From: Acidobacteriota bacterium | GTDB lineage: Bacteria; Acidobacteriota; Terriglobia; Acidiferrales; UBA7541 | Reading direction: 5' to 3' | DNA length: 64,000 nucleotides | NCBI GenBank assembly: GCA_003154775.1 | Contig: PMES01000072.1 | Location: 1-64,000 of the forward strand | Made by a program: the position numbers and the translations under genes | In this document: piece after piece, positions 1 to 64,000 of the stretch | Position numbering within the stretch: position 1 is the stretch's first letter | Layout: each line of letters begins with the position of its first letter | The notes under the pieces: generated by a model | Seen by the model: the letters and a program-made list of their open reading frames with translations, nothing else | The model's database searches: none | Told to the model about the DNA's origin: nothing

Positions 1-179
1 TCGACCGTCTGAGCCCGCACGAACAACCAGGTGCGGACCGAGGAGTCCGCCAGATTCAGGCGATGAATCAGGAAGCGATTGATGTCGGTCCAATAGACAG
101 CGTTGTGCGCGGCGTGCCAGACGGCGCCTTCGCCGCAGACGTCGCCCGTGGGCGCAACACAAACTGGTTCCCCGATCAT
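1..179 (-). CDS. SMP-30/gluconolactonase/LRE family protein (N-terminal part, cut by window edge)
   Basis: About 59 codons are visible, starting MIGEPVCVAPTGDVCGEGAV and continuing with a W-H-A-A-H-N-A-V-Y-W-T-D-I-N stretch. The G-E-G-A-V-W plus Y-W-T-D-I pattern is the first blade of the SMP-30/regucalcin six-bladed propeller, where the Glu is a metal ligand. Members hydrolyse sugar lactones. The ATG overlaps the stop of the upstream SDR gene as ATGA, so the two are translationally coupled and belong to the uxuA operon. A sugar-acid lactonase role fits, but substrate is inferred from context. The C-terminal part lies outside the window. Confidence 0.75.
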   Translation of the reverse strand, partial: MIGEPVCVAPTGDVCGEGAVWHAAHNAVYWTDINRFLIHRLNLADSSVRTWLFVRAQTV

Positions 180-958
180 TGCACTCCGATCCCTGCGAGC
201 AATCCGCCGTCGACCAGGTAGTCTCCGCCCGTGCAGAATGTGGATCGATCGGACAGAAGAAACGCCGCCAGCTCGGCGACTTCCTCGACGGTGCCAACGC
301 GACCGAGCGGATGTGCCGCCCCGAACCTCTCGACGACCGCATCGACGGGCAGGTCCGGCGAAAAATGCGCGGCGGAGCGTTCGAGCATGGGTGTGCGAAT
401 GGATCCCGGGCTGATGGAATTGACACGAATGCGATCGCCCGCGTGGTCCAGGGCGAGAGAGCGCGTCAGGCTAAGAAGACCGCCCTTCGAAGCCGTGTAG
501 GCGGCAACCCCGCGCTGGCAAGCGTGCCCTTGCACGGACGCGACAACCACGATCGAGCCGCCGCCGCGTTTTATCATTTCCGGAATACCGAAATGCGAGA
601 GGAGATACACGCCTCCAAGATTCACCGCCATGCAACGGTTCCATGTTTCCGACTCCGTTTCCACGGTATTCCCAAATGGATGAATGGCGGCGGAATTTGC
701 GATGAAATCGAGCCCGCCAAATTGCGCGGCGGCTTTGGCAACCACCGCTTGCACCTGCTCCGGCAGGCTCACATCGCACTGCTCAACGCGGAGCGCATAG
801 CCCTTCGCATCGGATTCCTGTTGAAGTTCGCGGTTCGCGGCTGCGTCTATGCCACAGGCCATGACGCTCGCGCCGCCCGAGGCAAGCCTCATCGCGATGG
901 CCCGGCCAATCCCGGTGGTGCCAGTGACGATGGCAACCTTATGTTCAAATTCCTTCAT
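176..958 (-). CDS. SDR-family oxidoreductase (hexuronate operon)
   Basis: A 260-residue classical short-chain dehydrogenase. Visible motifs are the NAD(P)-binding TGTTGIGRAIA near residue 13, NSAA near residue 89 (usual NNAG with N replaced by S), the catalytic Ser in VVVASVQG, YTASK as the Tyr/Lys pair, and the C-terminal GGDYLVDGG. Length is normal for the family. It lies downstream of uxuA and overlaps the lactonase gene by 4 bp. By position it may oxidise a hexuronate-derived sugar or reduce fructuronate to mannonate (a UxuB-like role filled by SDRs in some bacteria); that specificity is inferred from context only. Confidence 0.85.
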   Translation of the reverse strand: MKEFEHKVAIVTGTTGIGRAIAMRLASGGASVMACGIDAAANRELQQESDAKGYALRVEQCDVSLPEQVQAVVAKAAAQFGGLDFIANSAAIHPFGNTVETESETWNRCMAVNLGGVYLLSHFGIPEMIKRGGGSIVVVASVQGHACQRGVAAYTASKGGLLSLTRSLALDHAGDRIRVNSISPGSIRTPMLERSAAHFSPDLPVDAVVERFGAAHPLGRVGTVEEVAELAAFLLSDRSTFCTGGDYLVDGGLLAGIGVQ

Positions 959-1057
959 GGATGAATGCTCTCTTTATCTTTTCTTGGATGCGATTTCAAC
1001 CGGTTGCGAAAGAATCCTATTCCCACCATTGTCCTCAAGGAGGCAGCGAAAAGCCGT

Positions 1058-1102
1058 GAGGAGTTTACTCCTCCTGTTGCGATAGGGAAACGGCCAGTTT
1101 CC
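1058..1102. promoter_or_regulatory. Two adjacent palindromes between uxuA and the SDR gene
   Basis: The 189-bp gap inside the uxuA operon holds GAGGAGT-TT-ACTCCTC at 1058-1073 (perfect 7-bp arms) and GGAAAC-GGCCA-GTTTCC at 1086-1102 (perfect 6-bp arms). They could be RNA hairpins that stabilise or attenuate the message, or a transcription-factor operator. No T-run follows either on the coding strand, so they do not look like intrinsic terminators. Function is unknown. Confidence 0.35.
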
Positions 1103-1147
1103 TCGGATCTATGCGGGATTCGAATGGCAAGAGACATGCTTGAAAGC

Positions 1148-2338
1148 TCAGTCGGCAAATTCTGGGTTAGCGTACCTCAAGCCTTCCACCATGCCACGCA
1201 ATTCGGCGAGCCCCTTCAAGCGGCCGACATAGGAGTAGCCCGGGTTGGTTTTCTTGTTGATGTCGTCGGCGAGCAGATGTCCATGATCGGGCCGCATGGG
1301 AATTTCATGATCCTCTCGGCTGGCGCGCCGCCGGCGCGATTCCTCACCAAGCAATGCGCGGATTACGCCTACCATATCCGAACTGCCGTGAAGATGCTCG
1401 GCTTCATGGAATGAGCCATCCGTTTCGCGAACGACCTGACGAAGATGCGCGAAATGAATGCGCGAAGCGAATTCGCCGGCCATCGCAAGCAAATCATTGT
1501 CCGCGCGGGCGCCATAAGAGCCCACGCAAAATGTGAGGCCGTTAGCAGGGCTGCCAACGCCTGCAAGGATTGATCGCGCATCGCCGGCCGTCGAAACAAC
1601 GCGAGGCAGGCCGAAGAGCGGCCACGGCGGGTCGTCCGGGTGAATCGCGAGCCGGAGTCCGAGCTCTTCCGCCACGGGCACGACTTCCTGCAGAAAGGCG
1701 AGGAGGGCGGAACGGAGATCGCCGGGCGTGGCTCCTTCCCACTCCGCGCGCGATTCGCGAAATAACTGCCGGTTGTAGGACGATTCCGCGCCGGGAAGTC
1801 CCGCGAGGATGGCGTGCTCGAGTTCGTCTTGCTGCGCCTCAGACATCGAGTCGAAGCGGGCACGGGCGGCAGCGAGGCGCTCGGGCGTGTAATCGAGTTC
1901 GGCACCCGTGCGCTCGAGGAGGAACAGGTCGTAGGCCGCGAAATCTACGGCATCAAATCGCAGCGCGTAGCCCGTGCTGGGCAGGCGCCACTTCAAATTC
2001 GTCCGCGTCCAGTCGACGAGCGGCATGAAGTTATAGCAAACGACCGGTACGCCTGCCTTGGCGATGGCGGCGAGAGAATCTTTCCAGGCAGCGATGTACT
2101 GGCAATACGGCCCTGAGCGGAGCTTGATGGAATTGTGAACCGGGATGCTTTCGACGACGGACCAGACGAGGCCCGCGGACTCGATTTCCGCTTTGCGCTT
2201 GAGGACTTCGTCGAGAGGCCAAGTCTCGCCGCGGTAGATGTGATGCAGGGCGGAGACGATGCCCGTCGCGCCCGCTTGCTTGATTTGATCGAGTGAAATC
2301 AAGTCTTGAGGGCCGAACCATCGCCATGTTTCTTTCAT
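1148..2338 (-). CDS. uxuA: Mannonate dehydratase
   Basis: A 396-residue protein matching UxuA in length (E. coli about 394). It removes water from D-mannonate to give 2-keto-3-deoxy-D-gluconate in cytosolic hexuronate catabolism. The N-terminus has the family pattern W-R-W-F-G-P-x-D and the segment [12 protein letters not shown] near residue 23. Further on, [19 protein letters not shown] and a C-terminal [13 protein letters not shown] contain the His/Asp residues that bind the metal in this xylose-isomerase-like barrel. It is the first gene of a minus-strand set with an SDR and an SMP-30 lactonase, which supports a role in glucuronate/galacturonate use. Confidence 0.93.
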
Positions 2339-2560
2339 GCCCGTATCGTATTACATTTTGACGCGCCGTTCGCACGCCCATCGGCAATTTCGATGTGCAT
2401 TCATTTTGGCAAATACAATGGAGCGCAGTGAAAAGGAATCCTCGTCAACCTTCTCCAATTCAAGAGCGCGTGTGCTTAACCAGGGACACCTCATCCGTTT
2501 TCACATCTCGCCCGACGCGGCCGGCAAGCAGAAAAGAGAGCTGCGGCATATTGCCGCGCG

Positions 2561-4792
2561 CTAGAGATTCCGGCGCCAGAATTCGCGCATGGTGCGGAAG
2601 AGATGGATGGTGGCGGGCGGATCGGTGATGCCGTGTTTGCGCATGGGATAGATCATCACTTCATAGAGAATATCTTTCGCGATGAGCTCATTAAGGAAGG
2701 CCTGCTCATTCTGTGGATGTACGTTGTCGTCGTAGGTGCCGAAAGCGACCATCAGTTGGCCGGAGAGATCGCCGGCATGCTTGACCAGCGACGTGCGGTC
2801 GTAAGCCTCGGCATTCTGGGAAGGAAGGCCCATCAGGGATTCGGCCCATTTGGAATCGTAGTAGTGCCAATCGGTCACCGGCGCGACAGAGATCCCCGCC
2901 TTGAATTCCTTGGAACGCGTCATCAGATTCAGCGTCATGGTGCCGCCGCCGCTCCAGCCCCAAACACCGAAGCGTGAGGCATCCACCCAGGGCTGAGACT
3001 TGAACCAACGAACCCCGGCGAGAAGGTCGTCGCTTTCCGAGGCGGCGGGGTTGGCAGCGATGGTGTTTTCGAGTTTTTTGCTGATGCCGGTGGCGGCGCG
3101 ATTGTCGATATACATCACGACAAAACCATCCTGGAGAAGGAGCTGGTTGTAGAGGCTCATCTCGGCGCTCCACTCGTTCACGACATTGGGAGCCGAAGGA
3201 CCGCCGTAAACATACAGGATCACGGGGTATTTGCGGGCGGGGTCAAAATTCCTTGGCTTCCAGATTTCCGTGGGCATGGGAAAACCGTCGGCGGCGGGAA
3301 CGGTGAGAAATTCGGAGTACTGGATTCCTTCGGGAAGCAGCTCCGGGCGAGGTGCCGCAAGAGTTTGCAGAAGCTTACCCTCGGCGGCATGAAGCTGCAG
3401 GGAAGGCAGGGTGCGGTTGTTGGAGAAACTGTCGAAATAGAATTTCGCGTTGGGAGACATCGAAATGGCATGGGCGCCGGACTCGGCGGAAAGACGCGTG
3501 AGGCCGGAGCCGTCGCTTTTCACGCGGTAGAGGTTGCGCTCGATGGAGGAATCTTTGAGCGCGGTAAAGTAGATCCAATCATTTTCGGAATCAATGCCGG
3601 CAACCGCCTGGCGGACCCAGAAAACGCCGCCCGAGGAGGCCATGGCCCAGTTGCCATTGGTGATTTGGTTGACAAGGGTGCCGTCCATGGTGAAGCGGTA
3701 GAGATGCATGAAGCCGTCGCGCTCGGAAGCCCATAGAAAGTAACGGCCGCCGGGAAGGAAGTGGAGGTCGTCGGTAACGTTCACCCAGGCGGGATCGGTT
3801 TCCGTGAGGATGTGCTTGCGTTCGCCAGTCTTGACATTAATGAAGTCCAGGCGATTCTCCTTCTGTGAGCGGGGCATGGTCTGGATACTGAGGCGTTCGG
3901 AATCCGGCAGCCACTTTACGCGCTGAATCCACTCGAATGGTTCCGCGCCAAGATTGACCCAGCGGGTTTGCGGGTTGAAGACATCGGTAACGCCGACGCG
4001 GACACGGGGATTTTTTTCGCCGGGTTTCGGATAACGCTGATGAATGATGCGTTCATCGACGGGCTGAAAATCGACAAAGGTACTGTCGGCAACTTCGGTT
4101 ACGTCCGTCTGTAGAAAGGCGATGGCACGGGAGTCGGGCGACCACCAGTAGCCGATATCGCGGCGGCCGAAAATCTCTTCCCAGTAGACCCAGGTAAGAG
4201 TGCCATTCAGAAGCGTGTCCGAGCCGTCGGAGGTGAGACGCATCTCCTTTTTCGCGGCAATGTCGTAGACATACAGGTCATTGGAACGCACAAAGGAAAG
4301 GAGGCGCCCGTCCGGAGAGAATTCGGCGTCTTTTTCCTCCGCGGGGGTATTGGTGACGCGCGTGAAGGAAGAAGAGGGGAAATCGAGAAGAAAAATGTCG
4401 CCATGAAAGATGTACAGGGCCTGCCGGCCATTGGCGTCAAACGAGTCTGGCCACGGAAGCGCTTGCTTGATTTCCGAGGAAGGATCCAGGGACGTGAGGG
4501 AAGCGACCGCTTTGGGCATGTCTAGAGCCGGGTGACGTTCGCGAGTGATGGGATCGAGCCGCTCAAATGTGCGCTGCGCTTCGGGCTGGCGAGTATCGCA
4601 AAGAATGGCGGAATTGTCGGCCAACCACTTGAACTCTGGGACTTCCGCCACACTCGAGCCTTCTTTGCCAAAGATCCATTCCGCGGTCAGCGGAGGCCGT
4701 TGCACCTGAGCCATCGCGGAGAAGGCTGCAAAGAAGAGCACCAGCAGGGACGTGAGAAAAAGAGTGGCTGCACGGAAGCGCTTGGAAGACAT
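2561..4792 (-). CDS. S9-family prolyl oligopeptidase, dipeptidyl-peptidase IV type, exported
   Basis: The chosen ATG at 4792 gives a 743-residue product with a signal peptide (MSSKRF followed by a long hydrophobic run ending AMAQ). An AGGAG lies about 10 bp upstream. The reading frame is open further upstream, but those residues do not look like protein. The N-terminal half is a DPP-IV beta-propeller with the Y-W-E-E-I-F segment that holds the substrate N-terminus. The C-terminal alpha/beta-hydrolase has Ser614 in GWSGGG (family GWSYGG), Asp688 in GTYDDNVHP and His720 in MRKHGI. It probably cleaves X-Pro dipeptides from peptides in the periplasm. The next gene is divergent. Confidence 0.92.
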   Translation of the reverse strand: MSSKRFRAATLFLTSLLVLFFAAFSAMAQVQRPPLTAEWIFGKEGSSVAEVPEFKWLADNSAILCDTRQPEAQRTFERLDPITRERHPALDMPKAVASLTSLDPSSEIKQALPWPDSFDANGRQALYIFHGDIFLLDFPSSSFTRVTNTPAEEKDAEFSPDGRLLSFVRSNDLYVYDIAAKKEMRLTSDGSDTLLNGTLTWVYWEEIFGRRDIGYWWSPDSRAIAFLQTDVTEVADSTFVDFQPVDERIIHQRYPKPGEKNPRVRVGVTDVFNPQTRWVNLGAEPFEWIQRVKWLPDSERLSIQTMPRSQKENRLDFINVKTGERKHILTETDPAWVNVTDDLHFLPGGRYFLWASERDGFMHLYRFTMDGTLVNQITNGNWAMASSGGVFWVRQAVAGIDSENDWIYFTALKDSSIERNLYRVKSDGSGLTRLSAESGAHAISMSPNAKFYFDSFSNNRTLPSLQLHAAEGKLLQTLAAPRPELLPEGIQYSEFLTVPAADGFPMPTEIWKPRNFDPARKYPVILYVYGGPSAPNVVNEWSAEMSLYNQLLLQDGFVVMYIDNRAATGISKKLENTIAANPAASESDDLLAGVRWFKSQPWVDASRFGVWGWSGGGTMTLNLMTRSKEFKAGISVAPVTDWHYYDSKWAESLMGLPSQNAEAYDRTSLVKHAGDLSGQLMVAFGTYDDNVHPQNEQAFLNELIAKDILYEVMIYPMRKHGITDPPATIHLFRTMREFWRRNL

Positions 4793-4991
4793 AAGGTTTT
4801 CTTCTCCTGGCAAGAGAAAGTACATGTGGGTGCCCGGCTTCTGATAATAGACGACGCCTTTGACCGTAGCAAAGTGATCAAACCATTCGAAAAACGTACC
4901 CCTCCCATTGTCCATTGACCTTTGACCTTTCCGCCTGCAACGTCCTGCACTTCGGACCAGTAGGCTGCGCTGTTGCTTTGGAATAGGCTTT

Positions 4992-5657
4992 GTGGGCTTG
5001 CGGGGTGTCGTCACTGGGGAACGAAGCGAGGTGGCCGTGTATTGCGAGCATTGCGGACTAAAGATCTTCCCCGAGCGGCCTGTATGCACTCGCTGTGGCC
5101 GAGCGCCGCTGCACGAGTGGATTCAACTGTTCAGCCTGGCCGTGCTCCTCCTGGCGACGATCGGCAATTCGGTTGCCGGCATGTTTCTGCTGCCGAAATT
5201 GTCTGCCACGCACCCGGCGGTTCTTTTTTTTCGCGGCTGGCTGTGGGCCGACCGGGAAAGTTCGCTGTACGGATGGATGCCCCTGGCCGCCGCGCTGCTG
5301 TTTTGGGAATTTTTTGTTTGGCGCAAGATTCGCAAGGCGAAACCTGTAACCAAAATCAAAGGGTGGGTCAGCCGTAAGATCCTCGCGTTCGTACTCGCGG
5401 CAGGTTTTGCGCCGATCCTTCCCTGGTGGATTCCCGCCAATCAGCCATCGGACAAGACGCTGGCCGCACTTTCGCAGTATCCCGGCTTGCCGTGCGCCAT
5501 TTCCTGGGGCGGCGTGCTCATCGTTGCAGTGGTTCTTTGTGTCAAGGCCGAGACACGCGACTCCCTTCTTGGCAAGGGGAAAACCCTCGCCCTCGTCAGC
5601 CTCGGTGCGCTCACTTTGTTTCTTACGCTCACACTGTTTGGGTGGTCGCTGAGCTGA
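4992..5657 (+). CDS. Zinc-ribbon multi-pass membrane protein of unknown function
   Basis: The N-terminus carries a CxxC...CxxC zinc ribbon (YCEHCGLKIFPERPVCTRCG). About four hydrophobic segments follow, near residues 45-70, 92-110, 130-146 and 165-220, separated by basic loops. An ATG at 4992 gives 221 residues; in-frame GTG codons at 5031 and 5037 would start just before the zinc ribbon and may be the true start, since the preceding residues are unremarkable. It is divergent from the S9 peptidase and convergent with the SpoIIE phosphatase. I do not recognise a specific family. Confidence 0.6.
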   Translation: MGLRGVVTGERSEVAVYCEHCGLKIFPERPVCTRCGRAPLHEWIQLFSLAVLLLATIGNSVAGMFLLPKLSATHPAVLFFRGWLWADRESSLYGWMPLAAALLFWEFFVWRKIRKAKPVTKIKGWVSRKILAFVLAAGFAPILPWWIPANQPSDKTLAALSQYPGLPCAISWGGVLIVAVVLCVKAETRDSLLGKGKTLALVSLGALTLFLTLTLFGWSLS

Positions 5658-5693
5658 ACAAGAGTGAGGATTCTGCTGGCGACGGATTGCGAA

Positions 5694-6494
5694 CTAACTG
5701 GAAACTGGCCCGCAACCTGCCGGGGAGGGAGCGTAATGGAGCACCGCAGCAGTCATATCGTCCCACTGGCAACAGTGCTTGGAAAATTCCTGGATCGCCG
5801 AGAAGACATGGTTCAGCAAATCAATCGGGGCTTCGCCCGCATGTCTGCGGCAGATATCCTTGAGCCCCTCCAGCTCAAAATCCTGCCCGTGGACATTCCG
5901 CGCATCGGTCAGTCCATCGGTACAAAACAGTATGGAATCGCCCGGCTCGAGGTCCAGCGTGAATTCGTCGTAAATTACCCCACTGAAGAGGCCTGGTGGG
6001 ATCCCCGCAAGCTGCAGGGCGCTGCATTCTTCACCCCGGATGAGCAGGGGGCCGGGCATGCCGGCGCTCACGATGCGCATCTGCGCGCGAAACGAGTCAA
6101 TAATGGCGTACTGAATCGCGCTGTGGCGTCCCGGGATGCCCCGGAGGAGCAGCCTCTCGTTCAGGACGGAGAGGACCCGTGCGGGGGGCTGGCCGGTCTT
6201 ATGCACGCCGCGCAGTGTGCCAACCGCCAGCGCGGCGTAGAGCGCCGCCGGAAGGCCTTTCCCGGATACGTCGCCAAGGTACAGGCCGATCATGCCGTCA
6301 GGAAGGAGGAAGTAGTCCAGGAAATCCCCACCTACCTCCGCGGCAGGCTGGAACTCATGGGAAATCGTCACGCAATCGGTGCGTAATGGCTGCCCAGGCA
6401 GCATGACGCCCTGGATGGCACGAGCTTCCTCGAGCTCCTGCTCGCGCAACTTCTCGATCGAATGAAGTTCGACTGGCTGAGTGAGAACAGACAT
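5694..6494 (-). CDS. PP2C-type serine phosphatase with SpoIIE/RsbU domain
   Basis: A 266-residue protein that is nearly all SpoIIE-like phosphatase domain. After a short helical N-terminus (E-E-A-R-A-I-Q) come the metal-binding motifs EVGGDFLDYF, GDVSGKGLPAAL, FCTDGLTDA and WDDMTAAVL. In RsbU and relatives such phosphatases dephosphorylate an anti-sigma-factor antagonist in a partner-switching cascade. No sensor domain (PAS, GAF, HAMP or response receiver) is fused, and no STAS or anti-sigma gene is adjacent, so the input and target must be elsewhere. It is a single gene convergent with the zinc-ribbon membrane protein. Confidence 0.88.
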   Translation of the reverse strand: MSVLTQPVELHSIEKLREQELEEARAIQGVMLPGQPLRTDCVTISHEFQPAAEVGGDFLDYFLLPDGMIGLYLGDVSGKGLPAALYAALAVGTLRGVHKTGQPPARVLSVLNERLLLRGIPGRHSAIQYAIIDSFRAQMRIVSAGMPGPLLIRGEECSALQLAGIPPGLFSGVIYDEFTLDLEPGDSILFCTDGLTDARNVHGQDFELEGLKDICRRHAGEAPIDLLNHVFSAIQEFSKHCCQWDDMTAAVLHYAPSPAGCGPVSS

Positions 6495-6657
6495 GGTTTT
6501 ATCCGGAGGGGAGAATTCACCGGGAGAGGGGCGGCGTCAATTTGAGCGTAGCACACGGTGGGTATGGCCCAGCCAAAACCTCCAGGGGGTGTTATCAATT
6601 GCACTCGGGGACACGGAAATGCTTGAACCACTTGGAGCGTGGGGAAACAATAGAACT

Positions 6658-7050
6658 ATGAAAGCCTTAGCTGGACTCCTTGTTACCGCCGTCTTGGCCA
6701 TCGGGATCTACTATCTTTATTTAAAACAAATGCCCAGTAGCGATGCGGGTACCGCGCCCACCCAGGCCATCAGCCTGACCGGTGTGCGCAGCGATTTGCT
6801 GTCCATCGCTCAGGCAGAGCGCGGGAACATCGCCCTGAATAGCCGGTGTGCTTCGCTGGACGAAATGGCTACTTCAGGAACGATGAACATGGCCCGGCGC
6901 GAGCGCGACGGCTACACCTATGAAGTGGAGTGTTCCGGGTCGGATTTCCGTGTTGTCGCCCGGCACGCGGCTCCCCCTCTCGCGGGCGTGGCGATACGCT
7001 ACCCTACCCTGGCCATCGATTCCACGATGGAAATCCGGGAAATTCAGTAA
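6658..7050 (+). CDS. Small membrane-anchored hypothetical protein
   Basis: The ATG at 6658 opens a 130-residue protein with a typical N-terminal anchor (MKALAGLLVTAVLAIGIYYL) and a soluble domain with a Cys pair, one in NSRCASLDEM and one in VECSGSDF. The spacing suggests a disulfide in an exported pilin-like or periplasmic fold. The frame is open further upstream, but that part shows no signal and overlaps the promoter area of the divergent phosphatase gene. A G-rich stretch just upstream may act as ribosome binding site. Homologues of this layout are common near small membrane genes in acidobacteria, but I cannot name the family. Confidence 0.6.
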   Translation: MKALAGLLVTAVLAIGIYYLYLKQMPSSDAGTAPTQAISLTGVRSDLLSIAQAERGNIALNSRCASLDEMATSGTMNMARRERDGYTYEVECSGSDFRVVARHAAPPLAGVAIRYPTLAIDSTMEIREIQ

Positions 7051-7172
7051 GCTGGGGTTTCATCTTCCTAAACCTGCCCTTTTTCGCGGGAACAATTCCC
7101 CCTGCGTATGCGTAACTTCAGGTGAGAGCGCAGCACGCGAAGAACGAAGGCGTTTGCGAGAAGGAGTGGACT

Positions 7173-7532
7173 ATGGATGGCAATCTGATCGGCCTCGTAG
7201 CGGTGGTTTTGACCTGCGGTATTCCCCTGGCAGTAATCTATGCCTTTTACCGCGTCCGTAAACTGCGGACCGAAGAGCGACTGGCGGCGCTGGCTCGCGG
7301 CGCGACGATTCCCATGGAGCCGGAACTTTCCCAGTATGCCAAGTCACGGCGTGCCGGGATTTTGCTGGTCACCGGCGGCGTGGGATTCATGACCATGTTT
7401 GCGGTGATTGCCCGTGTTGTGGGCGAGCCGGAGACTCTGGTTGCGGCGGCTTTCGGCATCCTGCCATTGGCCGTCGGAATCGGATACTTCCTGGATGCGG
7501 CGATGATTCACCGCGACCTGAAAGCCTCCTGA
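7173..7532 (+). CDS. Small inner-membrane protein, DUF6249-like
   Basis: The start at 7173 is set by AAGGAG at 7161-7166. The 119-residue product has an N-terminal membrane span (LIGLVAVVLTCGIPLAVIYAFY), a short cytosolic segment with the pattern R-T-E-E-R-L-A-A-L-A-R-G followed by P-M-E-P-E, and two more hydrophobic stretches. That layout resembles DUF6249 membrane proteins. Function is unknown. It follows the anchored hypothetical gene by about 120 bp and may be co-transcribed with it; a hairpin-plus-T-run follows the stop codon. Confidence 0.65.
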   Translation: MDGNLIGLVAVVLTCGIPLAVIYAFYRVRKLRTEERLAALARGATIPMEPELSQYAKSRRAGILLVTGGVGFMTMFAVIARVVGEPETLVAAAFGILPLAVGIGYFLDAAMIHRDLKAS

Positions 7533-7543
7533 AGATTCTGCCG

Positions 7544-7606
7544 GGGAACCTTTCGCGCGGCGAGGTTCCCACGACCCCGTGCCCGAGCGGCAAGCCGCGC
7601 TTTTTT
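7544..7606 (+). terminator. Double hairpin followed by T6, probable intrinsic terminator
   Basis: Just after the stop codon at 7532 lies an inverted repeat with perfect 8-bp arms (GGGAACCT at 7544-7551, AGGTTCCC at 7563-7570). A second short hairpin follows (GCGG-CAAG-CCGC at 7587-7598), then GC and six T residues at 7601-7606. The second stem is short, so efficiency is uncertain. Confidence 0.5.
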
Positions 7607-7730
7607 CTCACCCCAGCAAGGATCCCCGCCGGCTTCAGGATGACCTCTTCTGATCTATGACGAGCACTTCCGCTTCCGTCGGAATAGCGTTGGAAGGGAG
7701 TGCCTTGTCCGTGTGTTAGAATCACTCGGC

Positions 7731-8510
7731 ATGCATCCTGCAATCCCTCATCTTGTGGATCTCCACCAGCTTGATCAGCGGATCGCCGTGCTTCGTGCGG
7801 AATTCGACAGCCTTCCCAAACGTTTTCGCGAGGCGGATGCCAAGCTGAATGGCGCGAAGGCTGCCGTGGCCTCCGCCAAGGAAGCCCACACACAGGCCCT
7901 CACGCAGCGAAAGAAACTTGAGCTGGATGTGGAGCAGTGGAAAGAGCGCGCGAAGAAATATCGCGCCCAGAGCAGTTCCGTAAAAACGAATGAAGCGTAT
8001 AAGGCCCTGCAACACGAAATTGCCAATGCGGAGCGCGAGGCGGCAAAACTAGAAGACCTGGTTCTGGAACAAATGATGGCCGCCGAAGACGTCGAGCACC
8101 GGGTGAAGCATGCGGAAGCGGATTTGAAAGAAACGGAAAGCGCCGTTGGGGCTGAGAAAAAACAGATCGAAGTGCAATATAACGAAAAGAAAAAGAAGCT
8201 GGAAACGGCCACCGCGGAACGCTCACAGCTCGCCGCAAAGGTGCCGGAAGACTTGTTGGAATTGTACAGCCGGATCTCACGCAGACACCCGGGTGCGGTG
8301 ATGGCGGAGGTCCGCGACGACCAGTGCCGCGGCTGCGGCATGCGCGTGCTGCCGCACGTCGTTCAGGTTCTTCGAACGGAGACCAACGACGAGGTTTTTC
8401 GCTGCGAAACCTGTGGGTGCATTCTCTACACTCTGGAACCTATTCCCCACGCGGCGCCGGCTGCGGATGCGGCCGCTGCGCCCGCCGACGAGACGACTCA
8501 CTCCGAATGA
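7731..8510 (+). CDS. Coiled-coil protein with C4 zinc ribbon (CdsZ/DUF164 type)
   Basis: The start at ATG 7731 (MHPAIPHLVDLHQLD) matches the way family members begin; an in-frame GTG at 7713 with AAGGGAG upstream is the alternative. Residues about 20-170 are a long charged coiled coil. The C-terminus holds CRGCGMRVLPH and CETCGCILY, a four-cysteine zinc ribbon. The family is widespread and poorly understood; structural and nucleic-acid roles have been proposed. The stop overlaps the RNase HI start as ATGA. An Ala/Pro-rich tail ends the protein. The coupling suggests the two products act together. Confidence 0.82.
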   Translation: MHPAIPHLVDLHQLDQRIAVLRAEFDSLPKRFREADAKLNGAKAAVASAKEAHTQALTQRKKLELDVEQWKERAKKYRAQSSSVKTNEAYKALQHEIANAEREAAKLEDLVLEQMMAAEDVEHRVKHAEADLKETESAVGAEKKQIEVQYNEKKKKLETATAERSQLAAKVPEDLLELYSRISRRHPGAVMAEVRDDQCRGCGMRVLPHVVQVLRTETNDEVFRCETCGCILYTLEPIPHAAPAADAAAAPADETTHSE

Positions 8511-9139
8511 ACAAGCGTCCCACACTACCAAAAGGCGCCGGCTTGTTCGGCGATCATGCGCCGGAACGCAAACCCACGCCTGCCTATCAAGCAAACATTG
8601 ACGGCGGCTCACGGGGAAATCCCGGCCCGGCGGCTTATGGCGTAGTTGTGCGGGACGCGCGGGGCGAAGTCGTGGCGCACCTGAAGAAATACATCGGTCA
8701 GAACACCAACAATGTCGCGGAATATTACGGCCTGATTGCGGCGCTGGACTACGCGCAAACGCACGGGATTCGCGCGCTCCGTATCGAAAGCGATTCCGAG
8801 CTCCTGGTGAAGCAGATGCGCGGGCAGTACAAAGTGAAAAGCACGGACCTGCGGCCTCTGTTTGAACGCGCCAGGAAGATGGCACAAGGCCTCGAATCCT
8901 TCCGCATTGATCACGTTTATCGCGAACAAAATCGCGAAGCCGACGCGCTGGCGAATCAGGCGTTAGACGAAACGTCGAAGCCCGCTGGCGGTGAGAAGGA
9001 TACCACTGATAATGCGCCGCCCAAACCTGCCACGATCCGCTGCTTCGCCCGGTACAAGGATGGAGTGCTGCAACCACAAGAGCCGCTGGACCTGCCAGAT
9101 GGCGCCCACGTGGAAATTATGCTGCGCTTGCGGAAGTAG
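8507..9139 (+). CDS. Ribonuclease HI-family protein fused to a C-terminal DUF104 (AF2212-like) domain
   Basis: A 210-residue protein starting at the ATG that overlaps the previous stop. The RNase H core, residues about 25-155, shows the four acidic positions: Asp in NIDGGSRGNPGPAAYG, Glu in NNVAEYYGLI, Asp in ESDSELLVKQMRG and Asp in NREADALANQA. It should cut RNA in RNA-DNA hybrids. After a linker (residues about 155-172) the last 37 residues, with ARYKDGVLQPQEPLDLPDG and VEIMLRLR, match DUF104, a beta-rich domain usually seen as a free-standing antitoxin-like protein. The fusion is unusual. Translation is coupled to the zinc-ribbon coiled-coil gene. Confidence 0.85.
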   Translation: MNKRPTLPKGAGLFGDHAPERKPTPAYQANIDGGSRGNPGPAAYGVVVRDARGEVVAHLKKYIGQNTNNVAEYYGLIAALDYAQTHGIRALRIESDSELLVKQMRGQYKVKSTDLRPLFERARKMAQGLESFRIDHVYREQNREADALANQALDETSKPAGGEKDTTDNAPPKPATIRCFARYKDGVLQPQEPLDLPDGAHVEIMLRLRK

Positions 9140-9184
9140 GATTATGCGTGTTGTGAACGCTGACCTTCTAGCGGTTCACGTTCC

Positions 9185-10246
9185 TCAGGCGGTAGCCTGA
9201 AGTTCGGGCAGTGGCTTCAGCGTGCGCGTGCGGTAAAGCGTATCGCGCTGGGCGGGAATGAAGCCGGCATCGGTGATGATGCGCTGTAATTCGGCCTCGT
9301 TGGTGCGGCGCTTCACGCCCGCCGCAAAGACCACATTTTCCTCAATCAGAATGCTGCCCACGTCATCGGCCCCGAATTGCAAGCCAATCTGGCAAACCTT
9401 GATCCCCGGCGTCAGCCAGCTTGACTGGATGTGCTCCACATTGTCGAGGTACAGCCGGCTCACCGCCAGCGTCTTCAAGTAATCCACCGCCGTGGTTTCC
9501 TGCACCTTTTTGCCAAGCGCCGTATTCTCTGCCGCGAAAATCCAAGGAATAAATGCGGTGAAGCCACCGGTGTCTTCCTGGATGCGGCGAATGCGGTCAA
9601 GATGATTGACGCGGTGGCGCAGTTCCTCGCCGCAGCCAAACATCATCGTGGCCGTGGTGCGCAGTCCCAGCGCGTGGGCGATGCGGTGTACCTCCTCCCA
9701 TTCGTCGCTGGTGCACTTCAAACGGGCGATCTTGCCGCGTATTTCGTCGTCCAGAATTTCCGCGCCGCCGCCGGGGATGGAATCCAGGCCCGCATCCTTC
9801 AGCCGCTGGATGGTGTCGCGTAAGCTAAGTTCGCTGACTTCCGCGATGCATAGAATCTCCGGCGCCGAAAAGCAATGCAGATGAACTTGCGGGTAACGCG
9901 ATTTCAACGAGCGCAGCAGATTCTCGTAGTAGCCGATTTGCAGGTCCGGATGCAGCCCGCCCTGCAAAAGGATCCCGGTGCCGCCGAGTTCGAGCATCTC
10001 GTCGATCTTCTGGTAGATGGTTTCAAACGAAAGGATATAGCCGTCCTTGGCGCCAAGAGGGCGATAGAAAGCGCAGAAAGAGCAGTATTCCGTGCAGAAA
10101 TTCGTGTAATTGATGTTGCGATCGATCTGGTAGGTGGCCACGCGCGGGTCGTTCTTCTTCAGGCGCAACTGATGCGCGGCCATGCCGATGCCCACCAGGT
10201 CGTCGGACTGGAGCAGTTCCAGCGCTTCTTGTTTGCCGATGGCCAC
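9185..10246 (-). CDS. mqnC: Cyclic dehypoxanthine futalosine synthase, radical SAM
   Basis: A 353-residue radical SAM enzyme with the CxxxCxxC cluster in CTEYCSFCAFY near residue 56, followed by G-G-x-G-I-L-L-Q-G-G-L-H-P. It cyclises dehypoxanthine futalosine in the futalosine route to menaquinone. The alternative, MqnE, is less likely given the length and the adjacent MqnA. It lies 24 bp downstream of mqnA, so the two form an operon. The C-terminal segment FGADDVGSILIEENVV is typical of this family. Confidence 0.93.
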   Translation of the reverse strand: MAIGKQEALELLQSDDLVGIGMAAHQLRLKKNDPRVATYQIDRNINYTNFCTEYCSFCAFYRPLGAKDGYILSFETIYQKIDEMLELGGTGILLQGGLHPDLQIGYYENLLRSLKSRYPQVHLHCFSAPEILCIAEVSELSLRDTIQRLKDAGLDSIPGGGAEILDDEIRGKIARLKCTSDEWEEVHRIAHALGLRTTATMMFGCGEELRHRVNHLDRIRRIQEDTGGFTAFIPWIFAAENTALGKKVQETTAVDYLKTLAVSRLYLDNVEHIQSSWLTPGIKVCQIGLQFGADDVGSILIEENVVFAAGVKRRTNEAELQRIITDAGFIPAQRDTLYRTRTLKPLPELQATA

Positions 10247-10270
10247 GTCAGAGTTCCCCCCGTGCCAGGA

Positions 10271-11194
10271 TCAACGGCGCCGCCCGCCCGCAAGTTCAGA
10301 GTGGCGCTCTGAGACTCCGGCCACCCGGGCCATCACAATTTCCGGTACACCCGGAATCAATCCAAGTTCCCCTGCGAGATTGAAAAAGTGGTGAAGTCCC
10401 TGCAAATTTTCTTCGTCCAGGCCGTAGTCGATATTTTCGGAGAGGTAGCGCCGCAAATCCGCTGCAGGCAGCCCCATCTCTCGCGAAGCTTCGGCGCTGA
10501 TCGCATCGAGCTGGAGCATTCCATACGCCAGCGACTCCTGAAAGTCGTGGACCACCTCCGGCGTAGCCACCTCCGGCCGCGCCGCCCAGACCGCCAGGAC
10601 CGCCGGCAGTCCGCTCAGGGCGCGCCATTCCTCGACAATGTCATACAAATACAGCGTTGCGATTCCTGGAAAGCCAACGGATTTGCCGGAACAACGCAGC
10701 ACGCCGCCGCAATCGCGTTCCGCGTGGCGTTCGACATTGAGCGCCAGGCGCAGCGCGGGGTCGCCGATCAACAGCGCGGCATCGGATTTCCGCAGCATCG
10801 CGGGCAGATCGGGTTCCGCTTCAATCAATTCAGGCGCGATTCCCCACCATTTCTGGCAAAGGATGCGCACAAGGGCCTGCGTGCTTCGGGAACTGCGGTC
10901 CAGCGCGATGCGGGTGACTTCCCGCACCGCCTTCGTGGAAACCAGCAGCAAGCTGCGAACCGCGCGTTTCGATGCGATCGACAATCCCGGAAGAACGACC
11001 AGGTTTTGTATTCGCGGGTACTCGATCGCCGGGATGATGGCGATGTCCGCCGCATTCGACCGGAGAGCATCGGCACATTGCGAGGGAACGGTGAACGACA
11101 GTTGGTACTTCTCCCGCAAAGCTCCGTGCGTGAAGCCTCGGACGAGCGGGGCGGTATTCAGATATTGAACGATGGAGATTCGGAGCGAATTCAC
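10271..11194 (-). CDS. mqnA: Chorismate dehydratase (menaquinone, futalosine pathway)
   Basis: The protein has the periplasmic-binding-protein-like fold of MqnA: it starts LRISIVQYLNTAPLV and continues with DIAIIPAIEYPRI and an SR-S-x-T-x-Q-A-L region. MqnA dehydrates chorismate to 3-enolpyruvoyl-benzoate. I chose GTG 11194 (VNSLRISIV), which sits right before the conserved N-terminus; an in-frame ATG at 11287 would add 31 residues that look unstructured. With that start the protein is 307 residues. It leads the mqnA-mqnC operon and is divergent from rpmB. The window holds neither mqnB, mqnD nor mqnE. Confidence 0.9.
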   Translation of the reverse strand: MNSLRISIVQYLNTAPLVRGFTHGALREKYQLSFTVPSQCADALRSNAADIAIIPAIEYPRIQNLVVLPGLSIASKRAVRSLLLVSTKAVREVTRIALDRSSRSTQALVRILCQKWWGIAPELIEAEPDLPAMLRKSDAALLIGDPALRLALNVERHAERDCGGVLRCSGKSVGFPGIATLYLYDIVEEWRALSGLPAVLAVWAARPEVATPEVVHDFQESLAYGMLQLDAISAEASREMGLPAADLRRYLSENIDYGLDEENLQGLHHFFNLAGELGLIPGVPEIVMARVAGVSERHSELAGGRRR

Positions 11195-11374
11195 GGCGTA
11201 ACGTACCCTGTTGGAACCTTTCCAGTATAGCAAAGGACCCGGAAAGAGACCTCGCAACACCCGTTTAAAACGTTTCCAATCCTTCAAATTCGGCGAAATT
11301 CACGTCCTATTACCCGGTGTCAGGGATTGCTGCTCCTCCTGCAAATTCACGCTGGAAATGCCGTACTGCCGGTT

Positions 11375-11402
11375 TTGTGTTTCTCGGCTTATCTGCTATG
11401 AT
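11375..11402 (+). promoter_or_regulatory. Candidate promoter of rpmB
   Basis: An extended -10 element, TG-C-TATGAT, lies at 11394-11402, with a weak -35 (TTGTGT, 11375-11380) 16 bp upstream. The predicted start is about 40 nt before the rpmB ATG at 11449. Assigned by eye from sigma70 consensus. Confidence 0.45.
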
Positions 11403-11448
11403 TAACCGTTGTGTTTTCTATCCTTTGAAGAGCAGGAAGTGTGAAGTC

Positions 11449-11640
11449 ATGGCATTGAAGTGCACAATCTGCGGCAAGGCGCCGCACTTTGGAAACGTGG
11501 TTAGCCACGCCAATAACACACGGCGGCGGCGCTGGAACCCGAATTTGAAGCGGGTACGCGCGGTGGTGGACGGAGTTCGCAAGCAGGTGCGCGTCTGCAC
11601 CGGCTGCATCCGTTTGGGCCGTGTGAAAAAAGCAGCCTGA
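11449..11640 (+). CDS. rpmB: 50S ribosomal protein bL28
   Basis: The 63-residue product starts MALKCTICGKAPHFGNVVSH and continues with NNTRRRRWNPNL, the signature of bL28. It is the zinc-binding form: CxxC near residues 5-8 pairs with CTGC at residues 50-53. It is a component of the large ribosomal subunit near the E site. The start at 11449 gives the expected family length; the frame is open upstream but that part is not conserved sequence. The parvulin lipoprotein gene follows after 9 bp, so they probably share a transcript. Confidence 0.95.
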   Translation: MALKCTICGKAPHFGNVVSHANNTRRRRWNPNLKRVRAVVDGVRKQVRVCTGCIRLGRVKKAA

Positions 11641-11649
11641 GCTAATATC

Positions 11650-12780
11650 TTGAGCTTTCCTCCGACTCACCCATTCTGCGAACGAACAAACCGTGGGCTC
11701 CGCCACGCTGGTGCGTTGTTGCCTCTGGCGGGCATGCTTCTCGGTGTCCTCGCCGGCTGCAACGCTCCGGAACACCATTCCGCGGACGTTTGGGCGGTAG
11801 TGAATGGCACCGAGATCAAGCGCGATGAGGTCGAGAAATACTACAAGTCTCAGGTCAATCCGGAAGCCCAGGAACCTTCGCAGGAAGAAGCGCTCTCGCT
11901 CAAGCTGAATGTCCTCGAACAGCTCATCAACAACGAAATTCTCCTCGAGCGCGCCAAGAAACTGAACCTCGAAGCGAGTGACGGCGAGGTCGAGGACAAG
12001 TTCACCGAGCTGAAGAGCCCCTTCACCGAAGAAGAATTCCAGCGGCAACTGAAACAGCGCGGCATGGGCGTGGATGACCTGAAGCGCGACCTCCGCCGTC
12101 AGCTATCCATCCAGAAGTTGCTCAACCGTGAAGTGGCCGCCAAGGTCACCATCACCGATCAGGACGTTCAGGATTTTTACAACGCCAACCGCAACCAGTT
12201 TAATGTCGCCGAGCCGCAGTACCGCATTTCGCAGATCGTCATCACGCCCCACAAGGATGCGCAGATCCGCAACCGCAAGAACGACGACGCCACCAATGAG
12301 GCGGAAGCGCAACGCAAGGCCAAAATGCTCATGGACAAGCTGGATAGCGGCGCGGACTTTGCCCAGTTGGCCATGGATTATTCCGAGGATATGAACACCG
12401 CGGCAAACGGCGGTGACCTGGGCTACATTCCGGAATCAGCTCTGAATCAGTCGGACCCCACGCTGAAGAAGACCGTGCTCGCGTTGAAACCCGGGCAGGT
12501 CAGCCAGCCAATCGTCTTGAAGGACAGCACCCGCATCCTGAAACTCGTCGCGCGGGAGGCCGCTGGGCTCCGCGGCGTCAATGATCCGCAAGTTCAGCAG
12601 ACCGTTCGCGACACCCTGCGCAATCGCAAGGAGCAGTTGCTGCGCTCTGCTTATCTTGCCGTAGGCCGTGACCAGGCCCATGTCACCAACTACCTCGCGC
12701 AGCAAGTTGTCGAAGCCGCCGGCAAGCTGCCCGACGCCGCGAAATCCACGACTCCTGCTCCCGCCACGTCCACGCAATAG
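11650..12780 (+). CDS. PpiC/SurA-type peptidyl-prolyl isomerase lipoprotein
   Basis: A 376-residue protein starting at TTG 11650, with a signal peptide ending in a lipobox (LAGC, Cys at residue 37). A SurA-like helical N-terminal domain follows (EVEKYYKSQVNPEAQ, LKLNVLEQLINNEILLERAKK). The parvulin domain, residues about 190-300, includes YRISQIVITPHK, AKMLMDKLDSGADFAQLAMDYSED and GGDLGYIPES. It should help outer-membrane proteins fold in the periplasm. An Ala/Pro/Thr-rich tail closes the protein. The start codon is uncertain; the lipobox fixes the mature N-terminus in any case. It is downstream of rpmB with a 9-bp gap. Confidence 0.87.
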   Translation: MSFPPTHPFCERTNRGLRHAGALLPLAGMLLGVLAGCNAPEHHSADVWAVVNGTEIKRDEVEKYYKSQVNPEAQEPSQEEALSLKLNVLEQLINNEILLERAKKLNLEASDGEVEDKFTELKSPFTEEEFQRQLKQRGMGVDDLKRDLRRQLSIQKLLNREVAAKVTITDQDVQDFYNANRNQFNVAEPQYRISQIVITPHKDAQIRNRKNDDATNEAEAQRKAKMLMDKLDSGADFAQLAMDYSEDMNTAANGGDLGYIPESALNQSDPTLKKTVLALKPGQVSQPIVLKDSTRILKLVAREAAGLRGVNDPQVQQTVRDTLRNRKEQLLRSAYLAVGRDQAHVTNYLAQQVVEAAGKLPDAAKSTTPAPATSTQ

Positions 12781-12866
12781 AACTCTAGGCTCCCCCTACG
12801 CAGAAGACACGCTTTAGGTAGAGAAAAAGGAATACTCGAGTTTCCGTACCTTTCGGATGGATTCAA

Positions 12867-13379
12867 TCACTCGACCCAGGCGAGAACATCCCCCGCATTC
12901 ACGCTCTGCCCTTCTTTCGCCAGCAGGCGTTCCACTTTCCCATTCTTCGGTGACTTGATCTCGTTCTGCATCTTCATCGCTTCGACTACGAGCAGTCCCT
13001 GCCCGGCTTCCACGCTGTCCCCCACCGCCACCAGCAGCCGGATCACTTTTCCGGGCATGGGCGCAACAATCTGCTGCCGCCCTTCGGCTTCCAGTGCCCC
13101 CTGCTTGCGTCCTCTCCAGACGCGCGGATCCACGATCTCCGCGGAGAACTCGTGCGGGCCGCACTGCAATTTGAGCCTGCCATCCAGCGAAGGTGTCGCA
13201 TGGATGACGAATGACTGTCCATCCAGAATCACGGAAATCGTGTTGGGAGCGATTTCGATGGCATCGGCGTTCACGGGCTGACCGTCGAGAGCGATTTGGA
13301 AACGCTCGCCTTCGCGCTGCAACTCCACCACGCGCGTTTTTGATCCCGATACACCCTCGAGATGGACTTCCAGTTTCAT
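12867..13379 (-). CDS. Biotin carboxyl carrier protein of an acyl-CoA carboxylase
   Basis: A 170-residue protein with a C-terminal biotinyl domain: MPGKVIRLLVAVGDSV, then VVEAMKMQNEI, where the Lys of A-M-K-M is biotinylated, then NAGDVLAWVE. The N-terminal half is a beta-rich domain typical of detached BCCP subunits of propionyl- or methylcrotonyl-CoA-type carboxylases, not of fatty-acid AccB. Its ATG overlaps the stop of the biotin carboxylase gene as ATGA. Confidence 0.9.
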   Translation of the reverse strand: MKLEVHLEGVSGSKTRVVELQREGERFQIALDGQPVNADAIEIAPNTISVILDGQSFVIHATPSLDGRLKLQCGPHEFSAEIVDPRVWRGRKQGALEAEGRQQIVAPMPGKVIRLLVAVGDSVEAGQGLLVVEAMKMQNEIKSPKNGKVERLLAKEGQSVNAGDVLAWVE

Positions 13380-14893
13380 GGCGTGCGGTCCAATTGTTGG
13401 CGGCGCCCTTGCGATTTCCAGCGTGAAGGTTCGGCGGAACTAGTCCGGTTGGCGTTCGCAGCGCTGTTTGCTCTGGCGGTGTGCCAAAGCGCTGCCGCGA
13501 TCACCGAAGCTTCCTCGGTTCCCGGGCGGGGAGGTGTGACCGGCGGGCTGGGCCGCGCGAGCAATTCATCCAGCCATTTCGTGTGAAATTCGCCGCGCAG
13601 AAACTCCGGCTCCGCCAGGATCCTCCGGAACAGGCTCACGTTCGTGCGGATGCCGGTGATGGTGTACTCGTCCAGCGCGCGCCGCAGCCTCGCAATGGTC
13701 TCTTCCCGGCTGTTGCCCCAGGCGATCAGTTTGCTCAGCAGCGGATCGTATTCTAGCGGCACGGTATAACCTTCATACACGCCCTCATCCAGGCGAATCC
13801 CCGGGCCCGTCGGCGCATGCCGCGACAATATCTTCCCCGGAGAGGGGAAAAAGTTGTTGTCGGGATCTTCCGCGTACAAGCGAACTTCCATGGCGTTGCC
13901 ACGCGGCGTGATCGTCTCCCACGCAAAAGGCAAACGGTGGCCCGCGGCAATGGCAATCTGCAGCTTCACCAGGTCCAGGCCCGTGACTTGCTCCGTCACC
14001 GGATGCTCGACCTGCAAGCGCGTATTCACTTCGAGAAAATAGAAATTCAGGTCGCCGTCCACCAGGAATTCCACCGTGCCGGCGTTGGTATAGCCGCCCG
14101 CGCGCGCCAGCCGCACCGCCGCGTCTCCCATCTTCTTGCGCAATTCCGGCGTCACCACCGGCGAAGGTGCTTCTTCGACCACTTTCTGATGACGCCGCTG
14201 GATGGAGCACTCGCGCTCGCCCAGCGACACCACGCGCCCGTGCGCATCCGCGAAAATCTGAACCTCAATGTGGCGCGGCCCGATCAAATACTTCTCCAGA
14301 AATACGCGCGGATCGCCGAAAGCATTGAGCGCCTCGGAGGCCGCATCGCGCCAGGCCCCGGCAAATTCGGCGTCGGTCGGCACCACACGCATCCCTTTTC
14401 CGCCGCCACCCGCAATGGCCTTCAGCAATATGGGGTAGCCCATGCTGCGTGCCAGGGATTGCGCTTCTTCCGGGTTTTCGATGGCTTCGTCTATGCCGGG
14501 CACCGTGGGCACTTCGGCGCGGCGCGCCAGTTGCTTCCCCGAAGTCTTCGCGCCCATCATTTCCATTGCTTCCGCGGACGGCCCGATGAAAGTCATGCCC
14601 ACATCGCTGCACGCGCGGGGCAACGCGGGATTCTCCGCCAGGAAACCATAGCCCGGGTGCAGGGCATCGCAACCCGTTCGGCGCGCTACGTCCATCAACT
14701 TATCGATCCGCAAGTAACTCTCCCGGGAAGCCGCCGGGCCGATGCAATAGGCTTCGTCGGCAAGACGCACATGCGGCGCCGTGCGATCGACTTCGCTGAA
14801 TACGGCGACGTTCTTTATGCCCAGTTCGCGGCACGCGCGCAGAATTCGCACGGCAATCTCTCCGCGATTGGCGATGAGGATTTTCTTGAACAT
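13376..14893 (-). CDS. Biotin carboxylase subunit of acyl-CoA carboxylase
   Basis: A 505-residue ATP-grasp enzyme that carboxylates the biotin of BCCP. It opens MFKKILIANRGEIAVRILRAC. The glycine-rich ATP loop is KAIAGGGGKGMR, and the active-site region contains EVNTRLQVEHPVTEQVTGLDLV. It resembles AccC over residues 1-445. The last 60 residues are a Pro/Ala-rich tail not found in AccC. The matching carboxyltransferase gene sits upstream on the same strand, separated by the hicA/hicB pair. Confidence 0.92.
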   Translation of the reverse strand: MFKKILIANRGEIAVRILRACRELGIKNVAVFSEVDRTAPHVRLADEAYCIGPAASRESYLRIDKLMDVARRTGCDALHPGYGFLAENPALPRACSDVGMTFIGPSAEAMEMMGAKTSGKQLARRAEVPTVPGIDEAIENPEEAQSLARSMGYPILLKAIAGGGGKGMRVVPTDAEFAGAWRDAASEALNAFGDPRVFLEKYLIGPRHIEVQIFADAHGRVVSLGERECSIQRRHQKVVEEAPSPVVTPELRKKMGDAAVRLARAGGYTNAGTVEFLVDGDLNFYFLEVNTRLQVEHPVTEQVTGLDLVKLQIAIAAGHRLPFAWETITPRGNAMEVRLYAEDPDNNFFPSPGKILSRHAPTGPGIRLDEGVYEGYTVPLEYDPLLSKLIAWGNSREETIARLRRALDEYTITGIRTNVSLFRRILAEPEFLRGEFHTKWLDELLARPSPPVTPPRPGTEEASVIAAALWHTARANSAANANRTSSAEPSRWKSQGRRQQLDRTP

Positions 14894-15057
14894 AGCGGCG
14901 TCTGTAACTTGCGCGAGTGTAGCATGCGGGCCGTGGCGGCCAACGATTAGCTAAGGCTTGCGTGTCGTATCGTTCGCGGTGCACGAGGCGTGGCTCAACG
15001 CTGTCTTATGACGAAGCTCAGTTTCTCCAGGGATCTTAGTTGACGGGAGTCTGAGTT

Positions 15058-15246
15058 CTATTGCGGCGACGGAATCCCCAGGTCGCGGCAAATCTTTCGG
15101 GCAAGGAAATTATTGATTTCCGTGTGGCGAGGCACGCTCGAAGTAGCGCCTGTAGAAGGGTTAAAGTAGATTGAATGCTTTCCACCGTCCCTCAGTAACT
15201 TGCAGCCATGCCCGGTCAGATGTCGAATTAGTTCGCGCCTCTTCAT
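15058..15246 (-). CDS. hicA: HicA-family mRNA interferase toxin
   Basis: A 62-residue dsRBD-like toxin: MKRRELIRHL, then G-C-K-L-L-R-D-G-G-K-H-S-I-Y, with the catalytic His in G-x-H-S, then VPRHTEINNFLARKICRDLGIP. HicA cuts mRNA and tmRNA. A good ribosome binding site (AAGGG, 7 bp before ATG) is present. The partner hicB is on the opposite strand 142 bp away; hicA and hicB normally share an operon. The toxin looks full length and intact. Confidence 0.9.
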   Translation of the reverse strand: MKRRELIRHLTGHGCKLLRDGGKHSIYFNPSTGATSSVPRHTEINNFLARKICRDLGIPSPQ

Positions 15247-15343
15247 CGGCTACCCTTTTACCTTTGACGCAGCTCATCAAGCAAGCGCTAGCTTCTTGTA
15301 CCCGGATCTCTGAACTCCCAAAGGTGCCATGCATTGACGTTGT

Positions 15344-15382
15344 ATTATACTTTCTTCAAGAGTTTGTTGAGTCTGGTAGAAT
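15344..15382. promoter_or_regulatory. Divergent promoter region of hicA and hicB
   Basis: For hicA (minus strand) a perfect TATAAT lies at 15344-15349, about 97 bp before its ATG; its -35 is weak. For hicB (plus strand) an extended -10, TG-G-TAGAAT, lies at 15374-15382, and the hicB ATG at 15389 is only 7 nt after it, which predicts a leaderless mRNA. No Shine-Dalgarno precedes hicB. Confidence 0.45.
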
Positions 15383-15388
15383 TGCTCC

Positions 15389-15607
15389 ATGAAGCATCAA
15401 TTCACTTCGGTGATCGAGAAGCGTGGCAAGTGGTACGTGGCTTACGTGGAAGAAATCCCCGGTGTAAACACACAGGGGCGTACGCTGGCCGAAGCGCGCC
15501 GCAACCTCAAAGAGGCCTTGGCCATGGTCATCGAGGCCAATCGTGAGCTGGCTGCCAGGGGACGTACCCGCGAGGCCCGGCGAGAACCCATCGTTGTCAA
15601 TTTGTGA
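15389..15607 (+). CDS. hicB: HicB-family antitoxin
   Basis: A 72-residue HicB-type protein with the partial RNase-H-like fold: F-T-S-V-I-E-K-R-G-K-W-Y-V-A-Y-V-E-E-I-P-G, then TQGRTLAEARRNLKEAL. It should bind and neutralise HicA. There is no clear C-terminal helix-turn-helix or ribbon-helix-helix DNA-binding domain; the tail is short and basic, so autoregulation may be weak or use another mode. Orientation is opposite to hicA. Confidence 0.88.
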   Translation: MKHQFTSVIEKRGKWYVAYVEEIPGVNTQGRTLAEARRNLKEALAMVIEANRELAARGRTREARREPIVVNL

Positions 15608-15696
15608 GCGCATCTCTGTTGATGCTCTCGCCCGGACTAGCCCTTCCTCAAGGTGGCAGGCCGTGAGCCGTCTCTAACGAATATCGGATTCAGGAG

Positions 15697-17286
15697 CTAC
15701 AGCGGAATGTTGGAGTGCTTCTTCTTAGGATTGGTGTCGCGTTTGTTTTCCAGGGCCCGCAGCGCGGTGATGATGCGGGGGCGAGTCTCCGCCGGTTCGA
15801 TCACGGCGTCCAGATAGCCACGCTCCGCCGCAACGAACGGATTGGCAAACCGGCCGCGAAATTCCGCGATCTTTTCCTGGCGAAGTTTGCTGCGCTCCGC
15901 CTCGGGAGCATTACTCAGTTCCCGTTTGTAGACGATATCCACCGCGCCTTCCGGCCCCATCACAGCAATTTCCGCGCTGGGCCACGCAAAGTTCGCATCC
16001 GTGCGGATGTGCTTGGACGCCATGACGCAGTAAGCGCCGCCGTAAGCCTTGCGCGCGATCACGGTAATTTTCGGCACCGTCGCTTCCGCAAACGCAAACA
16101 ATAGCTTCGCGCCGTGCTTGATGATGCCCCCGAACTCCTGCTGCGTGCCGGGAAGGAAACCCGGAACATCCTCGAAAGTAATCAGCGGAATGTTGAACGC
16201 GTCGCAAAAACGCACGAAGCGCGCGCCTTTCACCGAAGCATTGATGTCCAGAGTGCCGGCGAGAAACGCAGGCTGATTCGCGACCACCCCGACGGGCCGG
16301 CCGTCCAGCCGCGCAAATCCCACCACGATGTTTTTCGCGAAGTGCTCGTGTACCTCGAAGAAGTAATGATCATCCACCACCGCGTGAAGGACATCCTTGA
16401 TGTCGTATGGCTTCAGCGGGTCTTCCGGAACAATCGAATTCAATAGCTCCTCGCGACGGTCCCACGGGTCAGGGGTGTTGCGGCGCGGCGGATCCTCCAG
16501 ATTGTTGGAGGGGAGAAAACCCATCAGTTCGCGCAGCATGGCGCAGCAATCGGCATCGTCCCGCGCGACAAAATGAGCCACGCCGCTGGTGGCATTGTGG
16601 GTCATCGCGCCGCCCAACTCTTGTTTCGTAACCTCCTCGTGCGTCACGTTCTTGATCACGTCCGGGCCTGTGACGAACATATAGGAGGTGTCGCGCGTCA
16701 TGAAAATGAAGTCCGTGATCGCCGGCGAATAAACAGCGCCCCCCGCGCACGGCCCCATGACCGCGCTGAGCTGCGGTATCACGCCGCTGGCTAGCGTATT
16801 ACGCAAGAAAATGTCCGCGTATCCTGCCAGCGATGCCACGCCTTCCTGAATGCGCGCGCCACCGGAGTCGTTCAGGCCGATGACCGGCGCGCCGTTGCGC
16901 ATGGCCAGGTCCATGATCTTGCAGATTTTTTGCGCGTTGGTTTCGGAAAGCGAGCCGCCAAACACGGTGAAATCCTGCGCGAAGACGTACACCAACCGCC
17001 CGTCGATGCGGCCAAATCCGGTCACAAATCCGTCGCCCATGGGTCGCGTCTCTGGCGAGCCAAAATCCACGCAGCGGTGGCGTACAAATTTGTCCAGCTC
17101 TTCAAATGTGCCCTCATCCAGCAAAAGGTGTATGCGCTCCCGCGCCGAGAGTTTGCCCGCTTTGTGTTCGCGTTCGCGGCGTTCCGCTCCGCCGCCCGCT
17201 TCCGCCTCTGCGGACATCTTGCGAAGCTGCTCCAGGCGCTCCGCATTCACGGTCGAGTCCCAGGTCACATGATTTTTCTCAGCCAA
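15697..17286 (-). CDS. Acyl-CoA carboxylase carboxyltransferase subunit (PccB/MmdA type)
   Basis: A 529-residue crotonase-fold carboxyltransferase. Motifs include [33 protein letters not shown] with the acyl-CoA oxyanion glycines, [16 protein letters not shown], and in the second half [10 protein letters not shown] and [13 protein letters not shown]. It transfers carboxyl from biotin to an acyl-CoA such as propionyl-CoA. With the biotin carboxylase and BCCP genes downstream it makes a complete enzyme. Its start overlaps the stop of the small membrane gene by 8 bp. Substrate (propionyl, acetyl or methylcrotonyl) cannot be fixed by eye. Confidence 0.92.
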
Positions 17287-17533
17287 GCGTTCCTCCCTCG
17301 GGCGGGTTGTGTTTTGGAGCGAAGATCAGCACGGCCAGATGAGTGGCAAGCCACACGGTACCCAGAAGAAGTATCACTCCCAGCAGGATTTCCGCGGCAA
17401 TCGCGCCCGCGCGCGGCAAGGGCGAAGCGATCGACGTCACGTAGACCGTGGCGCGTTCCAGAATCACCATGGCGCTCAGCGTCATGGCCACGATCATCAA
17501 CGTCGTCAGAATGGAGGCGAGCACCTGTTTCAT
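17279..17533 (-). CDS. Small two-span membrane protein coupled to the carboxyltransferase
   Basis: The ATG at 17533 gives 84 residues beginning [20 protein letters not shown], with a second hydrophobic stretch around residues 45-72 and a Pro/Gly tail. The frame is open 39 bp further upstream. Its 3' end overlaps the start of the carboxyltransferase gene by 8 bp, so translation is coupled. I do not recognise the family. Small membrane partners are known for decarboxylase complexes, but this one does not resemble OadG well enough to claim that. Confidence 0.5.
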
Positions 17534-17685
17534 AAGCGCCGGGCGAGCCCGGCAAAACGGCAGCCAAAGCATAGCGCATTCGCCCGAAAATCTGAACGCG
17601 CCCTAGGACAGCATAGCCGCGCTGTTCGGTGTTCACGGAAACTGCTGAGAAGGATTGGGTAAAAAGCGGCCGGAAGGCGGGCAGT

Positions 17686-18138
17686 TCAGCGCAAGCCGGA
17701 CCAATCGTCCGCAACCAGAATCGAATCGCTGGGATTTGAAGGATCATACTTCACGCTCGCCGGCTGTCCCGCGACCAGCCGCTCGAAGCGCACCTGGCTT
17801 TCCAGCCCGGTAATGTCCTGCGCGGTTTCATACGTCACGCCCGATATCGAGTAGCTATAGGACACCAGATGGCGTGGTCCATTGTTCGCCAGCGGGCGTG
17901 GCCGCGACCTCAGCAGTCTACGCCGCGCTTCCACCACCGGCGCAGGGTGTTCCGCGAGCTCCACCACCTGGCCCTCGGCGATTCTCCCGATGAGGTTCAA
18001 GTGCAGCCGCCGCTTGCGTTCCTCCGCCTCTGGATCCACAGCGGGACGCACGAACGCATACACAATCAACGCAATTGCCGCCGCGCATCCGCCCGCCAAC
18101 GCGAGCAGCATTTTCCAATCGGCGAGCAGTTCTTTCAA
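17686..18138 (-). CDS. DUF3592-like membrane-anchored protein
   Basis: A 150-residue protein with one N-terminal span (LLALAGGCAAAIALIVYAFV) and a soluble domain. The end, with LVSYSYSISGVTYET, AGQPASVKYDPSNPSDS, is the DUF3592 pattern (a Y-x-P-x-x-P-x-x-S repeat at the C-terminus). Function is unknown. It follows the FAH-family gene by about 140 bp on the same strand. Confidence 0.65.
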   Translation of the reverse strand: MKELLADWKMLLALAGGCAAAIALIVYAFVRPAVDPEAEERKRRLHLNLIGRIAEGQVVELAEHPAPVVEARRRLLRSRPRPLANNGPRHLVSYSYSISGVTYETAQDITGLESQVRFERLVAGQPASVKYDPSNPSDSILVADDWSGLR

Positions 18139-18280
18139 CGCTCTACCCCTTACAGATTAAAGATTCGGGACTGAAGTCGAACAGGAAGGCACGCCTTGCA
18201 GCAACGCACCCTGGAGTGTGCAAGACCTGCTTGTTCCCCACGATCTCTTATCTTACAGAAAGGTGCGCGATTCTGCGAAG

Positions 18281-19066
18281 TTATGCGCGCGGAGGATGCA
18301 CCGGATTGCGCAACACGCCAACACCCGCCACCGAGACTTCCACCGTATCTCCTGCGACGAGCGGCCCCACTCCCGCCGGCGTCCCGCTGGCAATCAGATC
18401 GCCGGGGAACAACGTCATCATCCGCGATATCCAGCGCACCAGGAAGGCCACGGGATACACCATGAGTGATGTGCTGCCAGACTGCCGGCGAGCGCCATTC
18501 ACATACGTCTCGACCAGGACATTCCGCGGATCCAGTTGCGTTTCGATGTGCGCTCCAACCGGGCAAAAAGTGTCGAATCCCTTGGCGCGCGTGAACTGTA
18601 CATCGCTCTTCTGCAGATCCCGCGCGGTGACATCGTTCACGCAGGTGTAGCCCAGCACATAAGAAAGCGGATCGTCGTCATCGCCCAGATGCGCGCATTC
18701 CTTGCCGATCACCACGCCCAACTCGCCCTCATGTTCAATGCGATTCGAGTAGCGCGTCAGGACGATGGGCTCCTCGGGGCCAACGATGGAAGAAGGTGGC
18801 TTCAAAAAGATGAGCGGCTCTTTGGGAACCTCATTGCCAAACTCAGCGGCGTGCGCCGCGTAATTCCGTCCGACGCAAACAATCTTGGTTGGCTCTACCG
18901 GCGCCAGCAAACGGCATTCCTTCGCCAGCCACGTCCGATTGCCCGCCGTCCACTTCCGCCACGGCATCCCGTCGATTTCGCGGACGGTGTCTCCTTCCAG
19001 CAGGCCATAAGAAGCCTCGTCATTTCCTTGCGGTTTGGTTGCAGGTAGGAAGCGGCAGAATCTCAT
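18281..19066 (-). CDS. Fumarylacetoacetate hydrolase-family protein
   Basis: A 261-residue enzyme with the FAH fold. The N-terminal part ends at PTKIVCVGRNYAAHAAE, which starts the catalytic domain. Metal ligands are expected in HEGELGVVIGKE (two Glu) and VNDVTARDLQ (Asp). SGTPAGVGPLVAGDTVEV closes the domain. Members include 2-hydroxyhepta-2,4-diene-1,7-dioate isomerases, acylpyruvases and ureidoglycolate lyase-like enzymes; which one this is cannot be read from sequence. It is 15 bp downstream of a four-span membrane protein gene. Confidence 0.88.
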   Translation of the reverse strand: MRFCRFLPATKPQGNDEASYGLLEGDTVREIDGMPWRKWTAGNRTWLAKECRLLAPVEPTKIVCVGRNYAAHAAEFGNEVPKEPLIFLKPPSSIVGPEEPIVLTRYSNRIEHEGELGVVIGKECAHLGDDDDPLSYVLGYTCVNDVTARDLQKSDVQFTRAKGFDTFCPVGAHIETQLDPRNVLVETYVNGARRQSGSTSLMVYPVAFLVRWISRMMTLFPGDLIASGTPAGVGPLVAGDTVEVSVAGVGVLRNPVHPPRA

Positions 19067-19081
19067 TCGCGGCAGGCTCGT

Positions 19082-19531
19082 TCAGTGATGGGGATGGGAA
19101 ATATCCGCGGACCGTACTTTCCAGATGATCATGCCAATCCACGAAAGCGTCGCGAAGATCAGGTAAACCACCGCCCCCAGCACGAAAACGTGGAAGGCGC
19201 TGTATTTTTCGTCCAGCAAAACAAAAACCATGCACAGCAAGCGGTACGTGATGCTCAACAGTGTCCACGCCAGCAGCCCCGATACCATCAAATCTCCCGG
19301 GCTACGGTAAAACCTCAGTATCGGAAGGCTTGCAAACAACACCAGGCCAACTACTGCGATGATATTTCGCCCCAAGGCCAGCCGCTCCAGAAGCGGCACG
19401 CGATTGGCCAGCACCAGCCACATCGCAAAAACAAGTGAGAGGCAGATTCCGGTGTATATCCCCACGCGCACCGGCACATTCCGCAAAAACATCAGCCAAC
19501 GATAGCCAGGTAGATGGACGGACTCTGGCAT
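19082..19531 (-). CDS. Four-span membrane protein of unknown function
   Basis: A 149-residue protein with hydrophobic segments at about residues 23-42, 52-72, 83-108 and 115-138, and a His-rich end (ISHPHH). No catalytic motif is visible. The spacing to the FAH-family gene (15 bp) suggests one transcript. I do not recognise the family. Confidence 0.55.
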   Translation of the reverse strand: MPESVHLPGYRWLMFLRNVPVRVGIYTGICLSLVFAMWLVLANRVPLLERLALGRNIIAVVGLVLFASLPILRFYRSPGDLMVSGLLAWTLLSITYRLLCMVFVLLDEKYSAFHVFVLGAVVYLIFATLSWIGMIIWKVRSADISHPHH

Positions 19532-19580
19532 GGGTGCTGGACTCCCCTACCAAATACTCTCTCTTCTCTTGAACCAGGGG

Positions 19581-20759
19581 CTACGGAGAAGGTTGTGTCA
19601 CATCCACAACCACCGCGGCGCTCGGCGCACTTTCATTCCCGGCGCGGTCCACAGCGGTCACCATGTACCAGTAGCGTTTCCCGGACGAAACACTGTTATC
19701 ACGATAAGCAGGTGTGGGCAAGAGATCCGGCGAGAGAAGTTGGCCCGGCGTGCCTTCCTGTTCACTCCGGTACAGCCGATAACCGGCCAAATCCGCTTCC
19801 ACGTTGATCGACCAGGACAGATCCACCACCAATGAGCCCGCTGCGCTCCCCGGAATTACAGCGGCAACGATTCCCTGCGGTGTTGCCGGAGGGAAAATGT
19901 CCCGCAGCGTCACCACAGCGGCCGGCGAGTCCCTCGATTCCCGCTGGACTCCCTCGGCAACTACAACACTCCTCACTAGATAGGCGTAAGTCTTACCGTA
20001 GTCGAACCCCGTATCCAGAAATTCCGGTGCCGTAGTTGCCGCAAGTTGCAGCGGCCGCGACTTCCACACGGCTTGCTCTACATCCTTGGAGGCCGCCGAC
20101 GCGCTCGCCGCATCCAGTTCGCCGCGATAGACGTGGAACTCCTGAATCTGACCCAGTGGCTCGCCCCCGGATGTCTTGTCCGGCACCGCCCATTTCAACT
20201 GGATTCCGCCTTCCGTCACGCGCACGTCAAGAGACTCGATCCGCGCCGGCACCGCATATAGGCGTAAGGAGACTTCCTTCGAATCCGCGGACATTTTTTT
20301 ATCGGAAACTCTTGTGCGTACCCGGTACACCACGGTTTCGCCCGCATGCTCCTTGATTTCACCCGCGGACACGGGGTCATGAAATTCCACCTTACCCTGT
20401 TGCAAGTAGTTGCCGATCAGCGAGCCCGGAACCGTGTCCACCACGCGGAAGGATTTCGCGTCCGTTGTGCCATCGGCTTTCAAGCTGCCCCGCAAAATTT
20501 CCAGCGTCGGTGCCTCTTTCAGACTTTCCCCGCGCACGCTCTTTTTGGGCATCGTGAATGTCAGCAGCACGGCGTCTCCCGCTTGTTGCGCCGTCAGGTC
20601 GCTGATCGCCTGGGGAATCGGTGGGGAGGGGGGCAGCGGCTCTCCCGGAGCGCCGCACCCGCTTGCCGCGAAGAGAACCAGCCCGAGAGGGAAAAGGATC
20701 GAAAAATATGGCGATGGCTTCTTGAGTGTTGCGCGTCTCGCCACCTTTGGGATTGGCAT
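19581..20759 (-). CDS. Lipoprotein with fibronectin type III-like domains
   Basis: A 392-residue protein with a signal sequence and lipobox (AASGC, Cys near residue 35), then a Pro-rich linker. Three beta-sandwich repeats follow; typical fragments are LDVRVTEGGIQLKWAVP, EFHVYRGE and, in the last domain, DLSWSINVEADLAGYRLYRSE with WYMVTAVDRAGNES, a clear FnIII pattern. It is probably an outer-membrane or periplasmic lipoprotein; a binding or structural role is likely. It is downstream of hslU on the same strand with a 16-bp gap. Confidence 0.75.
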   Translation of the reverse strand: MPIPKVARRATLKKPSPYFSILFPLGLVLFAASGCGAPGEPLPPSPPIPQAISDLTAQQAGDAVLLTFTMPKKSVRGESLKEAPTLEILRGSLKADGTTDAKSFRVVDTVPGSLIGNYLQQGKVEFHDPVSAGEIKEHAGETVVYRVRTRVSDKKMSADSKEVSLRLYAVPARIESLDVRVTEGGIQLKWAVPDKTSGGEPLGQIQEFHVYRGELDAASASAASKDVEQAVWKSRPLQLAATTAPEFLDTGFDYGKTYAYLVRSVVVAEGVQRESRDSPAAVVTLRDIFPPATPQGIVAAVIPGSAAGSLVVDLSWSINVEADLAGYRLYRSEQEGTPGQLLSPDLLPTPAYRDNSVSSGKRYWYMVTAVDRAGNESAPSAAVVVDVTQPSP

Positions 20760-20775
20760 CTGCGATCGTCTGCCG

Positions 20776-22215
20776 TTACAGGATATACCGGCTCAGATCC
20801 TGGTTCTTCACGATGTCCGCCAGTTGCTTGTTCACGTAAGCGGCATCCACCTTCACCGCTTTCTTCTTCAAGTCCGGCGCTTCGAACGACAGCTCATCCA
20901 GCACTTTTTCCAGAATCGTGTGCAAGCGCCGCGCGCCGATGTTTTCCGTCTGTTCATTCACGCTCGTCGCGAATTTTGCGATCGCCTGAACGGCATCTTC
21001 GGTGAACTGCAGCTTCACACCTTCCGTATCCAGCAGCGCGATGTACTGCTTGATGAGCGCATTCTTGGGCTCGGTCAGAATCCTCACGAAATCTTCTTCC
21101 TTCAGGGATTGCAACTCCACGCGAATGGGCAGCCGCCCCTGGAGTTCCGGGATCAAGTCGGATGGCTTGCTCACGTGAAACGCGCCTGCCGCGATGAACA
21201 AGATGTGGTCCGTGCGGATCATCCCGTAGCGCGTGTTCACCGTCGTGCCTTCGATGATCGGCAGAATATCCCGCTGCACGCCTTCGCGCGACACATCCGG
21301 GCCGTGCCCCGCCTCGCGCCCCGCCACCTTGTCGATTTCATCGATGAAGATGATGCCCATCTGCTCGGCGCGCTCGACGGCTACGCGGGTAAGTTGATCC
21401 ATGTCCAGCAGCTTGTTTTCTTCTTCTTGAATCAGGTACTCGAACGCGTCCGCCACGGACATCTTGCGCTTCTTCTTCTGCTGGCCAAAGAAGCCGCTCA
21501 GCATGTCCTTCAGGTTGAGGTCCATCTCCTCAATGCCCTGGTTGGAGATTATCTCGAAGGAAGGCATCGCGCGTTCGCGTACTTCCAGGTCCACCATGCG
21601 CTGGTCCAGCTTGCCTTCGCGCAGTTGCACGCGCAGCTTTTCCCGCGTGCGCTGCGTTTGCTCCCGCTGCGCTGCCAGCTCGCTCTCGCTTGTTCCCGCC
21701 GGGGCGGGCGGCAGCGGAGGCAGCAGCAAATCGAGCACGCGCTCTTCCGCGGCCTGCTCCGCGCGATCCGCCACTTCGTCCAGCTTTTCCTCGCGAACCA
21801 TGTCGATGGATGTTTCCACCAGGTCGCGCACCATGGATTCGACGTCGCGCCCCACGTAGCCAACCTCGGTGTATTTGGAAGCTTCCACCTTCACGAACGG
21901 GCATCCGGCCAACCGCGCCAGGCGCCGCGCAATTTCCGTTTTACCCACGCCGGTTGGACCGATCATCAGAATATTCTTTGGCAGGACATCTTCGGCCATT
22001 TCCGGCTCCAACTTCTGTCGCCGTACGCGGTTGCGCAGGGCCACGGCCACGGCTCTCTTCGCCGCTGCCTGCCCCACGATGTATTTGTCCAATTCCACCA
22101 CGATTTCCCGCGGCGTCATGTCGTCCAGCGCCGGCAGCAACGCCGGATCTTCCGTCCGGCCCGTGCCATTTCCGCCCGGGAGCAGGGTTATTTCTTTTTC
22201 TGGCTTCATTGCCAT
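20776..22215 (-). CDS. hslU: ATP-dependent protease ATPase subunit HslU
   Basis: A 479-residue AAA+ protein. Walker A is [15 protein letters not shown], followed by [19 protein letters not shown] with the pore-loop GYVG. Walker B is [10 protein letters not shown]. The I domain is the central charged region between about residues 125 and 240. The C-terminus ([20 protein letters not shown]) ends in the short tail that inserts into HslV. It unfolds substrates for HslV in the cytosol. It is about 35 residues longer than the E. coli protein, mostly at the N-terminus. hslV lies upstream, separated by a 231-bp gap with a REP-like repeat. Confidence 0.96.
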
Positions 22216-22347
22216 ATACGTTCAAGTCCTTGCATGCTCGGGGCGATGCGAGCACCGCGCGCCCTTCAAGTCTCTCGCTGAATGATCTCTTGCCGAATGA
22301 AATGTCTTCGCCTTGCCAGAAGTCATCTCATGAATGCTTCTTAGGGG

Positions 22348-22405
22348 GTCGGAGCTTCAGCTCCGACATCAAATTGCCTGATAAAACGGGCTTTAGCCCC
22401 TGAAG
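22348..22405. repeat. REP-like double palindrome between hslV and hslU
   Basis: Two palindromes: GTCGGAGC-TTCA-GCTCCGAC-type arms at 22348-22367 and GGGC-TTTA-GCCC at 22388-22399, then CTGAAGAAAA. Related elements occur at 34462-34510 and, inside purL, at 45361-45417; all share a first arm around CTTCAG or CTTAAG and a second GGGCTTnAGCCCC. It fills most of the 231-bp gap between two genes that normally adjoin. Confidence 0.7.
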
Positions 22406-22446
22406 AAAATCTTTCCTCCCCACTGAATCTATTTGTGAGATAAGTT

Positions 22447-22998
22447 CTAAATTTCCTCCACCGTGAAATTCTCATTCGTATAGATGCAGATTTCGCTCGC
22501 GATGCGCATTGCTTCCAGCGCCAGCTCTTTCGTCGTCAGCTTCGTGTGCTTCACCATGGCGCGCGCCGCGGCCAGCGCATACGGTCCGCCCGAGCCGATG
22601 GCGCATATCCCGTCGTCCGGCTCGATCACGTCGCCATTGCCCGAGAGCACAAACGTGGACTTGGCATCGGCCACGATCAGCAGTGCTTCCAGATGCCGCA
22701 GCGCGCGGTCCTTGCGCCACTCCTTCGCCAGTTCCACCGCCGCCTTCTGCAAATTCCCCGAATGTTCCTGGAGCTTCCCCTCGAAACGCTCGAAAAGCGA
22801 AAGCGCGTCCGCGGTTGATCCGGCAAACCCGGCAATCACCTTGTCATTGAACATCCGCCGCGTCTTCCGCGCGGTGTGCTTCAACACGTGATCGCCCAAG
22901 GTCACCTGACCATCGGCAATGAGCACCACCTTGTTATCTTTCCGCACACACAGCACCGTCGTGCCGTGCGTCTGCGGCTCCCCGGAGGCATGTTTCAT
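22447..22998 (-). CDS. hslV: ATP-dependent protease peptidase subunit HslV
   Basis: A 183-residue proteasome-beta-like peptidase. The pattern [25 protein letters not shown] is the active N-terminus; the catalytic Thr is exposed after removal of about 12 residues ([12 protein letters not shown]). Motifs [25 protein letters not shown] and [16 protein letters not shown] are characteristic. The leading propeptide is longer than in E. coli, where only Met is removed, so processing may be autocatalytic, as in some other bacteria. Forms the proteolytic core with HslU. Confidence 0.95.
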
Positions 22999-23090
22999 CC
23001 TGTAAGTATACCGCGTTGCCCGATTCCGGTCATGGCAGCAGCCAAGAATGGGTTAGGGCCACTACTGCTAGCCCAAACTCTCGAACTGTT

Positions 23091-24722
23091 TTAATTTGCG
23101 AGGGGAATCTCGCGGAAAGAAAGTACCTTGTAGGTGAGCGGGCCCTGCGCGCTACTGACAGAACAGCTGTTGTAGATGATTCCAAAACCGGGGGTGCTGC
23201 CAAAGCCGCCACCAAAGCCAGTACAGCTGGATTGACTGCCGAAGCAGGAGTTCCCCAGGGAGGTGCCCGATAGCAGGGTACCCGAGGCGTCGCGCGTCTT
23301 GGCCACCAGAACTGCGCCTTGAATCCCGCCACTTCCATTCATGTTGGAATAATAGATTCCCTGTCCGATTACGAGCACTAGCCCATTCCAGTTGGCGTCG
23401 GGGTCGTAAATCAGCGTCCCTGTAACCAGCAGCAATCCATATCCGAATCCATGCCACCCGTTCAGATTGAGATCGCCGTTGACAACGATCGTCATCGGGT
23501 TTGACGAGGACATCGTGGGGGCCTTTGTCGAAATTGTGGTGCCAGTCGCCGACCCGTTGATGACCACATCTGCGCTTCGGGTGATGTCTTGTGCCACCTC
23601 ATCCAAACTCGCCGGCGTCTCCCAGCTTTGGCGTAAAGGAGTTGCCGCGGCCGAAACGCTGGGGATCGTTGGCACATAGCTGCCCGGAGGCGGGCCGGAG
23701 GGCACCATCGGGTATCCGGGGTAATGGCCCCGATTCGATGGCGGTGAGACTTGAGGGAAAATCGGTGTGGAAGAGACAGAGTAATCGTTGGGATTCGTGT
23801 ACGCAATAGAGTTGACTGCGGCTTGCGGAGTGGTGGAGCTGCAAGCGTCCCGGCCATCGATCTTATAGCCGAGTGCCCCAGCGTCCCGAAAAATTACGCC
23901 GTTCCCATCCAGCGTCAATGCCGCGGGAAATGCGTTGCTTGTGGGGCTCGGTGAAATCACCACCGGCGCAACGATGTACTGCAGCATTCGCCGGCTCCCG
24001 CTCGGAAGCACGGAAAGCGAGGTAATCTCCAGCGCTTGGACAGAAGTGGGCGTCGGGGGCGTCGGCGGTGTAGATGGAGCGGACACGACCAAGCCCGGTG
24101 CAGGTTGAGTGGGATTAGAAGAATTCACGTGGGCAGGGTCGTAGAATAAAACTCCTGATCCATCCAGGACCCCATCGCCGTTGACGTCCAGATTGAGTGA
24201 TTGTTCTGTGATCGGGTTGATTCGTACCCACTTATAGCTGGGCCAGGGAAGTCCTGCTACCGCTGACTCGGAGGGAATCTCTTGCACGGCGGAGCCGGAC
24301 AGGCCCCAAGAAAATTCCTGAGCATATTCCGTATCCGGATAGTTCGCGGGATTCGCGCTGGTCGGGTCCACGATTTCGCCGCCTGCCGGATTCACGATGT
24401 ATAGAACCTGCGTCAGCCCCCATGTGGGAAGACCTGAAGAATTCAGCAGCGTCGAGTAGCTATTGGTAATGTTGATGTAGTTCGAGTTCTTCCAGAGCAG
24501 CCGCCCTCGCGCTTCTTCCAGCCCAGCCTGTGCGGCGTAGTAGGCGCTGGTCGAAGTGCGGTAGTTTCCGGTCAAAGCGCTGTCCGTGCCCGTGGAAACA
24601 ATCATTGCGATGCCCACTACGCTGATCAAGAGCAGGGCAAAGATCGCGATCAGCAGGGCCGCTCCCCGTTCGTTTCGCCAATGTCCGTATTTGTGAAGGC
24701 AATTCATCGTCCGGCTCATCAT
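23091..24722 (-). CDS. PilX-type minor pilin / pilus assembly protein
   Basis: A 543-residue protein with the PilX N-terminal signature: R-N-E-R-G-A-A-L-L-I-A-I-F-A-L-L-L, then GNYRTSTSAYYAAQAGLEEARGRL. It lacks the Glu5 of classical pilins, as PilX does. The large C-terminal part is beta-rich, Ser/Thr/Pro-rich in the middle, with VVNGDLNLNGWHGFGYGLLLV and GGIQGAVLVAKTRD. It is the last gene of a four-gene minor-pilin operon and is long for a PilX (usually below 250 residues), so it may also act as a surface adhesin. It ends just after a Gly-rich segment. Confidence 0.8.
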   Translation of the reverse strand: MMSRTMNCLHKYGHWRNERGAALLIAIFALLLISVVGIAMIVSTGTDSALTGNYRTSTSAYYAAQAGLEEARGRLLWKNSNYINITNSYSTLLNSSGLPTWGLTQVLYIVNPAGGEIVDPTSANPANYPDTEYAQEFSWGLSGSAVQEIPSESAVAGLPWPSYKWVRINPITEQSLNLDVNGDGVLDGSGVLFYDPAHVNSSNPTQPAPGLVVSAPSTPPTPPTPTSVQALEITSLSVLPSGSRRMLQYIVAPVVISPSPTSNAFPAALTLDGNGVIFRDAGALGYKIDGRDACSSTTPQAAVNSIAYTNPNDYSVSSTPIFPQVSPPSNRGHYPGYPMVPSGPPPGSYVPTIPSVSAAATPLRQSWETPASLDEVAQDITRSADVVINGSATGTTISTKAPTMSSSNPMTIVVNGDLNLNGWHGFGYGLLLVTGTLIYDPDANWNGLVLVIGQGIYYSNMNGSGGIQGAVLVAKTRDASGTLLSGTSLGNSCFGSQSSCTGFGGGFGSTPGFGIIYNSCSVSSAQGPLTYKVLSFREIPLAN

Positions 24723-24729
24723 CCTTCCA

Positions 24730-25560
24730 TCAATGAGACAAATTCAAGGTATGGCCGCGGCCATTCAGCTCCACCAGCTTCAACATCTGCGTTTGCATGT
24801 CGCGCTGCGGCGTAGCCACAATCAGTGTCACATCCACATCTCGAATATTTTGGGGTAGATCGCTTAAGCCCGCCGTGGGGCAGGGTACTGGTTGTGGGGG
24901 AGTGCTAGTTGGTCCCTCCGGAGTGTCACACATATATTGGAATATAGGCTGGGGCACTGCACCTGGAAACATCGTGGGATAGGTGGCTGTGATCTGCGCG
25001 AGTTGCCCCCCTCCGGGATTATTCATCACGTTCACCAGGAATGGCACCGCCGCACCAGGAGCCGATAGGGCCGAAAGCGGGTCCCCGCCTGTCGTTGGCT
25101 TTGGCACGACCGCGCGGTAAAGCGTGGTGCCGCTCAAGTAATAGCGTACCCAGCTCACATTCGGGTCGCTACCCAGGCGCGTTTCCACGATCAAGTCATA
25201 ATCTCCAGGGGACGTACACGTTCCACCGCCAGCGGTGCCAATGGCGCAGGGAACTAACGGATAGTAATTCGGACTCCAGGCCACCGGCCCGACGGCATAG
25301 GTCGAAGGGTCGGTAGGAATCACCGAGTAGAGACCCAGCGAAGGATATCCGGAGACATTGACGTCCCGCACAATCTGATCCATGGCCAGCCGCGCTTCTT
25401 GGAAGGAAGCGGAAAGCTGGTTCTCACTCGCATACCTCTGCTGCGAAAGCTGCAGCAGCTCGAACATGGCCGCGCAAATAATCAGGAAAATCGCCATCGC
25501 CACCATCAGTTCCACCAGCGAAAATCCACGCGCATTCACGGCTGGCGGCAATTCCTTCAT
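24730..25560 (-). CDS. PilW-type prepilin
   Basis: The ATG at 25560 overlaps the stop of the PilV-like gene as ATGA and yields 276 residues starting MKELPPAVNARGFSLVELMV. The prepilin peptidase site is G|FSLVE with Glu5 present, followed by the hydrophobic helix. The motif QEARLAMDQIVRDVNVSGYPSLG is typical of PilW-like minor pilins. The C-terminus (VDVTLIVATPQRDMQTQ) fits. It should prime or cap a type IV pilus or related secretion pseudopilus. The frame is open further upstream, within the PilV-like gene. Confidence 0.85.
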   Translation of the reverse strand: MKELPPAVNARGFSLVELMVAMAIFLIICAAMFELLQLSQQRYASENQLSASFQEARLAMDQIVRDVNVSGYPSLGLYSVIPTDPSTYAVGPVAWSPNYYPLVPCAIGTAGGGTCTSPGDYDLIVETRLGSDPNVSWVRYYLSGTTLYRAVVPKPTTGGDPLSALSAPGAAVPFLVNVMNNPGGGQLAQITATYPTMFPGAVPQPIFQYMCDTPEGPTSTPPQPVPCPTAGLSDLPQNIRDVDVTLIVATPQRDMQTQMLKLVELNGRGHTLNLSH

Positions 25561-26129
25561 TTCGACACCAATACATCCAGCGTGACCGGCAGGGTCGGGG
25601 TTTGCATGCCCCGCCGGAATACGCCAAGGATGATGCGCCGTCCCGTTGCGGCGTTGGTCAGCGGGTTCGTGAACGTGATGACGGCCCAACGAACGTCGTT
25701 GGTCGCGCCAAAGGGATCGTTGGGGTCAATGTAAGTGAAGCTGTAGCCATCAACGGGTGACTGCGAAAAATCGATCACCGGCGTGTTGTAGCTGTCGAGA
25801 GCAACAGGACTCCCGACGATCTGCCCCGGCTGGGTGGGATCGCCCAGGTAGCAGGTCGTCGAGAGAGGGCACAACACCCCGAGCGGGTCGTTAAACGTAG
25901 TGGTGTTCAGAGAAACTTCCCGCATGGCTTCCAATTGCCGCTGCGCCAGCACCAGGGCGGTGGCGTTGCTGCGATTATTCGAGTTCAACATCACCGAAGC
26001 CGGCACCAGTTGCGCCACCGCCACCAGCCCCACCAGGATTATGGCCGTGGCGATGAGCATCTCCGTCAGCGTGAACCCATGCTCGGTATACCTCGAATTG
26101 GATCGCCGTTTCATGTCAATCTGTTTCAC
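25557..26129 (-). CDS. PilV-type prepilin
   Basis: A 190-residue protein with the cleavage site EHG|FTLTEMLIATAIIL near residue 18 and Glu5 present. It continues with Q-R-Q-L-E-A-M-R-E, common in PilV/GspI-type minor pilins. It overlaps the genes on both sides by 4 bp, so the four pilin genes are translationally coupled. The start could also be the Met at residue 6. Confidence 0.83.
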   Translation of the reverse strand: MKQIDMKRRSNSRYTEHGFTLTEMLIATAIILVGLVAVAQLVPASVMLNSNNRSNATALVLAQRQLEAMREVSLNTTTFNDPLGVLCPLSTTCYLGDPTQPGQIVGSPVALDSYNTPVIDFSQSPVDGYSFTYIDPNDPFGATNDVRWAVITFTNPLTNAATGRRIILGVFRRGMQTPTLPVTLDVLVSK

Positions 26130-26737
26130 CGCACCTGCTGCCAGTATCCGGACGCATCTGCCGTCCAGATCTGGATGGAACCCGCCGGCATCAATAACAC
26201 CGCTCGATAACCCGCCTCCGGCGCAATACCGCTGCCCAGGTAGAAAACGTTCACGTTCTGGGGTGTAACCGCCCCGCGCGCATCAAACGTGATCACGGAG
26301 CCGGTCGGCGAAGGAGTTGCCGGTGACACTCCGCTGACCGCTTGTGACAACATCGCGGACGTTCCCGGAATGCTGCTACCATCCACCAGATTCCCCGATG
26401 GCCCCAGCAGGATCATCTTCTCCCCGGTGTCCTGCACACCGTTCTGGTTCGAGTCCGCCCACACCAGCGTCAACGTCGGATCGCCGCCGTAGGTCTGCTG
26501 GACCTGGCAGTTCACCTGCTTATTCAGGCGAATGGCGTCGTACCTCGTAAGCCGCAAGATATCCGCCATCTGCGAAGCCGAGTTCGTCAGCAAATACGAG
26601 TGGTACGCCCGGAGGAACGACGGCAGCCCGATGGCCATCAAAATCAGGGCCACCGCCAGCGTCACCACCAGCTCGGTTAAGCTGAACCCGTACTCTCTCC
26701 ACGACGCGGATTGTGCGTCGCACATACGCCGTTTCAT
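26126..26737 (-). CDS. GspH/FimT-type pseudopilin
   Basis: A 203-residue prepilin with cleavage site EYG|FSLTELVVTLAVALILMAIGLPSF, then the FimT/GspH pattern A-S-Q-M-A-D-I-L-R-L-T-R-Y-D-A-I-R-L-N and a C-terminal beta domain with VITFDARGAVTPQNVNV. It is the first gene of the minor-pilin operon fimT-pilV-pilW-pilX. No PilY1, major pilin or assembly ATPase is in the window, so these minor subunits depend on machinery encoded elsewhere. The 203 bp upstream presumably hold the promoter; I see no strong one. Confidence 0.85.
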   Translation of the reverse strand: MKRRMCDAQSASWREYGFSLTELVVTLAVALILMAIGLPSFLRAYHSYLLTNSASQMADILRLTRYDAIRLNKQVNCQVQQTYGGDPTLTLVWADSNQNGVQDTGEKMILLGPSGNLVDGSSIPGTSAMLSQAVSGVSPATPSPTGSVITFDARGAVTPQNVNVFYLGSGIAPEAGYRAVLLMPAGSIQIWTADASGYWQQVR

Positions 26738-26940
26738 GCACTCCCATACCTTGCATCGCCCTGCGGTGCGAATTCCGGCTCTATTTTGGACTGGGACACC
26801 TAAATTAGCAGGATTCTCGCGCCTTAGATAGCCGCTATCCTTCTGGATATTATTTAGCTATTTACACCCTTGTCGACGCGGGCGGCCCCGCGCAATGCGG
26901 CACGGCTTCCCCGGACCCGCAACGTCGAGCCACTGGCAGT

Positions 26941-27828
26941 CTACTTCTTGTCTGTCACTTTCCCCTTGGATTCTTTGTAGCGCCTCTCCAGTCCCGCTTT
27001 CGTGAAGAAGTCCGCAGGTAGCTTGGGATTCGCTTTGCACGAATCATAGAACAACTGGTAGGTTCGCCGGTCATTGTGCAGCCGGGTTACTTGCATCGGT
27101 ATCTGGATGCCGTCATTCGGCTGGTAGTTCGTGAAAATCGTCACGTCCTCATCCATCTCGCCCGTAACCTCGTCTTTGCTGGTCACCACCGTGCGCGCAG
27201 GAAGGTGCGTGGAATAATCGAAGGCCAGGCGGATGGAGCCTTCTTCTCCGCGGTCCGTAATCTCCACCCAATCCACCTGCCGCAAGTCCGCGGTTGTGGT
27301 CCCCGCGTAGCGCAGGAACACATCCTGCTCATTCACTTTCAGGAGCAACACGTTGCGAAAATGGTTCTTCGCCGCCGCTTGAAAATCGGAGACGGTGCTG
27401 GCCGCCGCTTCGTTGACCCCGCTCTTATCCATCGTCCATCCTTCATTCCCGGAAAATACCTGGATAAATACGCCGCCCTTGATGGGAAGAACTCCGACCA
27501 GCACGGCCAACATGCCGCCCTTCGTGCTGCTGACCACATACTCAGTGCGGTTCTTGTCGGGAAAATGCCAATAGCTCCGGTAACCCGCGTATCCGCCCAG
27601 GCCGCCACTATGGTCAATTTGCGCCTGGCGCCCATCGCATTCCAGTTCTTCGTAATCCCGGAATGCGGCGCCCCCCAGAGCCTCAATTGCCTGCTGCACA
27701 AGCTGCTTCGCCTTCGCTGTGCTCTTCTCCGGATCCCACATGTCCGGGTTCTGCGCCTTCACGCCAGGTGCGAGCAGCACCAGGGCAAAGGCCACCCCCA
27801 CGCAGGCTTTGGCCAACTTCATCCGCAC
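26941..27828 (-). CDS. Exported LolA/DUF4292-like protein
   Basis: A 295-residue protein with a signal peptide (KLAKACVGVAFALVLLAPGVKAQ). The mature part has A-K-Q-L-V-Q-Q-A-I-E-A-L-G-G at its start, then a beta-rich domain with YRSYWHFPDKNRTEYV and LPARTVVTSKDEVTGEMDEDVTIFTNYQ. That pattern resembles outer-membrane lipoprotein-sorting-like (LolA/LolB fold) proteins common in acidobacteria. Ligand and role are unknown. It overlaps the 3' end of the SDR gene by 10 bp. Confidence 0.65.
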   Translation of the reverse strand: MRMKLAKACVGVAFALVLLAPGVKAQNPDMWDPEKSTAKAKQLVQQAIEALGGAAFRDYEELECDGRQAQIDHSGGLGGYAGYRSYWHFPDKNRTEYVVSSTKGGMLAVLVGVLPIKGGVFIQVFSGNEGWTMDKSGVNEAAASTVSDFQAAAKNHFRNVLLLKVNEQDVFLRYAGTTTADLRQVDWVEITDRGEEGSIRLAFDYSTHLPARTVVTSKDEVTGEMDEDVTIFTNYQPNDGIQIPMQVTRLHNDRRTYQLFYDSCKANPKLPADFFTKAGLERRYKESKGKVTDKK

Positions 27829-28583
27829 AATACCGAGCCTCCATTCACATTCAATATTTCGCCGGTCATGAAATTCGCGAGGTCCGAAGCAAGAAACAGG
27901 ATCGGCCCCGCGACTTCTTCCGCGGTCCCCGGCCGCCCCAGGGGAATCACGCTGGCCGCCATTTTTTGTCCCGCCTTCGTATCCAGCACGGGGTTCGACA
28001 TGTCCGTGGCCACCCAGCCCGGCGCAACGCTATTCACCACAATTCCGTGGCACGCCAGCTCCGTGGAGAGCCCCTTCGTCAGGCTGATGATCGCGCCCTT
28101 GGACGCTCCATAATGCGTGTGGAGCGATTCGCCGCGTTGTCCCGCCGTTGAACTGATCGTTATAATCTTCCCCGATTTCTGTTTGATCATCTGTGGCACC
28201 GCAAAGTGAATCACCGAATAGACGCTCTTCAGATTGATGCGGATCATGTCGTCCCACTGTTTTTCAGTCATCTTTTCGATGGGCAAGTCTTCCACATTCC
28301 ACACGCCCGCGTTGGCCACTAGAATGTCCAGGCGTCCCAGCCGGGTGATCGCGTGCTCCACCAGTTTCTTGTTGTCCGCGTGCTTCCCGGCATCGGCCTT
28401 GAACGCCTCCACGCGCGTGCCATGCTTCGCGGTCTCCTGCTCCAACAGCTTGGCGGCTTCTTTGGCGGAGTTGTAGCTGAAAACCACATCCGCTCCAGCC
28501 TGGGCAAACAGCTTCACGGCTGCCGCCCCGATTCCCCGCGATCCTCCCGTTATCAACGCCGCCTTTCCTGCCAGTGAAATCAT
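27819..28583 (-). CDS. SDR-family oxidoreductase, FabG-like
   Basis: A 254-residue classical SDR: GKAALITGGSRGIGAAAVKLF, VANAGVWN, ITISSTAGQRG, H-Y-G-A-S-K (Tyr and Lys catalytic), NSVAPGWVATDMSN, and GGSVLCG at the end. It looks like a 3-oxoacyl-ACP reductase or a related NADP-dependent dehydrogenase; the true substrate is unknown. It is followed, with a 10-bp overlap, by the LolA-like gene. Confidence 0.88.
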   Translation of the reverse strand: MISLAGKAALITGGSRGIGAAAVKLFAQAGADVVFSYNSAKEAAKLLEQETAKHGTRVEAFKADAGKHADNKKLVEHAITRLGRLDILVANAGVWNVEDLPIEKMTEKQWDDMIRINLKSVYSVIHFAVPQMIKQKSGKIITISSTAGQRGESLHTHYGASKGAIISLTKGLSTELACHGIVVNSVAPGWVATDMSNPVLDTKAGQKMAASVIPLGRPGTAEEVAGPILFLASDLANFMTGEILNVNGGSVLCG

Positions 28584-28648
28584 GATTCCCCCATTCTCAG
28601 ATTCATAAATTCGGTGCGTGGTTGGCCTTCAAGTTCCGTTTGCGACGA

Positions 28649-29425
28649 CTACCGCGCCGGCGCAACGCCACGCGCTGCCTGTGCCGCCGCTACAAACTCT
28701 TCAAAAAGCTTGCTCGCCAGGGCATCTCCCGGCATGCGTTCTGGGTGCCATTGCACCCCGACCACCCAATTCGCGTCGCCGGTCCATTCCACGCTTTCCA
28801 CGATGCCGTCCTCTGCCTGACCCGTGACCCGTAGATTGCGCCCGGGCTTCTCGATCGACTGGTGGTGCGAGCTGTTCACCACGGCGTGGGTCGCGCCCGC
28901 CAACTTGGCCAACTGACTGTCCGCGGTAAAGCGGACTTCGTGCTGCGGATCTCTTGGCAACTCGGGTACAACGTCCTTTTTGCGGTGCGGGATGCTGGTG
29001 TCGGTTTCGCTGCGCAGGTCCTGGATCAGCGTTCCGCCAAGAAACACATTCAAAAGTTGGCACCCGTAGCAGATGGCCAAGACCGGTTTCCGCGACTCTA
29101 ACGCATGGCTCAAGATGGCGCGATCCGTCTGCTCCCGCGGCAGGTCGGCCGGCGCGGATTTGCCGTGATTCACGGCGCCGTATTCGCCCGGCTCAACGTC
29201 GGCTGGGCTTCCGGGCAGGACAAAACCATCCAGCCCCCGCAATTGCCCCTCCAAGCTCTCCGGATGAGCCAGGGAGAGGAGAATCGGCTCGCCGCCAGCC
29301 TTCCTCACGGCTTCCATGTAATAGCGGATTTTCGGCAAGTTCCCCTCGGCCTCCTCCTGCGAAGTCCGCCAGGGGATGCCAATCCTCGCTCGGTTGGGGC
29401 CGTTGGGCGCCATCGAATCCAGCAT
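28649..29425 (-). CDS. Class I glutamine amidotransferase-like protein, peptidase C26 family
   Basis: A protein of about 258 residues (start taken at ATG 29425, MLDSMAPNGPN; a TTG at 29452 is possible). The nucleophile is Cys in LAICYGCQLLNVFLGGTLIQDL; SSHHQSIEKPG and GVQWHPERM supply the other C26 motifs with catalytic His and Glu. It resembles gamma-glutamyl-gamma-aminobutyrate hydrolases such as PuuD. The first part, ARIGIPWRTS, is the usual strand 1. No other putrescine genes are adjacent. Confidence 0.88.
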   Translation of the reverse strand: MLDSMAPNGPNRARIGIPWRTSQEEAEGNLPKIRYYMEAVRKAGGEPILLSLAHPESLEGQLRGLDGFVLPGSPADVEPGEYGAVNHGKSAPADLPREQTDRAILSHALESRKPVLAICYGCQLLNVFLGGTLIQDLRSETDTSIPHRKKDVVPELPRDPQHEVRFTADSQLAKLAGATHAVVNSSHHQSIEKPGRNLRVTGQAEDGIVESVEWTGDANWVVGVQWHPERMPGDALASKLFEEFVAAAQAARGVAPAR

Positions 29426-29542
29426 CGTAACATCCGGCGGAAAGGCCAGCAACCGGGCTCCCTGGGAGGGGAATGGCGTCAGTGTTCCAGCGAAACTGAC
29501 CCTTGCGCGGAAGCGTAAAGGCTGGCGATTATCGTTCTGTTC

Positions 29543-31384
29543 TCAGTTCGCCGGGGTGCCGTCGAGGATGGGATGGTCCCTTCCCAGGAGCGTTCGACCC
29601 GGCTGGCCGTTGAGATCGAAAACGACGACTTCATTTTCGCCTGCGCGCAGCCAGGGGCCTGGGACGTACAGAGTCTTCTGGGGACCGATGCTCCAGATCC
29701 GGCCGAGGGGCTGGTCATTCAGCCAGACCGCGCCTTTTGCAAAGGCGCTGGTATCGAGAAACGTGTCCGCGGGCGTATCGACGTGGAAGGTGGCGCGGTA
29801 GAAGCAGGCGCCCTCGCACGAGGTGCGCGCAAAGGCCAGCTTCGAAGGTTCTGCCATAGGCAAAGGATAGATGTCCCAGCCGAGCAGCGGTTTGCCGGCG
29901 AGTGTGATTTGCTTCGTGATGCCCTTGCGTTCTCCGCGCAGCACAACGGTAAAGTTGACCCGGCCGGTATTTTCAACGAGTATGTCCAGCCTCGCGCCGG
30001 CAGCCGGCACTTTTAGCCGAAGGTGGTTCTGCTCCAAGCGACGATCAAGCGCACCCACCAGCTTGCCATCGAGAAACACCTGCGCATAGTCATGGAGTTC
30101 GTCGAGAACGAGATTGCCCTCCGTGGCTCCGTCGAGATGTTTGCGATAGAGAATGTAGCCATAGGCTTGGTCCAGGTCTTCCATACTCTGGACCTGTTCG
30201 GAGTGGACCGCAGACGGGAGCACACTCCAGAGGGAGACTGCTTCTTCCAGCTTGAACTCCGGGATTTTCGTTGCGGCTGGCGAAGGCGGCACAGCAGGCG
30301 GCGTGGTTCCGGTCGCCTTGGCGATGACGTCACGGAAGGTGAAGTATTTCGGCGTGGGGCGGCCACTCTCGTCGAGCGGGGCGTCGTAATCGTAGCTGGT
30401 GACATCCGGCTCGTAGTTCTTGCCGTCGCTGTTGGCGCCATTCATCCAACCGAAGCTGGTGCCGCCGTGAAACATGTACAGGCTGACGGAATAGCCCTGG
30501 CGCAACATCCAGTCCAGATTGGCGGCCTCGTTGGCCGCGTTGGTCTTGCCGTGTTTGCCGCCCCAGTGATCGAACCAGCCGTCCCAGTACTCGCTGTTAA
30601 AGAACGGGCCGTTGGGGCGGATTTTTTTCAGAATGGCGAAACTTCTCTGTGCCGCCCCGGGATCGGAGCCGCCAAAGTTGATTCCGACGGGCAGGTCGGG
30701 AAGAGAGCCCGCGGCAATCTCCTCCGGTCCGTCGGCCGTATAAAACACGGATTGGGTGAACCCCGCATCCACCAGCATGCGGCGGGTTTGCTCCATGTAG
30801 GCGTGATCATCGCCGAAGGAGCCGTATTCGTTTTCCACCTGGACCAGAATGATGGGGCCGCCTTTGTTGATCTGCAGCGGCGCGAGCTCCTCGCCGAGGC
30901 GCTTGAGCCAGCGGGCGGTGGGCTCAAGGAATTTCGGATCGCGGCTGCGAACGACGATGGAATGATCTTTCAGAAGCCAGGCGGGATATCCGCCGAACTC
31001 CCACTCGGCGCAGGCATAGGGGCCGGGGCGCAAGATGACGTACAGGCCTTCCTGTTGCGCTTCGCGAATGAATTCGGCGACGTCGTTGCTGCCGGAGAAA
31101 TCGTAATCGCCGGGGCGGGGTTCATGCGCGTTCCAGAAAACATAGGTGGTGACGGTGTTGAGTCCCATGGCCTTGGCCATGCGAAAACGGTCACGCCAGT
31201 AGGCGCGCGGGATGCGCGCGTAGTGCATCTCACCGGAAATGATCTGGAAGGGTTTGCCATTGAGAAGAAACTGGCCGTCGTGTACGGCGAAGCTTCCGGG
31301 CACGGCATGCTGCTGCGCCGGCGCAGCGGAAGAAAAAATTGTCAGGGAGACAAAGAAGAAAAGGCACAGCCACTTGGAGTTCAT
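29543..31384 (-). CDS. GH35 beta-galactosidase, exported
   Basis: Starting at ATG 31384 the 613-residue product has a signal peptide (MNSKWLCLFFFVSLTIFSSA...AQ). The GH35 TIM barrel begins FLLNGKPFQIISGEMHYARIP. The acid/base Glu is in VQVENEYGSFG and the nucleophile Glu in FNSEYWDGWFDHWG. C-terminal beta domains carry galactose-binding-like segments (YRATFHVDTPADTFLD, AVWLNDQPLGRIWSIGPQ). It should hydrolyse terminal beta-galactosides of plant polysaccharides in the periplasm. An in-frame ATG 36 bp upstream is less likely, as it precedes the signal with charged residues. Confidence 0.93.
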   Translation of the reverse strand: MNSKWLCLFFFVSLTIFSSAAPAQQHAVPGSFAVHDGQFLLNGKPFQIISGEMHYARIPRAYWRDRFRMAKAMGLNTVTTYVFWNAHEPRPGDYDFSGSNDVAEFIREAQQEGLYVILRPGPYACAEWEFGGYPAWLLKDHSIVVRSRDPKFLEPTARWLKRLGEELAPLQINKGGPIILVQVENEYGSFGDDHAYMEQTRRMLVDAGFTQSVFYTADGPEEIAAGSLPDLPVGINFGGSDPGAAQRSFAILKKIRPNGPFFNSEYWDGWFDHWGGKHGKTNAANEAANLDWMLRQGYSVSLYMFHGGTSFGWMNGANSDGKNYEPDVTSYDYDAPLDESGRPTPKYFTFRDVIAKATGTTPPAVPPSPAATKIPEFKLEEAVSLWSVLPSAVHSEQVQSMEDLDQAYGYILYRKHLDGATEGNLVLDELHDYAQVFLDGKLVGALDRRLEQNHLRLKVPAAGARLDILVENTGRVNFTVVLRGERKGITKQITLAGKPLLGWDIYPLPMAEPSKLAFARTSCEGACFYRATFHVDTPADTFLDTSAFAKGAVWLNDQPLGRIWSIGPQKTLYVPGPWLRAGENEVVVFDLNGQPGRTLLGRDHPILDGTPAN

Positions 31385-31423
31385 GACCCCCAGTTTGCGC
31401 CTGTGAAAGCGAGTTGCCAAGTT

Positions 31424-31999
31424 CTATGCGTGCTTCTTCCCCTCCGCACTCCTCGTTGCGGCGGTCGTGGGGCTTCCTTTTGAGGGATCCGGATTCGCCA
31501 TCACTTTCGCGGCTTGCGCCGCCCGGAATTTCCGCACCGCTTCCCGATACTCTGGGTACTTGACTCCCAAAATCGCCGCCGCGAACAGCGCCGCATTGAT
31601 GGCTCCGGCTTTTCCGATCGCCAGCGTTCCCACGGGAATTCCTCCCGGCATCTGCACCATGGAAAGTAGCGAATCCAGCCCCTTCAGCGCCTTTGATTCG
31701 ATCGGCACGCCCAGAACGGGCAGCAATGTCTTGGCCGCGGTAACCCCCGGCAAGTGTGCCGCGCCGCCTGCGCCCGCGATAATCACCTGCATCCCGCGTT
31801 GCTCCGCCGCTGCCGCGTACTCGAACAGCAAGTCCGGCGTGCGGTGTGCGGAGATAACCCGCGTCTCAAACGGCACCCCCAGCTCTTCCAGTGTTTTCGC
31901 GGTGTGCTCCATCGTCTCCCAATCCGACGTGGAGCCCATGATCACGCCCACGAGAACCTTCTGTTGCTTTTCTGCTTCACCGCTTGCATTGTTTTTCAT
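31424..31999 (-). CDS. purE: N5-carboxyaminoimidazole ribonucleotide mutase
   Basis: A 191-residue protein with [21 protein letters not shown] and [14 protein letters not shown], the three PurE signatures. It isomerises N5-CAIR to CAIR in purine synthesis. The family core ends near residue 160; the last 30 residues are a low-complexity tail. PurK is not adjacent. The gene sits apart from the purQ-L-F-M run at 40-46.6 kb, downstream of folC. Confidence 0.94.
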
Positions 32000-32088
32000 G
32001 TCTCTCGGTTTCCGTCCTGATGAGTCCCTCTCTCAAAAAAGAGAAGGCCGGCCATCTGGCCGGCTTAGGATCGCGATAGGTCCTTATT

Positions 32089-33444
32089 CTACGGACTTTT
32101 CCAGCCCGATGCGACTTTTCTGCGCTGCTTCCACGCCTGCCGCAACTGCCCCACCAGGTACAACGATCCGGTGACGAACACCGCATCCTCGGGTTTTGCC
32201 TTTTCCAGCGCGGCTTCGAGCGCTCGCTCCGCTTCCGGATAAACGGTGTAGCGTTCCACGTGATGCCCCGCCATACGGGCAAGCTGCGTCGCGCTGATCG
32301 CGCGCGGGGTCTGCGCCTCCGTGAACAGCACTTCGTAGGCATGCGGGAAAAGCGCGCCCGTGACTTCATCCACTGCCTTATCGCGCATTGCTCCGAACAC
32401 CATGTACACCTTGCGGCCGCGAAAATTCTCTCCCAGAAACGCCGCGAGTTCCTTCGCCGCCCCCGGGTTGTGCGCTCCATCGAAGTACACGTCGGGCCGC
32501 GTCCCAAATCGTTCAATCCGCCCCGGCCACTCTGTTGCCGCAATGCCTCGAACGATGTTCTCATCGCTGATACGGTAGCCGCGTTCCTGCAGCAACCGTG
32601 CCGCCGCCACGGCATTCAGCGCATTCTGCAATTGGAATCGCCCGGGCAGGCGAGGCGCCAGCTCGTACATCCGGCCGGTCGCAACATCCTCCACTGCCGC
32701 GCGCACACAACCTTCTTCCACGCGCTCACTTTTCACGCGAAACGCCTCGCTCGTCTCCGATACGGCACATCGCAGCTCCCGCGCCCGCGCCAGCAGTACT
32801 TCCCTCACTTCCGGTTGTTGCGCGGCAATCACCGCAGGCACCACAGGCTTCAGAATGCCCGCCTTTTCTCCGGCGATTTCCCGCAACGAATGTCCTAGGA
32901 AGTTTTCATGATCGAAATCGATGCGTGTGATGATGGAAACCACCGGCGTCACGATATTTGTCGCGTCCAGCCGGCCACCCAACCCCACTTCGACCACGCC
33001 AAAATCCACGCGCTCCCGCGCAAAAATCTCGAAGGCCAGCGCGGTCACGCTCTCGAAATATGTCGGATGCGCTCGCAACTTTCCCTCTGCCAGCAATCCC
33101 TCGATTACGGCTTGCATCCCTGTGAACGTTTCCGCGAACATCGCATCGCTGACCTCTTCGCCGCCCACCCGTATGCGCTCATTGATGCGTTCCAGATGCG
33201 GCGAAGTGTTCAGCCCTGTCCGGAAACCCGCATCCCGCAAGATGGCTTCGAGGAACGCCGCCGTCGAGCCTTTGCCGTTTGTGCCTGCAATGTGCACCAC
33301 TGGGTACGCGCGGTCGGGCCACCCCAGGCGCTCCGCCAGCACGGTTATGTTTTGCAAATCGAATTTTGCGGCGGAAGCCTGTGTAGGCGCAGCCAATTCG
33401 CGGCCGAGAGATAGAAGATATCGGACCGCGATTTCGTAATTCAT
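32089..33444 (-). CDS. folC: Bifunctional folylpolyglutamate/dihydrofolate synthase
   Basis: A 451-residue Mur-ligase-like enzyme. ATP loop VVHIAGTNGKGSTAAFLEAIL, folate-binding LNTSPHLERINERI, VGLGGRLDATNIV, ITRIDFDHENFLG, and a C-terminal domain with YFDGAHNPGAAKEL. It adds glutamate to folates in the cytosol. It starts 1 bp after the accD stop codon, so the two are co-translated. Confidence 0.94.
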   Translation of the reverse strand: MNYEIAVRYLLSLGRELAAPTQASAAKFDLQNITVLAERLGWPDRAYPVVHIAGTNGKGSTAAFLEAILRDAGFRTGLNTSPHLERINERIRVGGEEVSDAMFAETFTGMQAVIEGLLAEGKLRAHPTYFESVTALAFEIFARERVDFGVVEVGLGGRLDATNIVTPVVSIITRIDFDHENFLGHSLREIAGEKAGILKPVVPAVIAAQQPEVREVLLARARELRCAVSETSEAFRVKSERVEEGCVRAAVEDVATGRMYELAPRLPGRFQLQNALNAVAAARLLQERGYRISDENIVRGIAATEWPGRIERFGTRPDVYFDGAHNPGAAKELAAFLGENFRGRKVYMVFGAMRDKAVDEVTGALFPHAYEVLFTEAQTPRAISATQLARMAGHHVERYTVYPEAERALEAALEKAKPEDAVFVTGSLYLVGQLRQAWKQRRKVASGWKSP

Positions 33445-33445
33445 T

Positions 33446-34294
33446 TCAGGAGATCAGTAGGTCGAGTGCGTTGGAAACGAAGGCCTTCATGTCCTTGCGA
33501 TGAACCACGGCATCCAGGAATCCATGCTCCAGCAGGAATTCCGAGCGTTGGAAGCCCTCCGGCAGTTTTTGCCGGATGGTCTGCTCGATCACGCGGGGTC
33601 CAGCGAATCCGATCAACGCGCCAGGTTCCGCAATGTTCAGGTCGCCCAGCATCGCGAAGCTCGCCGTGACGCCGCCGGTCGTCGGGTCCGTCAGCACCGA
33701 AATATACGGCAGCTTTTCTTCGTCCAGACGCGCCAATGCCGCGGACACTTTCACCAATTGCATCAGGCTGATCGTGCCTTCCATCATGCGTGCGCCGCCG
33801 GAACACGACACGATGACCAGCGGCTGCCGCGTTTCCATCGCCAGCTCAATCGCGCGCGTCACTTTCTCCCCAACCACCGCTCCCATCGATCCGCCGATGA
33901 ATCCAAACTCCATGGCGCAGCACACCACTGGCCGGCCGTTCAATTGGCCCTCGGCCGTCCTGATGGCGTCGTTCATGCCCAGCTTTTTCTGCGCATCCTT
34001 GATGCGTTTTGCGTACGGCTTCGTGTCCACAAACTTCAGCGGATCCGTCGAGACCATCCCCGCATCGTGCTCCGTCCAATTGCCGTCCAGCAGCATGGCC
34101 AGCCGCTGCTTGGAACTCATCCGGAAATGGAATTGGCACTTCGGACAGACGAGCAGGTTTTCTTCCAGGTCCTTCCGGAACACGATGGCCCGGCAGGACT
34201 CGCACTTCATCCACAATCCCTCTGTGCGCACGCGGCGCTCTTCCGGCGGGGTGGCCTGATCGATTGCCTTTTTGTCTCGCTTAAACCATGACAT
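33446..34294 (-). CDS. accD: Acetyl-CoA carboxylase carboxyltransferase subunit beta
   Basis: A 282-residue protein with an N-terminal zinc ribbon (KCESCRAIVFRKDLEENLLVCPKC) and a crotonase fold: FIGGSMGAVVGEKVTRAIELA, SCSGGARMMEGTISLMQL, DPTTGGVTASFAMLGD, GFAGPRVIEQT. It carboxylates acetyl-CoA in fatty-acid synthesis. The accD-folC pairing is common in bacteria. accA is not in the window. Confidence 0.95.
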   Translation of the reverse strand: MSWFKRDKKAIDQATPPEERRVRTEGLWMKCESCRAIVFRKDLEENLLVCPKCQFHFRMSSKQRLAMLLDGNWTEHDAGMVSTDPLKFVDTKPYAKRIKDAQKKLGMNDAIRTAEGQLNGRPVVCCAMEFGFIGGSMGAVVGEKVTRAIELAMETRQPLVIVSCSGGARMMEGTISLMQLVKVSAALARLDEEKLPYISVLTDPTTGGVTASFAMLGDLNIAEPGALIGFAGPRVIEQTIRQKLPEGFQRSEFLLEHGFLDAVVHRKDMKAFVSNALDLLIS

Positions 34295-34306
34295 GGGAAA
34301 GTTTTC

Positions 34307-34334
34307 AGTCTTAAGTCTTAAGTCTTAAGTTTTA
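34307..34334. repeat. Heptanucleotide tandem repeat (AGTCTTA, about four units)
   Basis: Upstream of accD there are three exact AGTCTTA units (34307-34327) and one variant, AGTTTTA (34328-34334), then a partial unit. The 381-bp gap from 34295 to 34675 also holds the REP-like element at 34462-34510 and no convincing gene. Confidence 0.8.
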
Positions 34335-34461
34335 AGTTATCAGTTCCAAGTCAACTTCGCCAATTCTCCCTGAGCCCCCCTGAGTCAGGGTCCGATTCCT
34401 TCGGCTTTGCTCAGAAACCCATCAACTGGCCGCGAGAAAGGTCTCTTTGCTTTAGGAGGCC

Positions 34462-34510
34462 GGGGCTTAAGCCCCAGCGTAAAGCCCCAAGACGAACGGG
34501 CTTTAGCCCC
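34462..34510. repeat. REP-like double palindrome upstream of accD
   Basis: GGGGCTTAAGCCCC at 34462-34475 and GGGCTTTAGCCCC at 34498-34510, followed by TAAAGAAAAC. Same architecture as the element at 22348-22405 and the in-gene copy at 45361-45417. Confidence 0.7.
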
Positions 34511-34675
34511 TAAAGAAAACCTCGCCCGGTATTCGCCCTATTCCGTCAAGCCGCTTCCGCCTCCAAGCGTCAATTCTAGAAAAGTCGCCCAGTGCAGCAC
34601 CGCAAATTTGAATAAAAACCTGTAGCCAACTCGCGATACGAATTACTTAAACCTGATGACTGAGAACTGACAACT

Positions 34676-35212
34676 TCAATAATCAATCCCTCGCTGTGCC
34701 AGTATACCCTTCGTGTAAGGGTGTTTCACTTCTTTCATCTCGGTCACCAGGTCCGCTTCCTCCACCAGCAGCGGGTGGGCATTGCGTCCTGTGCAAATGA
34801 CGTGGACCTGTTCCGGGCGTTTCTTCAGCGCCTCCACCACCTTTTCCGCGTCCAGCATCTTGTAGCTGATTGTGTAGTTGATCTCGTCCAGGATCACCAG
34901 GCCGTAATTTCCGCTGTAAATCGCCGCGCGCCCCGCCTCCCAGCACTCTTCGGCCAGGCGAATATCTTCCGAATCGGTCTCCGCGCTTCCGATCTTCACG
35001 AACCCCCGCCCCATCGGGCGTATTTCGAATTTGTCATCGCCCAGCAGTTTTGCCGCGTCCAACTCGCCGTAATGCCATGAACCCTTGATGAACTGCACCA
35101 TCAGCACGCGCAGTCCCTGCCCCACCGCGCGAAATGCCGCGCCCAGGGCGCACGTCGTCTTCCCCTTGCCCGGCCCCGTGTAAACAATCAGCAAGCCCTT
35201 CTCATTCGCCAT
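34676..35212 (-). CDS. cobO: Cob(I)yrinic acid a,c-diamide adenosyltransferase
   Basis: From the ATG at 35212 (MANEKGLLIVY) the product has 178 residues; an ATG 21 bp upstream is also in frame. The P-loop is YTGPGKGKTTCALGAAFRA, followed by RVLMVQFIKGSWHYGE, VILDEINYTISYKML and ICTGRNAHPLLVEEADLVTEM, all typical of CobA/CobO. It attaches adenosine to the cobalt of corrinoids. The product adenosylcobalamin is the cofactor of NrdJ, encoded at 58.5-61.3 kb. No other cobalamin genes are near. Confidence 0.93.
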   Translation of the reverse strand: MANEKGLLIVYTGPGKGKTTCALGAAFRAVGQGLRVLMVQFIKGSWHYGELDAAKLLGDDKFEIRPMGRGFVKIGSAETDSEDIRLAEECWEAGRAAIYSGNYGLVILDEINYTISYKMLDAEKVVEALKKRPEQVHVICTGRNAHPLLVEEADLVTEMKEVKHPYTKGILAQRGIDY

Positions 35213-35233
35213 TCGTGCTCTTCCTTGCGCCAA

Positions 35234-35548
35234 CTTGCCGCGGCGAAACTCTTCTCATCCAACAGTCAATGTTTTTCTAAACGGGTAGGAGCGAGTCGCG
35301 GCTGCTGCTTTTCTCGCGCGTAGCCGCCGGAGCAAGCTCCACGCCTCGGCAATTCTCTGTCTCTATCCCAGTCTGGATAGTTGCACCTCCCCAGTCAAGT
35401 TTGCAGACAGCTACATAGCGGATCTGTTTCCGATTATCAGAATTGACGAGGAGTTGGGCAACAAGGGCGAAAAACTCCCTCCAACTGCATTGGTCTCCGT
35501 GCCCAGTTGGCCCAAAACGATTGAAAATGTGTTGTATGATTATGCGAA
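35234..35548. other. Intergenic region between cobO and the TonB receptor gene
   Basis: This 315-bp stretch has no convincing gene. It includes a small palindrome, GGAGC-AA-GCTCC at 35329-35340, in a context like the REP-like elements but degenerate. A TATGAT at 35535-35540 lies about 9 bp before the receptor ATG and could be a -10, but no good -35 is present. Confidence 0.4.
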
Positions 35549-38500
35549 ATGTCTGGTGCCCCGTTGGTTTCAGGCCGCAAGCTCTGCTTTGCTGTTCTCC
35601 TCTTACTGGTTTTGCCGGCTCGGACTCTTTCCGCCAATTCCTGGAAAGGCATCGTGCACGACAAGCCCGGCCACGCCGTTGGCGAGGCCACGGTTTCACT
35701 GCAAGCAACATCAGGAAGCCGCGTCTACTCCGCCAATACCTCGGCCAGTGGGGAATTCTTTTTTGCGGACATTGCAGCGCAAAGCTACAGGGTCGCCGTC
35801 AAGGTTAACGGCAAAACCTGGAATGCCGTCGCGCCACTGGTCATTAAAGATGGCGGCGCGCTCGCCGCGGACCTCGAATTATCTGAGCATAATCAAACGC
35901 TGGTAGTGCTTGCGCTGGCAAACCCCGCTTCTCCACAAGGCAGTGGCGGCGCGCATCTTTCCAGCGGTGAAGTCTCCAGCCTCCCCCTGAACGAGCGCGA
36001 CTTTAGCAAGTTATTGCTTCTGGCCGCCGGCACGATGACGGACACGAACGGCACGGCTAACTTCACGCAACAATTCACCGCCAATGGACAGCGTGGTGTG
36101 ACCTCTGTTTTTGCCACGGATGGCGCGGACACCAGCGACCCCGAAATGGGCGGCGCCACCTTCGCCAACTTCAACGTGGACGCCATTCAGGAAGTGCAAT
36201 CGAGCTCGGGAGTGATGCCTGCGGAGATCGGGCACGGCGCCGCGGGGTTCACCAATGTGATCACCAAATCCGGCGCCAGCCAGATGCACGGTAGCGCTTT
36301 TGAGTTTGTGCGCAATGCGGCGTTTGACGCCCGGAATTATTTCGATCACGCAAGCGACGTTGATCCGCGGCGCCTGCCTCCATTCGCGCGCAACGAATTT
36401 GGCGTTACCAACGGCGGCCCGGTGGTAATCCCCGGCATCTACGACGGCCGGGACAACACCTTTTACTTCGCGGAGTATCAGGGTTTCCGGCAAGTCCTCG
36501 GCACCACGCAAGTCTTCGCCGTGCCCACCGCTGCGGAACATAACGGCATCGATACCACCACTTTTCCCGGCGACACTTTAACGGTTCCCGTGAACCCGGC
36601 CATTGCGCCGCTCCTGGCTCGCTACCCCCTCCCGAATGAGCCTAATGGCCCGTTCGGTGCGCGAACCTATGCCACCTCTTCGAAGGTTGTCACCAACACC
36701 GACCAGTTCTCCGTGCGCGTGGATCATCGGATTTCAGACCAGGCCACGCTGTTTACGCGATTCAGCCTCAACCAGGTGAATGGTCCAACCACGAATCCCG
36801 ATCAAACCGCCATCGACCCCAGCTTTGCCGTGAATTTCTTTGACCACCAGCGCAATGCCGCCGTGCGCTACTCGCGCACCATCTCGCCGCATCTCAACTT
36901 TGCCGCCGCCTTTGGGTATATCCGCAGCACTCCCATTTTCCCCACGCAGAACCCCACGGATCCCGCGTTGACTTACGGCGACGGTCTTTTCGAGGGCTTT
37001 AATACAGCGGATGGATCGATTACAGGCTCCTATAGCAATCTATACCAGGTCAAACTTGACATGGCCTGCGCGCGTGGCTCGCACAGTTTTAAGTGGGGTG
37101 TCGAAATACGTCTAAACAAGGACTCCACCATTTATGGCACCAATCCCAATGGCGTCTATGTCTTCGGCGGGGGAACCGCGTATTCACCCGTGCAGATCCT
37201 CTCTGCAAGCGGCTTGCACAATATCCAACCTGGCGACCCGCTTCCTGACGCGCTCACCGGCCTGCTGACCGCGACTCCGTATTCTTATTCGATCACTGCC
37301 GCGTCCAGCGTAACCCCCCAGGGCGACAAATTTGACGAAGCTGCCGTCCGCCGCGAGGCCTACAATTTTTATTTTCAGGATTCCTGGAAGTTTGCTCCGC
37401 GTTGGATCCTGAATTACGGCCTGCGCTATGAGCTGAACAGCCGCATCAAGGAAGCCAAGCACCGCACTTCGATTGGCCAACCCATTGGCCCGGATGGCCA
37501 GCCCGTATCGTTTGGCACTCCCGGCGCAACGGAGATTTTCTTGTACAATCCGCAACCAATTTATCCCCTGGATTGGCGCGGGCTCGGCCCGCGTGTTTCC
37601 GTCGACTTCGCCGTCACCAAACGCACCACCATCCATGCCGGCGGCGCGATTACCACGCTTCTTCCCAACTTGTGGCAGGACAATTCCGTGACCGGAGGAA
37701 TCCCCTTTGTGGTCCAGCCGCTGGACACGGCTCTGCCCGGAATCCCTGTGCCCTTCCATAACACCGCTGTGCCCCTGGCACTTCCACCGGCTTACACCAC
37801 CAGCGGACAACTTCTTTTCCCCAACGGAGACAGTTCGACCGTGGCGGCCAACACACAGATCGATCTGCAAAGATTTCAGAACGATCTCGAGGATTTGACT
37901 CCGGGCCACGAGGTTCAACTGTTGTCCACCGGGGTGATTTCGCGCGCTTTTCGGAACGGCTATATCGGAACCTATACTTTGGGCCTGGACCATGATTTTG
38001 GAGGCGTCAAGATGAGTGCCGCATACGTTGGAACTGCCGGCATACATCTGGCGAGTATGCTGGCACCAAACGGTTATGCGGGCGCCGATCCGGCGTTCGC
38101 TCCCTTCACGCAATTCAATTCCGCGGGAAAAGCCATTGGAGGCTTTGGGCCGGAGTACCTGATGGCCACGGGTTCCCATTCCAGCTATAACGCGTTGCAG
38201 ACCAGCGTCACCGAGAACGCTTCACGAATCGGCTTGAGCTTTCAGGCCAGTTATACGTTTTCCAAATCCATCGATGACACCAGTTCGGCATCGCAATACC
38301 TGCCGCAGAATCCTCAGAATCCTGCGGCAGACAGAGGGCCATCCAGCTTTGATGTGACGCACAGTTTTTCATTGAGCCTGATCCAGCTCCTGCCGTTGGA
38401 TCGCGTCGCTTTCCTGAAGCCTCTGGGAAAATATGTGACTGGCGGGTGGCAGTTCCTCAACATTACTTCTCTGTCCAGCGGGCCGCCCTTCACGGTCTAC

Positions 38501-38944
38501 TCTGGCATTCAGCAAACCGGCGCCGGCGCCGGTGGAGCGGATCACCCCGATCTTGTGGCCATGCCCGATTTTTCCACTAGCCGCGCCGTGCGTGAAGACT
38601 ACTTCGGACGCGGCTCAAACAATAGTTCGTTTTTCTTCATACCGATCAACGTGCCGGGAGGCACCGGCCCCAATCTCGGCCGCTTCGGTACGCTGGGCCG
38701 CGACACATTTCGCGGGCCCGGTTTTCACCAATACGACGTTTCTTTGATCAAAAATACGCCCGTTGGACACAGGGGAAATGGTGAACTCGGCATCCTCCAG
38801 TTTCGCGCCGAATTTTTCAACGTTTTCAATATCGTCAATTTTGGGCTGCCTTCTAATATCGTTCGCGGCAGCGGCTTCGGGATTATCAGCCATACCGCCG
38901 GACCATCGCGGCAAATCCAGTTCTCGCTGAAATTGGTCTATTGA
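35549..38944 (+). CDS. TonB-dependent receptor, Oar-like, with N-terminal carboxypeptidase regulatory-like domain
   Basis: A 1131-residue outer-membrane protein. A signal peptide (KLCFAVLLLLVLPARTLSA) is followed by a carboxypeptidase-regulatory-like beta-sandwich, residues about 30-115 (GHAVGEATVSLQATSGS, SGEFFFADIAAQSYRVAV). The plug, about residues 130-250, holds LNERDFSKLLLLAAG and FTNVITKSGASQMHGSAFEFVRN. The remainder is the beta-barrel with repeated aromatic strands and ends in QFSLKLVY with the terminal aromatic residue. It probably imports an oligosaccharide, peptide or siderophore; substrate unknown. Such receptors are greatly expanded in acidobacteria. The gene stands alone. Confidence 0.92.
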   Translation: MSGAPLVSGRKLCFAVLLLLVLPARTLSANSWKGIVHDKPGHAVGEATVSLQATSGSRVYSANTSASGEFFFADIAAQSYRVAVKVNGKTWNAVAPLVIKDGGALAADLELSEHNQTLVVLALANPASPQGSGGAHLSSGEVSSLPLNERDFSKLLLLAAGTMTDTNGTANFTQQFTANGQRGVTSVFATDGADTSDPEMGGATFANFNVDAIQEVQSSSGVMPAEIGHGAAGFTNVITKSGASQMHGSAFEFVRNAAFDARNYFDHASDVDPRRLPPFARNEFGVTNGGPVVIPGIYDGRDNTFYFAEYQGFRQVLGTTQVFAVPTAAEHNGIDTTTFPGDTLTVPVNPAIAPLLARYPLPNEPNGPFGARTYATSSKVVTNTDQFSVRVDHRISDQATLFTRFSLNQVNGPTTNPDQTAIDPSFAVNFFDHQRNAAVRYSRTISPHLNFAAAFGYIRSTPIFPTQNPTDPALTYGDGLFEGFNTADGSITGSYSNLYQVKLDMACARGSHSFKWGVEIRLNKDSTIYGTNPNGVYVFGGGTAYSPVQILSASGLHNIQPGDPLPDALTGLLTATPYSYSITAASSVTPQGDKFDEAAVRREAYNFYFQDSWKFAPRWILNYGLRYELNSRIKEAKHRTSIGQPIGPDGQPVSFGTPGATEIFLYNPQPIYPLDWRGLGPRVSVDFAVTKRTTIHAGGAITTLLPNLWQDNSVTGGIPFVVQPLDTALPGIPVPFHNTAVPLALPPAYTTSGQLLFPNGDSSTVAANTQIDLQRFQNDLEDLTPGHEVQLLSTGVISRAFRNGYIGTYTLGLDHDFGGVKMSAAYVGTAGIHLASMLAPNGYAGADPAFAPFTQFNSAGKAIGGFGPEYLMATGSHSSYNALQTSVTENASRIGLSFQASYTFSKSIDDTSSASQYLPQNPQNPAADRGPSSFDVTHSFSLSLIQLLPLDRVAFLKPLGKYVTGGWQFLNITSLSSGPPFTVYSGIQQTGAGAGGADHPDLVAMPDFSTSRAVREDYFGRGSNNSSFFFIPINVPGGTGPNLGRFGTLGRDTFRGPGFHQYDVSLIKNTPVGHRGNGELGILQFRAEFFNVFNIVNFGLPSNIVRGSGFGIISHTAGPSRQIQFSLKLVY

Positions 38945-38998
38945 TCTGGGGGTCTCGAAGGGGCAACTACCCCTGTCTCTGTTGCCGGGTGTTTACGC

Positions 38999-39394
38999 TC
39001 ACTTCTGCGGAGCCGGAGCAAACTGCGCAAACGTAATGAAATGCCCCGCAGGGTCTTTCACGCCGATTTCCGTCGATCCATAAAACGTCTTCCTCTCCGG
39101 CATGTACACTTCCGCGCGCTTCACCGCCGCCTTCACATCCTCCAGATTGTCCACCTGCACATAAAGAAACGTCGGCCCTTTCCGCACGTCCGCCCCAATC
39201 GCCGGCATGTCCTTGTCCACGCTCGCGTACGTCTGGTACATCACCTCCACGCCATCCTTCTCCAGAATCACGAACCCCAGTTTGTCTCCTTCGGGCACTT
39301 CGGCGGTTTTTGTGAACCCCACCCCCTCGACCCAGAACGGCAAAACCGGCTCGATCTCCTTCACAAAAAGCACGGGTGTAACTTTCTTGACCAT
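38999..39394 (-). CDS. VOC-family (glyoxalase/bleomycin-resistance fold) protein
   Basis: The start at 39394 (MVKKVTPVLFVKEIEP) follows GGAG by about 9 bp and gives 131 residues. The fold is visible as VLFVKEIEPVLPFWVEGVGF, FVILEKDGVEVMYQT, FLYVQVDNLEDVKAAV and EIGVKDPAGHFITFAQF. The last segment has the D-P-x-G-H typical of VOC proteins. The frame is open another 84 codons upstream, but those residues are low-complexity and overlap a repeat hairpin. Function cannot be assigned within the superfamily. Confidence 0.8.
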   Translation of the reverse strand: MVKKVTPVLFVKEIEPVLPFWVEGVGFTKTAEVPEGDKLGFVILEKDGVEVMYQTYASVDKDMPAIGADVRKGPTFLYVQVDNLEDVKAAVKRAEVYMPERKTFYGSTEIGVKDPAGHFITFAQFAPAPQK

Positions 39395-39524
39395 GGCTTT
39401 CTTCTCCTTTTCCGCCGCGGCTGCTCTTCTCTCGTGTTTACGTCTCTCTTCGAGTGCGCCAAGTACCGGCTTCGCACTTAGGCTCTTGGGTTTTCCTTCT
39501 TGTGCCGCCCACCTATGGACTTGA

Positions 39525-39561
39525 GGGTGCCCCATCCTTCGCGAAGTTTGCGAAGGGTGGG
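39525..39561. repeat. Long hairpin repeat of the GGGTGCCCCA family
   Basis: CCCATCCTTCGC followed by a 7-base loop and GCGAAGGGTGGG gives an 11-of-12 bp stem at 39531-39561, preceded by GGGTGC. A second member, starting with the same GGGTGCCCCA, is at 58084-58113. Both lie in intergenic DNA. Confidence 0.6.
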
Positions 39562-39714
39562 CTCTTACGATCCGACGCCACAACCCTTTTTCTCTTCGTT
39601 CTTCGTCATCTGACCGGCCACTCCTGCAAAAACCTCTTGAGCGCAACCACGAAAATGCGGTACATTTTGCGTTAGCTTATGGCGAAAGTAAAGCGAAATA
39701 TCGAAAGGACTTCC

Positions 39715-39993
39715 ATGACTTCCAACCGTCGCCTTCTCGATCTCATCTCTGTCGGTCCCGCCATGCTGCGGGACTTTGAACAACTCGGCATTCACTCCGT
39801 CCCTCAGCTTGCCAAACAAGATCCCAAAAAAATGTACGCACGCCTTGAACGGCTCACCGGCCAACGCCAGGATCCCTGCGTCCTGGATGTTTTTGAAGCT
39901 GCCGTGGCCCAGGCGCGCAACCCGCGCCTACCCGCGGAAAAATGCCAGTGGTGGTATTGGAGCCGGCGAAGGAAAGCCGCGGCCAATTCGTAG
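39715..39993 (+). CDS. Helix-hairpin-helix protein, Cdd1 (pathogenicity locus) family
   Basis: Start taken at ATG 39715, 5 bp after AAAGGA, giving 92 residues; an ATG at 39679 is possible and would add 12. The sequence LLDLISVGPAMLRDFEQLGIHSVPQLAKQDPKKMYARL is a helix-hairpin-helix of the PF11731 type, with the conserved D-P-C-V-L-D-V-F and P-x-x-x-K-C-Q-W-W-Y-W end. These proteins probably bind DNA non-specifically; no biochemical role is established. A standalone gene. Confidence 0.75.
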   Translation: MTSNRRLLDLISVGPAMLRDFEQLGIHSVPQLAKQDPKKMYARLERLTGQRQDPCVLDVFEAAVAQARNPRLPAEKCQWWYWSRRRKAAANS

Positions 39994-40064
39994 GGGTCCA
40001 GCACTGCTGGACCCCATGTCCGCACAATCGATCAATCTAGCGATTTTCTTCGGTTTTCCGGCGT

Positions 40065-41111
40065 CTACAAACTTAACGCCCCGGAATACACCAGCCGCGC
40101 CTTTCCGGTGTCCCCGCGCTCAATGCGCCCGATTCGAAAGAATTTCTCGCGTCGCCGCTTCAGATCCGCTTCCACTTCCTTGACGTGCGCGGGCGGCACC
40201 ACAACCACCATCCCCACGCCCATGTTGAACGTTTGCAGCAATTCATCCGTCTCGATTTCACCGAGCTTCGCCAGGTATTTAAAGATCGGAGGAACCGGCC
40301 ACGCATCCAGATCAATGATGGCCTTCACGCCGCTGGGAAGCACGCGCGGAAGATTGCTCGGCAGCCCTCCGCCGGTGATATGTGCCAGAGCGGAGACCCA
40401 CCCGTGCGCCAGAATCGTCTTCAGTGCCGGCGCGTAGCAAACGTGCGGTCTCAGAAGTTCCGCTCCAATCTTGTTGCCCACTGCCGCGACATACGTGTCC
40501 GGCTTCTGCTTGGCAATTTCAAACACCAGTTTCCGCGCCAGCGAGTAGCCGTTCGTGTGCAATCCCGTCGACGGCAACGCCAGCAGCGTGTCTCCCGGCT
40601 TCACCGCTTTCCCGGTAAGCACTTTCTCCCGCTCCACCACACCGACGATGAATCCCGCCAGGTCGTACTCTCCCGGCTGATAGAAACCCGGCATCTCCGC
40701 TGTCTCTCCGCCAATCAGCGCACAGCCCGCTTTCCGGCAGCAACGGCTCATGCCATCCACAAGCTGTTCCACCACGCTCGCATCCAGCTTCCCCATGGCC
40801 AGGTAATCCAGGAAAAACAGCGGCTCCGCTCCCTGAACCAGGATGTCGTTGATGCAGTGATTGACAAGGTCTCCGCCCACCGTCGAATGCACGCCCATCG
40901 CCATGGCGATCTTCAGCTTCGTGCCCACTCCATCCGCGCTGGACACCAGTACCGGGTCCTTCCATTTCTTGATGTCCAGCGCAAACAGCCCACCGAATCC
41001 CCCGATACCTCCCAGCACTGCGGGCGTAAACGTGCGGCTGGCTAGATGCCGTATGCGCTGCTTCGCGTCATCGGCAACAGCTAGATTGACTCCGGCGTCG
41101 GCATATTTCAT
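40065..41111 (-). CDS. purM: Phosphoribosylformylglycinamidine cyclo-ligase (AIR synthetase)
   Basis: The start at 41111 (MKYADAGVNLAVADDAKQRI) is the conserved N-terminus, with AAGG upstream; 348 residues. Motifs: GGIGGFGGLFALD, VLVSSADGVGTKLKIA, GGDLVNHCINDILVQGAEPLFFLDY, GGETAEMPGFYQPGEYDLAGF, ALPSTGLHTNGYSLAR and AHITGGGLPSNLPRVLP. It closes the imidazole ring of AIR with ATP. It is the last gene of the purQ-purL-purF-lepB-purM run. Confidence 0.96.
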   Translation of the reverse strand: MKYADAGVNLAVADDAKQRIRHLASRTFTPAVLGGIGGFGGLFALDIKKWKDPVLVSSADGVGTKLKIAMAMGVHSTVGGDLVNHCINDILVQGAEPLFFLDYLAMGKLDASVVEQLVDGMSRCCRKAGCALIGGETAEMPGFYQPGEYDLAGFIVGVVEREKVLTGKAVKPGDTLLALPSTGLHTNGYSLARKLVFEIAKQKPDTYVAAVGNKIGAELLRPHVCYAPALKTILAHGWVSALAHITGGGLPSNLPRVLPSGVKAIIDLDAWPVPPIFKYLAKLGEIETDELLQTFNMGVGMVVVVPPAHVKEVEADLKRRREKFFRIGRIERGDTGKARLVYSGALSL

Positions 41112-41294
41112 GGTCTGCCGCCTTAACCCTTTGGTCGGTGACGCTACCTCTGACGGTGAAGTCTGCCGGCTCATTTCCTGCGGGGCGGGGGGCGGCCACC
41201 AGGGAAGAGTCACCCGTCATGAGTCACACTGTGGGAGATCCGGCTTCTACTTCTGGAACAGGTCCGGTCATTGGCGATGCCGGACCCCTACAGC

Positions 41295-42017
41295 TTAAAA
41301 CAGATGGAACAGCCTGCGCCACCGCACTGTGCCGGGATGTATCACCGCATTGGCATACGCTTCAAATCTCGCCACGATATCCCCGTTCCACGCATCCCGC
41401 GGCGCATCCAGCGACATGTAAATGATCACCGGCGTGCCCAGAATATCATTCCGTGGCACGCATCCCCAAAACCGGCTGTCCAGCGAATTCTCGCGGTTGT
41501 CGCCCATCACAAAATAACAATTCTCCGGAACCTTATACGGCAATCCGCCATACGGCACCGTCAACTGAAGCCTCGTCGGAGCTTCTGTTCGCCCCACCGT
41601 GTAATTCTCTACCAGCTTCCTTCCGTTGATCCACACCGCCCCATCGTGTACGTCCACGGTTTCCCCGGGCAGCCCGATCACGCGCTTCACGTAGTCTGGT
41701 TGCGTCAGATCGAAGGGCGGCTTGAAAATCACGATCTGCAGCCGCCGCGGATTCCGCCACAACGGCACGTGCCAATTCGTAAACGGCACCCCGGCATCGT
41801 AGCCCAGCCGGCTCATGATCAGGTGATCCCCGATCAGCAATGTGTTTTCCATCGAGCCCGACGGGATCACGCGCGCCTGCCCCAGCGTTCCATTGATCAG
41901 CATGAACGCCAGGATCACCCAGAACCAGGCGATGATCTCGCTCTTCACCTTCGCGCTCATCGGCACTTGGGCTTCCTTCGCGCTTTTCTTCTTGCTCTTG
42001 CTTGCGTCAGCTTTCAC
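41295..42017 (-). CDS. lepB: Signal peptidase I
   Basis: A 240-residue protein with one N-terminal span (IIAWFWVILAFMLINGTLGQ). The catalytic Ser is in IPSGSMENTLLIGDHLIM and the Lys in PDYVKRVIGLPGETVDV; GDNRENSLDSRFWG is box E. It removes signal peptides at the periplasmic face. The start overlaps the purF stop by 11 bp, so it is translated with the purine genes, an uncommon partnership. Confidence 0.95.
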   Translation of the reverse strand: MKADASKSKKKSAKEAQVPMSAKVKSEIIAWFWVILAFMLINGTLGQARVIPSGSMENTLLIGDHLIMSRLGYDAGVPFTNWHVPLWRNPRRLQIVIFKPPFDLTQPDYVKRVIGLPGETVDVHDGAVWINGRKLVENYTVGRTEAPTRLQLTVPYGGLPYKVPENCYFVMGDNRENSLDSRFWGCVPRNDILGTPVIIYMSLDAPRDAWNGDIVARFEAYANAVIHPGTVRWRRLFHLF

Positions 42018-43473
42018 GTTGCACCGTCACCTCTTCGGCCACTTTGTTTGCGCCCGCGCCTTCACGCACTTCCAGTTGCACCAGGTCGGTCGGATAGACG
42101 CCCGTGTAGCACGAAGTGCAGAAGTCTCCCTTGGTGTCATTCACCGCCTGCTTCAGCCCCGGCATCGACAGGTATCCCAGCGAATCCGCGCCCAGGTACT
42201 TGCGGATCTCTTCCGGCGAATTGGCCGAAGCAATCAATTCCTCGCGCGTGGGCGTATCCACGCCGTAATAGCACGGTGAAATCGTCGGCGGGCAACTGAT
42301 GCGCATGTGTACTTCCGTCGCGCCCGCTTCCCGCACCATGCGCACAAGTTTTCTGCTGGTTGTGCCGCGCACGATCGAATCGTCCACCAGCACCACGCGC
42401 TTCCCTTTAATCAACTCGCGCACCGGATTCAGCTTCAGCTTCACCCCAAAATTCCGGATCGCCTGCGAAGGCTCGATAAACGTGCGCCCAATGTAATGAT
42501 TCCGGATCAGCCCCATGCGGAAGGGGATCTTCGATTCCAACGCAAACCCGATCGCCGCCGGCACTCCCGAATCCGGTATCGGCACGATCATATCCGCTTC
42601 CACCGGATATTCCCGCGCCAGCAATCGCCCCAGCATCTCGCGCGATTCGTTCACCGACCGGCCGAAAATGATGCTGTCCGGCCTGGAAAAATAGACGTGC
42701 TCGAAAATGCAGTATTGGTGCGGCTTCGGCGGGCTGAAGTGGATGGACTCCAACCCCGATCGCGAAATCCGCAGCATCTCGCCCGGTTGAATTTCCCGCA
42801 CGTATTGCGCGTTCAATAAATCGAAAGCGCACGTTTCCGACGCCACCAGCCACGCGTCCCCGTTTTCCGTGGACGGAATCCTTCCCAGCACCAGCGGCCG
42901 GAATCCCCGCGGATCTCTTACGGCGTAGAGTTCGTCCGGGGTCAGCACCAGCAGCGAATACGCACCCTCCAGTTGGTTCAGCGCATCGCCCAGCGCCCCG
43001 GAAAAATTCCGCGCCTGCGAACGCGCGATCAGGTGCACGATCACTTCCGTGTCGCTGTTCGCCTGGAAAATCGATCCTCGGTGCTCCAGCTTCCGCCGCC
43101 ATTCGCCCGCGTTCGTCAGGTTGCCGTTGTGCGCCACCGCGATCTTGCCCTTGCTGCAATCCACCAGGATCGGCTGCGCGTTCAGGAGCCCCTTGTCGCC
43201 CGCCGTCGAATACCGCGTGTGCCCGATCGCGCTCGTGCCCGGCAGCTTCGCCAGCACGCGCGGCTGAAAAATCTCTTCCACTTCGCCCATGGCCCTGTGC
43301 ATGTTCAGGTCGCCGCCCGAACTGGCCACAATCCCCGCTGATTCCTGGCCGCGATGCTGCAGCGCGTACAACCCCAGATACGTCAGGTTCGCCGCTTCCG
43401 GGTGGCCGAACACGCCAAACACACCGCATTCGTCATGAAAATGATCGTCAGCGAACGCGAGCTTCTCTTTCAT
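42007..43473 (-). CDS. purF: Amidophosphoribosyltransferase
   Basis: A 488-residue enzyme that transfers ammonia from glutamine to PRPP. A short propeptide ([15 protein letters not shown]) precedes the nucleophile Cys in [32 protein letters not shown]. The PRPP loop is [18 protein letters not shown]. Cys residues of the B. subtilis-type iron-sulfur cluster appear in [20 protein letters not shown] and FCTSCYTG. It lies between purL and lepB, overlapping both genes. Confidence 0.96.
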
Positions 43474-45851
43474 TGGACCTTTAACGTTTTCTGGAGCGAA
43501 TTAGACCAAGCGTCCCTGAGCGTATCCACCGCACTGGACGCCACGGCATGCCCCTTATATTCGATGCGCAGCGCGTTGTCACCCGTCACTTTGCCGATTT
43601 CGTGCGCGCCCACACCATATTGTCTCGCAGTATTCCGCAGAGCGGTAAGCTTTTCCGGGGAAACGGAAACCACCACGCGCGCCCCGCGCTCGCCGAACAG
43701 GGCGTACTCCGCGGATACGTCTTCCGGCACAGCTACACTCGCTCCGAGCCCCGCTGCTGCGAAGCACGATTCCGCCAGCGTAACCGCCAGCCCGCCGTCG
43801 CTCACGTCATGCGCCGATTGCAGCGTCCCTGCTTCGGCCAGGGTCACCAGACAATCGATCACCCATTTCTCCGCGGCAAGCTCGATCGCCGGCGGTTCCC
43901 CGGCCACAATCCCACCAATCGTCTTGGAGTATTCAGAGGAAGAGAACTCCCGCTGTTTGCCGGCCCGCGGCGGAGCCTGGTGCGACGCTTTGGAAGAAGT
44001 GGATCCGTCGAGGAGCACGATCACATCCCCTTCATTCCGGAACGCCACCTTCAAAACTTTCGACGCATCCTCCAGAATCCCCAACATCCCAATCACCGGC
44101 GTCGGATAAATCGATTTCCTCAGCGTCTCGTTATAAAAACTCACGTTCCCGCCCGTAATCGGCGTGCCCAGCGCCACGCACGCCTCGCTCAGCCCGTCAA
44201 TGGCCTGCGAAAATTGCCACATCACTTCCGGCTTCTCCGGGCTCCCAAAGTTCAAGCAATTCGTCGCCGCAATCGGCCGCGCCCCGCTGGCCGCCACATT
44301 CCGCGCCGCTTCGGCGACAGCGTGCATCGCGCCCAGCTTCGGATTCAGGAAGCTCCAGCGGCCATTGCCATCCGTCGCCAGCGCTAGCGCCCGCTTCGTC
44401 TCCTTGATTCGCACCACCGCCGCGTCGCTCGCGCCCGGCCCCGCTAGCGTATTCGTCCGCACCATCGTGTCGTACTGCTCGGTGATCCACCGCTTCGAAG
44501 CAATCGTCGGCGATGCCAGCAATTTCTTGAAATTTTCCGTCAGCTCCGTCCCGTCCGCGGCGAAATGGAACCAGTCCAGCTCGCTCTCTTTCCGCGCCTT
44601 CGGCTCCGCGATCGGCCGGTTGTACACCGGCCCTTCTTCCGCCAACGGGTGCGCCGGAATCTGCGCCACTACTTTGCCGTGGTTCTTCACCACCAGCAGC
44701 CCGCCATCTTTCACTTCGCCAACCACCGTCGCGTCCAGGCCCCACTTCTTGAATACCGCCAGCACTTCCTGCTCGCGTCCGCGCTCCGCCACCAGCAGCA
44801 TGCGCTCCTGCGATTCGCTCAGCATGATCTCGTACGGGCTCATCCCCGTCTCGCGCTGCGGCACCTTCGCCAGATCGATCTCAATTCCCGTCGCCCCGCG
44901 CGACGCCATCTCGCACGTCGAGCACGTCAGACCCGCCGCGCCCATGTCCTGAATCGCCACCACCGCGCCTGTCTTCATCGCTTCCAGGCACGCTTCCAGC
45001 AGCAACTTCTCCATGAACGGGTCGCCCACCTGCACATTGGGCCGCTTCTGCTGCGACTCCTCCGTAAACTCCGCCGACGCCAGCAGCGAAGCGCCGTGAA
45101 TGCCGTCCCGCCCCGTCTTCGCGCCCACATAAATCACGGGATTCCCCGTGCCCTTGGCCTTCGCGAAGAAAAGGTCTTCCTTCCGCGCAATTCCCAACGC
45201 CAGCGCATTCACCAGCGGGTTCTGCGAATAGCAAGGCTCGAACGCCACTTCCCCGCCCACCGTCGGCACGCCAAAGCAGTTTCCGTAACTTCCCACGCCG
45301 CGGATCACCCCGTCCAGAATCCGCCGGTTCTTTGCCGCCTCTTCTTCGTTGGTTTTGTGGGTCGCGGCTTCAGCCGCGACATTCCCGGAGCCCTTTGTGG
45401 TAGGGGCTTCAGCCCCTGAGGCGAGAGAAGCGGTAATTTCCCCAAACCGCAGCGAATCCATCACCGCAATCGGCCGCGCTCCCATCGTAAAAATGTCGCG
45501 CAGGATTCCGCCGACGCCCGTCGTCGCTCCCTGAAACGGTTCCACGAAACTCGGATGGTTGTGCGATTCGATCTTGAACGCCGCCACCAGCCCGTCGCCG
45601 ATATCCACCACGCCGGCGTTCTCTCCCGGCCCCTGCACCACCAGCTTTCCGCGCGTTGGCAAACGCTTCAAATGCACCTTGCTCGATTTGTACGAGCAGT
45701 GCTCGCTCCACATCACGCTGAAAATCCCCAGCTCCGTGATGTTCGGGTCGCGCCTCAGGATTTTCTGAATTCGCGCATATTCTTCGCGCGTTACACCGTG
45801 TTCCGCCGCAATTTCCGGCGTCACCTTAATCTCCGTCTGTGCCGTCGCCAT
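43470..45851 (-). CDS. purL: Phosphoribosylformylglycinamidine synthase subunit II (short PurL) carrying an in-frame repeat insertion
   Basis: The start at 45851 ([19 protein letters not shown]) gives 793 residues, against about 740 for B. subtilis PurL. Motifs: [103 protein letters not shown]. It makes FGAM with PurQ and PurS. Residues about 143-165 ([10 protein letters not shown] and onward to A-E-A-A-T-H-K) are encoded by a REP-like double palindrome at 45361-45417 inserted before [13 protein letters not shown]. The stop overlaps the purF ATG. Confidence 0.95.
45361..45417. repeat. REP-like double palindrome inside purL
   Basis: GTCGCGGC-TTCA-GCCGCGAC-type palindrome at 45361-45380 and AGGGGCTTCAGCCCCT at 45402-45417. 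The arrangement and the CTTCAG cores match the intergenic element at 22348-22405. Here it is read through in frame within purL. Confidence 0.75.
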
Positions 45852-45928
45852 TTGTAGCCTTTTGTGTGTGTCGAACACCGTGGGGGCACGATGCCTGTTG
45901 CCCCCACGCCCCTAATCTTTGCCGCGCC

Positions 45929-46639
45929 TCACGCTGTTGCCTTTGCCGCGCCCACAAGCGCTCCCACCATCGACTGGAAAACCACAATCCCATCTTCCGA
46001 ATCGAGCGCGCCTTCCATCGCCCGCTCCGGATGCGGCATCAACCCGGCCACATTGCGCTCGCGGTTGCAAATCCCCGCGATATTCGCCATCGACCCGTTC
46101 GGATTCCCCGCTTTGTCATCAAGCCCGTCCGGCGTCATGTAGCGAAACAAAATCTGCCGGCTATTCTCCAGTTCCGCCAGGGTCGCCGCATCGCAAGTGT
46201 AATTCCCATCGCTATGCGCAATGGGAATCTTCAGGATCTGGCCTTGCTTCGCCGCGCATGTGAACGGGCTGTCCGTCTGCTCCACGCGAATGTGCACGTG
46301 CCGGCAGATGAACCGCAGCCCTGCATTGCGCATCATCGCCCCTGGCAGCAGCCCCGCCTCGCACAGAATCTGGAAGCCGTTGCAGATGCCCAACACCAGC
46401 CCGCCGCTCTTCGCGAACTTCTCCACCGCATTCATCACCGGAGAAAAACGCGCGATCGCCCCCGTCCTCAGATAATCGCCGTAGGAAAATCCTCCGGGCA
46501 AAATGATCGCGTCGCAGCCAACCAGGTCTTCGGATTGGTGCCAGATGAATTCCACCGGCTTCTGCAGCACGTGGCCGATGGCGTGAAACGCGTCGTGATC
46601 GCAATTGGATCCCGGAAAGACCACCACTCCAAATTTCAC
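45929..46639 (-). CDS. purQ: Phosphoribosylformylglycinamidine synthase subunit I (PurQ)
   Basis: A GTG start at 46639 is set by GGAGG 7 bp upstream and by the conserved N-terminus [17 protein letters not shown]. The 236-residue glutaminase domain has the nucleophile Cys in [20 protein letters not shown] and the His/Glu pair near the end in [12 protein letters not shown]. It supplies ammonia to PurL. The downstream purL start is 77 bp away. A heptanucleotide repeat array lies just upstream. Confidence 0.95.
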
Positions 46640-46750
46640 GATGTTCCTCCGGGTAGCATGAATGGAAAATCTAATTTTAGCACATCGGGTGATTCGCGTA
46701 GCCGCACTTGTGACCCGTGCCGAGCCCCGCACTCGCGCGGGCAGCAGGAT

Positions 46751-46813
46751 CGCTTTTCGCTTTTCGCTTTTCGCTTTTCGCTTTTCGCTTTTCGCTTTTC
46801 GCTTTTCGCTTTT
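46751..46813. repeat. Heptanucleotide tandem repeat, nine exact CGCTTTT units
   Basis: Nine perfect copies of CGCTTTT run from 46751 to 46813, in the 184-bp gap between glmU (stop at 46824) and purQ (start 46639). On the minus strand the RNA would contain nine AAAAGCG units directly after the glmU stop codon. Perfect identity implies recent slippage. Confidence 0.9.
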
Positions 46814-46823
46814 CGGTTTGCTG

Positions 46824-48269
46824 CTACCGGCGCGAGCGCGCCTTCTTGCGGCTCTGTTTCGACGGCTTTTTGCCGCTCTCTCCCGCGGCCAGTTCCCGCC
46901 TCTTCTTGCTTGCCCACCCCGGCTTGTTCACCTGCTTGCCGCGGGCTATCCCCAGCGCATCCGCCGGCACATTGTCCGTAATCGCGGAGCTCGCCGCCAC
47001 GTAGGCCCCGTCCCCGATCCTCACCGGCGCAATCAGCACGGAGTCGCTCCCGATGAACACGCGGTTCCCGATCGTTGTCGGGTACTTCGCAAAGCCGTCG
47101 TAATTGCACGTGATCGTTCCCGCGCCGATGTTCGTTTTCGCACCGATCTTCGTATCGCCAATGTAGGAAAGGTGCGGCACCTTGCTGCCTTCGCCGATCA
47201 CGCTCTTCTTCAACTCCACGAAATTCCCGATCCGCGCGCCTCTCTTCACATGGCTCTCCGGCCGCAGCCGCGCAAAAGGGCCTGCAATCACTTCGGAATC
47301 GACCCTGCTCTTCGTTATCACACTGTGCGGCTCAATCGTCACGTCGTCGCCGAGCACGGCATCGAGCAGCACGCTGCCCGTTTTGATCGTGCATCGCGCC
47401 CCAAGCTTCGTTTTTCCCAGCAATTGCACGCACGGCTCAATCACGGTGTCTTCACCCGCGATCACGTCCGGATCGATCAGCACCGTTTCCGGCAATTGAA
47501 TCGTCGCGCCATTGTTCATCACTTCGTCGCGCTTCCGTTCGCGGAACGTCCGGTCCACTCCCGCCAGCTCTGCGCGTGTGTTGCAACCCAGCGTCTCTCG
47601 CGCATCCGGCGCAATTTCCGCCAGCACCGTCTCCCCATTCGCGTTCAACACGCCAATGGCATCGGTCAGGTAAATCTCCCGGTGTTTGTTGTTGGGCTTC
47701 ACCTGCGCCAGCGCCGGCCACAGCTTCGCCACCGTGAAGCAATAGATGCTCGAATTGATTTCGTTCAATTCGCGCTGCTCCGCGGTCAATTGCGACTCCT
47801 CAATAATCGCCGCCACCGTGTCCCCGGATTTCCTCAGAATTCGCCCGTAGCCCGAAGGATCGGCCAGCACCGCCGTCAGTATCGTCGCCGCCGCTTCTCC
47901 TTTCTTGTGCTTGTGGATCAGCGCGCGCAGCGTCTCCGTTCGCACCAGCGGCGCATCTCCCGGCAGAACCACCACGTACTTCGCGTTGCCGATCGCCCGT
48001 TTCGCCACCAGGAGCGCGTGGCCCGTGCCCTTCTGCGGCTGCTGGACCACGGTTTCCACTTCGTATGGCGCGACAACCTCCGCCACCTTTTCCGCCTGGT
48101 AGCCGATCACCGCGATTGTTTTTTTCGCGCCTAGTGGCTCGCACGAACGCACCACGTGCTCCACCAGCGCGCGCCCCCCGGCGTGGTGCAGCACCTTCGC
48201 CAGGCTGGATTTCAGCCGCGTGCCTTTGCCCGCGGCCAGGATCAGGATTGCAGCATCGTTGTTGGCCAT
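46824..48269 (-). CDS. glmU: Bifunctional N-acetylglucosamine-1-phosphate uridyltransferase / glucosamine-1-phosphate acetyltransferase
   Basis: The start at 48269 ([21 protein letters not shown]) gives 481 residues; a TTG 39 bp upstream is possible. The N-terminal pyrophosphorylase has LAAGKGTR and [10 protein letters not shown]; the C-terminal left-handed beta helix has [47 protein letters not shown] and [17 protein letters not shown]. It makes UDP-GlcNAc for peptidoglycan and LPS. A Lys/Arg-rich tail closes the protein. It follows lpxC by 69 bp, a logical envelope pair. Confidence 0.95.
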
Positions 48270-48337
48270 AGCGTGAGCATTGTCGCGTGGAATGCCCACT
48301 TTTGACAATGCGGAGATTTATCTTGATTTTAGCTGGC

Positions 48338-49246
48338 TTAATCGGCGGCAGAGGCCGGCACGGCTTCTTGCGCGTTCTCTTCCATGTGCGCGGCTTCCGA
48401 ATGCCGCGTGGTCACCTGCCAGGCAGAGGGGTCAGCCAGCAACCTGCTGACCAACCGGGTATGCAAGGAGTGGCCTGCCTTCCTCGCTTCCACGCGCCCC
48501 AACAAAGGTAGCCCCACCAGCGCCAGGTCGCCGATCAGGTCCAGGGCCTTGTGCCTCCCAAACTCGTCGGGATACCGTAGCGGCCCGTTCAACACACTAT
48601 CTTTTGTCAGCACGATCGCGTTTTCCAGCGAACCCCCGCGAATCAGCCCCATGGCCCGCAGCGGCTCGATGTCGCTCTCAAAACAGAACGTCCGCGCCCG
48701 CGATAGCACTCGCCGGAAACTCTCCGCGTTCACCACCATGTCCACTTCCTGCTGCCCCACCAGCGGGTGCGGGAAATCCACGTAGCACCGCACCCGGAAT
48801 TCGTTCGCCGGAGAAATCCCGATTCGCCGCCCGTCTTCAATCACCTCGACCGGCTTCACCACCTTCAAGTACCGTCTCCTCCGCCGCAGCCGCCGTATCC
48901 CCGCCTGATCGATCAGCCGCATGAACGGTTCCGCCGACCCGTCCAGAATCGGCACCTCAATCGCATCAATATCAATAAAAACGTTGTCGATTCCGCATGA
49001 ATAGATGGCCGCCAGAAGATGTTCGGTGGTCGAGAGCAGCACGCCCTGCTTCATCAAACTCGTCGCGTAGCTCACCCGCGCCACGTTCCGCCCGTGTGCT
49101 TCAATTTGGAACTGGTCCAAATCCACTCGCCGGAACACTATTCCGGTATCCGCGGGCGCTGGCACCAGCCGTACTCTTCCGTGAACCCCGGTGTGGAGTC
49201 CAATGCCATGCGTCTCGGCCGGTCGCTGAATCGTGGTTTGAAACAT
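48338..49246 (-). CDS. lpxC: UDP-3-O-acyl-N-acetylglucosamine deacetylase
   Basis: A 302-residue zinc deacetylase that commits lipid A synthesis. Motifs: GIGLHTGVHGRVRL, LLSTTEHLLAAIYSCGIDN with the zinc His in E-H-L-L, PILDGSAEPF, FGRHKALDLIGDLALVG with His and Asp ligands, and AGHSLHTRLV with the catalytic His. An acidic tail (HMEENAQEAVPASAAD) is extra. Its presence shows a lipid A outer membrane. It is divergent from the S41 gene. Confidence 0.95.
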   Translation of the reverse strand: MFQTTIQRPAETHGIGLHTGVHGRVRLVPAPADTGIVFRRVDLDQFQIEAHGRNVARVSYATSLMKQGVLLSTTEHLLAAIYSCGIDNVFIDIDAIEVPILDGSAEPFMRLIDQAGIRRLRRRRRYLKVVKPVEVIEDGRRIGISPANEFRVRCYVDFPHPLVGQQEVDMVVNAESFRRVLSRARTFCFESDIEPLRAMGLIRGGSLENAIVLTKDSVLNGPLRYPDEFGRHKALDLIGDLALVGLPLLGRVEARKAGHSLHTRLVSRLLADPSAWQVTTRHSEAAHMEENAQEAVPASAAD

Positions 49247-49503
49247 TCTGGAATCTGTTACGATAGCACATTGCAGGCGAATTTCACCCCTCTTTGTGCT
49301 TTACTATCAACTATTTAGATGCTTAAACAGGCAGAACTGTCTCATCCGGTGTGTCAGGAATACAACAATCCCCACTGTCCGCGTGTCTTTGACGCAACCC
49401 TTTCCCTTCTTCCCACTCGAACTGCCGCCTATCCAACTCTCCAGGCCTCGTGTCTCATCTCAATGTTATACTTAGAGTTTATCTTCGCCCAAGGTGGTGC
49501 TGG

Positions 49504-50745
49504 ATGAATCGCTTCACGCGTTACGCTATTATCGCCGTTTCCGTCCTCATTATCGGTTGGGTGGGGTTCGGGAAGGTGCTTGGCCGTAGCGCCAACGATA
49601 ATACGTACAAATCGCTGATCGTCTATAGCGAAGTCCTGCAGAAGATCCAGCAGGATTATGTCGACGAGCCCAACATGCACCTCGTCACCGCGGGTTCTCT
49701 CCACGGCCTCCTCGAATCGCTCGATTCCGAATCCAGCTACCTCACCCCGCGCGAGTACACCGAATACCAGCAGAAATCCTCCAGTACCGCCATCGGCGAA
49801 ACCGGTCTCAACCTCAGCAAGCGCTTCGGCTACATCATCGTCACTTCTGTTCTCCCCGATACCTCCACCGAGAAGGCTGGCCTGCATAGCGGGGACATCC
49901 TCGAATCCATCGCTGGCTTTACCACTCGCGAAATGTCCGTTGGCCAAGCCAAGAATCTCTTGGCGGGTCAGCCGGGCACTGGGGTGAAAGTCGGCGTCAT
50001 CCGCCGCGGAAAGACCGATCCTGAAGAGGTCGAGGTTGTCCGGGAGAAGCTCTCCACCCCGAAGCTGATCGCGCAGCGTGTTGACAGCGAAACCCTTGCC
50101 TTGCGTTTCCCTACGCTGGACGCCGGTCGTGCCGATGAGGTTCGTACGCGCCTGCTCGACGCGCAGAAGCAGGGCGTCAGCCGAGTCATCCTGGACTTGC
50201 GTGAATGTGGCCGCGGTCCCGTCTCTGAAGCCATCGCCATCGCGCGCTTGTTCGTTTCTTCCGGCCAACTCCTCGCTCTTCGCGGCCAGACCATTCCCAC
50301 ACAGGTCTTTTCCGCGGATGCCAGCAAGGTCGTCTGGAAAGGGCCCGTTTCCATTCTGATGGACGGCACGACAACCGGCGCTGCCGAAGTCCTCGCCGCC
50401 TCTCTCGCCAATACCAAGCGAGGCGATTTGGTTGGCGACCGCACCTTTGGTCTCGCCTCGGAACAAAAACTCATCCCCTTGGATGACGGCGCGGCGCTGT
50501 TCCTCACCGTCGCCAATTATTACAACGCCGATGGCAAATCCATTCTCGAGGAAGGTGTCACGCCCACGGAGGTCGTGCGCGCCTCTGCCGCCTCCGCCGA
50601 CGATTCCGACGATGGCGAAGACGTGATCACTACCCCCGGCACGCCCAAGGACTCCACCATCGGTCCGCGTCCCCTTTCTTCCGAGGATCCCGTTCTTCGC
50701 AGGGCCCTCGAACTTCTGAAGAGTCCGGTGAAGAAAGCCGCTTAG
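49504..50745 (+). CDS. S41-family (CtpA-like) protein lacking catalytic Ser and Lys
   Basis: A 413-residue protein starting at ATG 49504, with an N-terminal anchor (YAIIAVSVLIIGWVGFG), a PDZ domain at about residues 95-170 (LPDTSTEKAGLHSGDILESI) and an S41 core at about 190-360 (VILDLRECGRGPVSEAIAIARLF). The catalytic block that reads S-A-S-A-S-E in CtpA is T-T-T-G-A-A-E here, so the nucleophile Ser is Gly292. The G-K-G-x-x-Q block is G-L-A-S-E-Q: the Lys is Leu317, and only Gln321 remains. It is probably a catalytically dead, periplasmic PDZ-bearing scaffold. The yibQ-like gene follows after 7 bp. Confidence 0.85.
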   Translation: MNRFTRYAIIAVSVLIIGWVGFGKVLGRSANDNTYKSLIVYSEVLQKIQQDYVDEPNMHLVTAGSLHGLLESLDSESSYLTPREYTEYQQKSSSTAIGETGLNLSKRFGYIIVTSVLPDTSTEKAGLHSGDILESIAGFTTREMSVGQAKNLLAGQPGTGVKVGVIRRGKTDPEEVEVVREKLSTPKLIAQRVDSETLALRFPTLDAGRADEVRTRLLDAQKQGVSRVILDLRECGRGPVSEAIAIARLFVSSGQLLALRGQTIPTQVFSADASKVVWKGPVSILMDGTTTGAAEVLAASLANTKRGDLVGDRTFGLASEQKLIPLDDGAALFLTVANYYNADGKSILEEGVTPTEVVRASAASADDSDDGEDVITTPGTPKDSTIGPRPLSSEDPVLRRALELLKSPVKKAA

Positions 50746-50752
50746 TCCTCTC

Positions 50753-51598
50753 GTGTCCTTCTTCTTTGCGGGCGCGCGGAAACACTCTCAACTCTCCGTA
50801 ACACTTCTTCTGCTCGCTCTATTTGCTTGCCTCGCCGCTTGTGACAATCCCAAATCCGCCGGGAATCTCCGTTCCAAAGCACGCGATGCGGCCAAGGAAC
50901 GCGCCACGCCGCATCCTCGATCCACCACCCGCGCCGGCGCTCCTCGTCTCGCCATCATTCTCGACGATTTCGGCACCGATCGCTCTGTTGCCGACTCCGT
51001 CTTCGCCCTTCCTTACCCTCTCACTCTTTCCTTCCTTCCCTATCACGCCAATTCCCGCGAGATCGCGGAAGAAGCCCATCGCCGCGGCTACCAGATCATG
51101 CTGCATCTGCCCATGCAATCCCTCGGCAACGGAATGCCCGAATCGCAGCAACTCCACTCCGGAATGTCCTCGTCCCAGATTTCCGATGTCGTGGACGGCA
51201 TGCTGCAAAACGTCCCCTATGTCGTCGGTGTCAACAACCATCAGGGTTCCCTGGCCACCACCGATGGCCCGCTGATGGCCGATCTCATGGCCATTCTGCG
51301 CGAGCACAACCTGTTCTTCATCGACAGCCGCACCACCGCCGCCACGGTCGCGTACGACGCCGCGCAAAACGCCCGCGTTCCCTGCGCTTTCCGCAATGTT
51401 CCTTTTCTGGATGATGTGGAGGAGGTCTCGGCCATTCGCAGGCAACTGCAACTCGCCCTGCGCGACGCCCAGGAAAAGGGCGAGGCCATCGCCATCGGCC
51501 ATCCCCATCTGGAAACGCTTCGCGCTCTAAGCGAGTTCTTGCCCCAGGCGGAAGCCCAGGGCGTCCACCTCGTTCACGCCTCGGAATTGGTCCATTAA
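50753..51598 (+). CDS. YibQ-like divergent polysaccharide deacetylase, lipoprotein
   Basis: A GTG start gives 281 residues with a signal peptide and lipobox (LFACLAAC, Cys near residue 30). The domain has RLAIILDDFGTDRSVADSVFALPYPLTLSFLPY, HRRGYQIMLHLPMQSLG, VGVNNHQGSLATTD, LFFIDSRTTAATVA and GEAIAIGHPHLETL. These are the NodB-like motifs of the DUF610/YibQ family, whose activity is unknown. In many bacteria yibQ neighbours ctpA and envC, so pairing with an S41 protein is conserved; here the S41 partner appears dead. Confidence 0.85.
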   Translation: MSFFFAGARKHSQLSVTLLLLALFACLAACDNPKSAGNLRSKARDAAKERATPHPRSTTRAGAPRLAIILDDFGTDRSVADSVFALPYPLTLSFLPYHANSREIAEEAHRRGYQIMLHLPMQSLGNGMPESQQLHSGMSSSQISDVVDGMLQNVPYVVGVNNHQGSLATTDGPLMADLMAILREHNLFFIDSRTTAATVAYDAAQNARVPCAFRNVPFLDDVEEVSAIRRQLQLALRDAQEKGEAIAIGHPHLETLRALSEFLPQAEAQGVHLVHASELVH

Positions 51599-51599
51599 G

Positions 51600-52559
51600 C
51601 TAATTTGCGGCAACCACAAGTTCGGCAGGCCGCTCTGTCGCTCTCTTCGGAAACAGCAGCATCACCACCAAAAACTGCAGCCCCATCGTCACGAAGCAGA
51701 ACACGCTTCCTTCGGGTCCCACCGATGCGCCCGTCAGCCACTTTGGCCCATGCAACACCGCATTCGAGAGATGACCTTGCATCACCACACCGCTATTCGG
51801 CACCGAATACAGGAACGTCTCTCCCCAATCAAAGCTCGCGTGCAGTCCCACCGCATACCAGAGATTCCCTGTCCGCCGCAACGTGAAACAGAAAAACAAT
51901 CCCACCAGCACCACGCTCGCTGCGCCGACCCAGCCTTCTCCGGGATTCCCCAGGTGCACCGCGCCAAACCCGACCGACAGCAAAATCGCCGCCGGCCAGA
52001 ATCCGATTCCGTCTCCCAGCGTGAATTGCGTGTACCCGCGGAACAGAAACTCCTCGAAAAATCCTACAAAGGTGAACAACAGCAGGTGGATCAGTCCCCA
52101 GCGCAAGATCTCGTTTCCTTGCAGTGCGAAACTCCCAAACGAATAGCCCCCAAACGCCGCGATCAATCCAATCAGTACCGAGATCTCTGCCAGCCCGAAC
52201 AGGAACCCCAGCCAGAACTTGCTGCCGAACAGCTCCCCCGCCGGCAGCCCGTAATCTCCGAGCGCGCGCCGTTCCACAAACGACATCACCATCGCGGCGC
52301 CGAACACCACCGCAAATCCAATCAATTCCTGCAGGATCATCGCGGATACGGGCGGGACGCCGCGCGGCTGCCCAAAAATGCGCACCACCAGGAGTGTGAT
52401 CGCCGCTGCCAGCGCGCTGACAATCAGTAAGTAGATCGCCAGCCGCCACCCCGACCGCAGTCCTTCCTCGCCGAAGAACACAACATTTCGTCGTTTGGGT
52501 GGTTCGCTCAGCACGGGAATGTCTCCGACCTGTCCTTCGATTGGCTTTCCCTCGTCCAT
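51600..52559 (-). CDS. CPBP-family intramembrane glutamic endopeptidase
   Basis: The start at 52559 is fixed by AAGGAG 5 bp upstream; 319 residues. About eight membrane spans surround the ABI/CAAX-protease motifs: FFEEFLFRGYTQF (E-E-x-x-x-R), FGAVHLGN (F-x-x-x-H) and LHASFDWGETF (H-x-x-x-D in place of the usual N). The family includes Rce1-like prenyl-protein and bacteriocin-maturation proteases. Substrate is unknown. Its stop is 1 bp from the convergent yibQ stop. Confidence 0.85.
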   Translation of the reverse strand: MDEGKPIEGQVGDIPVLSEPPKRRNVVFFGEEGLRSGWRLAIYLLIVSALAAAITLLVVRIFGQPRGVPPVSAMILQELIGFAVVFGAAMVMSFVERRALGDYGLPAGELFGSKFWLGFLFGLAEISVLIGLIAAFGGYSFGSFALQGNEILRWGLIHLLLFTFVGFFEEFLFRGYTQFTLGDGIGFWPAAILLSVGFGAVHLGNPGEGWVGAASVVLVGLFFCFTLRRTGNLWYAVGLHASFDWGETFLYSVPNSGVVMQGHLSNAVLHGPKWLTGASVGPEGSVFCFVTMGLQFLVVMLLFPKRATERPAELVVAAN

Positions 52560-52705
52560 CTGTGCTCCTTGGAAATGCTCCGCCACATCCCAGATTCTCA
52601 ATGCCGAAAATCGTGTGAAGATGGCCTATGGTGCAAGTAGCTCCTCTTCTTACGACCAAGCCCCCAGAAATGTTTCCAGACATGCCGCGCAAACCACGCC
52701 ACTCA

Positions 52706-52714
52706 TGCTATAAC
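52706..52714 (+). promoter_or_regulatory. Candidate extended -10 promoter of the CGNR gene
   Basis: TG-C-TATAAC at 52706-52714 lies about 54 bp before the ATG at 52768. No clear -35 is present, as is usual for extended -10 promoters. Assigned by eye. Confidence 0.35.
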
Positions 52715-52767
52715 CAGTGTGGGACATAAAACCGGTTACGACGAACCATGTCTCTTCGAGGTCCTCC

Positions 52768-53373
52768 ATGGCTCCTACATACACCCAGCCCCGCCTCATC
52801 GCCGGTCGCCTTGCCCTCGATTTCGCCAATACCGCTCCCGCCGCACATAACCTCTCTTGGGACGAGTTCGTTTCCTTCCTCGTCAACGCCCGCGTCGTCA
52901 CCCCCGAACGCGCCACACGCCTTCATCCCCTGCTCAACACCGAGCCGCAAGCCGTCGACGCCGTTCTCCTGAAAGTCCTTCGTTTGCGTGAGTCCCTCCG
53001 TGCCATCTTTTCTTCCGTCGTCGAGAAAAAGCCCTTCCCCAAAAGCTGGGTCGAACCCATCAACGATCTGCTTCGCCTCACCGAAGGCCACGACGAACTC
53101 GTTCCCCGCGCCGAAGGCTGGCGCTTGGAATTTATCGCCCGGGAAGGCGGCCTCGAGTGGCTCCTAGCCGCCATCGCGCGTTCTGCCGCCGAGCTCCTCG
53201 TCGAAGGCCCCAACGCCCCTGTCCGCATTTGCGCCAATCCCGCGTGCCGCCTCTTCTTCTATGACGACTCGCGCACGCACCGCCGCCGCTGGTGCTCCAT
53301 GGCCGTTTGCGGCAATCGCCACAAGGTGGCCTCGTTCCTCCGCCGCCGAACCTCTCGCCACCGCGATTCCTGA
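52768..53373 (+). CDS. ABATE-domain protein with CGNR zinc finger
   Basis: The start at ATG 52768, with GAGG about 6 bp upstream, gives 201 residues. The N-terminus (AGRLALDFANTAPAAHNLSW) starts the ABATE (stress-induced) domain. The C-terminus is the CGNR zinc finger: CANPACRLFFYDDSRTHRRRWCSMAVCGNRHKV, four Cys in the order CxxxxC...CxxxxCGNR. Such proteins are thought to be DNA-binding regulators. The CPBP protease is divergent, and the shared intergenic region might be its target. Confidence 0.85.
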   Translation: MAPTYTQPRLIAGRLALDFANTAPAAHNLSWDEFVSFLVNARVVTPERATRLHPLLNTEPQAVDAVLLKVLRLRESLRAIFSSVVEKKPFPKSWVEPINDLLRLTEGHDELVPRAEGWRLEFIAREGGLEWLLAAIARSAAELLVEGPNAPVRICANPACRLFFYDDSRTHRRRWCSMAVCGNRHKVASFLRRRTSRHRDS

Positions 53374-53393
53374 TCCTCCGCCACTGCCTTCGT

Positions 53394-54770
53394 TCACTTC
53401 ACGTATTTCGGCGACTCTCCCTTCGACCACGGATCATACGTGTACGCAAACTCCTGCCTCTCCGCCTGCGGCGGGTGGCTGTACAGCCAGAATGTGATAA
53501 ATCGCGAAGGCTTTGGATCCGCCATATCTACTTCTCCGAGCACTTGAAACGCGCGCGCTCCCGCCTCCTGCGAATTTGGCACCAGCCCGTGTACAACCTC
53601 CAGCCCGTACACGTCCGCTGCGTGCTCCTGCATCCGGCTGAACCCGTTCCCGATCGGCATGCTCACAAACTCCAGCACATTCAGTATGAGCAGCAGCACC
53701 CCCAGCGCCGCCCAATCCTCTTGTCCGCGCACTCCCCAGCGGCTCCCCCATCGCTTCAGCATCCACTGCAGCGTGTGATAGGCCACGTACAATCCCATCA
53801 GCAGCCCCGCAAGAAAAACGGCGAACCCTTTCGCCACATGCCCCAGAACGTAGTGCCCCAGTTCGTGCCCCACAATCACCAGCAACTCGTCCGGATTCGT
53901 CTTCTGAATCGTCGTATCCCAGATCACCACCCGCTTGGACGCTCCGATGCCCGTCACATAAGCATTCAGTGCATTCGTCTTCGCGCTCGCTTCCATCAGG
54001 AACATCCGCTCCGCGGGAATCGGCACGCCCGCGCGCTGCGTCAGCTTCCCGATCGACTCCACCAGCTCCGGATGCTTCTGCTGCAACGGCACAAACTTGT
54101 TGAACAGCGGATCGACGAACCACGGGCTGATGAAAAACAGGAACAGCGCCAGCGGTACCGCCGCCATCCAGAAATACAGCCACCACGTCCGCGGCTTCCA
54201 GCGAATCACTGCAAACAGCAGCCGCGCCACCACGATCGCCAGCCCAATACTCAGCAGCTCGCCCTTGGTCCAATCCCACAGCCACGAGCCCCATCCTTGC
54301 ACCGACAGCTCGTAGCGCACCGCCAATGTGTGTCCGTACGCCCGCAGAGGCAGATGCAGCAGCGCCAACATCCCCAACAACGCCGGCACAAAAATCACCG
54401 CCTGCAGCCAGCGGTTGCCCGTCCGCGTCTCGGCAAAATCCCGCAACCTCGCCACCACCTTCAGCCACAAAGCCAGCAGCAAGGCCGCAAACCCCCACGC
54501 CACGGAAACGAAATACAACCTGTATTCCGCCCGCGATAATGCTACCGCTTTCTCATACCTATCCCGGCTCAGCCGGTATTGCCCCGTCTGCCCTTGCTGC
54601 GTTTTTTCGACGCTGTCCTCCGCCGCAGGGGCCGTTGATTCCGCCTGCCCGGAAACGTTTGCCACGCCTGCAGGTTCCGCCAACAATTTCGGCGAGCACA
54701 TCGCCGTCCCGCACAGGCCAAGCAGCGCTAATAGCCACACTTGGCCCAAAGCGCAAACCCTCGCGCGCAC
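53394..54770 (-). CDS. M48-family zinc metallopeptidase, Ste24-like membrane protease
   Basis: Start taken as GTG 54770 (VRARVCALGQVWLLALLGLCG), which puts the signal-like span at the N-terminus and follows GGGGA; an ATG at 54854 would add 28 hydrophilic residues. From GTG it is 458 residues. The zinc site is VIVGHELGHYVLGH, and the third ligand Glu is in QEHAADVYGLEVV. Spans occur around the N-terminus, before FISPWFVDPLFNKFVPL, and on both sides of the HExxH. It resembles CAAX prenyl protease 1 and may clear misfolded membrane proteins. The next CDS is divergent. Confidence 0.87.
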   Translation of the reverse strand: MRARVCALGQVWLLALLGLCGTAMCSPKLLAEPAGVANVSGQAESTAPAAEDSVEKTQQGQTGQYRLSRDRYEKAVALSRAEYRLYFVSVAWGFAALLLALWLKVVARLRDFAETRTGNRWLQAVIFVPALLGMLALLHLPLRAYGHTLAVRYELSVQGWGSWLWDWTKGELLSIGLAIVVARLLFAVIRWKPRTWWLYFWMAAVPLALFLFFISPWFVDPLFNKFVPLQQKHPELVESIGKLTQRAGVPIPAERMFLMEASAKTNALNAYVTGIGASKRVVIWDTTIQKTNPDELLVIVGHELGHYVLGHVAKGFAVFLAGLLMGLYVAYHTLQWMLKRWGSRWGVRGQEDWAALGVLLLILNVLEFVSMPIGNGFSRMQEHAADVYGLEVVHGLVPNSQEAGARAFQVLGEVDMADPKPSRFITFWLYSHPPQAERQEFAYTYDPWSKGESPKYVK

Positions 54771-54986
54771 ACAGATTCCCCGCCTCTCACTTTTCCCAAA
54801 AGTTTGCTTCTCCCCGTCCCAGTCCACGTTGCCCTCGTCCCTCGAGTATGCCATGCCTCACGGTCTCGCCGACTTCCTCTTGCCCATTGTCTGATTCGCT
54901 CCTGCTCCCTCTTCCCCATTGAGCCAGGAATCCCCCAGTCGTATCCTATCGAGGAAGCCTCCATCTGGAAGCTGGAAGAGGTTCCC

Positions 54987-55580
54987 ATGCGAAACACTAC
55001 AATGGTGCGGACTCTCGCCCTTATCCTCCCGCTTGCCTGCTCCTTTGCCTTGCCCCTGGCGGCACAGGATTCTCAGAACACTTCTGTCGCCGATGCCGCG
55101 CGCCGCTCTCGCGAACAGAAAAAGGCTTCCACCAAACCCGCGACGATCATTACGAATGACACCCTGACCCCTGCGCCAACTCCGGCTCCCGCTGCCGCAA
55201 CCAACGCGCCAACTGGCCAGCAGTCCGCCGTCACCGCAGAAGGAGTTGCCGCTCCTACCGGCAGTAACACCGCCGACCAGAATGCGCCCTCCGCCGCCGA
55301 TGAAGCGGAAAAGAAGAAGAAGGATGTGGAAGATTTAAAACAACAAGTCGCCGCATTGCAAGGTGAAGTGGATCTCGTCCAGCGCTCACTGTCTCTCGAT
55401 CAGGACGCCTTCTATTCCAAACCCGACTTTTCCAATGACAAGGACGGCAAAGCCAAACTCGACGCTGAACAGGCCGACCTCAAGCAGAAGCAGGACGATC
55501 TCGCCCAGTTGAAGGCCAAACTCGCCGGACTTGGCGGCGTGGAAGAGCCCAAGGCCCCAACTCCTCCCGCCAAACCCTGA
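54987..55580 (+). CDS. Secreted coiled-coil protein of unknown function
   Basis: From ATG 54987, with GGAAGAGG upstream, the product has 197 residues: a signal peptide (MVRTLALILPLACSFALPLAAQ), then DAARRSREQKKAS, a Pro/Ala/Thr-rich linker of about 65 residues, and a Lys/Glu/Asp-rich coiled coil from about residue 105 to the end (EKKKKDVEDLKQQVAALQGEVDLVQRSL). Similar periplasmic proteins are seen in acidobacteria, but I cannot name a family. It may be an envelope structural protein. Confidence 0.7.
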   Translation: MRNTTMVRTLALILPLACSFALPLAAQDSQNTSVADAARRSREQKKASTKPATIITNDTLTPAPTPAPAAATNAPTGQQSAVTAEGVAAPTGSNTADQNAPSAADEAEKKKKDVEDLKQQVAALQGEVDLVQRSLSLDQDAFYSKPDFSNDKDGKAKLDAEQADLKQKQDDLAQLKAKLAGLGGVEEPKAPTPPAKP

Positions 55581-55708
55581 CCGCTTCCGCGCATCCGCGT
55601 TAGCCCAAGCGAAGTTCCATCATTCCGCTTGCCCCGAGTTGCGAGGGGAGCGCAGCCCGTTGGAACTTTGCACCTCTTCGTCATTCTGAGGGCAGTCCCG
55701 CGCCGCGT

Positions 55709-55770
55709 GTCATCCCGACCGGAGCAACGGTGCCTTCTGCCGTTGCGCAGCGGAGGGATCGCGGCACCGC
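55709..55770. repeat. GTCATYCCGA-family dispersed repeat with internal hairpin
   Basis: Begins GTCATCCCGACCGGAG, then a hairpin with perfect arms GCAACGG (55724-55730) and CCGTTGC (55740-55746), then GCGCAGCGGAGGGATCGC. Ends and order match the shorter copies at 55805-55835 and 63541-63578. Confidence 0.6.
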
Positions 55771-55804
55771 TTCCACCCCACCTCGCCCGCTGTGCCCACG
55801 CTTC

Positions 55805-55835
55805 GTTATTCCGAGCGGAGTCTGCGCGGCGCGGG
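55805..55835. repeat. GTCATYCCGA-family dispersed repeat, short copy
   Basis: GTTATTCCGAGCGGAGTCTG followed by CGCGGCGCGGG. It agrees with the copy at 63541 in about 25 of 31 positions. Confidence 0.55.
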
Positions 55836-56168
55836 TTTCGTGCCCCGTACGCTTTGTCGGGGCGCGGCACTCTTCTCCATCGCGCGCCTTTTGTGCGAGG
55901 AATATCTCTTGCCTTTCTTCCTTCCGTTATTCCGCTTGCCTCGCTTGCTCTGCGCTTCGATCCTCTTGCATTCCGCTTTGACACCTCCTCTTTGCTTTTC
56001 CACAACTTAGTAACACCACCCCTATATCTTGTGGCTCTTTTTCATTGACACCATATTTCTCCCGCGTAACAATCACTCCCGTTCGTACTGTTCGCCCACG
56101 ATTTCTTTCGGCCATCCTGGGGAGCTCACCCCCGCTGGTGAGTTGGCTGGCCGCTGGGGGAGTGCGTT

Positions 56169-56372
56169 ATGGCCTTCATGCCGGGCTCTACCGTGCAGTG
56201 CGTCAATCCTATTTGCCAAAACCGGGGCCGCTGGCTGCGCGCCGATCTTGCTTCTTCCGAGCACTGTCCCGCGTGCGGCGAATCCCTCCGCCACGTTCCT
56301 CCGCCCCTCATGCCCCGCCCCCGTTTTCGCCCCAGGCCCCTCGCGCCCCGCCCCTCTCTCCGCCCGCGCTAG
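56169..56372 (+). CDS. Small zinc-ribbon protein with Arg/Pro-rich tail
   Basis: A 67-residue protein: MAFMPGSTVQCVNPICQNRG, then the second pair in EHCPACGESLR, giving CxxxxC and CxxC zinc ligands. The last 25 residues are P-P-P-L-M-P-R-P-R-F-R-P-R-P and similar, strongly basic and Pro-rich. The ordered Cys pattern and clean start argue that it is real in spite of its size. Nucleic-acid binding is plausible. I have seen no function for such proteins. It lies between the repeat-rich gap and an epimerase gene. Confidence 0.65.
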   Translation: MAFMPGSTVQCVNPICQNRGRWLRADLASSEHCPACGESLRHVPPPLMPRPRFRPRPLAPRPSLRPR

Positions 56373-56441
56373 GCTTTTTGCCAGAGAATTTGCGCGTATT
56401 TTGCTGGCCTTCCCGCCAACGTTCCTGCTACAAACTCTTTT

Positions 56442-57464
56442 ATGAGAGTCCTATTCATCGGCGGCACCGGGATCATCAGCACAGCATGTACGAAGCTAGC
56501 CGCGCAGCAGGGCATTGAGGTCACGCTCCTCACGCGAGGACGCCACGAAGCCACCATTCCTCCTGGGGTTACAGTCGTCAACGTGGACGTTCAAGACACT
56601 CCGGCCGCGGCTCGTGCCCTCGCGGGCGCGTCGTTCGACGCCGTGGTGGATTGGACTGCGTTTGTCCCCGCGGACATAGAGCGCGACTTGGAGCTTTTCT
56701 CGGGACACACGAGGCAGTTCATTTTCATCAGCTCGGCTAGCGCGTATCAAAAACCCGGCACGCATTACCTGATTACCGAGTCCACGCCGCTCGCAAATCC
56801 TTACTGGGATTACTCGCGCAACAAAATTGCCTGCGAAGAGCGGTTGATGAAGGCGTATCGCGAGACCGGCTTTCCAGTGACGATCATTCGTCCGTCGCTC
56901 ACCTATGGCGACACGCAGATCCCCCTCGTTCTCAATAGTTGGGAAAAGCCGTACACCATCATTGACCGCATGCTCAAGGGTAAGAAAGTTGTCGTGCCGG
57001 GAGATGGTTCGTCACTCTGGGTGATCACCCACAACAGCGATTTCGCGAAGGGACTGGTGGGATTGCTGGGACACGCGCAAGCGATCGGCCACGCGTTTCA
57101 CATCACCTCCGATGAAGTGATGACCTGGGACCAGTGGTACCGCATCGTGGGCGCTGCCCTCGGCGTGGAGCCGCGCATCGTTCACATCCCCTCTGATTTC
57201 CTCATCGCTTGCAAGCCGGAACTCCAAGGCACCCTGATCGGGGACAAATCTGTGAGCGTCGTATTCGACAACACCAAGATCAAGCGCTTCGTCCCTGGCT
57301 ATTGCGCAACCACGAGTTTCGCGCAGGGCATTCGCCAAACCTTGGCTTGGTTTAACGCGGACCCGTCCCGAAAACAGATTGACGCTGCTTGGAACGCCAC
57401 CATGGACAAGGTGATTGACGTGTACGAGAAGGGACTGCGCGACGCCAGCGCCAGTTTCCGGTAG
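56442..57464 (+). CDS. NAD-dependent epimerase/dehydratase, extended SDR family
   Basis: A 340-residue extended SDR. MRVLFIGGTGIISTACTKLA is the nucleotide-binding motif (GGTGxxS form), then FDAVVDWTAF, FIFISSASAYQKPG, with YSRNKIACEE as the YxxxK pair, and RPSLTYGDTQIP. The C-terminal domain has HITSDEVMTWDQWYRIVGAALG. It resembles the isoflavone-reductase/epimerase-like proteins labelled NAD-dependent epimerases; substrate unknown. Base composition appears slightly less extreme than neighbours. It is not in an obvious operon. Confidence 0.85.
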   Translation: MRVLFIGGTGIISTACTKLAAQQGIEVTLLTRGRHEATIPPGVTVVNVDVQDTPAAARALAGASFDAVVDWTAFVPADIERDLELFSGHTRQFIFISSASAYQKPGTHYLITESTPLANPYWDYSRNKIACEERLMKAYRETGFPVTIIRPSLTYGDTQIPLVLNSWEKPYTIIDRMLKGKKVVVPGDGSSLWVITHNSDFAKGLVGLLGHAQAIGHAFHITSDEVMTWDQWYRIVGAALGVEPRIVHIPSDFLIACKPELQGTLIGDKSVSVVFDNTKIKRFVPGYCATTSFAQGIRQTLAWFNADPSRKQIDAAWNATMDKVIDVYEKGLRDASASFR

Positions 57465-57539
57465 TCCTTCAGGATCCAACTACCGCGGCAGATACTACGA
57501 TCCCTTGGTTGGAAACAACCAAGCATCCGCAGGTCAACA

Positions 57540-57659
57540 ATGAGACGACTAAACAGGAATTACTGGCGACTCGGCTGGGTCTTGCTCACGAACGGCGCCG
57601 TGAGCCTTTTGCTGCTAATCGGTCCGATTATTCGGACGTATCACGAGCCGCATGCCTGA
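57540..57659 (+). CDS. Possible 39-residue single-span membrane peptide
   Basis: An ATG at 57540 preceded by CAGG (6-bp spacing) opens a short frame: MRRLNRNYWRLGWVLLTNGA, then VSLLLLIGPIIRTYHEPHA. It has a basic N-terminus and one likely membrane helix, like many small membrane proteins. It lies in a 328-bp gap (57465-57792) that otherwise shows no gene. Could be chance; no homologue known to me. Confidence 0.3.
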   Translation: MRRLNRNYWRLGWVLLTNGAVSLLLLIGPIIRTYHEPHA

Positions 57660-57792
57660 GAGCCTGGTCTGAGAGCTGCAAAGGACCTCAGTTTTGAGGC
57701 TCGATATTGCATAGGGCCTGGGCTGGTCTGGCCATCGATATGCGCGGAGTATAAAGATCGTGGGTGTGTGACCGGCCATGGAGAAGATCAGC

Positions 57793-58017
57793 TCAGTTTG
57801 AAAGTCCGAAGATCTTATACAAGAAGATTCCAATGAAAAAAACACCACCTAGATAATACGTTGCGACCACCAACCAAAACACAACCGGCTCTTGGGCGCG
57901 GTAGACCCAACCACTGAAGCGTGCCCGCGTTTTTCCGGTGCACGTCGAAACCACAGCCCCGGAAAATGAGATGATCCCGAGTATCAGGTAAATATAGTGC
58001 GAGTACCAATCAGGCAT
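57793..58017 (-). CDS. Small two-span membrane protein
   Basis: A 74-residue protein: MPDWYSHYIYLILGIISFSG, a basic loop with T-G-K-T-R-A-R-F-S-G-W-V-Y-R-A-Q-E-P, then a second span FWLVVATYYLGGVFFIGIFLYKIFG. The layout and charge distribution look like a genuine small inner-membrane protein. GGGAGGGG lies about 15 bp upstream of the ATG, rather far. No family recognised. Confidence 0.5.
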   Translation of the reverse strand: MPDWYSHYIYLILGIISFSGAVVSTCTGKTRARFSGWVYRAQEPVVFWLVVATYYLGGVFFIGIFLYKIFGLSN

Positions 58018-58083
58018 GAATAGCGTCCAATCCCCTCCCGTTTATGTGAAAAAATTCCAAACTGTCGCTGCAGCACCGAGCCG

Positions 58084-58113
58084 GGTGCCCCAGGTTTGGT
58101 TTTCTACCTGGGT
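58084..58113. repeat. Hairpin repeat of the GGGTGCCCCA family
   Basis: GGGTGCCCCAGGT at 58084-58096; the arms CCCAGGT (58090-58096) and ACCTGGG (58107-58113) are perfect. It begins like the element at 39525. It lies in the 178-bp gap 58018-58195, where no gene is seen. Confidence 0.5.
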
Positions 58114-58195
58114 CTTGGGGTTTCTGCCGGGCAGTCTCAAAAATAAAAGGCGGAGCGTTTCTGCCCCGGCTCCTGAAAAGTGTTTTTGAGTTGTC

Positions 58196-58534
58196 CTAGG
58201 TTTCTACCAATCCTCGTTCCAGCATCTCTTCGTCGCTCAGCCACAAGTCTGGAATATTCGCCGAACCCAGCCGCAGAATATCTTCCAGTGCCCCGCGCAC
58301 TTCCCGCAGCCTGAAATCCACGCCGATTTTCCCCAATAAATCGATCAGCGACTGCGCTCCCTCCGCCAGCATGGCGCGCGGCCGCGTCCCCACCTTGTCT
58401 AGCCGGTGATACGTCACGATGTAGAAGGCGTTGAGCCCTCCGCCGTGTCTAACGATGTGCAGGAATCCCCGCGCCTTGGGCTGATTCGACGCCTGTTTTG
58501 CGGCTAGTGCGGTTCCGATTGGGAGTGCGCTCAT
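58196..58534 (-). CDS. Conserved-looking hypothetical protein downstream of nrdJ
   Basis: A 112-residue protein beginning 29 bp after the nrdJ stop codon, on the same strand. It is predicted soluble and mixed alpha/beta: ARGFLHIVRHGGGLNAFYIVTYHRLDKVG, then AEGAQSLIDLLGKIGVDFRLREVRGALEDIL and a C-terminal LWLSDEEMLERGLVET. No family recognised. Position suggests a link to ribonucleotide reduction, for example as a regulator or small partner, but this is inferred from location only. Confidence 0.6.
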   Translation of the reverse strand: MSALPIGTALAAKQASNQPKARGFLHIVRHGGGLNAFYIVTYHRLDKVGTRPRAMLAEGAQSLIDLLGKIGVDFRLREVRGALEDILRLGSANIPDLWLSDEEMLERGLVET

Positions 58535-58563
58535 GGCGTCTTCTCCTTTTTCCTGTTACCGCT

Positions 58564-61344
58564 TCAACTGCAACCGCTCGAACTGCCGCAGTTCTCGCAC
58601 TTGTAGCACGCTCCGTTCGGCACCATCAGCATGCCGCACTCGGAGCAGGTTGGCGCGCCCTCGTGCGCGTCGCGCGGCGAGTAGCTCATCGGCTCGCTCG
58701 TCCGCGGCGCCGCCGCTGTCCCCGCTGCAACGGAATTGTGCAATCCACCAAAACCTACTTTGTCCCCTATCGTCGTTCCGTTCAGCTTCAGATAATCCGA
58801 CGAAATGAACTTTCCGCCCAGCCAACGCGCGATGTAGTCCAGCACCGACGTGGCGAACCGGATGTTCGGATTCGCCGAGATGCCGCTCGGTTCAAACCGC
58901 GTATTCACCAGCTTGTCCACGAATACCTTCAGCGGCACGCCGTATTGCAAGCCCAGCGAAATCGTCAACGCCAATCCATCCATCACGCCCGATAGCGTCG
59001 AGCCTTCCTTGGCCATCTTGATGAAGAGTTCACCCGCACGCTTGTCGGGATACATTCCCACGGTAATGTACCCTTCGTGGCCGCCCACGCTGAACTTGTG
59101 CGTCACGGAGTCGCGTTCCACGGGCATCTTTTCCCGCTGCATCCGCGCAAACAGCTCGCGTTGTTCCGGTTCCACCACTTCCACCTTCTTTTCTTCCTTC
59201 TTCCCTGCGGCGCTGAGCGGCTGCGACCTCTTGGAATTGTCTCGGTAAATCGCCACGGACTTCAGCCCCAGCTTCCACGATTCAATATAAGCCTTCATGA
59301 TGTCTTCGAGCGTAGATTCTTCCGGCATATTGATCGTCTTGCTGATCGCGCCCGAAAGGAACGGTTGCGCCGCCGCCATCATCTTCACGTGGCCCGTCCA
59401 CGCGATCGAACGCCCACCGCCGGCCGGCGCCAGCGAGCAATCGAACACCGGCACGTGCTCTTCCTTCAAGTACGGCGCCCCGTCAATCTTCCCGTTTTTA
59501 TCAATGTGGCTCACGATTTCGCTGGTCTGTTCCGGCGTGTACCCCAGCCTCATCAGCGCCTCGGGCACCGTGTTGTTCACGATCTTGATCACGCCGCCGC
59601 CCACCAGCTTTTTCATCTTCACCAGCGCCAGGTCCGGCTCGATTCCTGTCGTGTCGCAGTCCATCATGAAACCGATCGTGCCCGTCGGCGCCAGCACCGT
59701 CACCTGCGAGTTCTTGTAGCCATGCTTCTCGCCCAGTTCCAGCGCCGCGTCCCATGCGTCCTGCGCGCCCATGTACAACTCCGCCTGCACGTGGTCCGGC
59801 TTGATCCCGCGCATCGCCTCCCGGTGCATCCGGATCACTTCCAGCATCGGTTCCCGGTTCTCCACGTAGCCTGGAAACGCTCCCATTCTTTCCGCCACGC
59901 GCGCCGACTGCGCGTACGCCTCGCCGCACATCAGCGCGGTCACCGCCGCCGCCACGTCGCGTCCCTCATCCGAGTCGTATGGGAGCGCCATGGACATCAG
60001 CAGCGCTCCCAAATTCGCGTACCCTAGCCCCAGCGGCCGGAAGTCATGCGAATTGTCCTCAATCTTTTTTGTCGGGTAGCTGGCGTTGTCCACCAGGATT
60101 TCCTGCGCCGTGATGGTCACGTCCACCGCCTGCCGGAACGCTTCCACGTCAAACTGCCCGTTCCCCGCCTTGTACTTCATCAGATTCAGCGAAGCCAGGT
60201 TGCACGCCGTGTCGTCCAGGAACATGTACTCGCTGCAGGGATTGCTGGCATTAATCCGCGCCGTATTCTTGCACGTGTGCCAGCGGTTCACCGTCGTGTC
60301 GTATTGCATCCCCGGGTCGCCGCAGTGCCACGTGGAATCCGCAATCTTGCACAGCAGCTCCCTGGCGCTGTACTTTTCGTTCGGCTGCCCGTCGGTGACG
60401 TTCTTCGTCCACCAGTCGCGGTCCTCTTCCACCGCGCGCATGAATTCATCCGTTACGCGCACCGAGTGGTTGGCGTTCTGGAAGAAAATCGAGCTGTACG
60501 CTTCGCCGTCGATCGCGCTGTTATACCCCTGCTCGATCAGCACGTGCGCCTTCTTCTCTTCTTTCACTTTGCACTCGATGAATTCCATGATGTCCGGGTG
60601 GTCCACGTTCAGGATTACCATCTTCGCCGCTCGCCGCGTCTTCCCCCCGCTCTTGATTACGCCCGCGAACGCGTCAAATCCCTTCATGAAGCTCACCGGT
60701 CCCGACGCAATCCCCCCGCCGGAAAGCGCTTCCTTGCTCCCGCGCAACGCCGAGAAATTCGTGCCCGTTCCCGAGCCCCACTTGAACAGCATCCCCTCGG
60801 TCCGCGTCAATCCCATGATCGATTCCATGTCGTCGTGCACGGAGTTGATGAAGCACGCCGAGCACTGCGGCTTCGCCTGCACGCCTACGTTGAACCACAC
60901 CGGCGAATTGAAGCTCATCTTCTGCTCGACCAGCAGGTGCGTCAGCTCGTCCCGGAACGCGTCGCGCGACGCCGTGTCCGCAAAATACCCCCCTTGTTCG
61001 CCCCACCGCACCACCGTCTTCACCACGCGGCTGATCAGTTGCCGCGCCGAGCTTTCCCGCTCCGGCGTCCCATGCTTCCCATGGAAATACTTGCTGGCCA
61101 CGATGTTCGTCGCCGTCTGCGACCAGCCCTTCGGCACCTCGACGTCTTCCTGCTTGAAGATCGCCACGCCTTTCTCGTTGCCGATCAGCGCCGTGCGCTT
61201 CTCCCATTCCACGTTGTCGAACGGGGCAGTCCTTCCGTCGGTGAAGTAACGCTCAAACCTCAAGCCGCTCTTCGTGCCTGCGCTCTTCGTCGCGCTCGCC
61301 GTTTCCACCGCTTTGCCATTTAATGCTGGCTTCACCGTTGCCAT
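58564..61344 (-). CDS. nrdJ: Adenosylcobalamin-dependent (class II) ribonucleotide reductase
   Basis: A 926-residue enzyme that makes deoxyribonucleotides with an adenosylcobalamin-derived radical. Motifs: MSFNSPVWFNVGVQ with QCSACFINSV, GSGTGTNFSALRGSKE, GGIASGPVSFMKGFDAF, ILNVDHPDIMEFIECK, NPCSEYMFLDDTACNLASLNL (catalytic Cys and Glu), and TGTIGFMMDCDTTGIEP. The C-terminus is a zinc ribbon: CSECGMLMVPNGACYKCENCG. The start is supported by GGGGAGGA 7 bp upstream. The leader can hide that ribosome binding site. No class I or III nrd genes are in the window. CobO at 34.7 kb supplies the cofactor. Confidence 0.96.
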   Translation of the reverse strand: MATVKPALNGKAVETASATKSAGTKSGLRFERYFTDGRTAPFDNVEWEKRTALIGNEKGVAIFKQEDVEVPKGWSQTATNIVASKYFHGKHGTPERESSARQLISRVVKTVVRWGEQGGYFADTASRDAFRDELTHLLVEQKMSFNSPVWFNVGVQAKPQCSACFINSVHDDMESIMGLTRTEGMLFKWGSGTGTNFSALRGSKEALSGGGIASGPVSFMKGFDAFAGVIKSGGKTRRAAKMVILNVDHPDIMEFIECKVKEEKKAHVLIEQGYNSAIDGEAYSSIFFQNANHSVRVTDEFMRAVEEDRDWWTKNVTDGQPNEKYSARELLCKIADSTWHCGDPGMQYDTTVNRWHTCKNTARINASNPCSEYMFLDDTACNLASLNLMKYKAGNGQFDVEAFRQAVDVTITAQEILVDNASYPTKKIEDNSHDFRPLGLGYANLGALLMSMALPYDSDEGRDVAAAVTALMCGEAYAQSARVAERMGAFPGYVENREPMLEVIRMHREAMRGIKPDHVQAELYMGAQDAWDAALELGEKHGYKNSQVTVLAPTGTIGFMMDCDTTGIEPDLALVKMKKLVGGGVIKIVNNTVPEALMRLGYTPEQTSEIVSHIDKNGKIDGAPYLKEEHVPVFDCSLAPAGGGRSIAWTGHVKMMAAAQPFLSGAISKTINMPEESTLEDIMKAYIESWKLGLKSVAIYRDNSKRSQPLSAAGKKEEKKVEVVEPEQRELFARMQREKMPVERDSVTHKFSVGGHEGYITVGMYPDKRAGELFIKMAKEGSTLSGVMDGLALTISLGLQYGVPLKVFVDKLVNTRFEPSGISANPNIRFATSVLDYIARWLGGKFISSDYLKLNGTTIGDKVGFGGLHNSVAAGTAAAPRTSEPMSYSPRDAHEGAPTCSECGMLMVPNGACYKCENCGSSSGCS

Positions 61345-61696
61345 CCAAGTTCCTCCCCGCTGCAGGTTCCCGTGTCTCAGCGGGGAACCCTTCTATTTTA
61401 CTCCCCTGTTCGACGGGGCGTCGCGCGCCACTTCCGTGGTCGCGCCACTCAATTCCAAGTTTCGTGGAAGACGCTGCCTGGGAAAAACATAAAAAAGCGA
61501 ATGCGCTGCCGGGTGCCGGTGTTTTCCACACCGCCGAACACCTCACCCCGCGCCTACCGAACTGCGCGGAGCGTTCTCTTCGCGCTCGTTGTTTTACGGT
61601 GATCCCGGGCTGGTTTCGTGGGTCAATTGCCGGACCAAGGCATATCCCCGACTCTGGTCCGTCTGGCGCTTCCACGTCCCCCGAATCTGGAAGTGC
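61345..61696 (-). promoter_or_regulatory. Long structured leader of nrdJ with alternative pairings around the ribosome binding site
   Basis: About 350 nt separate the predicted promoter from the nrdJ ATG, with no gene. Near the ATG, mRNA segment 1 (GGTTCCCCGCTG, plus coordinates 61378-61389) can pair with segment 2 (GGGAACC, 61365-61371; 7 bp) or with segment 3 (CAGCGGGGA, 61354-61362; 9 bp). Segment 3 contains the start of the Shine-Dalgarno. Farther upstream are CTTCCA/TGGAAG (61669-61693), a perfect 7-bp CGGACCA/TGGTCCG stem (61631-61661), a 5-bp stem at 61569-61587, and a 6-bp stem at 61518-61542 that competes with GGTG/CACC. I do not recognise the cobalamin-riboswitch core. Confidence 0.5.
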
Positions 61697-61725
61697 AGTA
61701 TTGTCCCGCGCGCGGGTGGTGTCAA
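61697..61725 (-). promoter_or_regulatory. Predicted sigma70 promoter of nrdJ
   Basis: On the minus strand TTGACA (61720-61725) is followed, after exactly 17 bp, by AATACT (61697-61702). The -35 is perfect and the -10 has 4 of 6 matches. About 40 bp upstream lies CACAAGATATAGG, similar to half of an NrdR box, and GTTATCCAGA, one mismatch from a DnaA box. Confidence 0.55.
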
Positions 61726-61858
61726 GAGAAAATCGCTAAATCTGGATAACTTTTTCTTTACATGCCTATATCTTGTGGTGAGGTTCCCTGCGTGGCCTTC
61801 TCATTTTCTTCTTCTTCCGCCACTTTCTTTTCCCTAAACTCTTTCCGTGCAGCTCTCT

Positions 61859-62467
61859 ATGCGACTATTTCTGTTTCTGCTCGCCGCTCTCTGTTTCGCT
61901 TTGGCTCCAATCCTCGCTCTCGCGCAATTTCCTGCGTCGGCGTCTGCATCGCCTGGATTCGCCGAGAAAATCTCTCTCAATGGTATTCACGACGCCGGAA
62001 AAGTCTCCGATCAGCTTTTTCGCGGCGCGCAGCCCACGCTTTCTTCACTTCCGCAACTCCAGACTCTCGGCGTCACCACCATCGTCGACCTCCGCCGCGA
62101 ATCGCCGCAGACCCGCGAAAAGGAACGGCACCGCGCGGAATCCCTCGGTTTGCGCTTTGTGCACATTCCCGTCGGCGGCTTCTCCAATCCTACTTCCGCA
62201 CAGCTCGCGCAATTCTTCTCGCTCTTCCGCGAAACCCCTCCGCAAAAAATCTTTGTCCATTGCGAATACGGCGAAGACCGCACCGGCGTCTTCATCGCTT
62301 CCTATCGCATCGCCTTTCAGCAGTGGACCGCCGAGCAAGCCCTCGCGGAGATGTACGCCTTTGGCTTCCGTGGCTTTTGGCATCCCGCCATGATCACTTT
62401 CGTCCGCGCTTTCCCGGCTCGCTTGCAATCCGATCCCACCCTCAAAGCCGCTCTCTCCGCGCCCTAG
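61859..62467 (+). CDS. Exported dual-specificity/tyrosine phosphatase-like protein
   Basis: The ATG at 61859 gives 202 residues beginning MRLFLFLLAALCFALAPILA, a clear signal peptide; a GTG 12 bp upstream is also in frame. The phosphatase domain has QLFRGAQPTLSSLPQLQTLGVTTIVDLRRES, and the P-loop FVHCEYGEDRTGVF (H-C-x-x-G-x-D-R-T-G). It resembles Siw14/DSP-type phosphatases that act on phosphotyrosine or inositol phosphates; secretion suggests a periplasmic substrate. It stands 159 bp upstream of the Ser/Thr kinase gene on the same strand. Confidence 0.85.
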   Translation: MRLFLFLLAALCFALAPILALAQFPASASASPGFAEKISLNGIHDAGKVSDQLFRGAQPTLSSLPQLQTLGVTTIVDLRRESPQTREKERHRAESLGLRFVHIPVGGFSNPTSAQLAQFFSLFRETPPQKIFVHCEYGEDRTGVFIASYRIAFQQWTAEQALAEMYAFGFRGFWHPAMITFVRAFPARLQSDPTLKAALSAP

Positions 62468-62626
62468 CCGCCTGCCTCTCCCGCCAGCGCCCCAAAACTC
62501 CCCGCGTCTTACCCTATCCCACCCAGTACTTTCGTACTCTTCTCCTCGTGACTCCTGCTTCATATCCTTCTCGCACCCCTTCCTCTACCATTTCTCTGGT
62601 GGCATTGGGTCAGAGTTTCCGCAGCT

Positions 62627-63514
62627 ATGGAGAGGATTGCCTTGCAAGTCGGCCGTTATCAGGTTCTCGAGTCCATTGGCACTGGCGCCCACAGCCGCGT
62701 CGTTCGCGGCTACGATCCCCTGATCGACCGCCCGGTGGCCATCAAGCTCTTTCCCCCCGAGCTCGCCCGCGGCGAGGCCCGCGCGCGTTTCCTTCGCGAA
62801 GCCCGCGTGGTCGGCAAGCTCTCTCATCCCTTCATCGTCACGCTGCATGACATGGGCATCGAGGAATCCACCGCTACGCCGTATCTCGTCATGGAGCTGG
62901 TCGAAGGGCAGCCGCTGGATAAGCTGCTCAACAAAGGCAGCGTCCCCTTCCCCACCGCCTGCGCCTGGGTCGCGGAAGTTGCCGTTGCTCTGCACGTCGC
63001 GCATCGCCGCGGCGTTATCCATGGCGACGTCAAGCCCGCCAACATTCTCATCACCGAGGAATCCCACACCAAGCTCACGGACTTCGGCATGGCCCGCCTC
63101 GCCAGCCACGACAAAATGGATACCTCGCTCTTCGGCACGCCCGCTTACTGGTGCCCGGAACAGATCATCGGCCGCGCTCAGGATGCGCGCTCCGACATTT
63201 TTTCTCTGGGCGTGGTGCTTTACGAAGCGCTCACCGGCGTTTCCCCGTTTTCCGGCGAATCCCTCCAGGCCGTCTGCAACCATGTTCTTTCGTCCTCGCC
63301 GCAGCCGCCCTCGCGCAGCAATCCTTCAATCCCCACCGCCGTGGACGAGATCGTCGCCGCCTGCCTCGCCAAGGATCCCAACCAGCGCATGGACTCCGCC
63401 GAAACCCTCGCCGAGCAGCTCTACCCCCTCGCTCGCCGCAAGCTTCAGCCGCAATCCATCGCCCCCCTGTCCACCCTCCGCACCCGCGCCGCCCGCTTCC
63501 TGCGCTCCGCGTAA
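62627..63514 (+). CDS. Serine/threonine protein kinase (PknB-like, no transmembrane sensor)
   Basis: A 295-residue protein that is nearly all kinase domain: Gly loop SIGTGAHSRVVRG, Lys in PVAIKLF, catalytic HGDVKPANIL (usual H-R-D replaced by H-G-D, as is common in bacterial kinases), DFGMARL, GTPAYWCPEQI and a C-lobe with DARSDIFSLGVVLYEALTG. The tail is basic with no membrane span or extracellular domain. It should act in the cytosol. Substrates unknown. The upstream phosphatase is exported, so it is not an obvious antagonist. Confidence 0.92.
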   Translation: MERIALQVGRYQVLESIGTGAHSRVVRGYDPLIDRPVAIKLFPPELARGEARARFLREARVVGKLSHPFIVTLHDMGIEESTATPYLVMELVEGQPLDKLLNKGSVPFPTACAWVAEVAVALHVAHRRGVIHGDVKPANILITEESHTKLTDFGMARLASHDKMDTSLFGTPAYWCPEQIIGRAQDARSDIFSLGVVLYEALTGVSPFSGESLQAVCNHVLSSSPQPPSRSNPSIPTAVDEIVAACLAKDPNQRMDSAETLAEQLYPLARRKLQPQSIAPLSTLRTRAARFLRSA

Positions 63515-63540
63515 CCCGCTTGCGCTAACCCACTCTTTCT

Positions 63541-63578
63541 GTCATTCCGAACGGAGTCTGCGCAGTGAGGAATCTCTC
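63541..63578. repeat. GTCATTCCGA-family dispersed repeat
   Basis: GTCATTCCGAACGGAGTCTG followed by CGCAGTGAGGAATCTCTC. It agrees with the copy at 55805-55835 in about 25 of 31 positions. The octanucleotide array begins two bases later. Confidence 0.6.
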
Positions 63579-63579
63579 T

Positions 63580-63659
63580 GCCTCATTGCCTCATTGCCTC
63601 TTTGCCTCTTTGCCTCATTGCCTCTTTGCCTCATTGCCTCATTGCCTCATTGCCTCTTC
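63580..63659. repeat. Octanucleotide tandem repeat, ten GCCTC(A/T)TT units
   Basis: Ten consecutive 8-bp units, six GCCTCATT and three GCCTCTTT in mixed order plus a last GCCTCTTC. It lies between the kinase gene and a DNA methyltransferase, ending 5 bp before a TTGACA. It is upstream of, not inside, the methyltransferase frame, which has a stop codon at 63696. Confidence 0.85.
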
Positions 63660-63664
63660 CGACC

Positions 63665-63704
63665 TTGACACCCTTTCCCACCTGATCAACGATCCTGATC
63701 GATC
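63665..63704 (+). promoter_or_regulatory. Putative methyltransferase promoter with four GATC sites
   Basis: TTGACA at 63665-63670 is a perfect -35; the -10 17 bp on (AACGAT at 63688-63693) is weak. GATC occurs at 63684-63687, 63691-63694, 63697-63700 and 63701-63704, four sites in 21 bp across the presumed -10 and just before the ATG at 63714. Confidence 0.45.
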
Positions 63705-63713
63705 AACATCCCC

Positions 63714-64000
63714 ATGACCAAATCCCCCATCAAACTCCCCGCCCCGGTCTTCGACGACCCCAAACACCACATCCGCCTCTACCAGGGCGATTGCCTCGAA
63801 CTTCTCGCCCTCATTCCCGAATCCTCCGTCGACCTCATCTTCGCCGACCCGCCCTACTTCCTCTCCAACGGCGGCATCACCTGCCACGCCGGGCGCATGG
63901 TCAGCGTCAACAAAGGCGATTGGGACAAATCCAAGGGTCCTGGCGCCAATCATGAATTCAACCGCGCCTGGCTCGCCGCCTGCCAGCGCATCCTCAAACC
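63714..64000 (+). CDS. DpnA-like site-specific DNA methyltransferase (N-terminal part, cut by window edge)
   Basis: About 95 residues are visible: IRLYQGDCLELLALIPESSVDLIFADPPYFLSNGG, then GRMVSVNKGDWDKSKGPGANHEFNRAWL. D-P-P-Y is the catalytic motif IV of N6-adenine/N4-cytosine methyltransferases in the beta class. The stretch after it, V-S-V-N-K-G-D-W-D-K with H-E-F-N-R-x-W, closely matches what I recall of DpnA (M.DpnIIB, target GATC). Specificity therefore may be GATC, but this needs the full gene. No restriction gene is visible in the 286 bp shown. The ATG is preceded by a GATC cluster. Confidence 0.8.
   Translation, partial: MTKSPIKLPAPVFDDPKHHIRLYQGDCLELLALIPESSVDLIFADPPYFLSNGGITCHAGRMVSVNKGDWDKSKGPGANHEFNRAWLAACQRILK

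Follow-up and report, generated by a model that had tools for sequence, protein, structure and literature searches.

A conserved structured RNA and a pair of mutually exclusive hairpins upstream of nrdJ, the gene of a class II ribonucleotide reductase

The window (the whole 64-kb stretch of DNA that we analysed) comes from a soil acidobacterium, whose named relatives are Terriglobia and Candidatus Acidiferrales metagenome bins, and carries an nrdJ gene whose ATG lies at 61344 on the minus strand; the features of its upstream region are collected in Table 1. We located nrdJ in 136 of 151 relatives' genomes and compared nrdJ upstream regions from 34 close relatives and from about 55 genomes at a greater distance; the genus of the source genome, here called g1, comprises 36 genomes. 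Since the class I small subunit (NrdB) was not detected in 35 of these 36 genomes, and NrdD in none of the 36, nrdJ is the sole ribonucleotide reductase (RNR) gene detected in nearly all g1 congeners; these bacteria apparently depend on one adenosylcobalamin (AdoCbl)-dependent enzyme for all of their DNA precursors. The single congener with NrdB (G007:C28:9791-13407) has neither a clear nrdJ nor the upstream RNA R1 described below; a strong cobalamin riboswitch lies on that contig, in the orientation of NrdB and 2.5 kb upstream of it. We found no description of an nrdJ leader of the present type in the open-licence literature.

Table 1. Features at the nrdJ locus (positions in the window).
Feature	Position	Strand	Basis or remarks
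nrdJ, class II adenosylcobalamin-dependent ribonucleotide reductase, 926 aa	58564..61344	(-)	NF005122, TIGR02504 NrdJ_Z, PF02867, PF08471
Shine-Dalgarno GGGGAGGA of nrdJ	61351..61358	(-)	sequence; GCGCGGAGG-type SD kept in relatives
Stem A, 3′ arm CAGCGGGGAG	61353..61362	(-)	overlaps the SD; in relatives, co-evolves with the opposite arm
Stem A, 5′ arm TTCCCCGCTG	61378..61387	(-)	
Stem B, 3′ arm GGGAACC	61364..61370	(-)	
Stem B, 5′ arm GGTTCCC	61383..61389	(-)	common to stem A; GGG/CCC of B nearly invariant though unused in A
TAAAAT, -10-like element of the proposed proximal promoter P2	61395..61400	(-)	TAnnnT in nearly all family members; putative promoter
Hairpin C, CCCC..GGGG	61403..61418	(-)	directly 5′ of the -10-like element; arms co-vary in permutation test
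T6 run	61491..61496	(-)	borders the 3′ end of R1; relatives have their terminator near this site
R1, conserved structured RNA of ~200 nt	61495..61694	(-)	alignment A1, covariance model R1, no Rfam match
R1 helix 2, 3′ arm GGTCCG	61631..61636	(-)	
R1 helix 2, 5′ arm CGGACC	61656..61661	(-)	all 6 pairs with changes on both sides
Promoter P1, TTGACA-17-AATACT	61697..61725	(-)	sole promoter-like match in the region (expected number 0.2); the whole family keeps TTGACA and a -10; putative promoter
NrdR-box-like element 2 (TCCAGATTTAGCG)	61734..61746	(-)	kept as ACCACATTTTGCG in the genus; putative assignment
NrdR-box-like element 1 ACCACAAGATATAGGC	61764..61779	(-)	kept as ACCACTACAAATAGAC in the genus; sole exact match in the genome

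Three sequence blocks on the minus strand 5′ of the nrdJ ATG, GGTTCCCCGCTG (61389-61378), GGGAACC (61370-61364), and CAGCGGGGA (61362-61354), had been named in the original prediction, and all are present exactly as it described them. The first block can pair either with the third, which overlaps the Shine-Dalgarno sequence (SD), forming stem A, or with the second, forming stem B; since the same 5′ arm is used by both, the two stems exclude each other, as had been proposed. Watson-Crick stems of at least 9 bp occurred in 0.12% of 20,000 dinucleotide shuffles of the 51-nt leader, and such a stem plus a competing stem of at least 7 bp in none of the 20,000; among 9,136 overlapping 51-nt segments of the 64-kb window, 24 have a stem of at least 9 bp and 2 have a competing pair (the leader itself possibly being among them). 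The hairpins are real, not a product of chance. The local fold (101 nt) is only mildly unusual (z = -1.34), so the case for the hairpins rests on the comparison of relatives.

In 31 leaders, a 5′ arm (of the GGGUUCCCC-CCGCG type) has two possible partners, an inner arm (GGGAACCC) that completes stem B and an SD arm (CGCGGAGGRAC) that completes stem A, and one arm is common to both pairings in all leaders examined. The SD-blocking stem that had been predicted exists, but its length is not 9 bp throughout: in relatives it extends further, with GUUCC/GGAAC outside and CCGCG/CGCGG inside, so that the SD sits within the stem. Covariation in related leaders, which the original prediction had proposed to look for, is found in stem A, whose arms change together among the 31 leaders. 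For example, the usual arms are CCGCGC/GCGCGG and GTTCC/GGAAC; compensated arms are found in G014 (GCUCC/GGAGC together with CCGUGC/GCACGG), in G005 (CCGCAA/UUGCGG), in G026 (UUCGAG/CUUGGA), and in G012 and its neighbours (GUCCC/GGGAC). Because the loops differ in length, pairs cannot be counted reliably in the MAFFT alignment of the SD region, and we used alignment-free tests instead. In a permutation test over the 31 leaders, stem A duplexes between an arm and its own partner (-18.07 kcal/mol) are 2.1 kcal/mol more stable than those between swapped partners (-15.99 kcal/mol; z = -5.5, p < 5e-5); a control with the SD arm reversed is flat (z = +0.35), and the same swap test gave no signal of co-evolution between the SD arm and the inner arm. 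Since the relatives are not independent of one another, we also counted independent contrasts on a tree built from the sequence outside the arms: eight favour the own partner and one the swap (sign p = 0.02), with flat controls. Sequence comparison thus supports a stem A that is conserved, co-evolves, and is predicted to hide the SD. That these inverted repeats are instead DNA operators, or chance products of GC-rich DNA with no role as RNA, is very improbable: the region is indeed GC-rich and hairpin C (see below) would overlap the expected position of a -35 element, but the arms change together while the sequence drifts, unlike an operator, such stems are rare in shuffles, and register-destroying controls are flat.

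The opposition of an SD-blocking and an SD-exposing stem, also part of the original prediction, holds for the blocking side, where stem A co-evolves and contains the SD, but the covariation of the exposing stem B is weak (permutation z = -2.4, p = 0.011; independent contrasts 4 to 6, not significant). The bases that only B uses (the 5′ GGG and the inner CCC) are nearly invariant; because the contrasts are 4 to 6, it is this near-invariance of the GGG/CCC ends, and not covariation, that supports B, which appears to be conserved. Stem A is lower in energy than stem B in 25 of the 31 leaders (mean -3.0 kcal/mol), while six do not favour A, and the equilibrium accessibility of the SD is at most 0.26 in 24 of the 31. 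When four leaders were followed length by length along their minimum-energy structures (a thermodynamic calculation, not a kinetic simulation), B appeared first, at lengths of about 24-36 nt (in G012, to 39 nt), and A supplanted it at about 36-42 nt, as the SD arm emerged. With B predicted to fold first and A later, the resting state would therefore hide the SD. We doubt that A and B form no switch at all, with a GC-rich 5′ hairpin setting a low constant rate of translation or protecting the 5′ end of the mRNA; this would fit the dominance of A at equilibrium in most leaders and the lack of significant independent contrasts for B, but leaves B-only bases that are nearly invariant and not needed by A, and a single arm common to both pairings in every leader examined.

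The best conserved stretch among the relatives is not the hairpins but 61701-61644, right behind the putative promoter P1. The 300 nt upstream of the hairpins, which the original prediction had called structured and devoid of the core of a cobalamin riboswitch, fold better than shuffles (z = -2.97), have no match to an Rfam family, and contain the covarying RNA that we call R1. An alignment of 30 sequences of about 200 nt (A1) supports five helices with 29 pairs. RNAalifold gave a poor consensus on the raw MAFFT alignment of R1, so the helices were set by hand from column statistics and then tested: 12 pairs are changed on both sides, compared to 4.9 in shuffles (none of 500 shuffles reached as high), and pairing drops from 88% to 46% or less when the partners are slid out of register. 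A possible pseudoknot between the 5′ motif and the loop of helix 2 (GAUUC/GAGUC) was also considered; it looked unsupported by eye, as position 2 of the loop varies to C and U. On this comparative evidence R1 is a structure that is conserved and covaries, and it belongs to the 5′ leaders of a single type of gene; it is more striking than the hairpin pair.

Searched with the covariance model of R1, each of the 30 genomes that supplied its training sequences yields a single strong copy. Genomes not used for training add weaker matches: three at nrdJ, in G037 (35 bits, E = 4e-7), G034, and G064, and one displaced from it, in G047. Among the 32 g1 genomes with a clear nrdJ, 30 have a strong R1; the other two are G034, whose R1 is weak, and G027, whose contig stops close to nrdJ. 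Neither a clear nrdJ nor R1 was found in G003, G007, G022, and G030. Every R1 of the genus accompanies nrdJ and stands immediately before the gene, and no strong copy was found elsewhere in the class sample. The sister genera keep the promoter and the 5′ motif CCAGAYTCGGGGGA, with the rest of R1 diverged, and in one of them (g4) the stem before the U-run covaries.

We also compared R1 with known RNA families, and it lies outside Rfam. A scan of our leader and of eight relatives' leaders against Rfam 15 gave chance matches only (such as CRISPR-DR32, at 20 bits against a cut-off of 48, and eukaryotic RNAs). The cobalamin riboswitch (RF00174) was rejected as the identity of the leader, with no match at E < 5 in our leader and none in the eight relatives, although it is present in all 36 g1 genomes (twice in the source genome), never at nrdJ. 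The nrdJ RNA motif (RF03034) was rejected as well: none of the 36 genomes has a match over the cut-off of 40.3 bits, the best one (23 bits) lies elsewhere, and among the weak matches listed none is at an nrdJ leader.

A -10-like element, located between R1 and the hairpins and immediately preceding the latter, is present in nearly every leader of the genus, where it stands 45-53 nt ahead of the ATG, as well as in most sister genera. It reads TAAAAT, TAAACT, TAGACT, or TAAGAT in the genus and two near genera, and also TATAAT, TACAAT, TATACT, or TAGAAT in sister genera; its constant T1, A2, and T6 follow the pattern of a -10 element, so we propose a proximal promoter, P2, at this position. We did not find a recognisable -35 element for P2. 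The arms of the adjacent hairpin C co-vary in the permutation test (z = -4.2, p = 5e-5, with a flat control), and independent contrasts are 7 to 3, not significant; hairpin C, if it is an RNA hairpin, implies read-through from P1. A pairing of hairpin C with the SD arm or with the 5′ arm was tried and rejected, as neither combination gave a signal of co-evolution. A terminator-like hairpin (at least -7 kcal/mol) followed by a run of at least five Ts comes after R1 in 25 of 34 close relatives, a count made with a crude hairpin finder; in the source genome, no strict terminator was found on the minus strand in this region, and no antiterminator pairing was found for R1. Separately, nine g4 genomes (L073, L076, L083, L085, L089, L090, L093, L094, and L095) have a conserved palindrome upstream of nrdJ, GTGTATC-N3-GATACAC with small variations, which in many g4 genomes lies between the terminator-like site and P2 and is a possible operator.

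These intervening elements bear on the claim of the original prediction that the hairpins are the output module of the upstream RNA. If so, the hairpin pair would be an expression platform, and a ligand (B12 or a nucleotide) would decide which of A and B forms; in favour, the same strand does carry a structured, covarying RNA upstream, and an alternative pair that hides the SD is the usual output of translational riboswitches (PMC7266159). We nevertheless consider this unlikely: the -10-like element adjoins the hairpins and, in most congeners, a terminator also intervenes, R1 ends ~105 nt before the hairpins, which are self-contained, and hairpin C showed no co-evolving pairing with the hairpin pair. 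We are probably dealing with two modules, the upstream RNA and the hairpins, each adjacent to its own putative promoter, and not with the sensor and the output of one riboswitch.

Upstream of P1 there are two conserved AT-rich box-like elements, 33 bp apart. NrdR boxes flank RNR promoters elsewhere (PMC4409342), and NrdR (TIGR00244) is found in 33 of the 36 congeners, with the source genome's copy on C101. Control of nrdJ by NrdR is plausible from these sequences but not proven, because element 1 has a single exact match in the genome, at nrdJ, but its two-mismatch matches are no commoner than those of the reversed pattern. Two other repeats were seen in this part of the window: a palindrome, CCCGCGCGCGGG, at 61705-61716, exactly between the -35 and -10 of P1, is found in the source genome and its nearest relative only, and a tandem array of ~10-bp units (TTGCCTCAT / TTGCCTCTT) lies at 63570-63660, behind a Ser/Thr kinase gene.

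With a putative promoter of its own, a length of ~200-230 nt, and a terminator in most congeners, R1 might be taken for a stand-alone small RNA that merely adjoins nrdJ, the latter being driven by P2; moreover, one sister genome (G047) has the whole cassette about 1 kb from nrdJ, followed by tRNA-Asn. We think this improbable, since in the genus R1 is found nowhere but directly upstream of nrdJ and the NrdR-box-like elements at P1 point to RNR control; in addition, the displaced G047 cassette still has P2 and the SD hairpin, and because of this it looks like a broken-off leader. The complete cassette in this genome (L234, G047:C69:10700-12400, minus strand) consists of an NrdR-box-like element, P1, the CCAGATTCGGGGGA motif, a T-run, GGTAAAATAGAC, and the SD hairpin; nrdJ itself has another promoter there, with the NrdR-box-like ACACTACCGCTATATGTTGTGG, and another SD hairpin pair.

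Overall, we lean, with somewhat more belief than doubt, towards a control region of two modules: P1 with NrdR, R1, and the terminator, and a separate promoter-proximal translational gate that switches from B to A. Its computed part comprises the existence, conservation, and co-evolution of stem A, the covariation of R1, its co-occurrence with nrdJ, and the predicted folding order; the promoters, termination, switching in the cell, and any ligand are the part that we infer. In the first module, P1, with the NrdR-box-like operators upstream, would start a transcript that begins with R1 and that, in most congeners, would meet an intrinsic terminator after R1; R1 would most likely act in cis, as an orphan sensor or attenuator of transcription from P1. 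In the second, located immediately before the gene, the -10-like element of P2 would be followed by the hairpin pair: hairpin B would form first during transcription and leave the SD free, and the longer stem A would replace it once the SD arm had been made, hiding the SD. The resting mRNA would then be poorly translated unless B were held by something or a ribosome arrived early. A more ambitious version, which we put forward as a tentative idea with the balance tilted against it, has R1 as a new class of riboswitch that senses a deoxynucleotide, the ATP/dATP balance, or AdoCbl and ends the transcripts from P1, and a second, self-timed RNA switch that gates translation from P2; if true, three layers (NrdR, an RNA attenuator, and the SD gate) would act on one essential gene, nrdJ. 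The conserved RNA before nrdJ, which matches none of the Rfam families, offers a concrete candidate for control of dNTP supply at the RNA level; its ligand can be tested directly, and the SD hairpin pair offers mutations with effects that can be predicted beforehand.

Several known systems resemble parts of this region. The cobalamin riboswitch (RF00174) is similar in being a large cis-acting RNA that accompanies B12-related and RNR genes; Cutibacterium acnes uses it to control its other RNR operons, nrdDG and nrdAB, but not nrdRJ (PMC3848588). RF03034 is likewise a conserved RNA that precedes class II RNR genes, nrdJ of Streptomyces lividans among them (PMC8079986), but it is a model of 80 positions, whereas R1 is ~200 nt long with a different sequence. 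The nrdRJ operon of C. acnes has two promoters, one of them with paired nrd boxes (PMC3848588), and the putative boxes at P1 would parallel this arrangement; here, in contrast, a structured RNA and a terminator lie between the two proposed promoters, and the putative box sequence is divergent. Similar to the platform of translational riboswitches (PMC7266159), the nrdJ leader would form two exclusive helices, one of which hides the SD, but its hairpins are self-contained, with no joined aptamer, and apparently sit next to their own -10 element; the hairpin pair may thus be a device that depends on the order of folding rather than one driven by a ligand.
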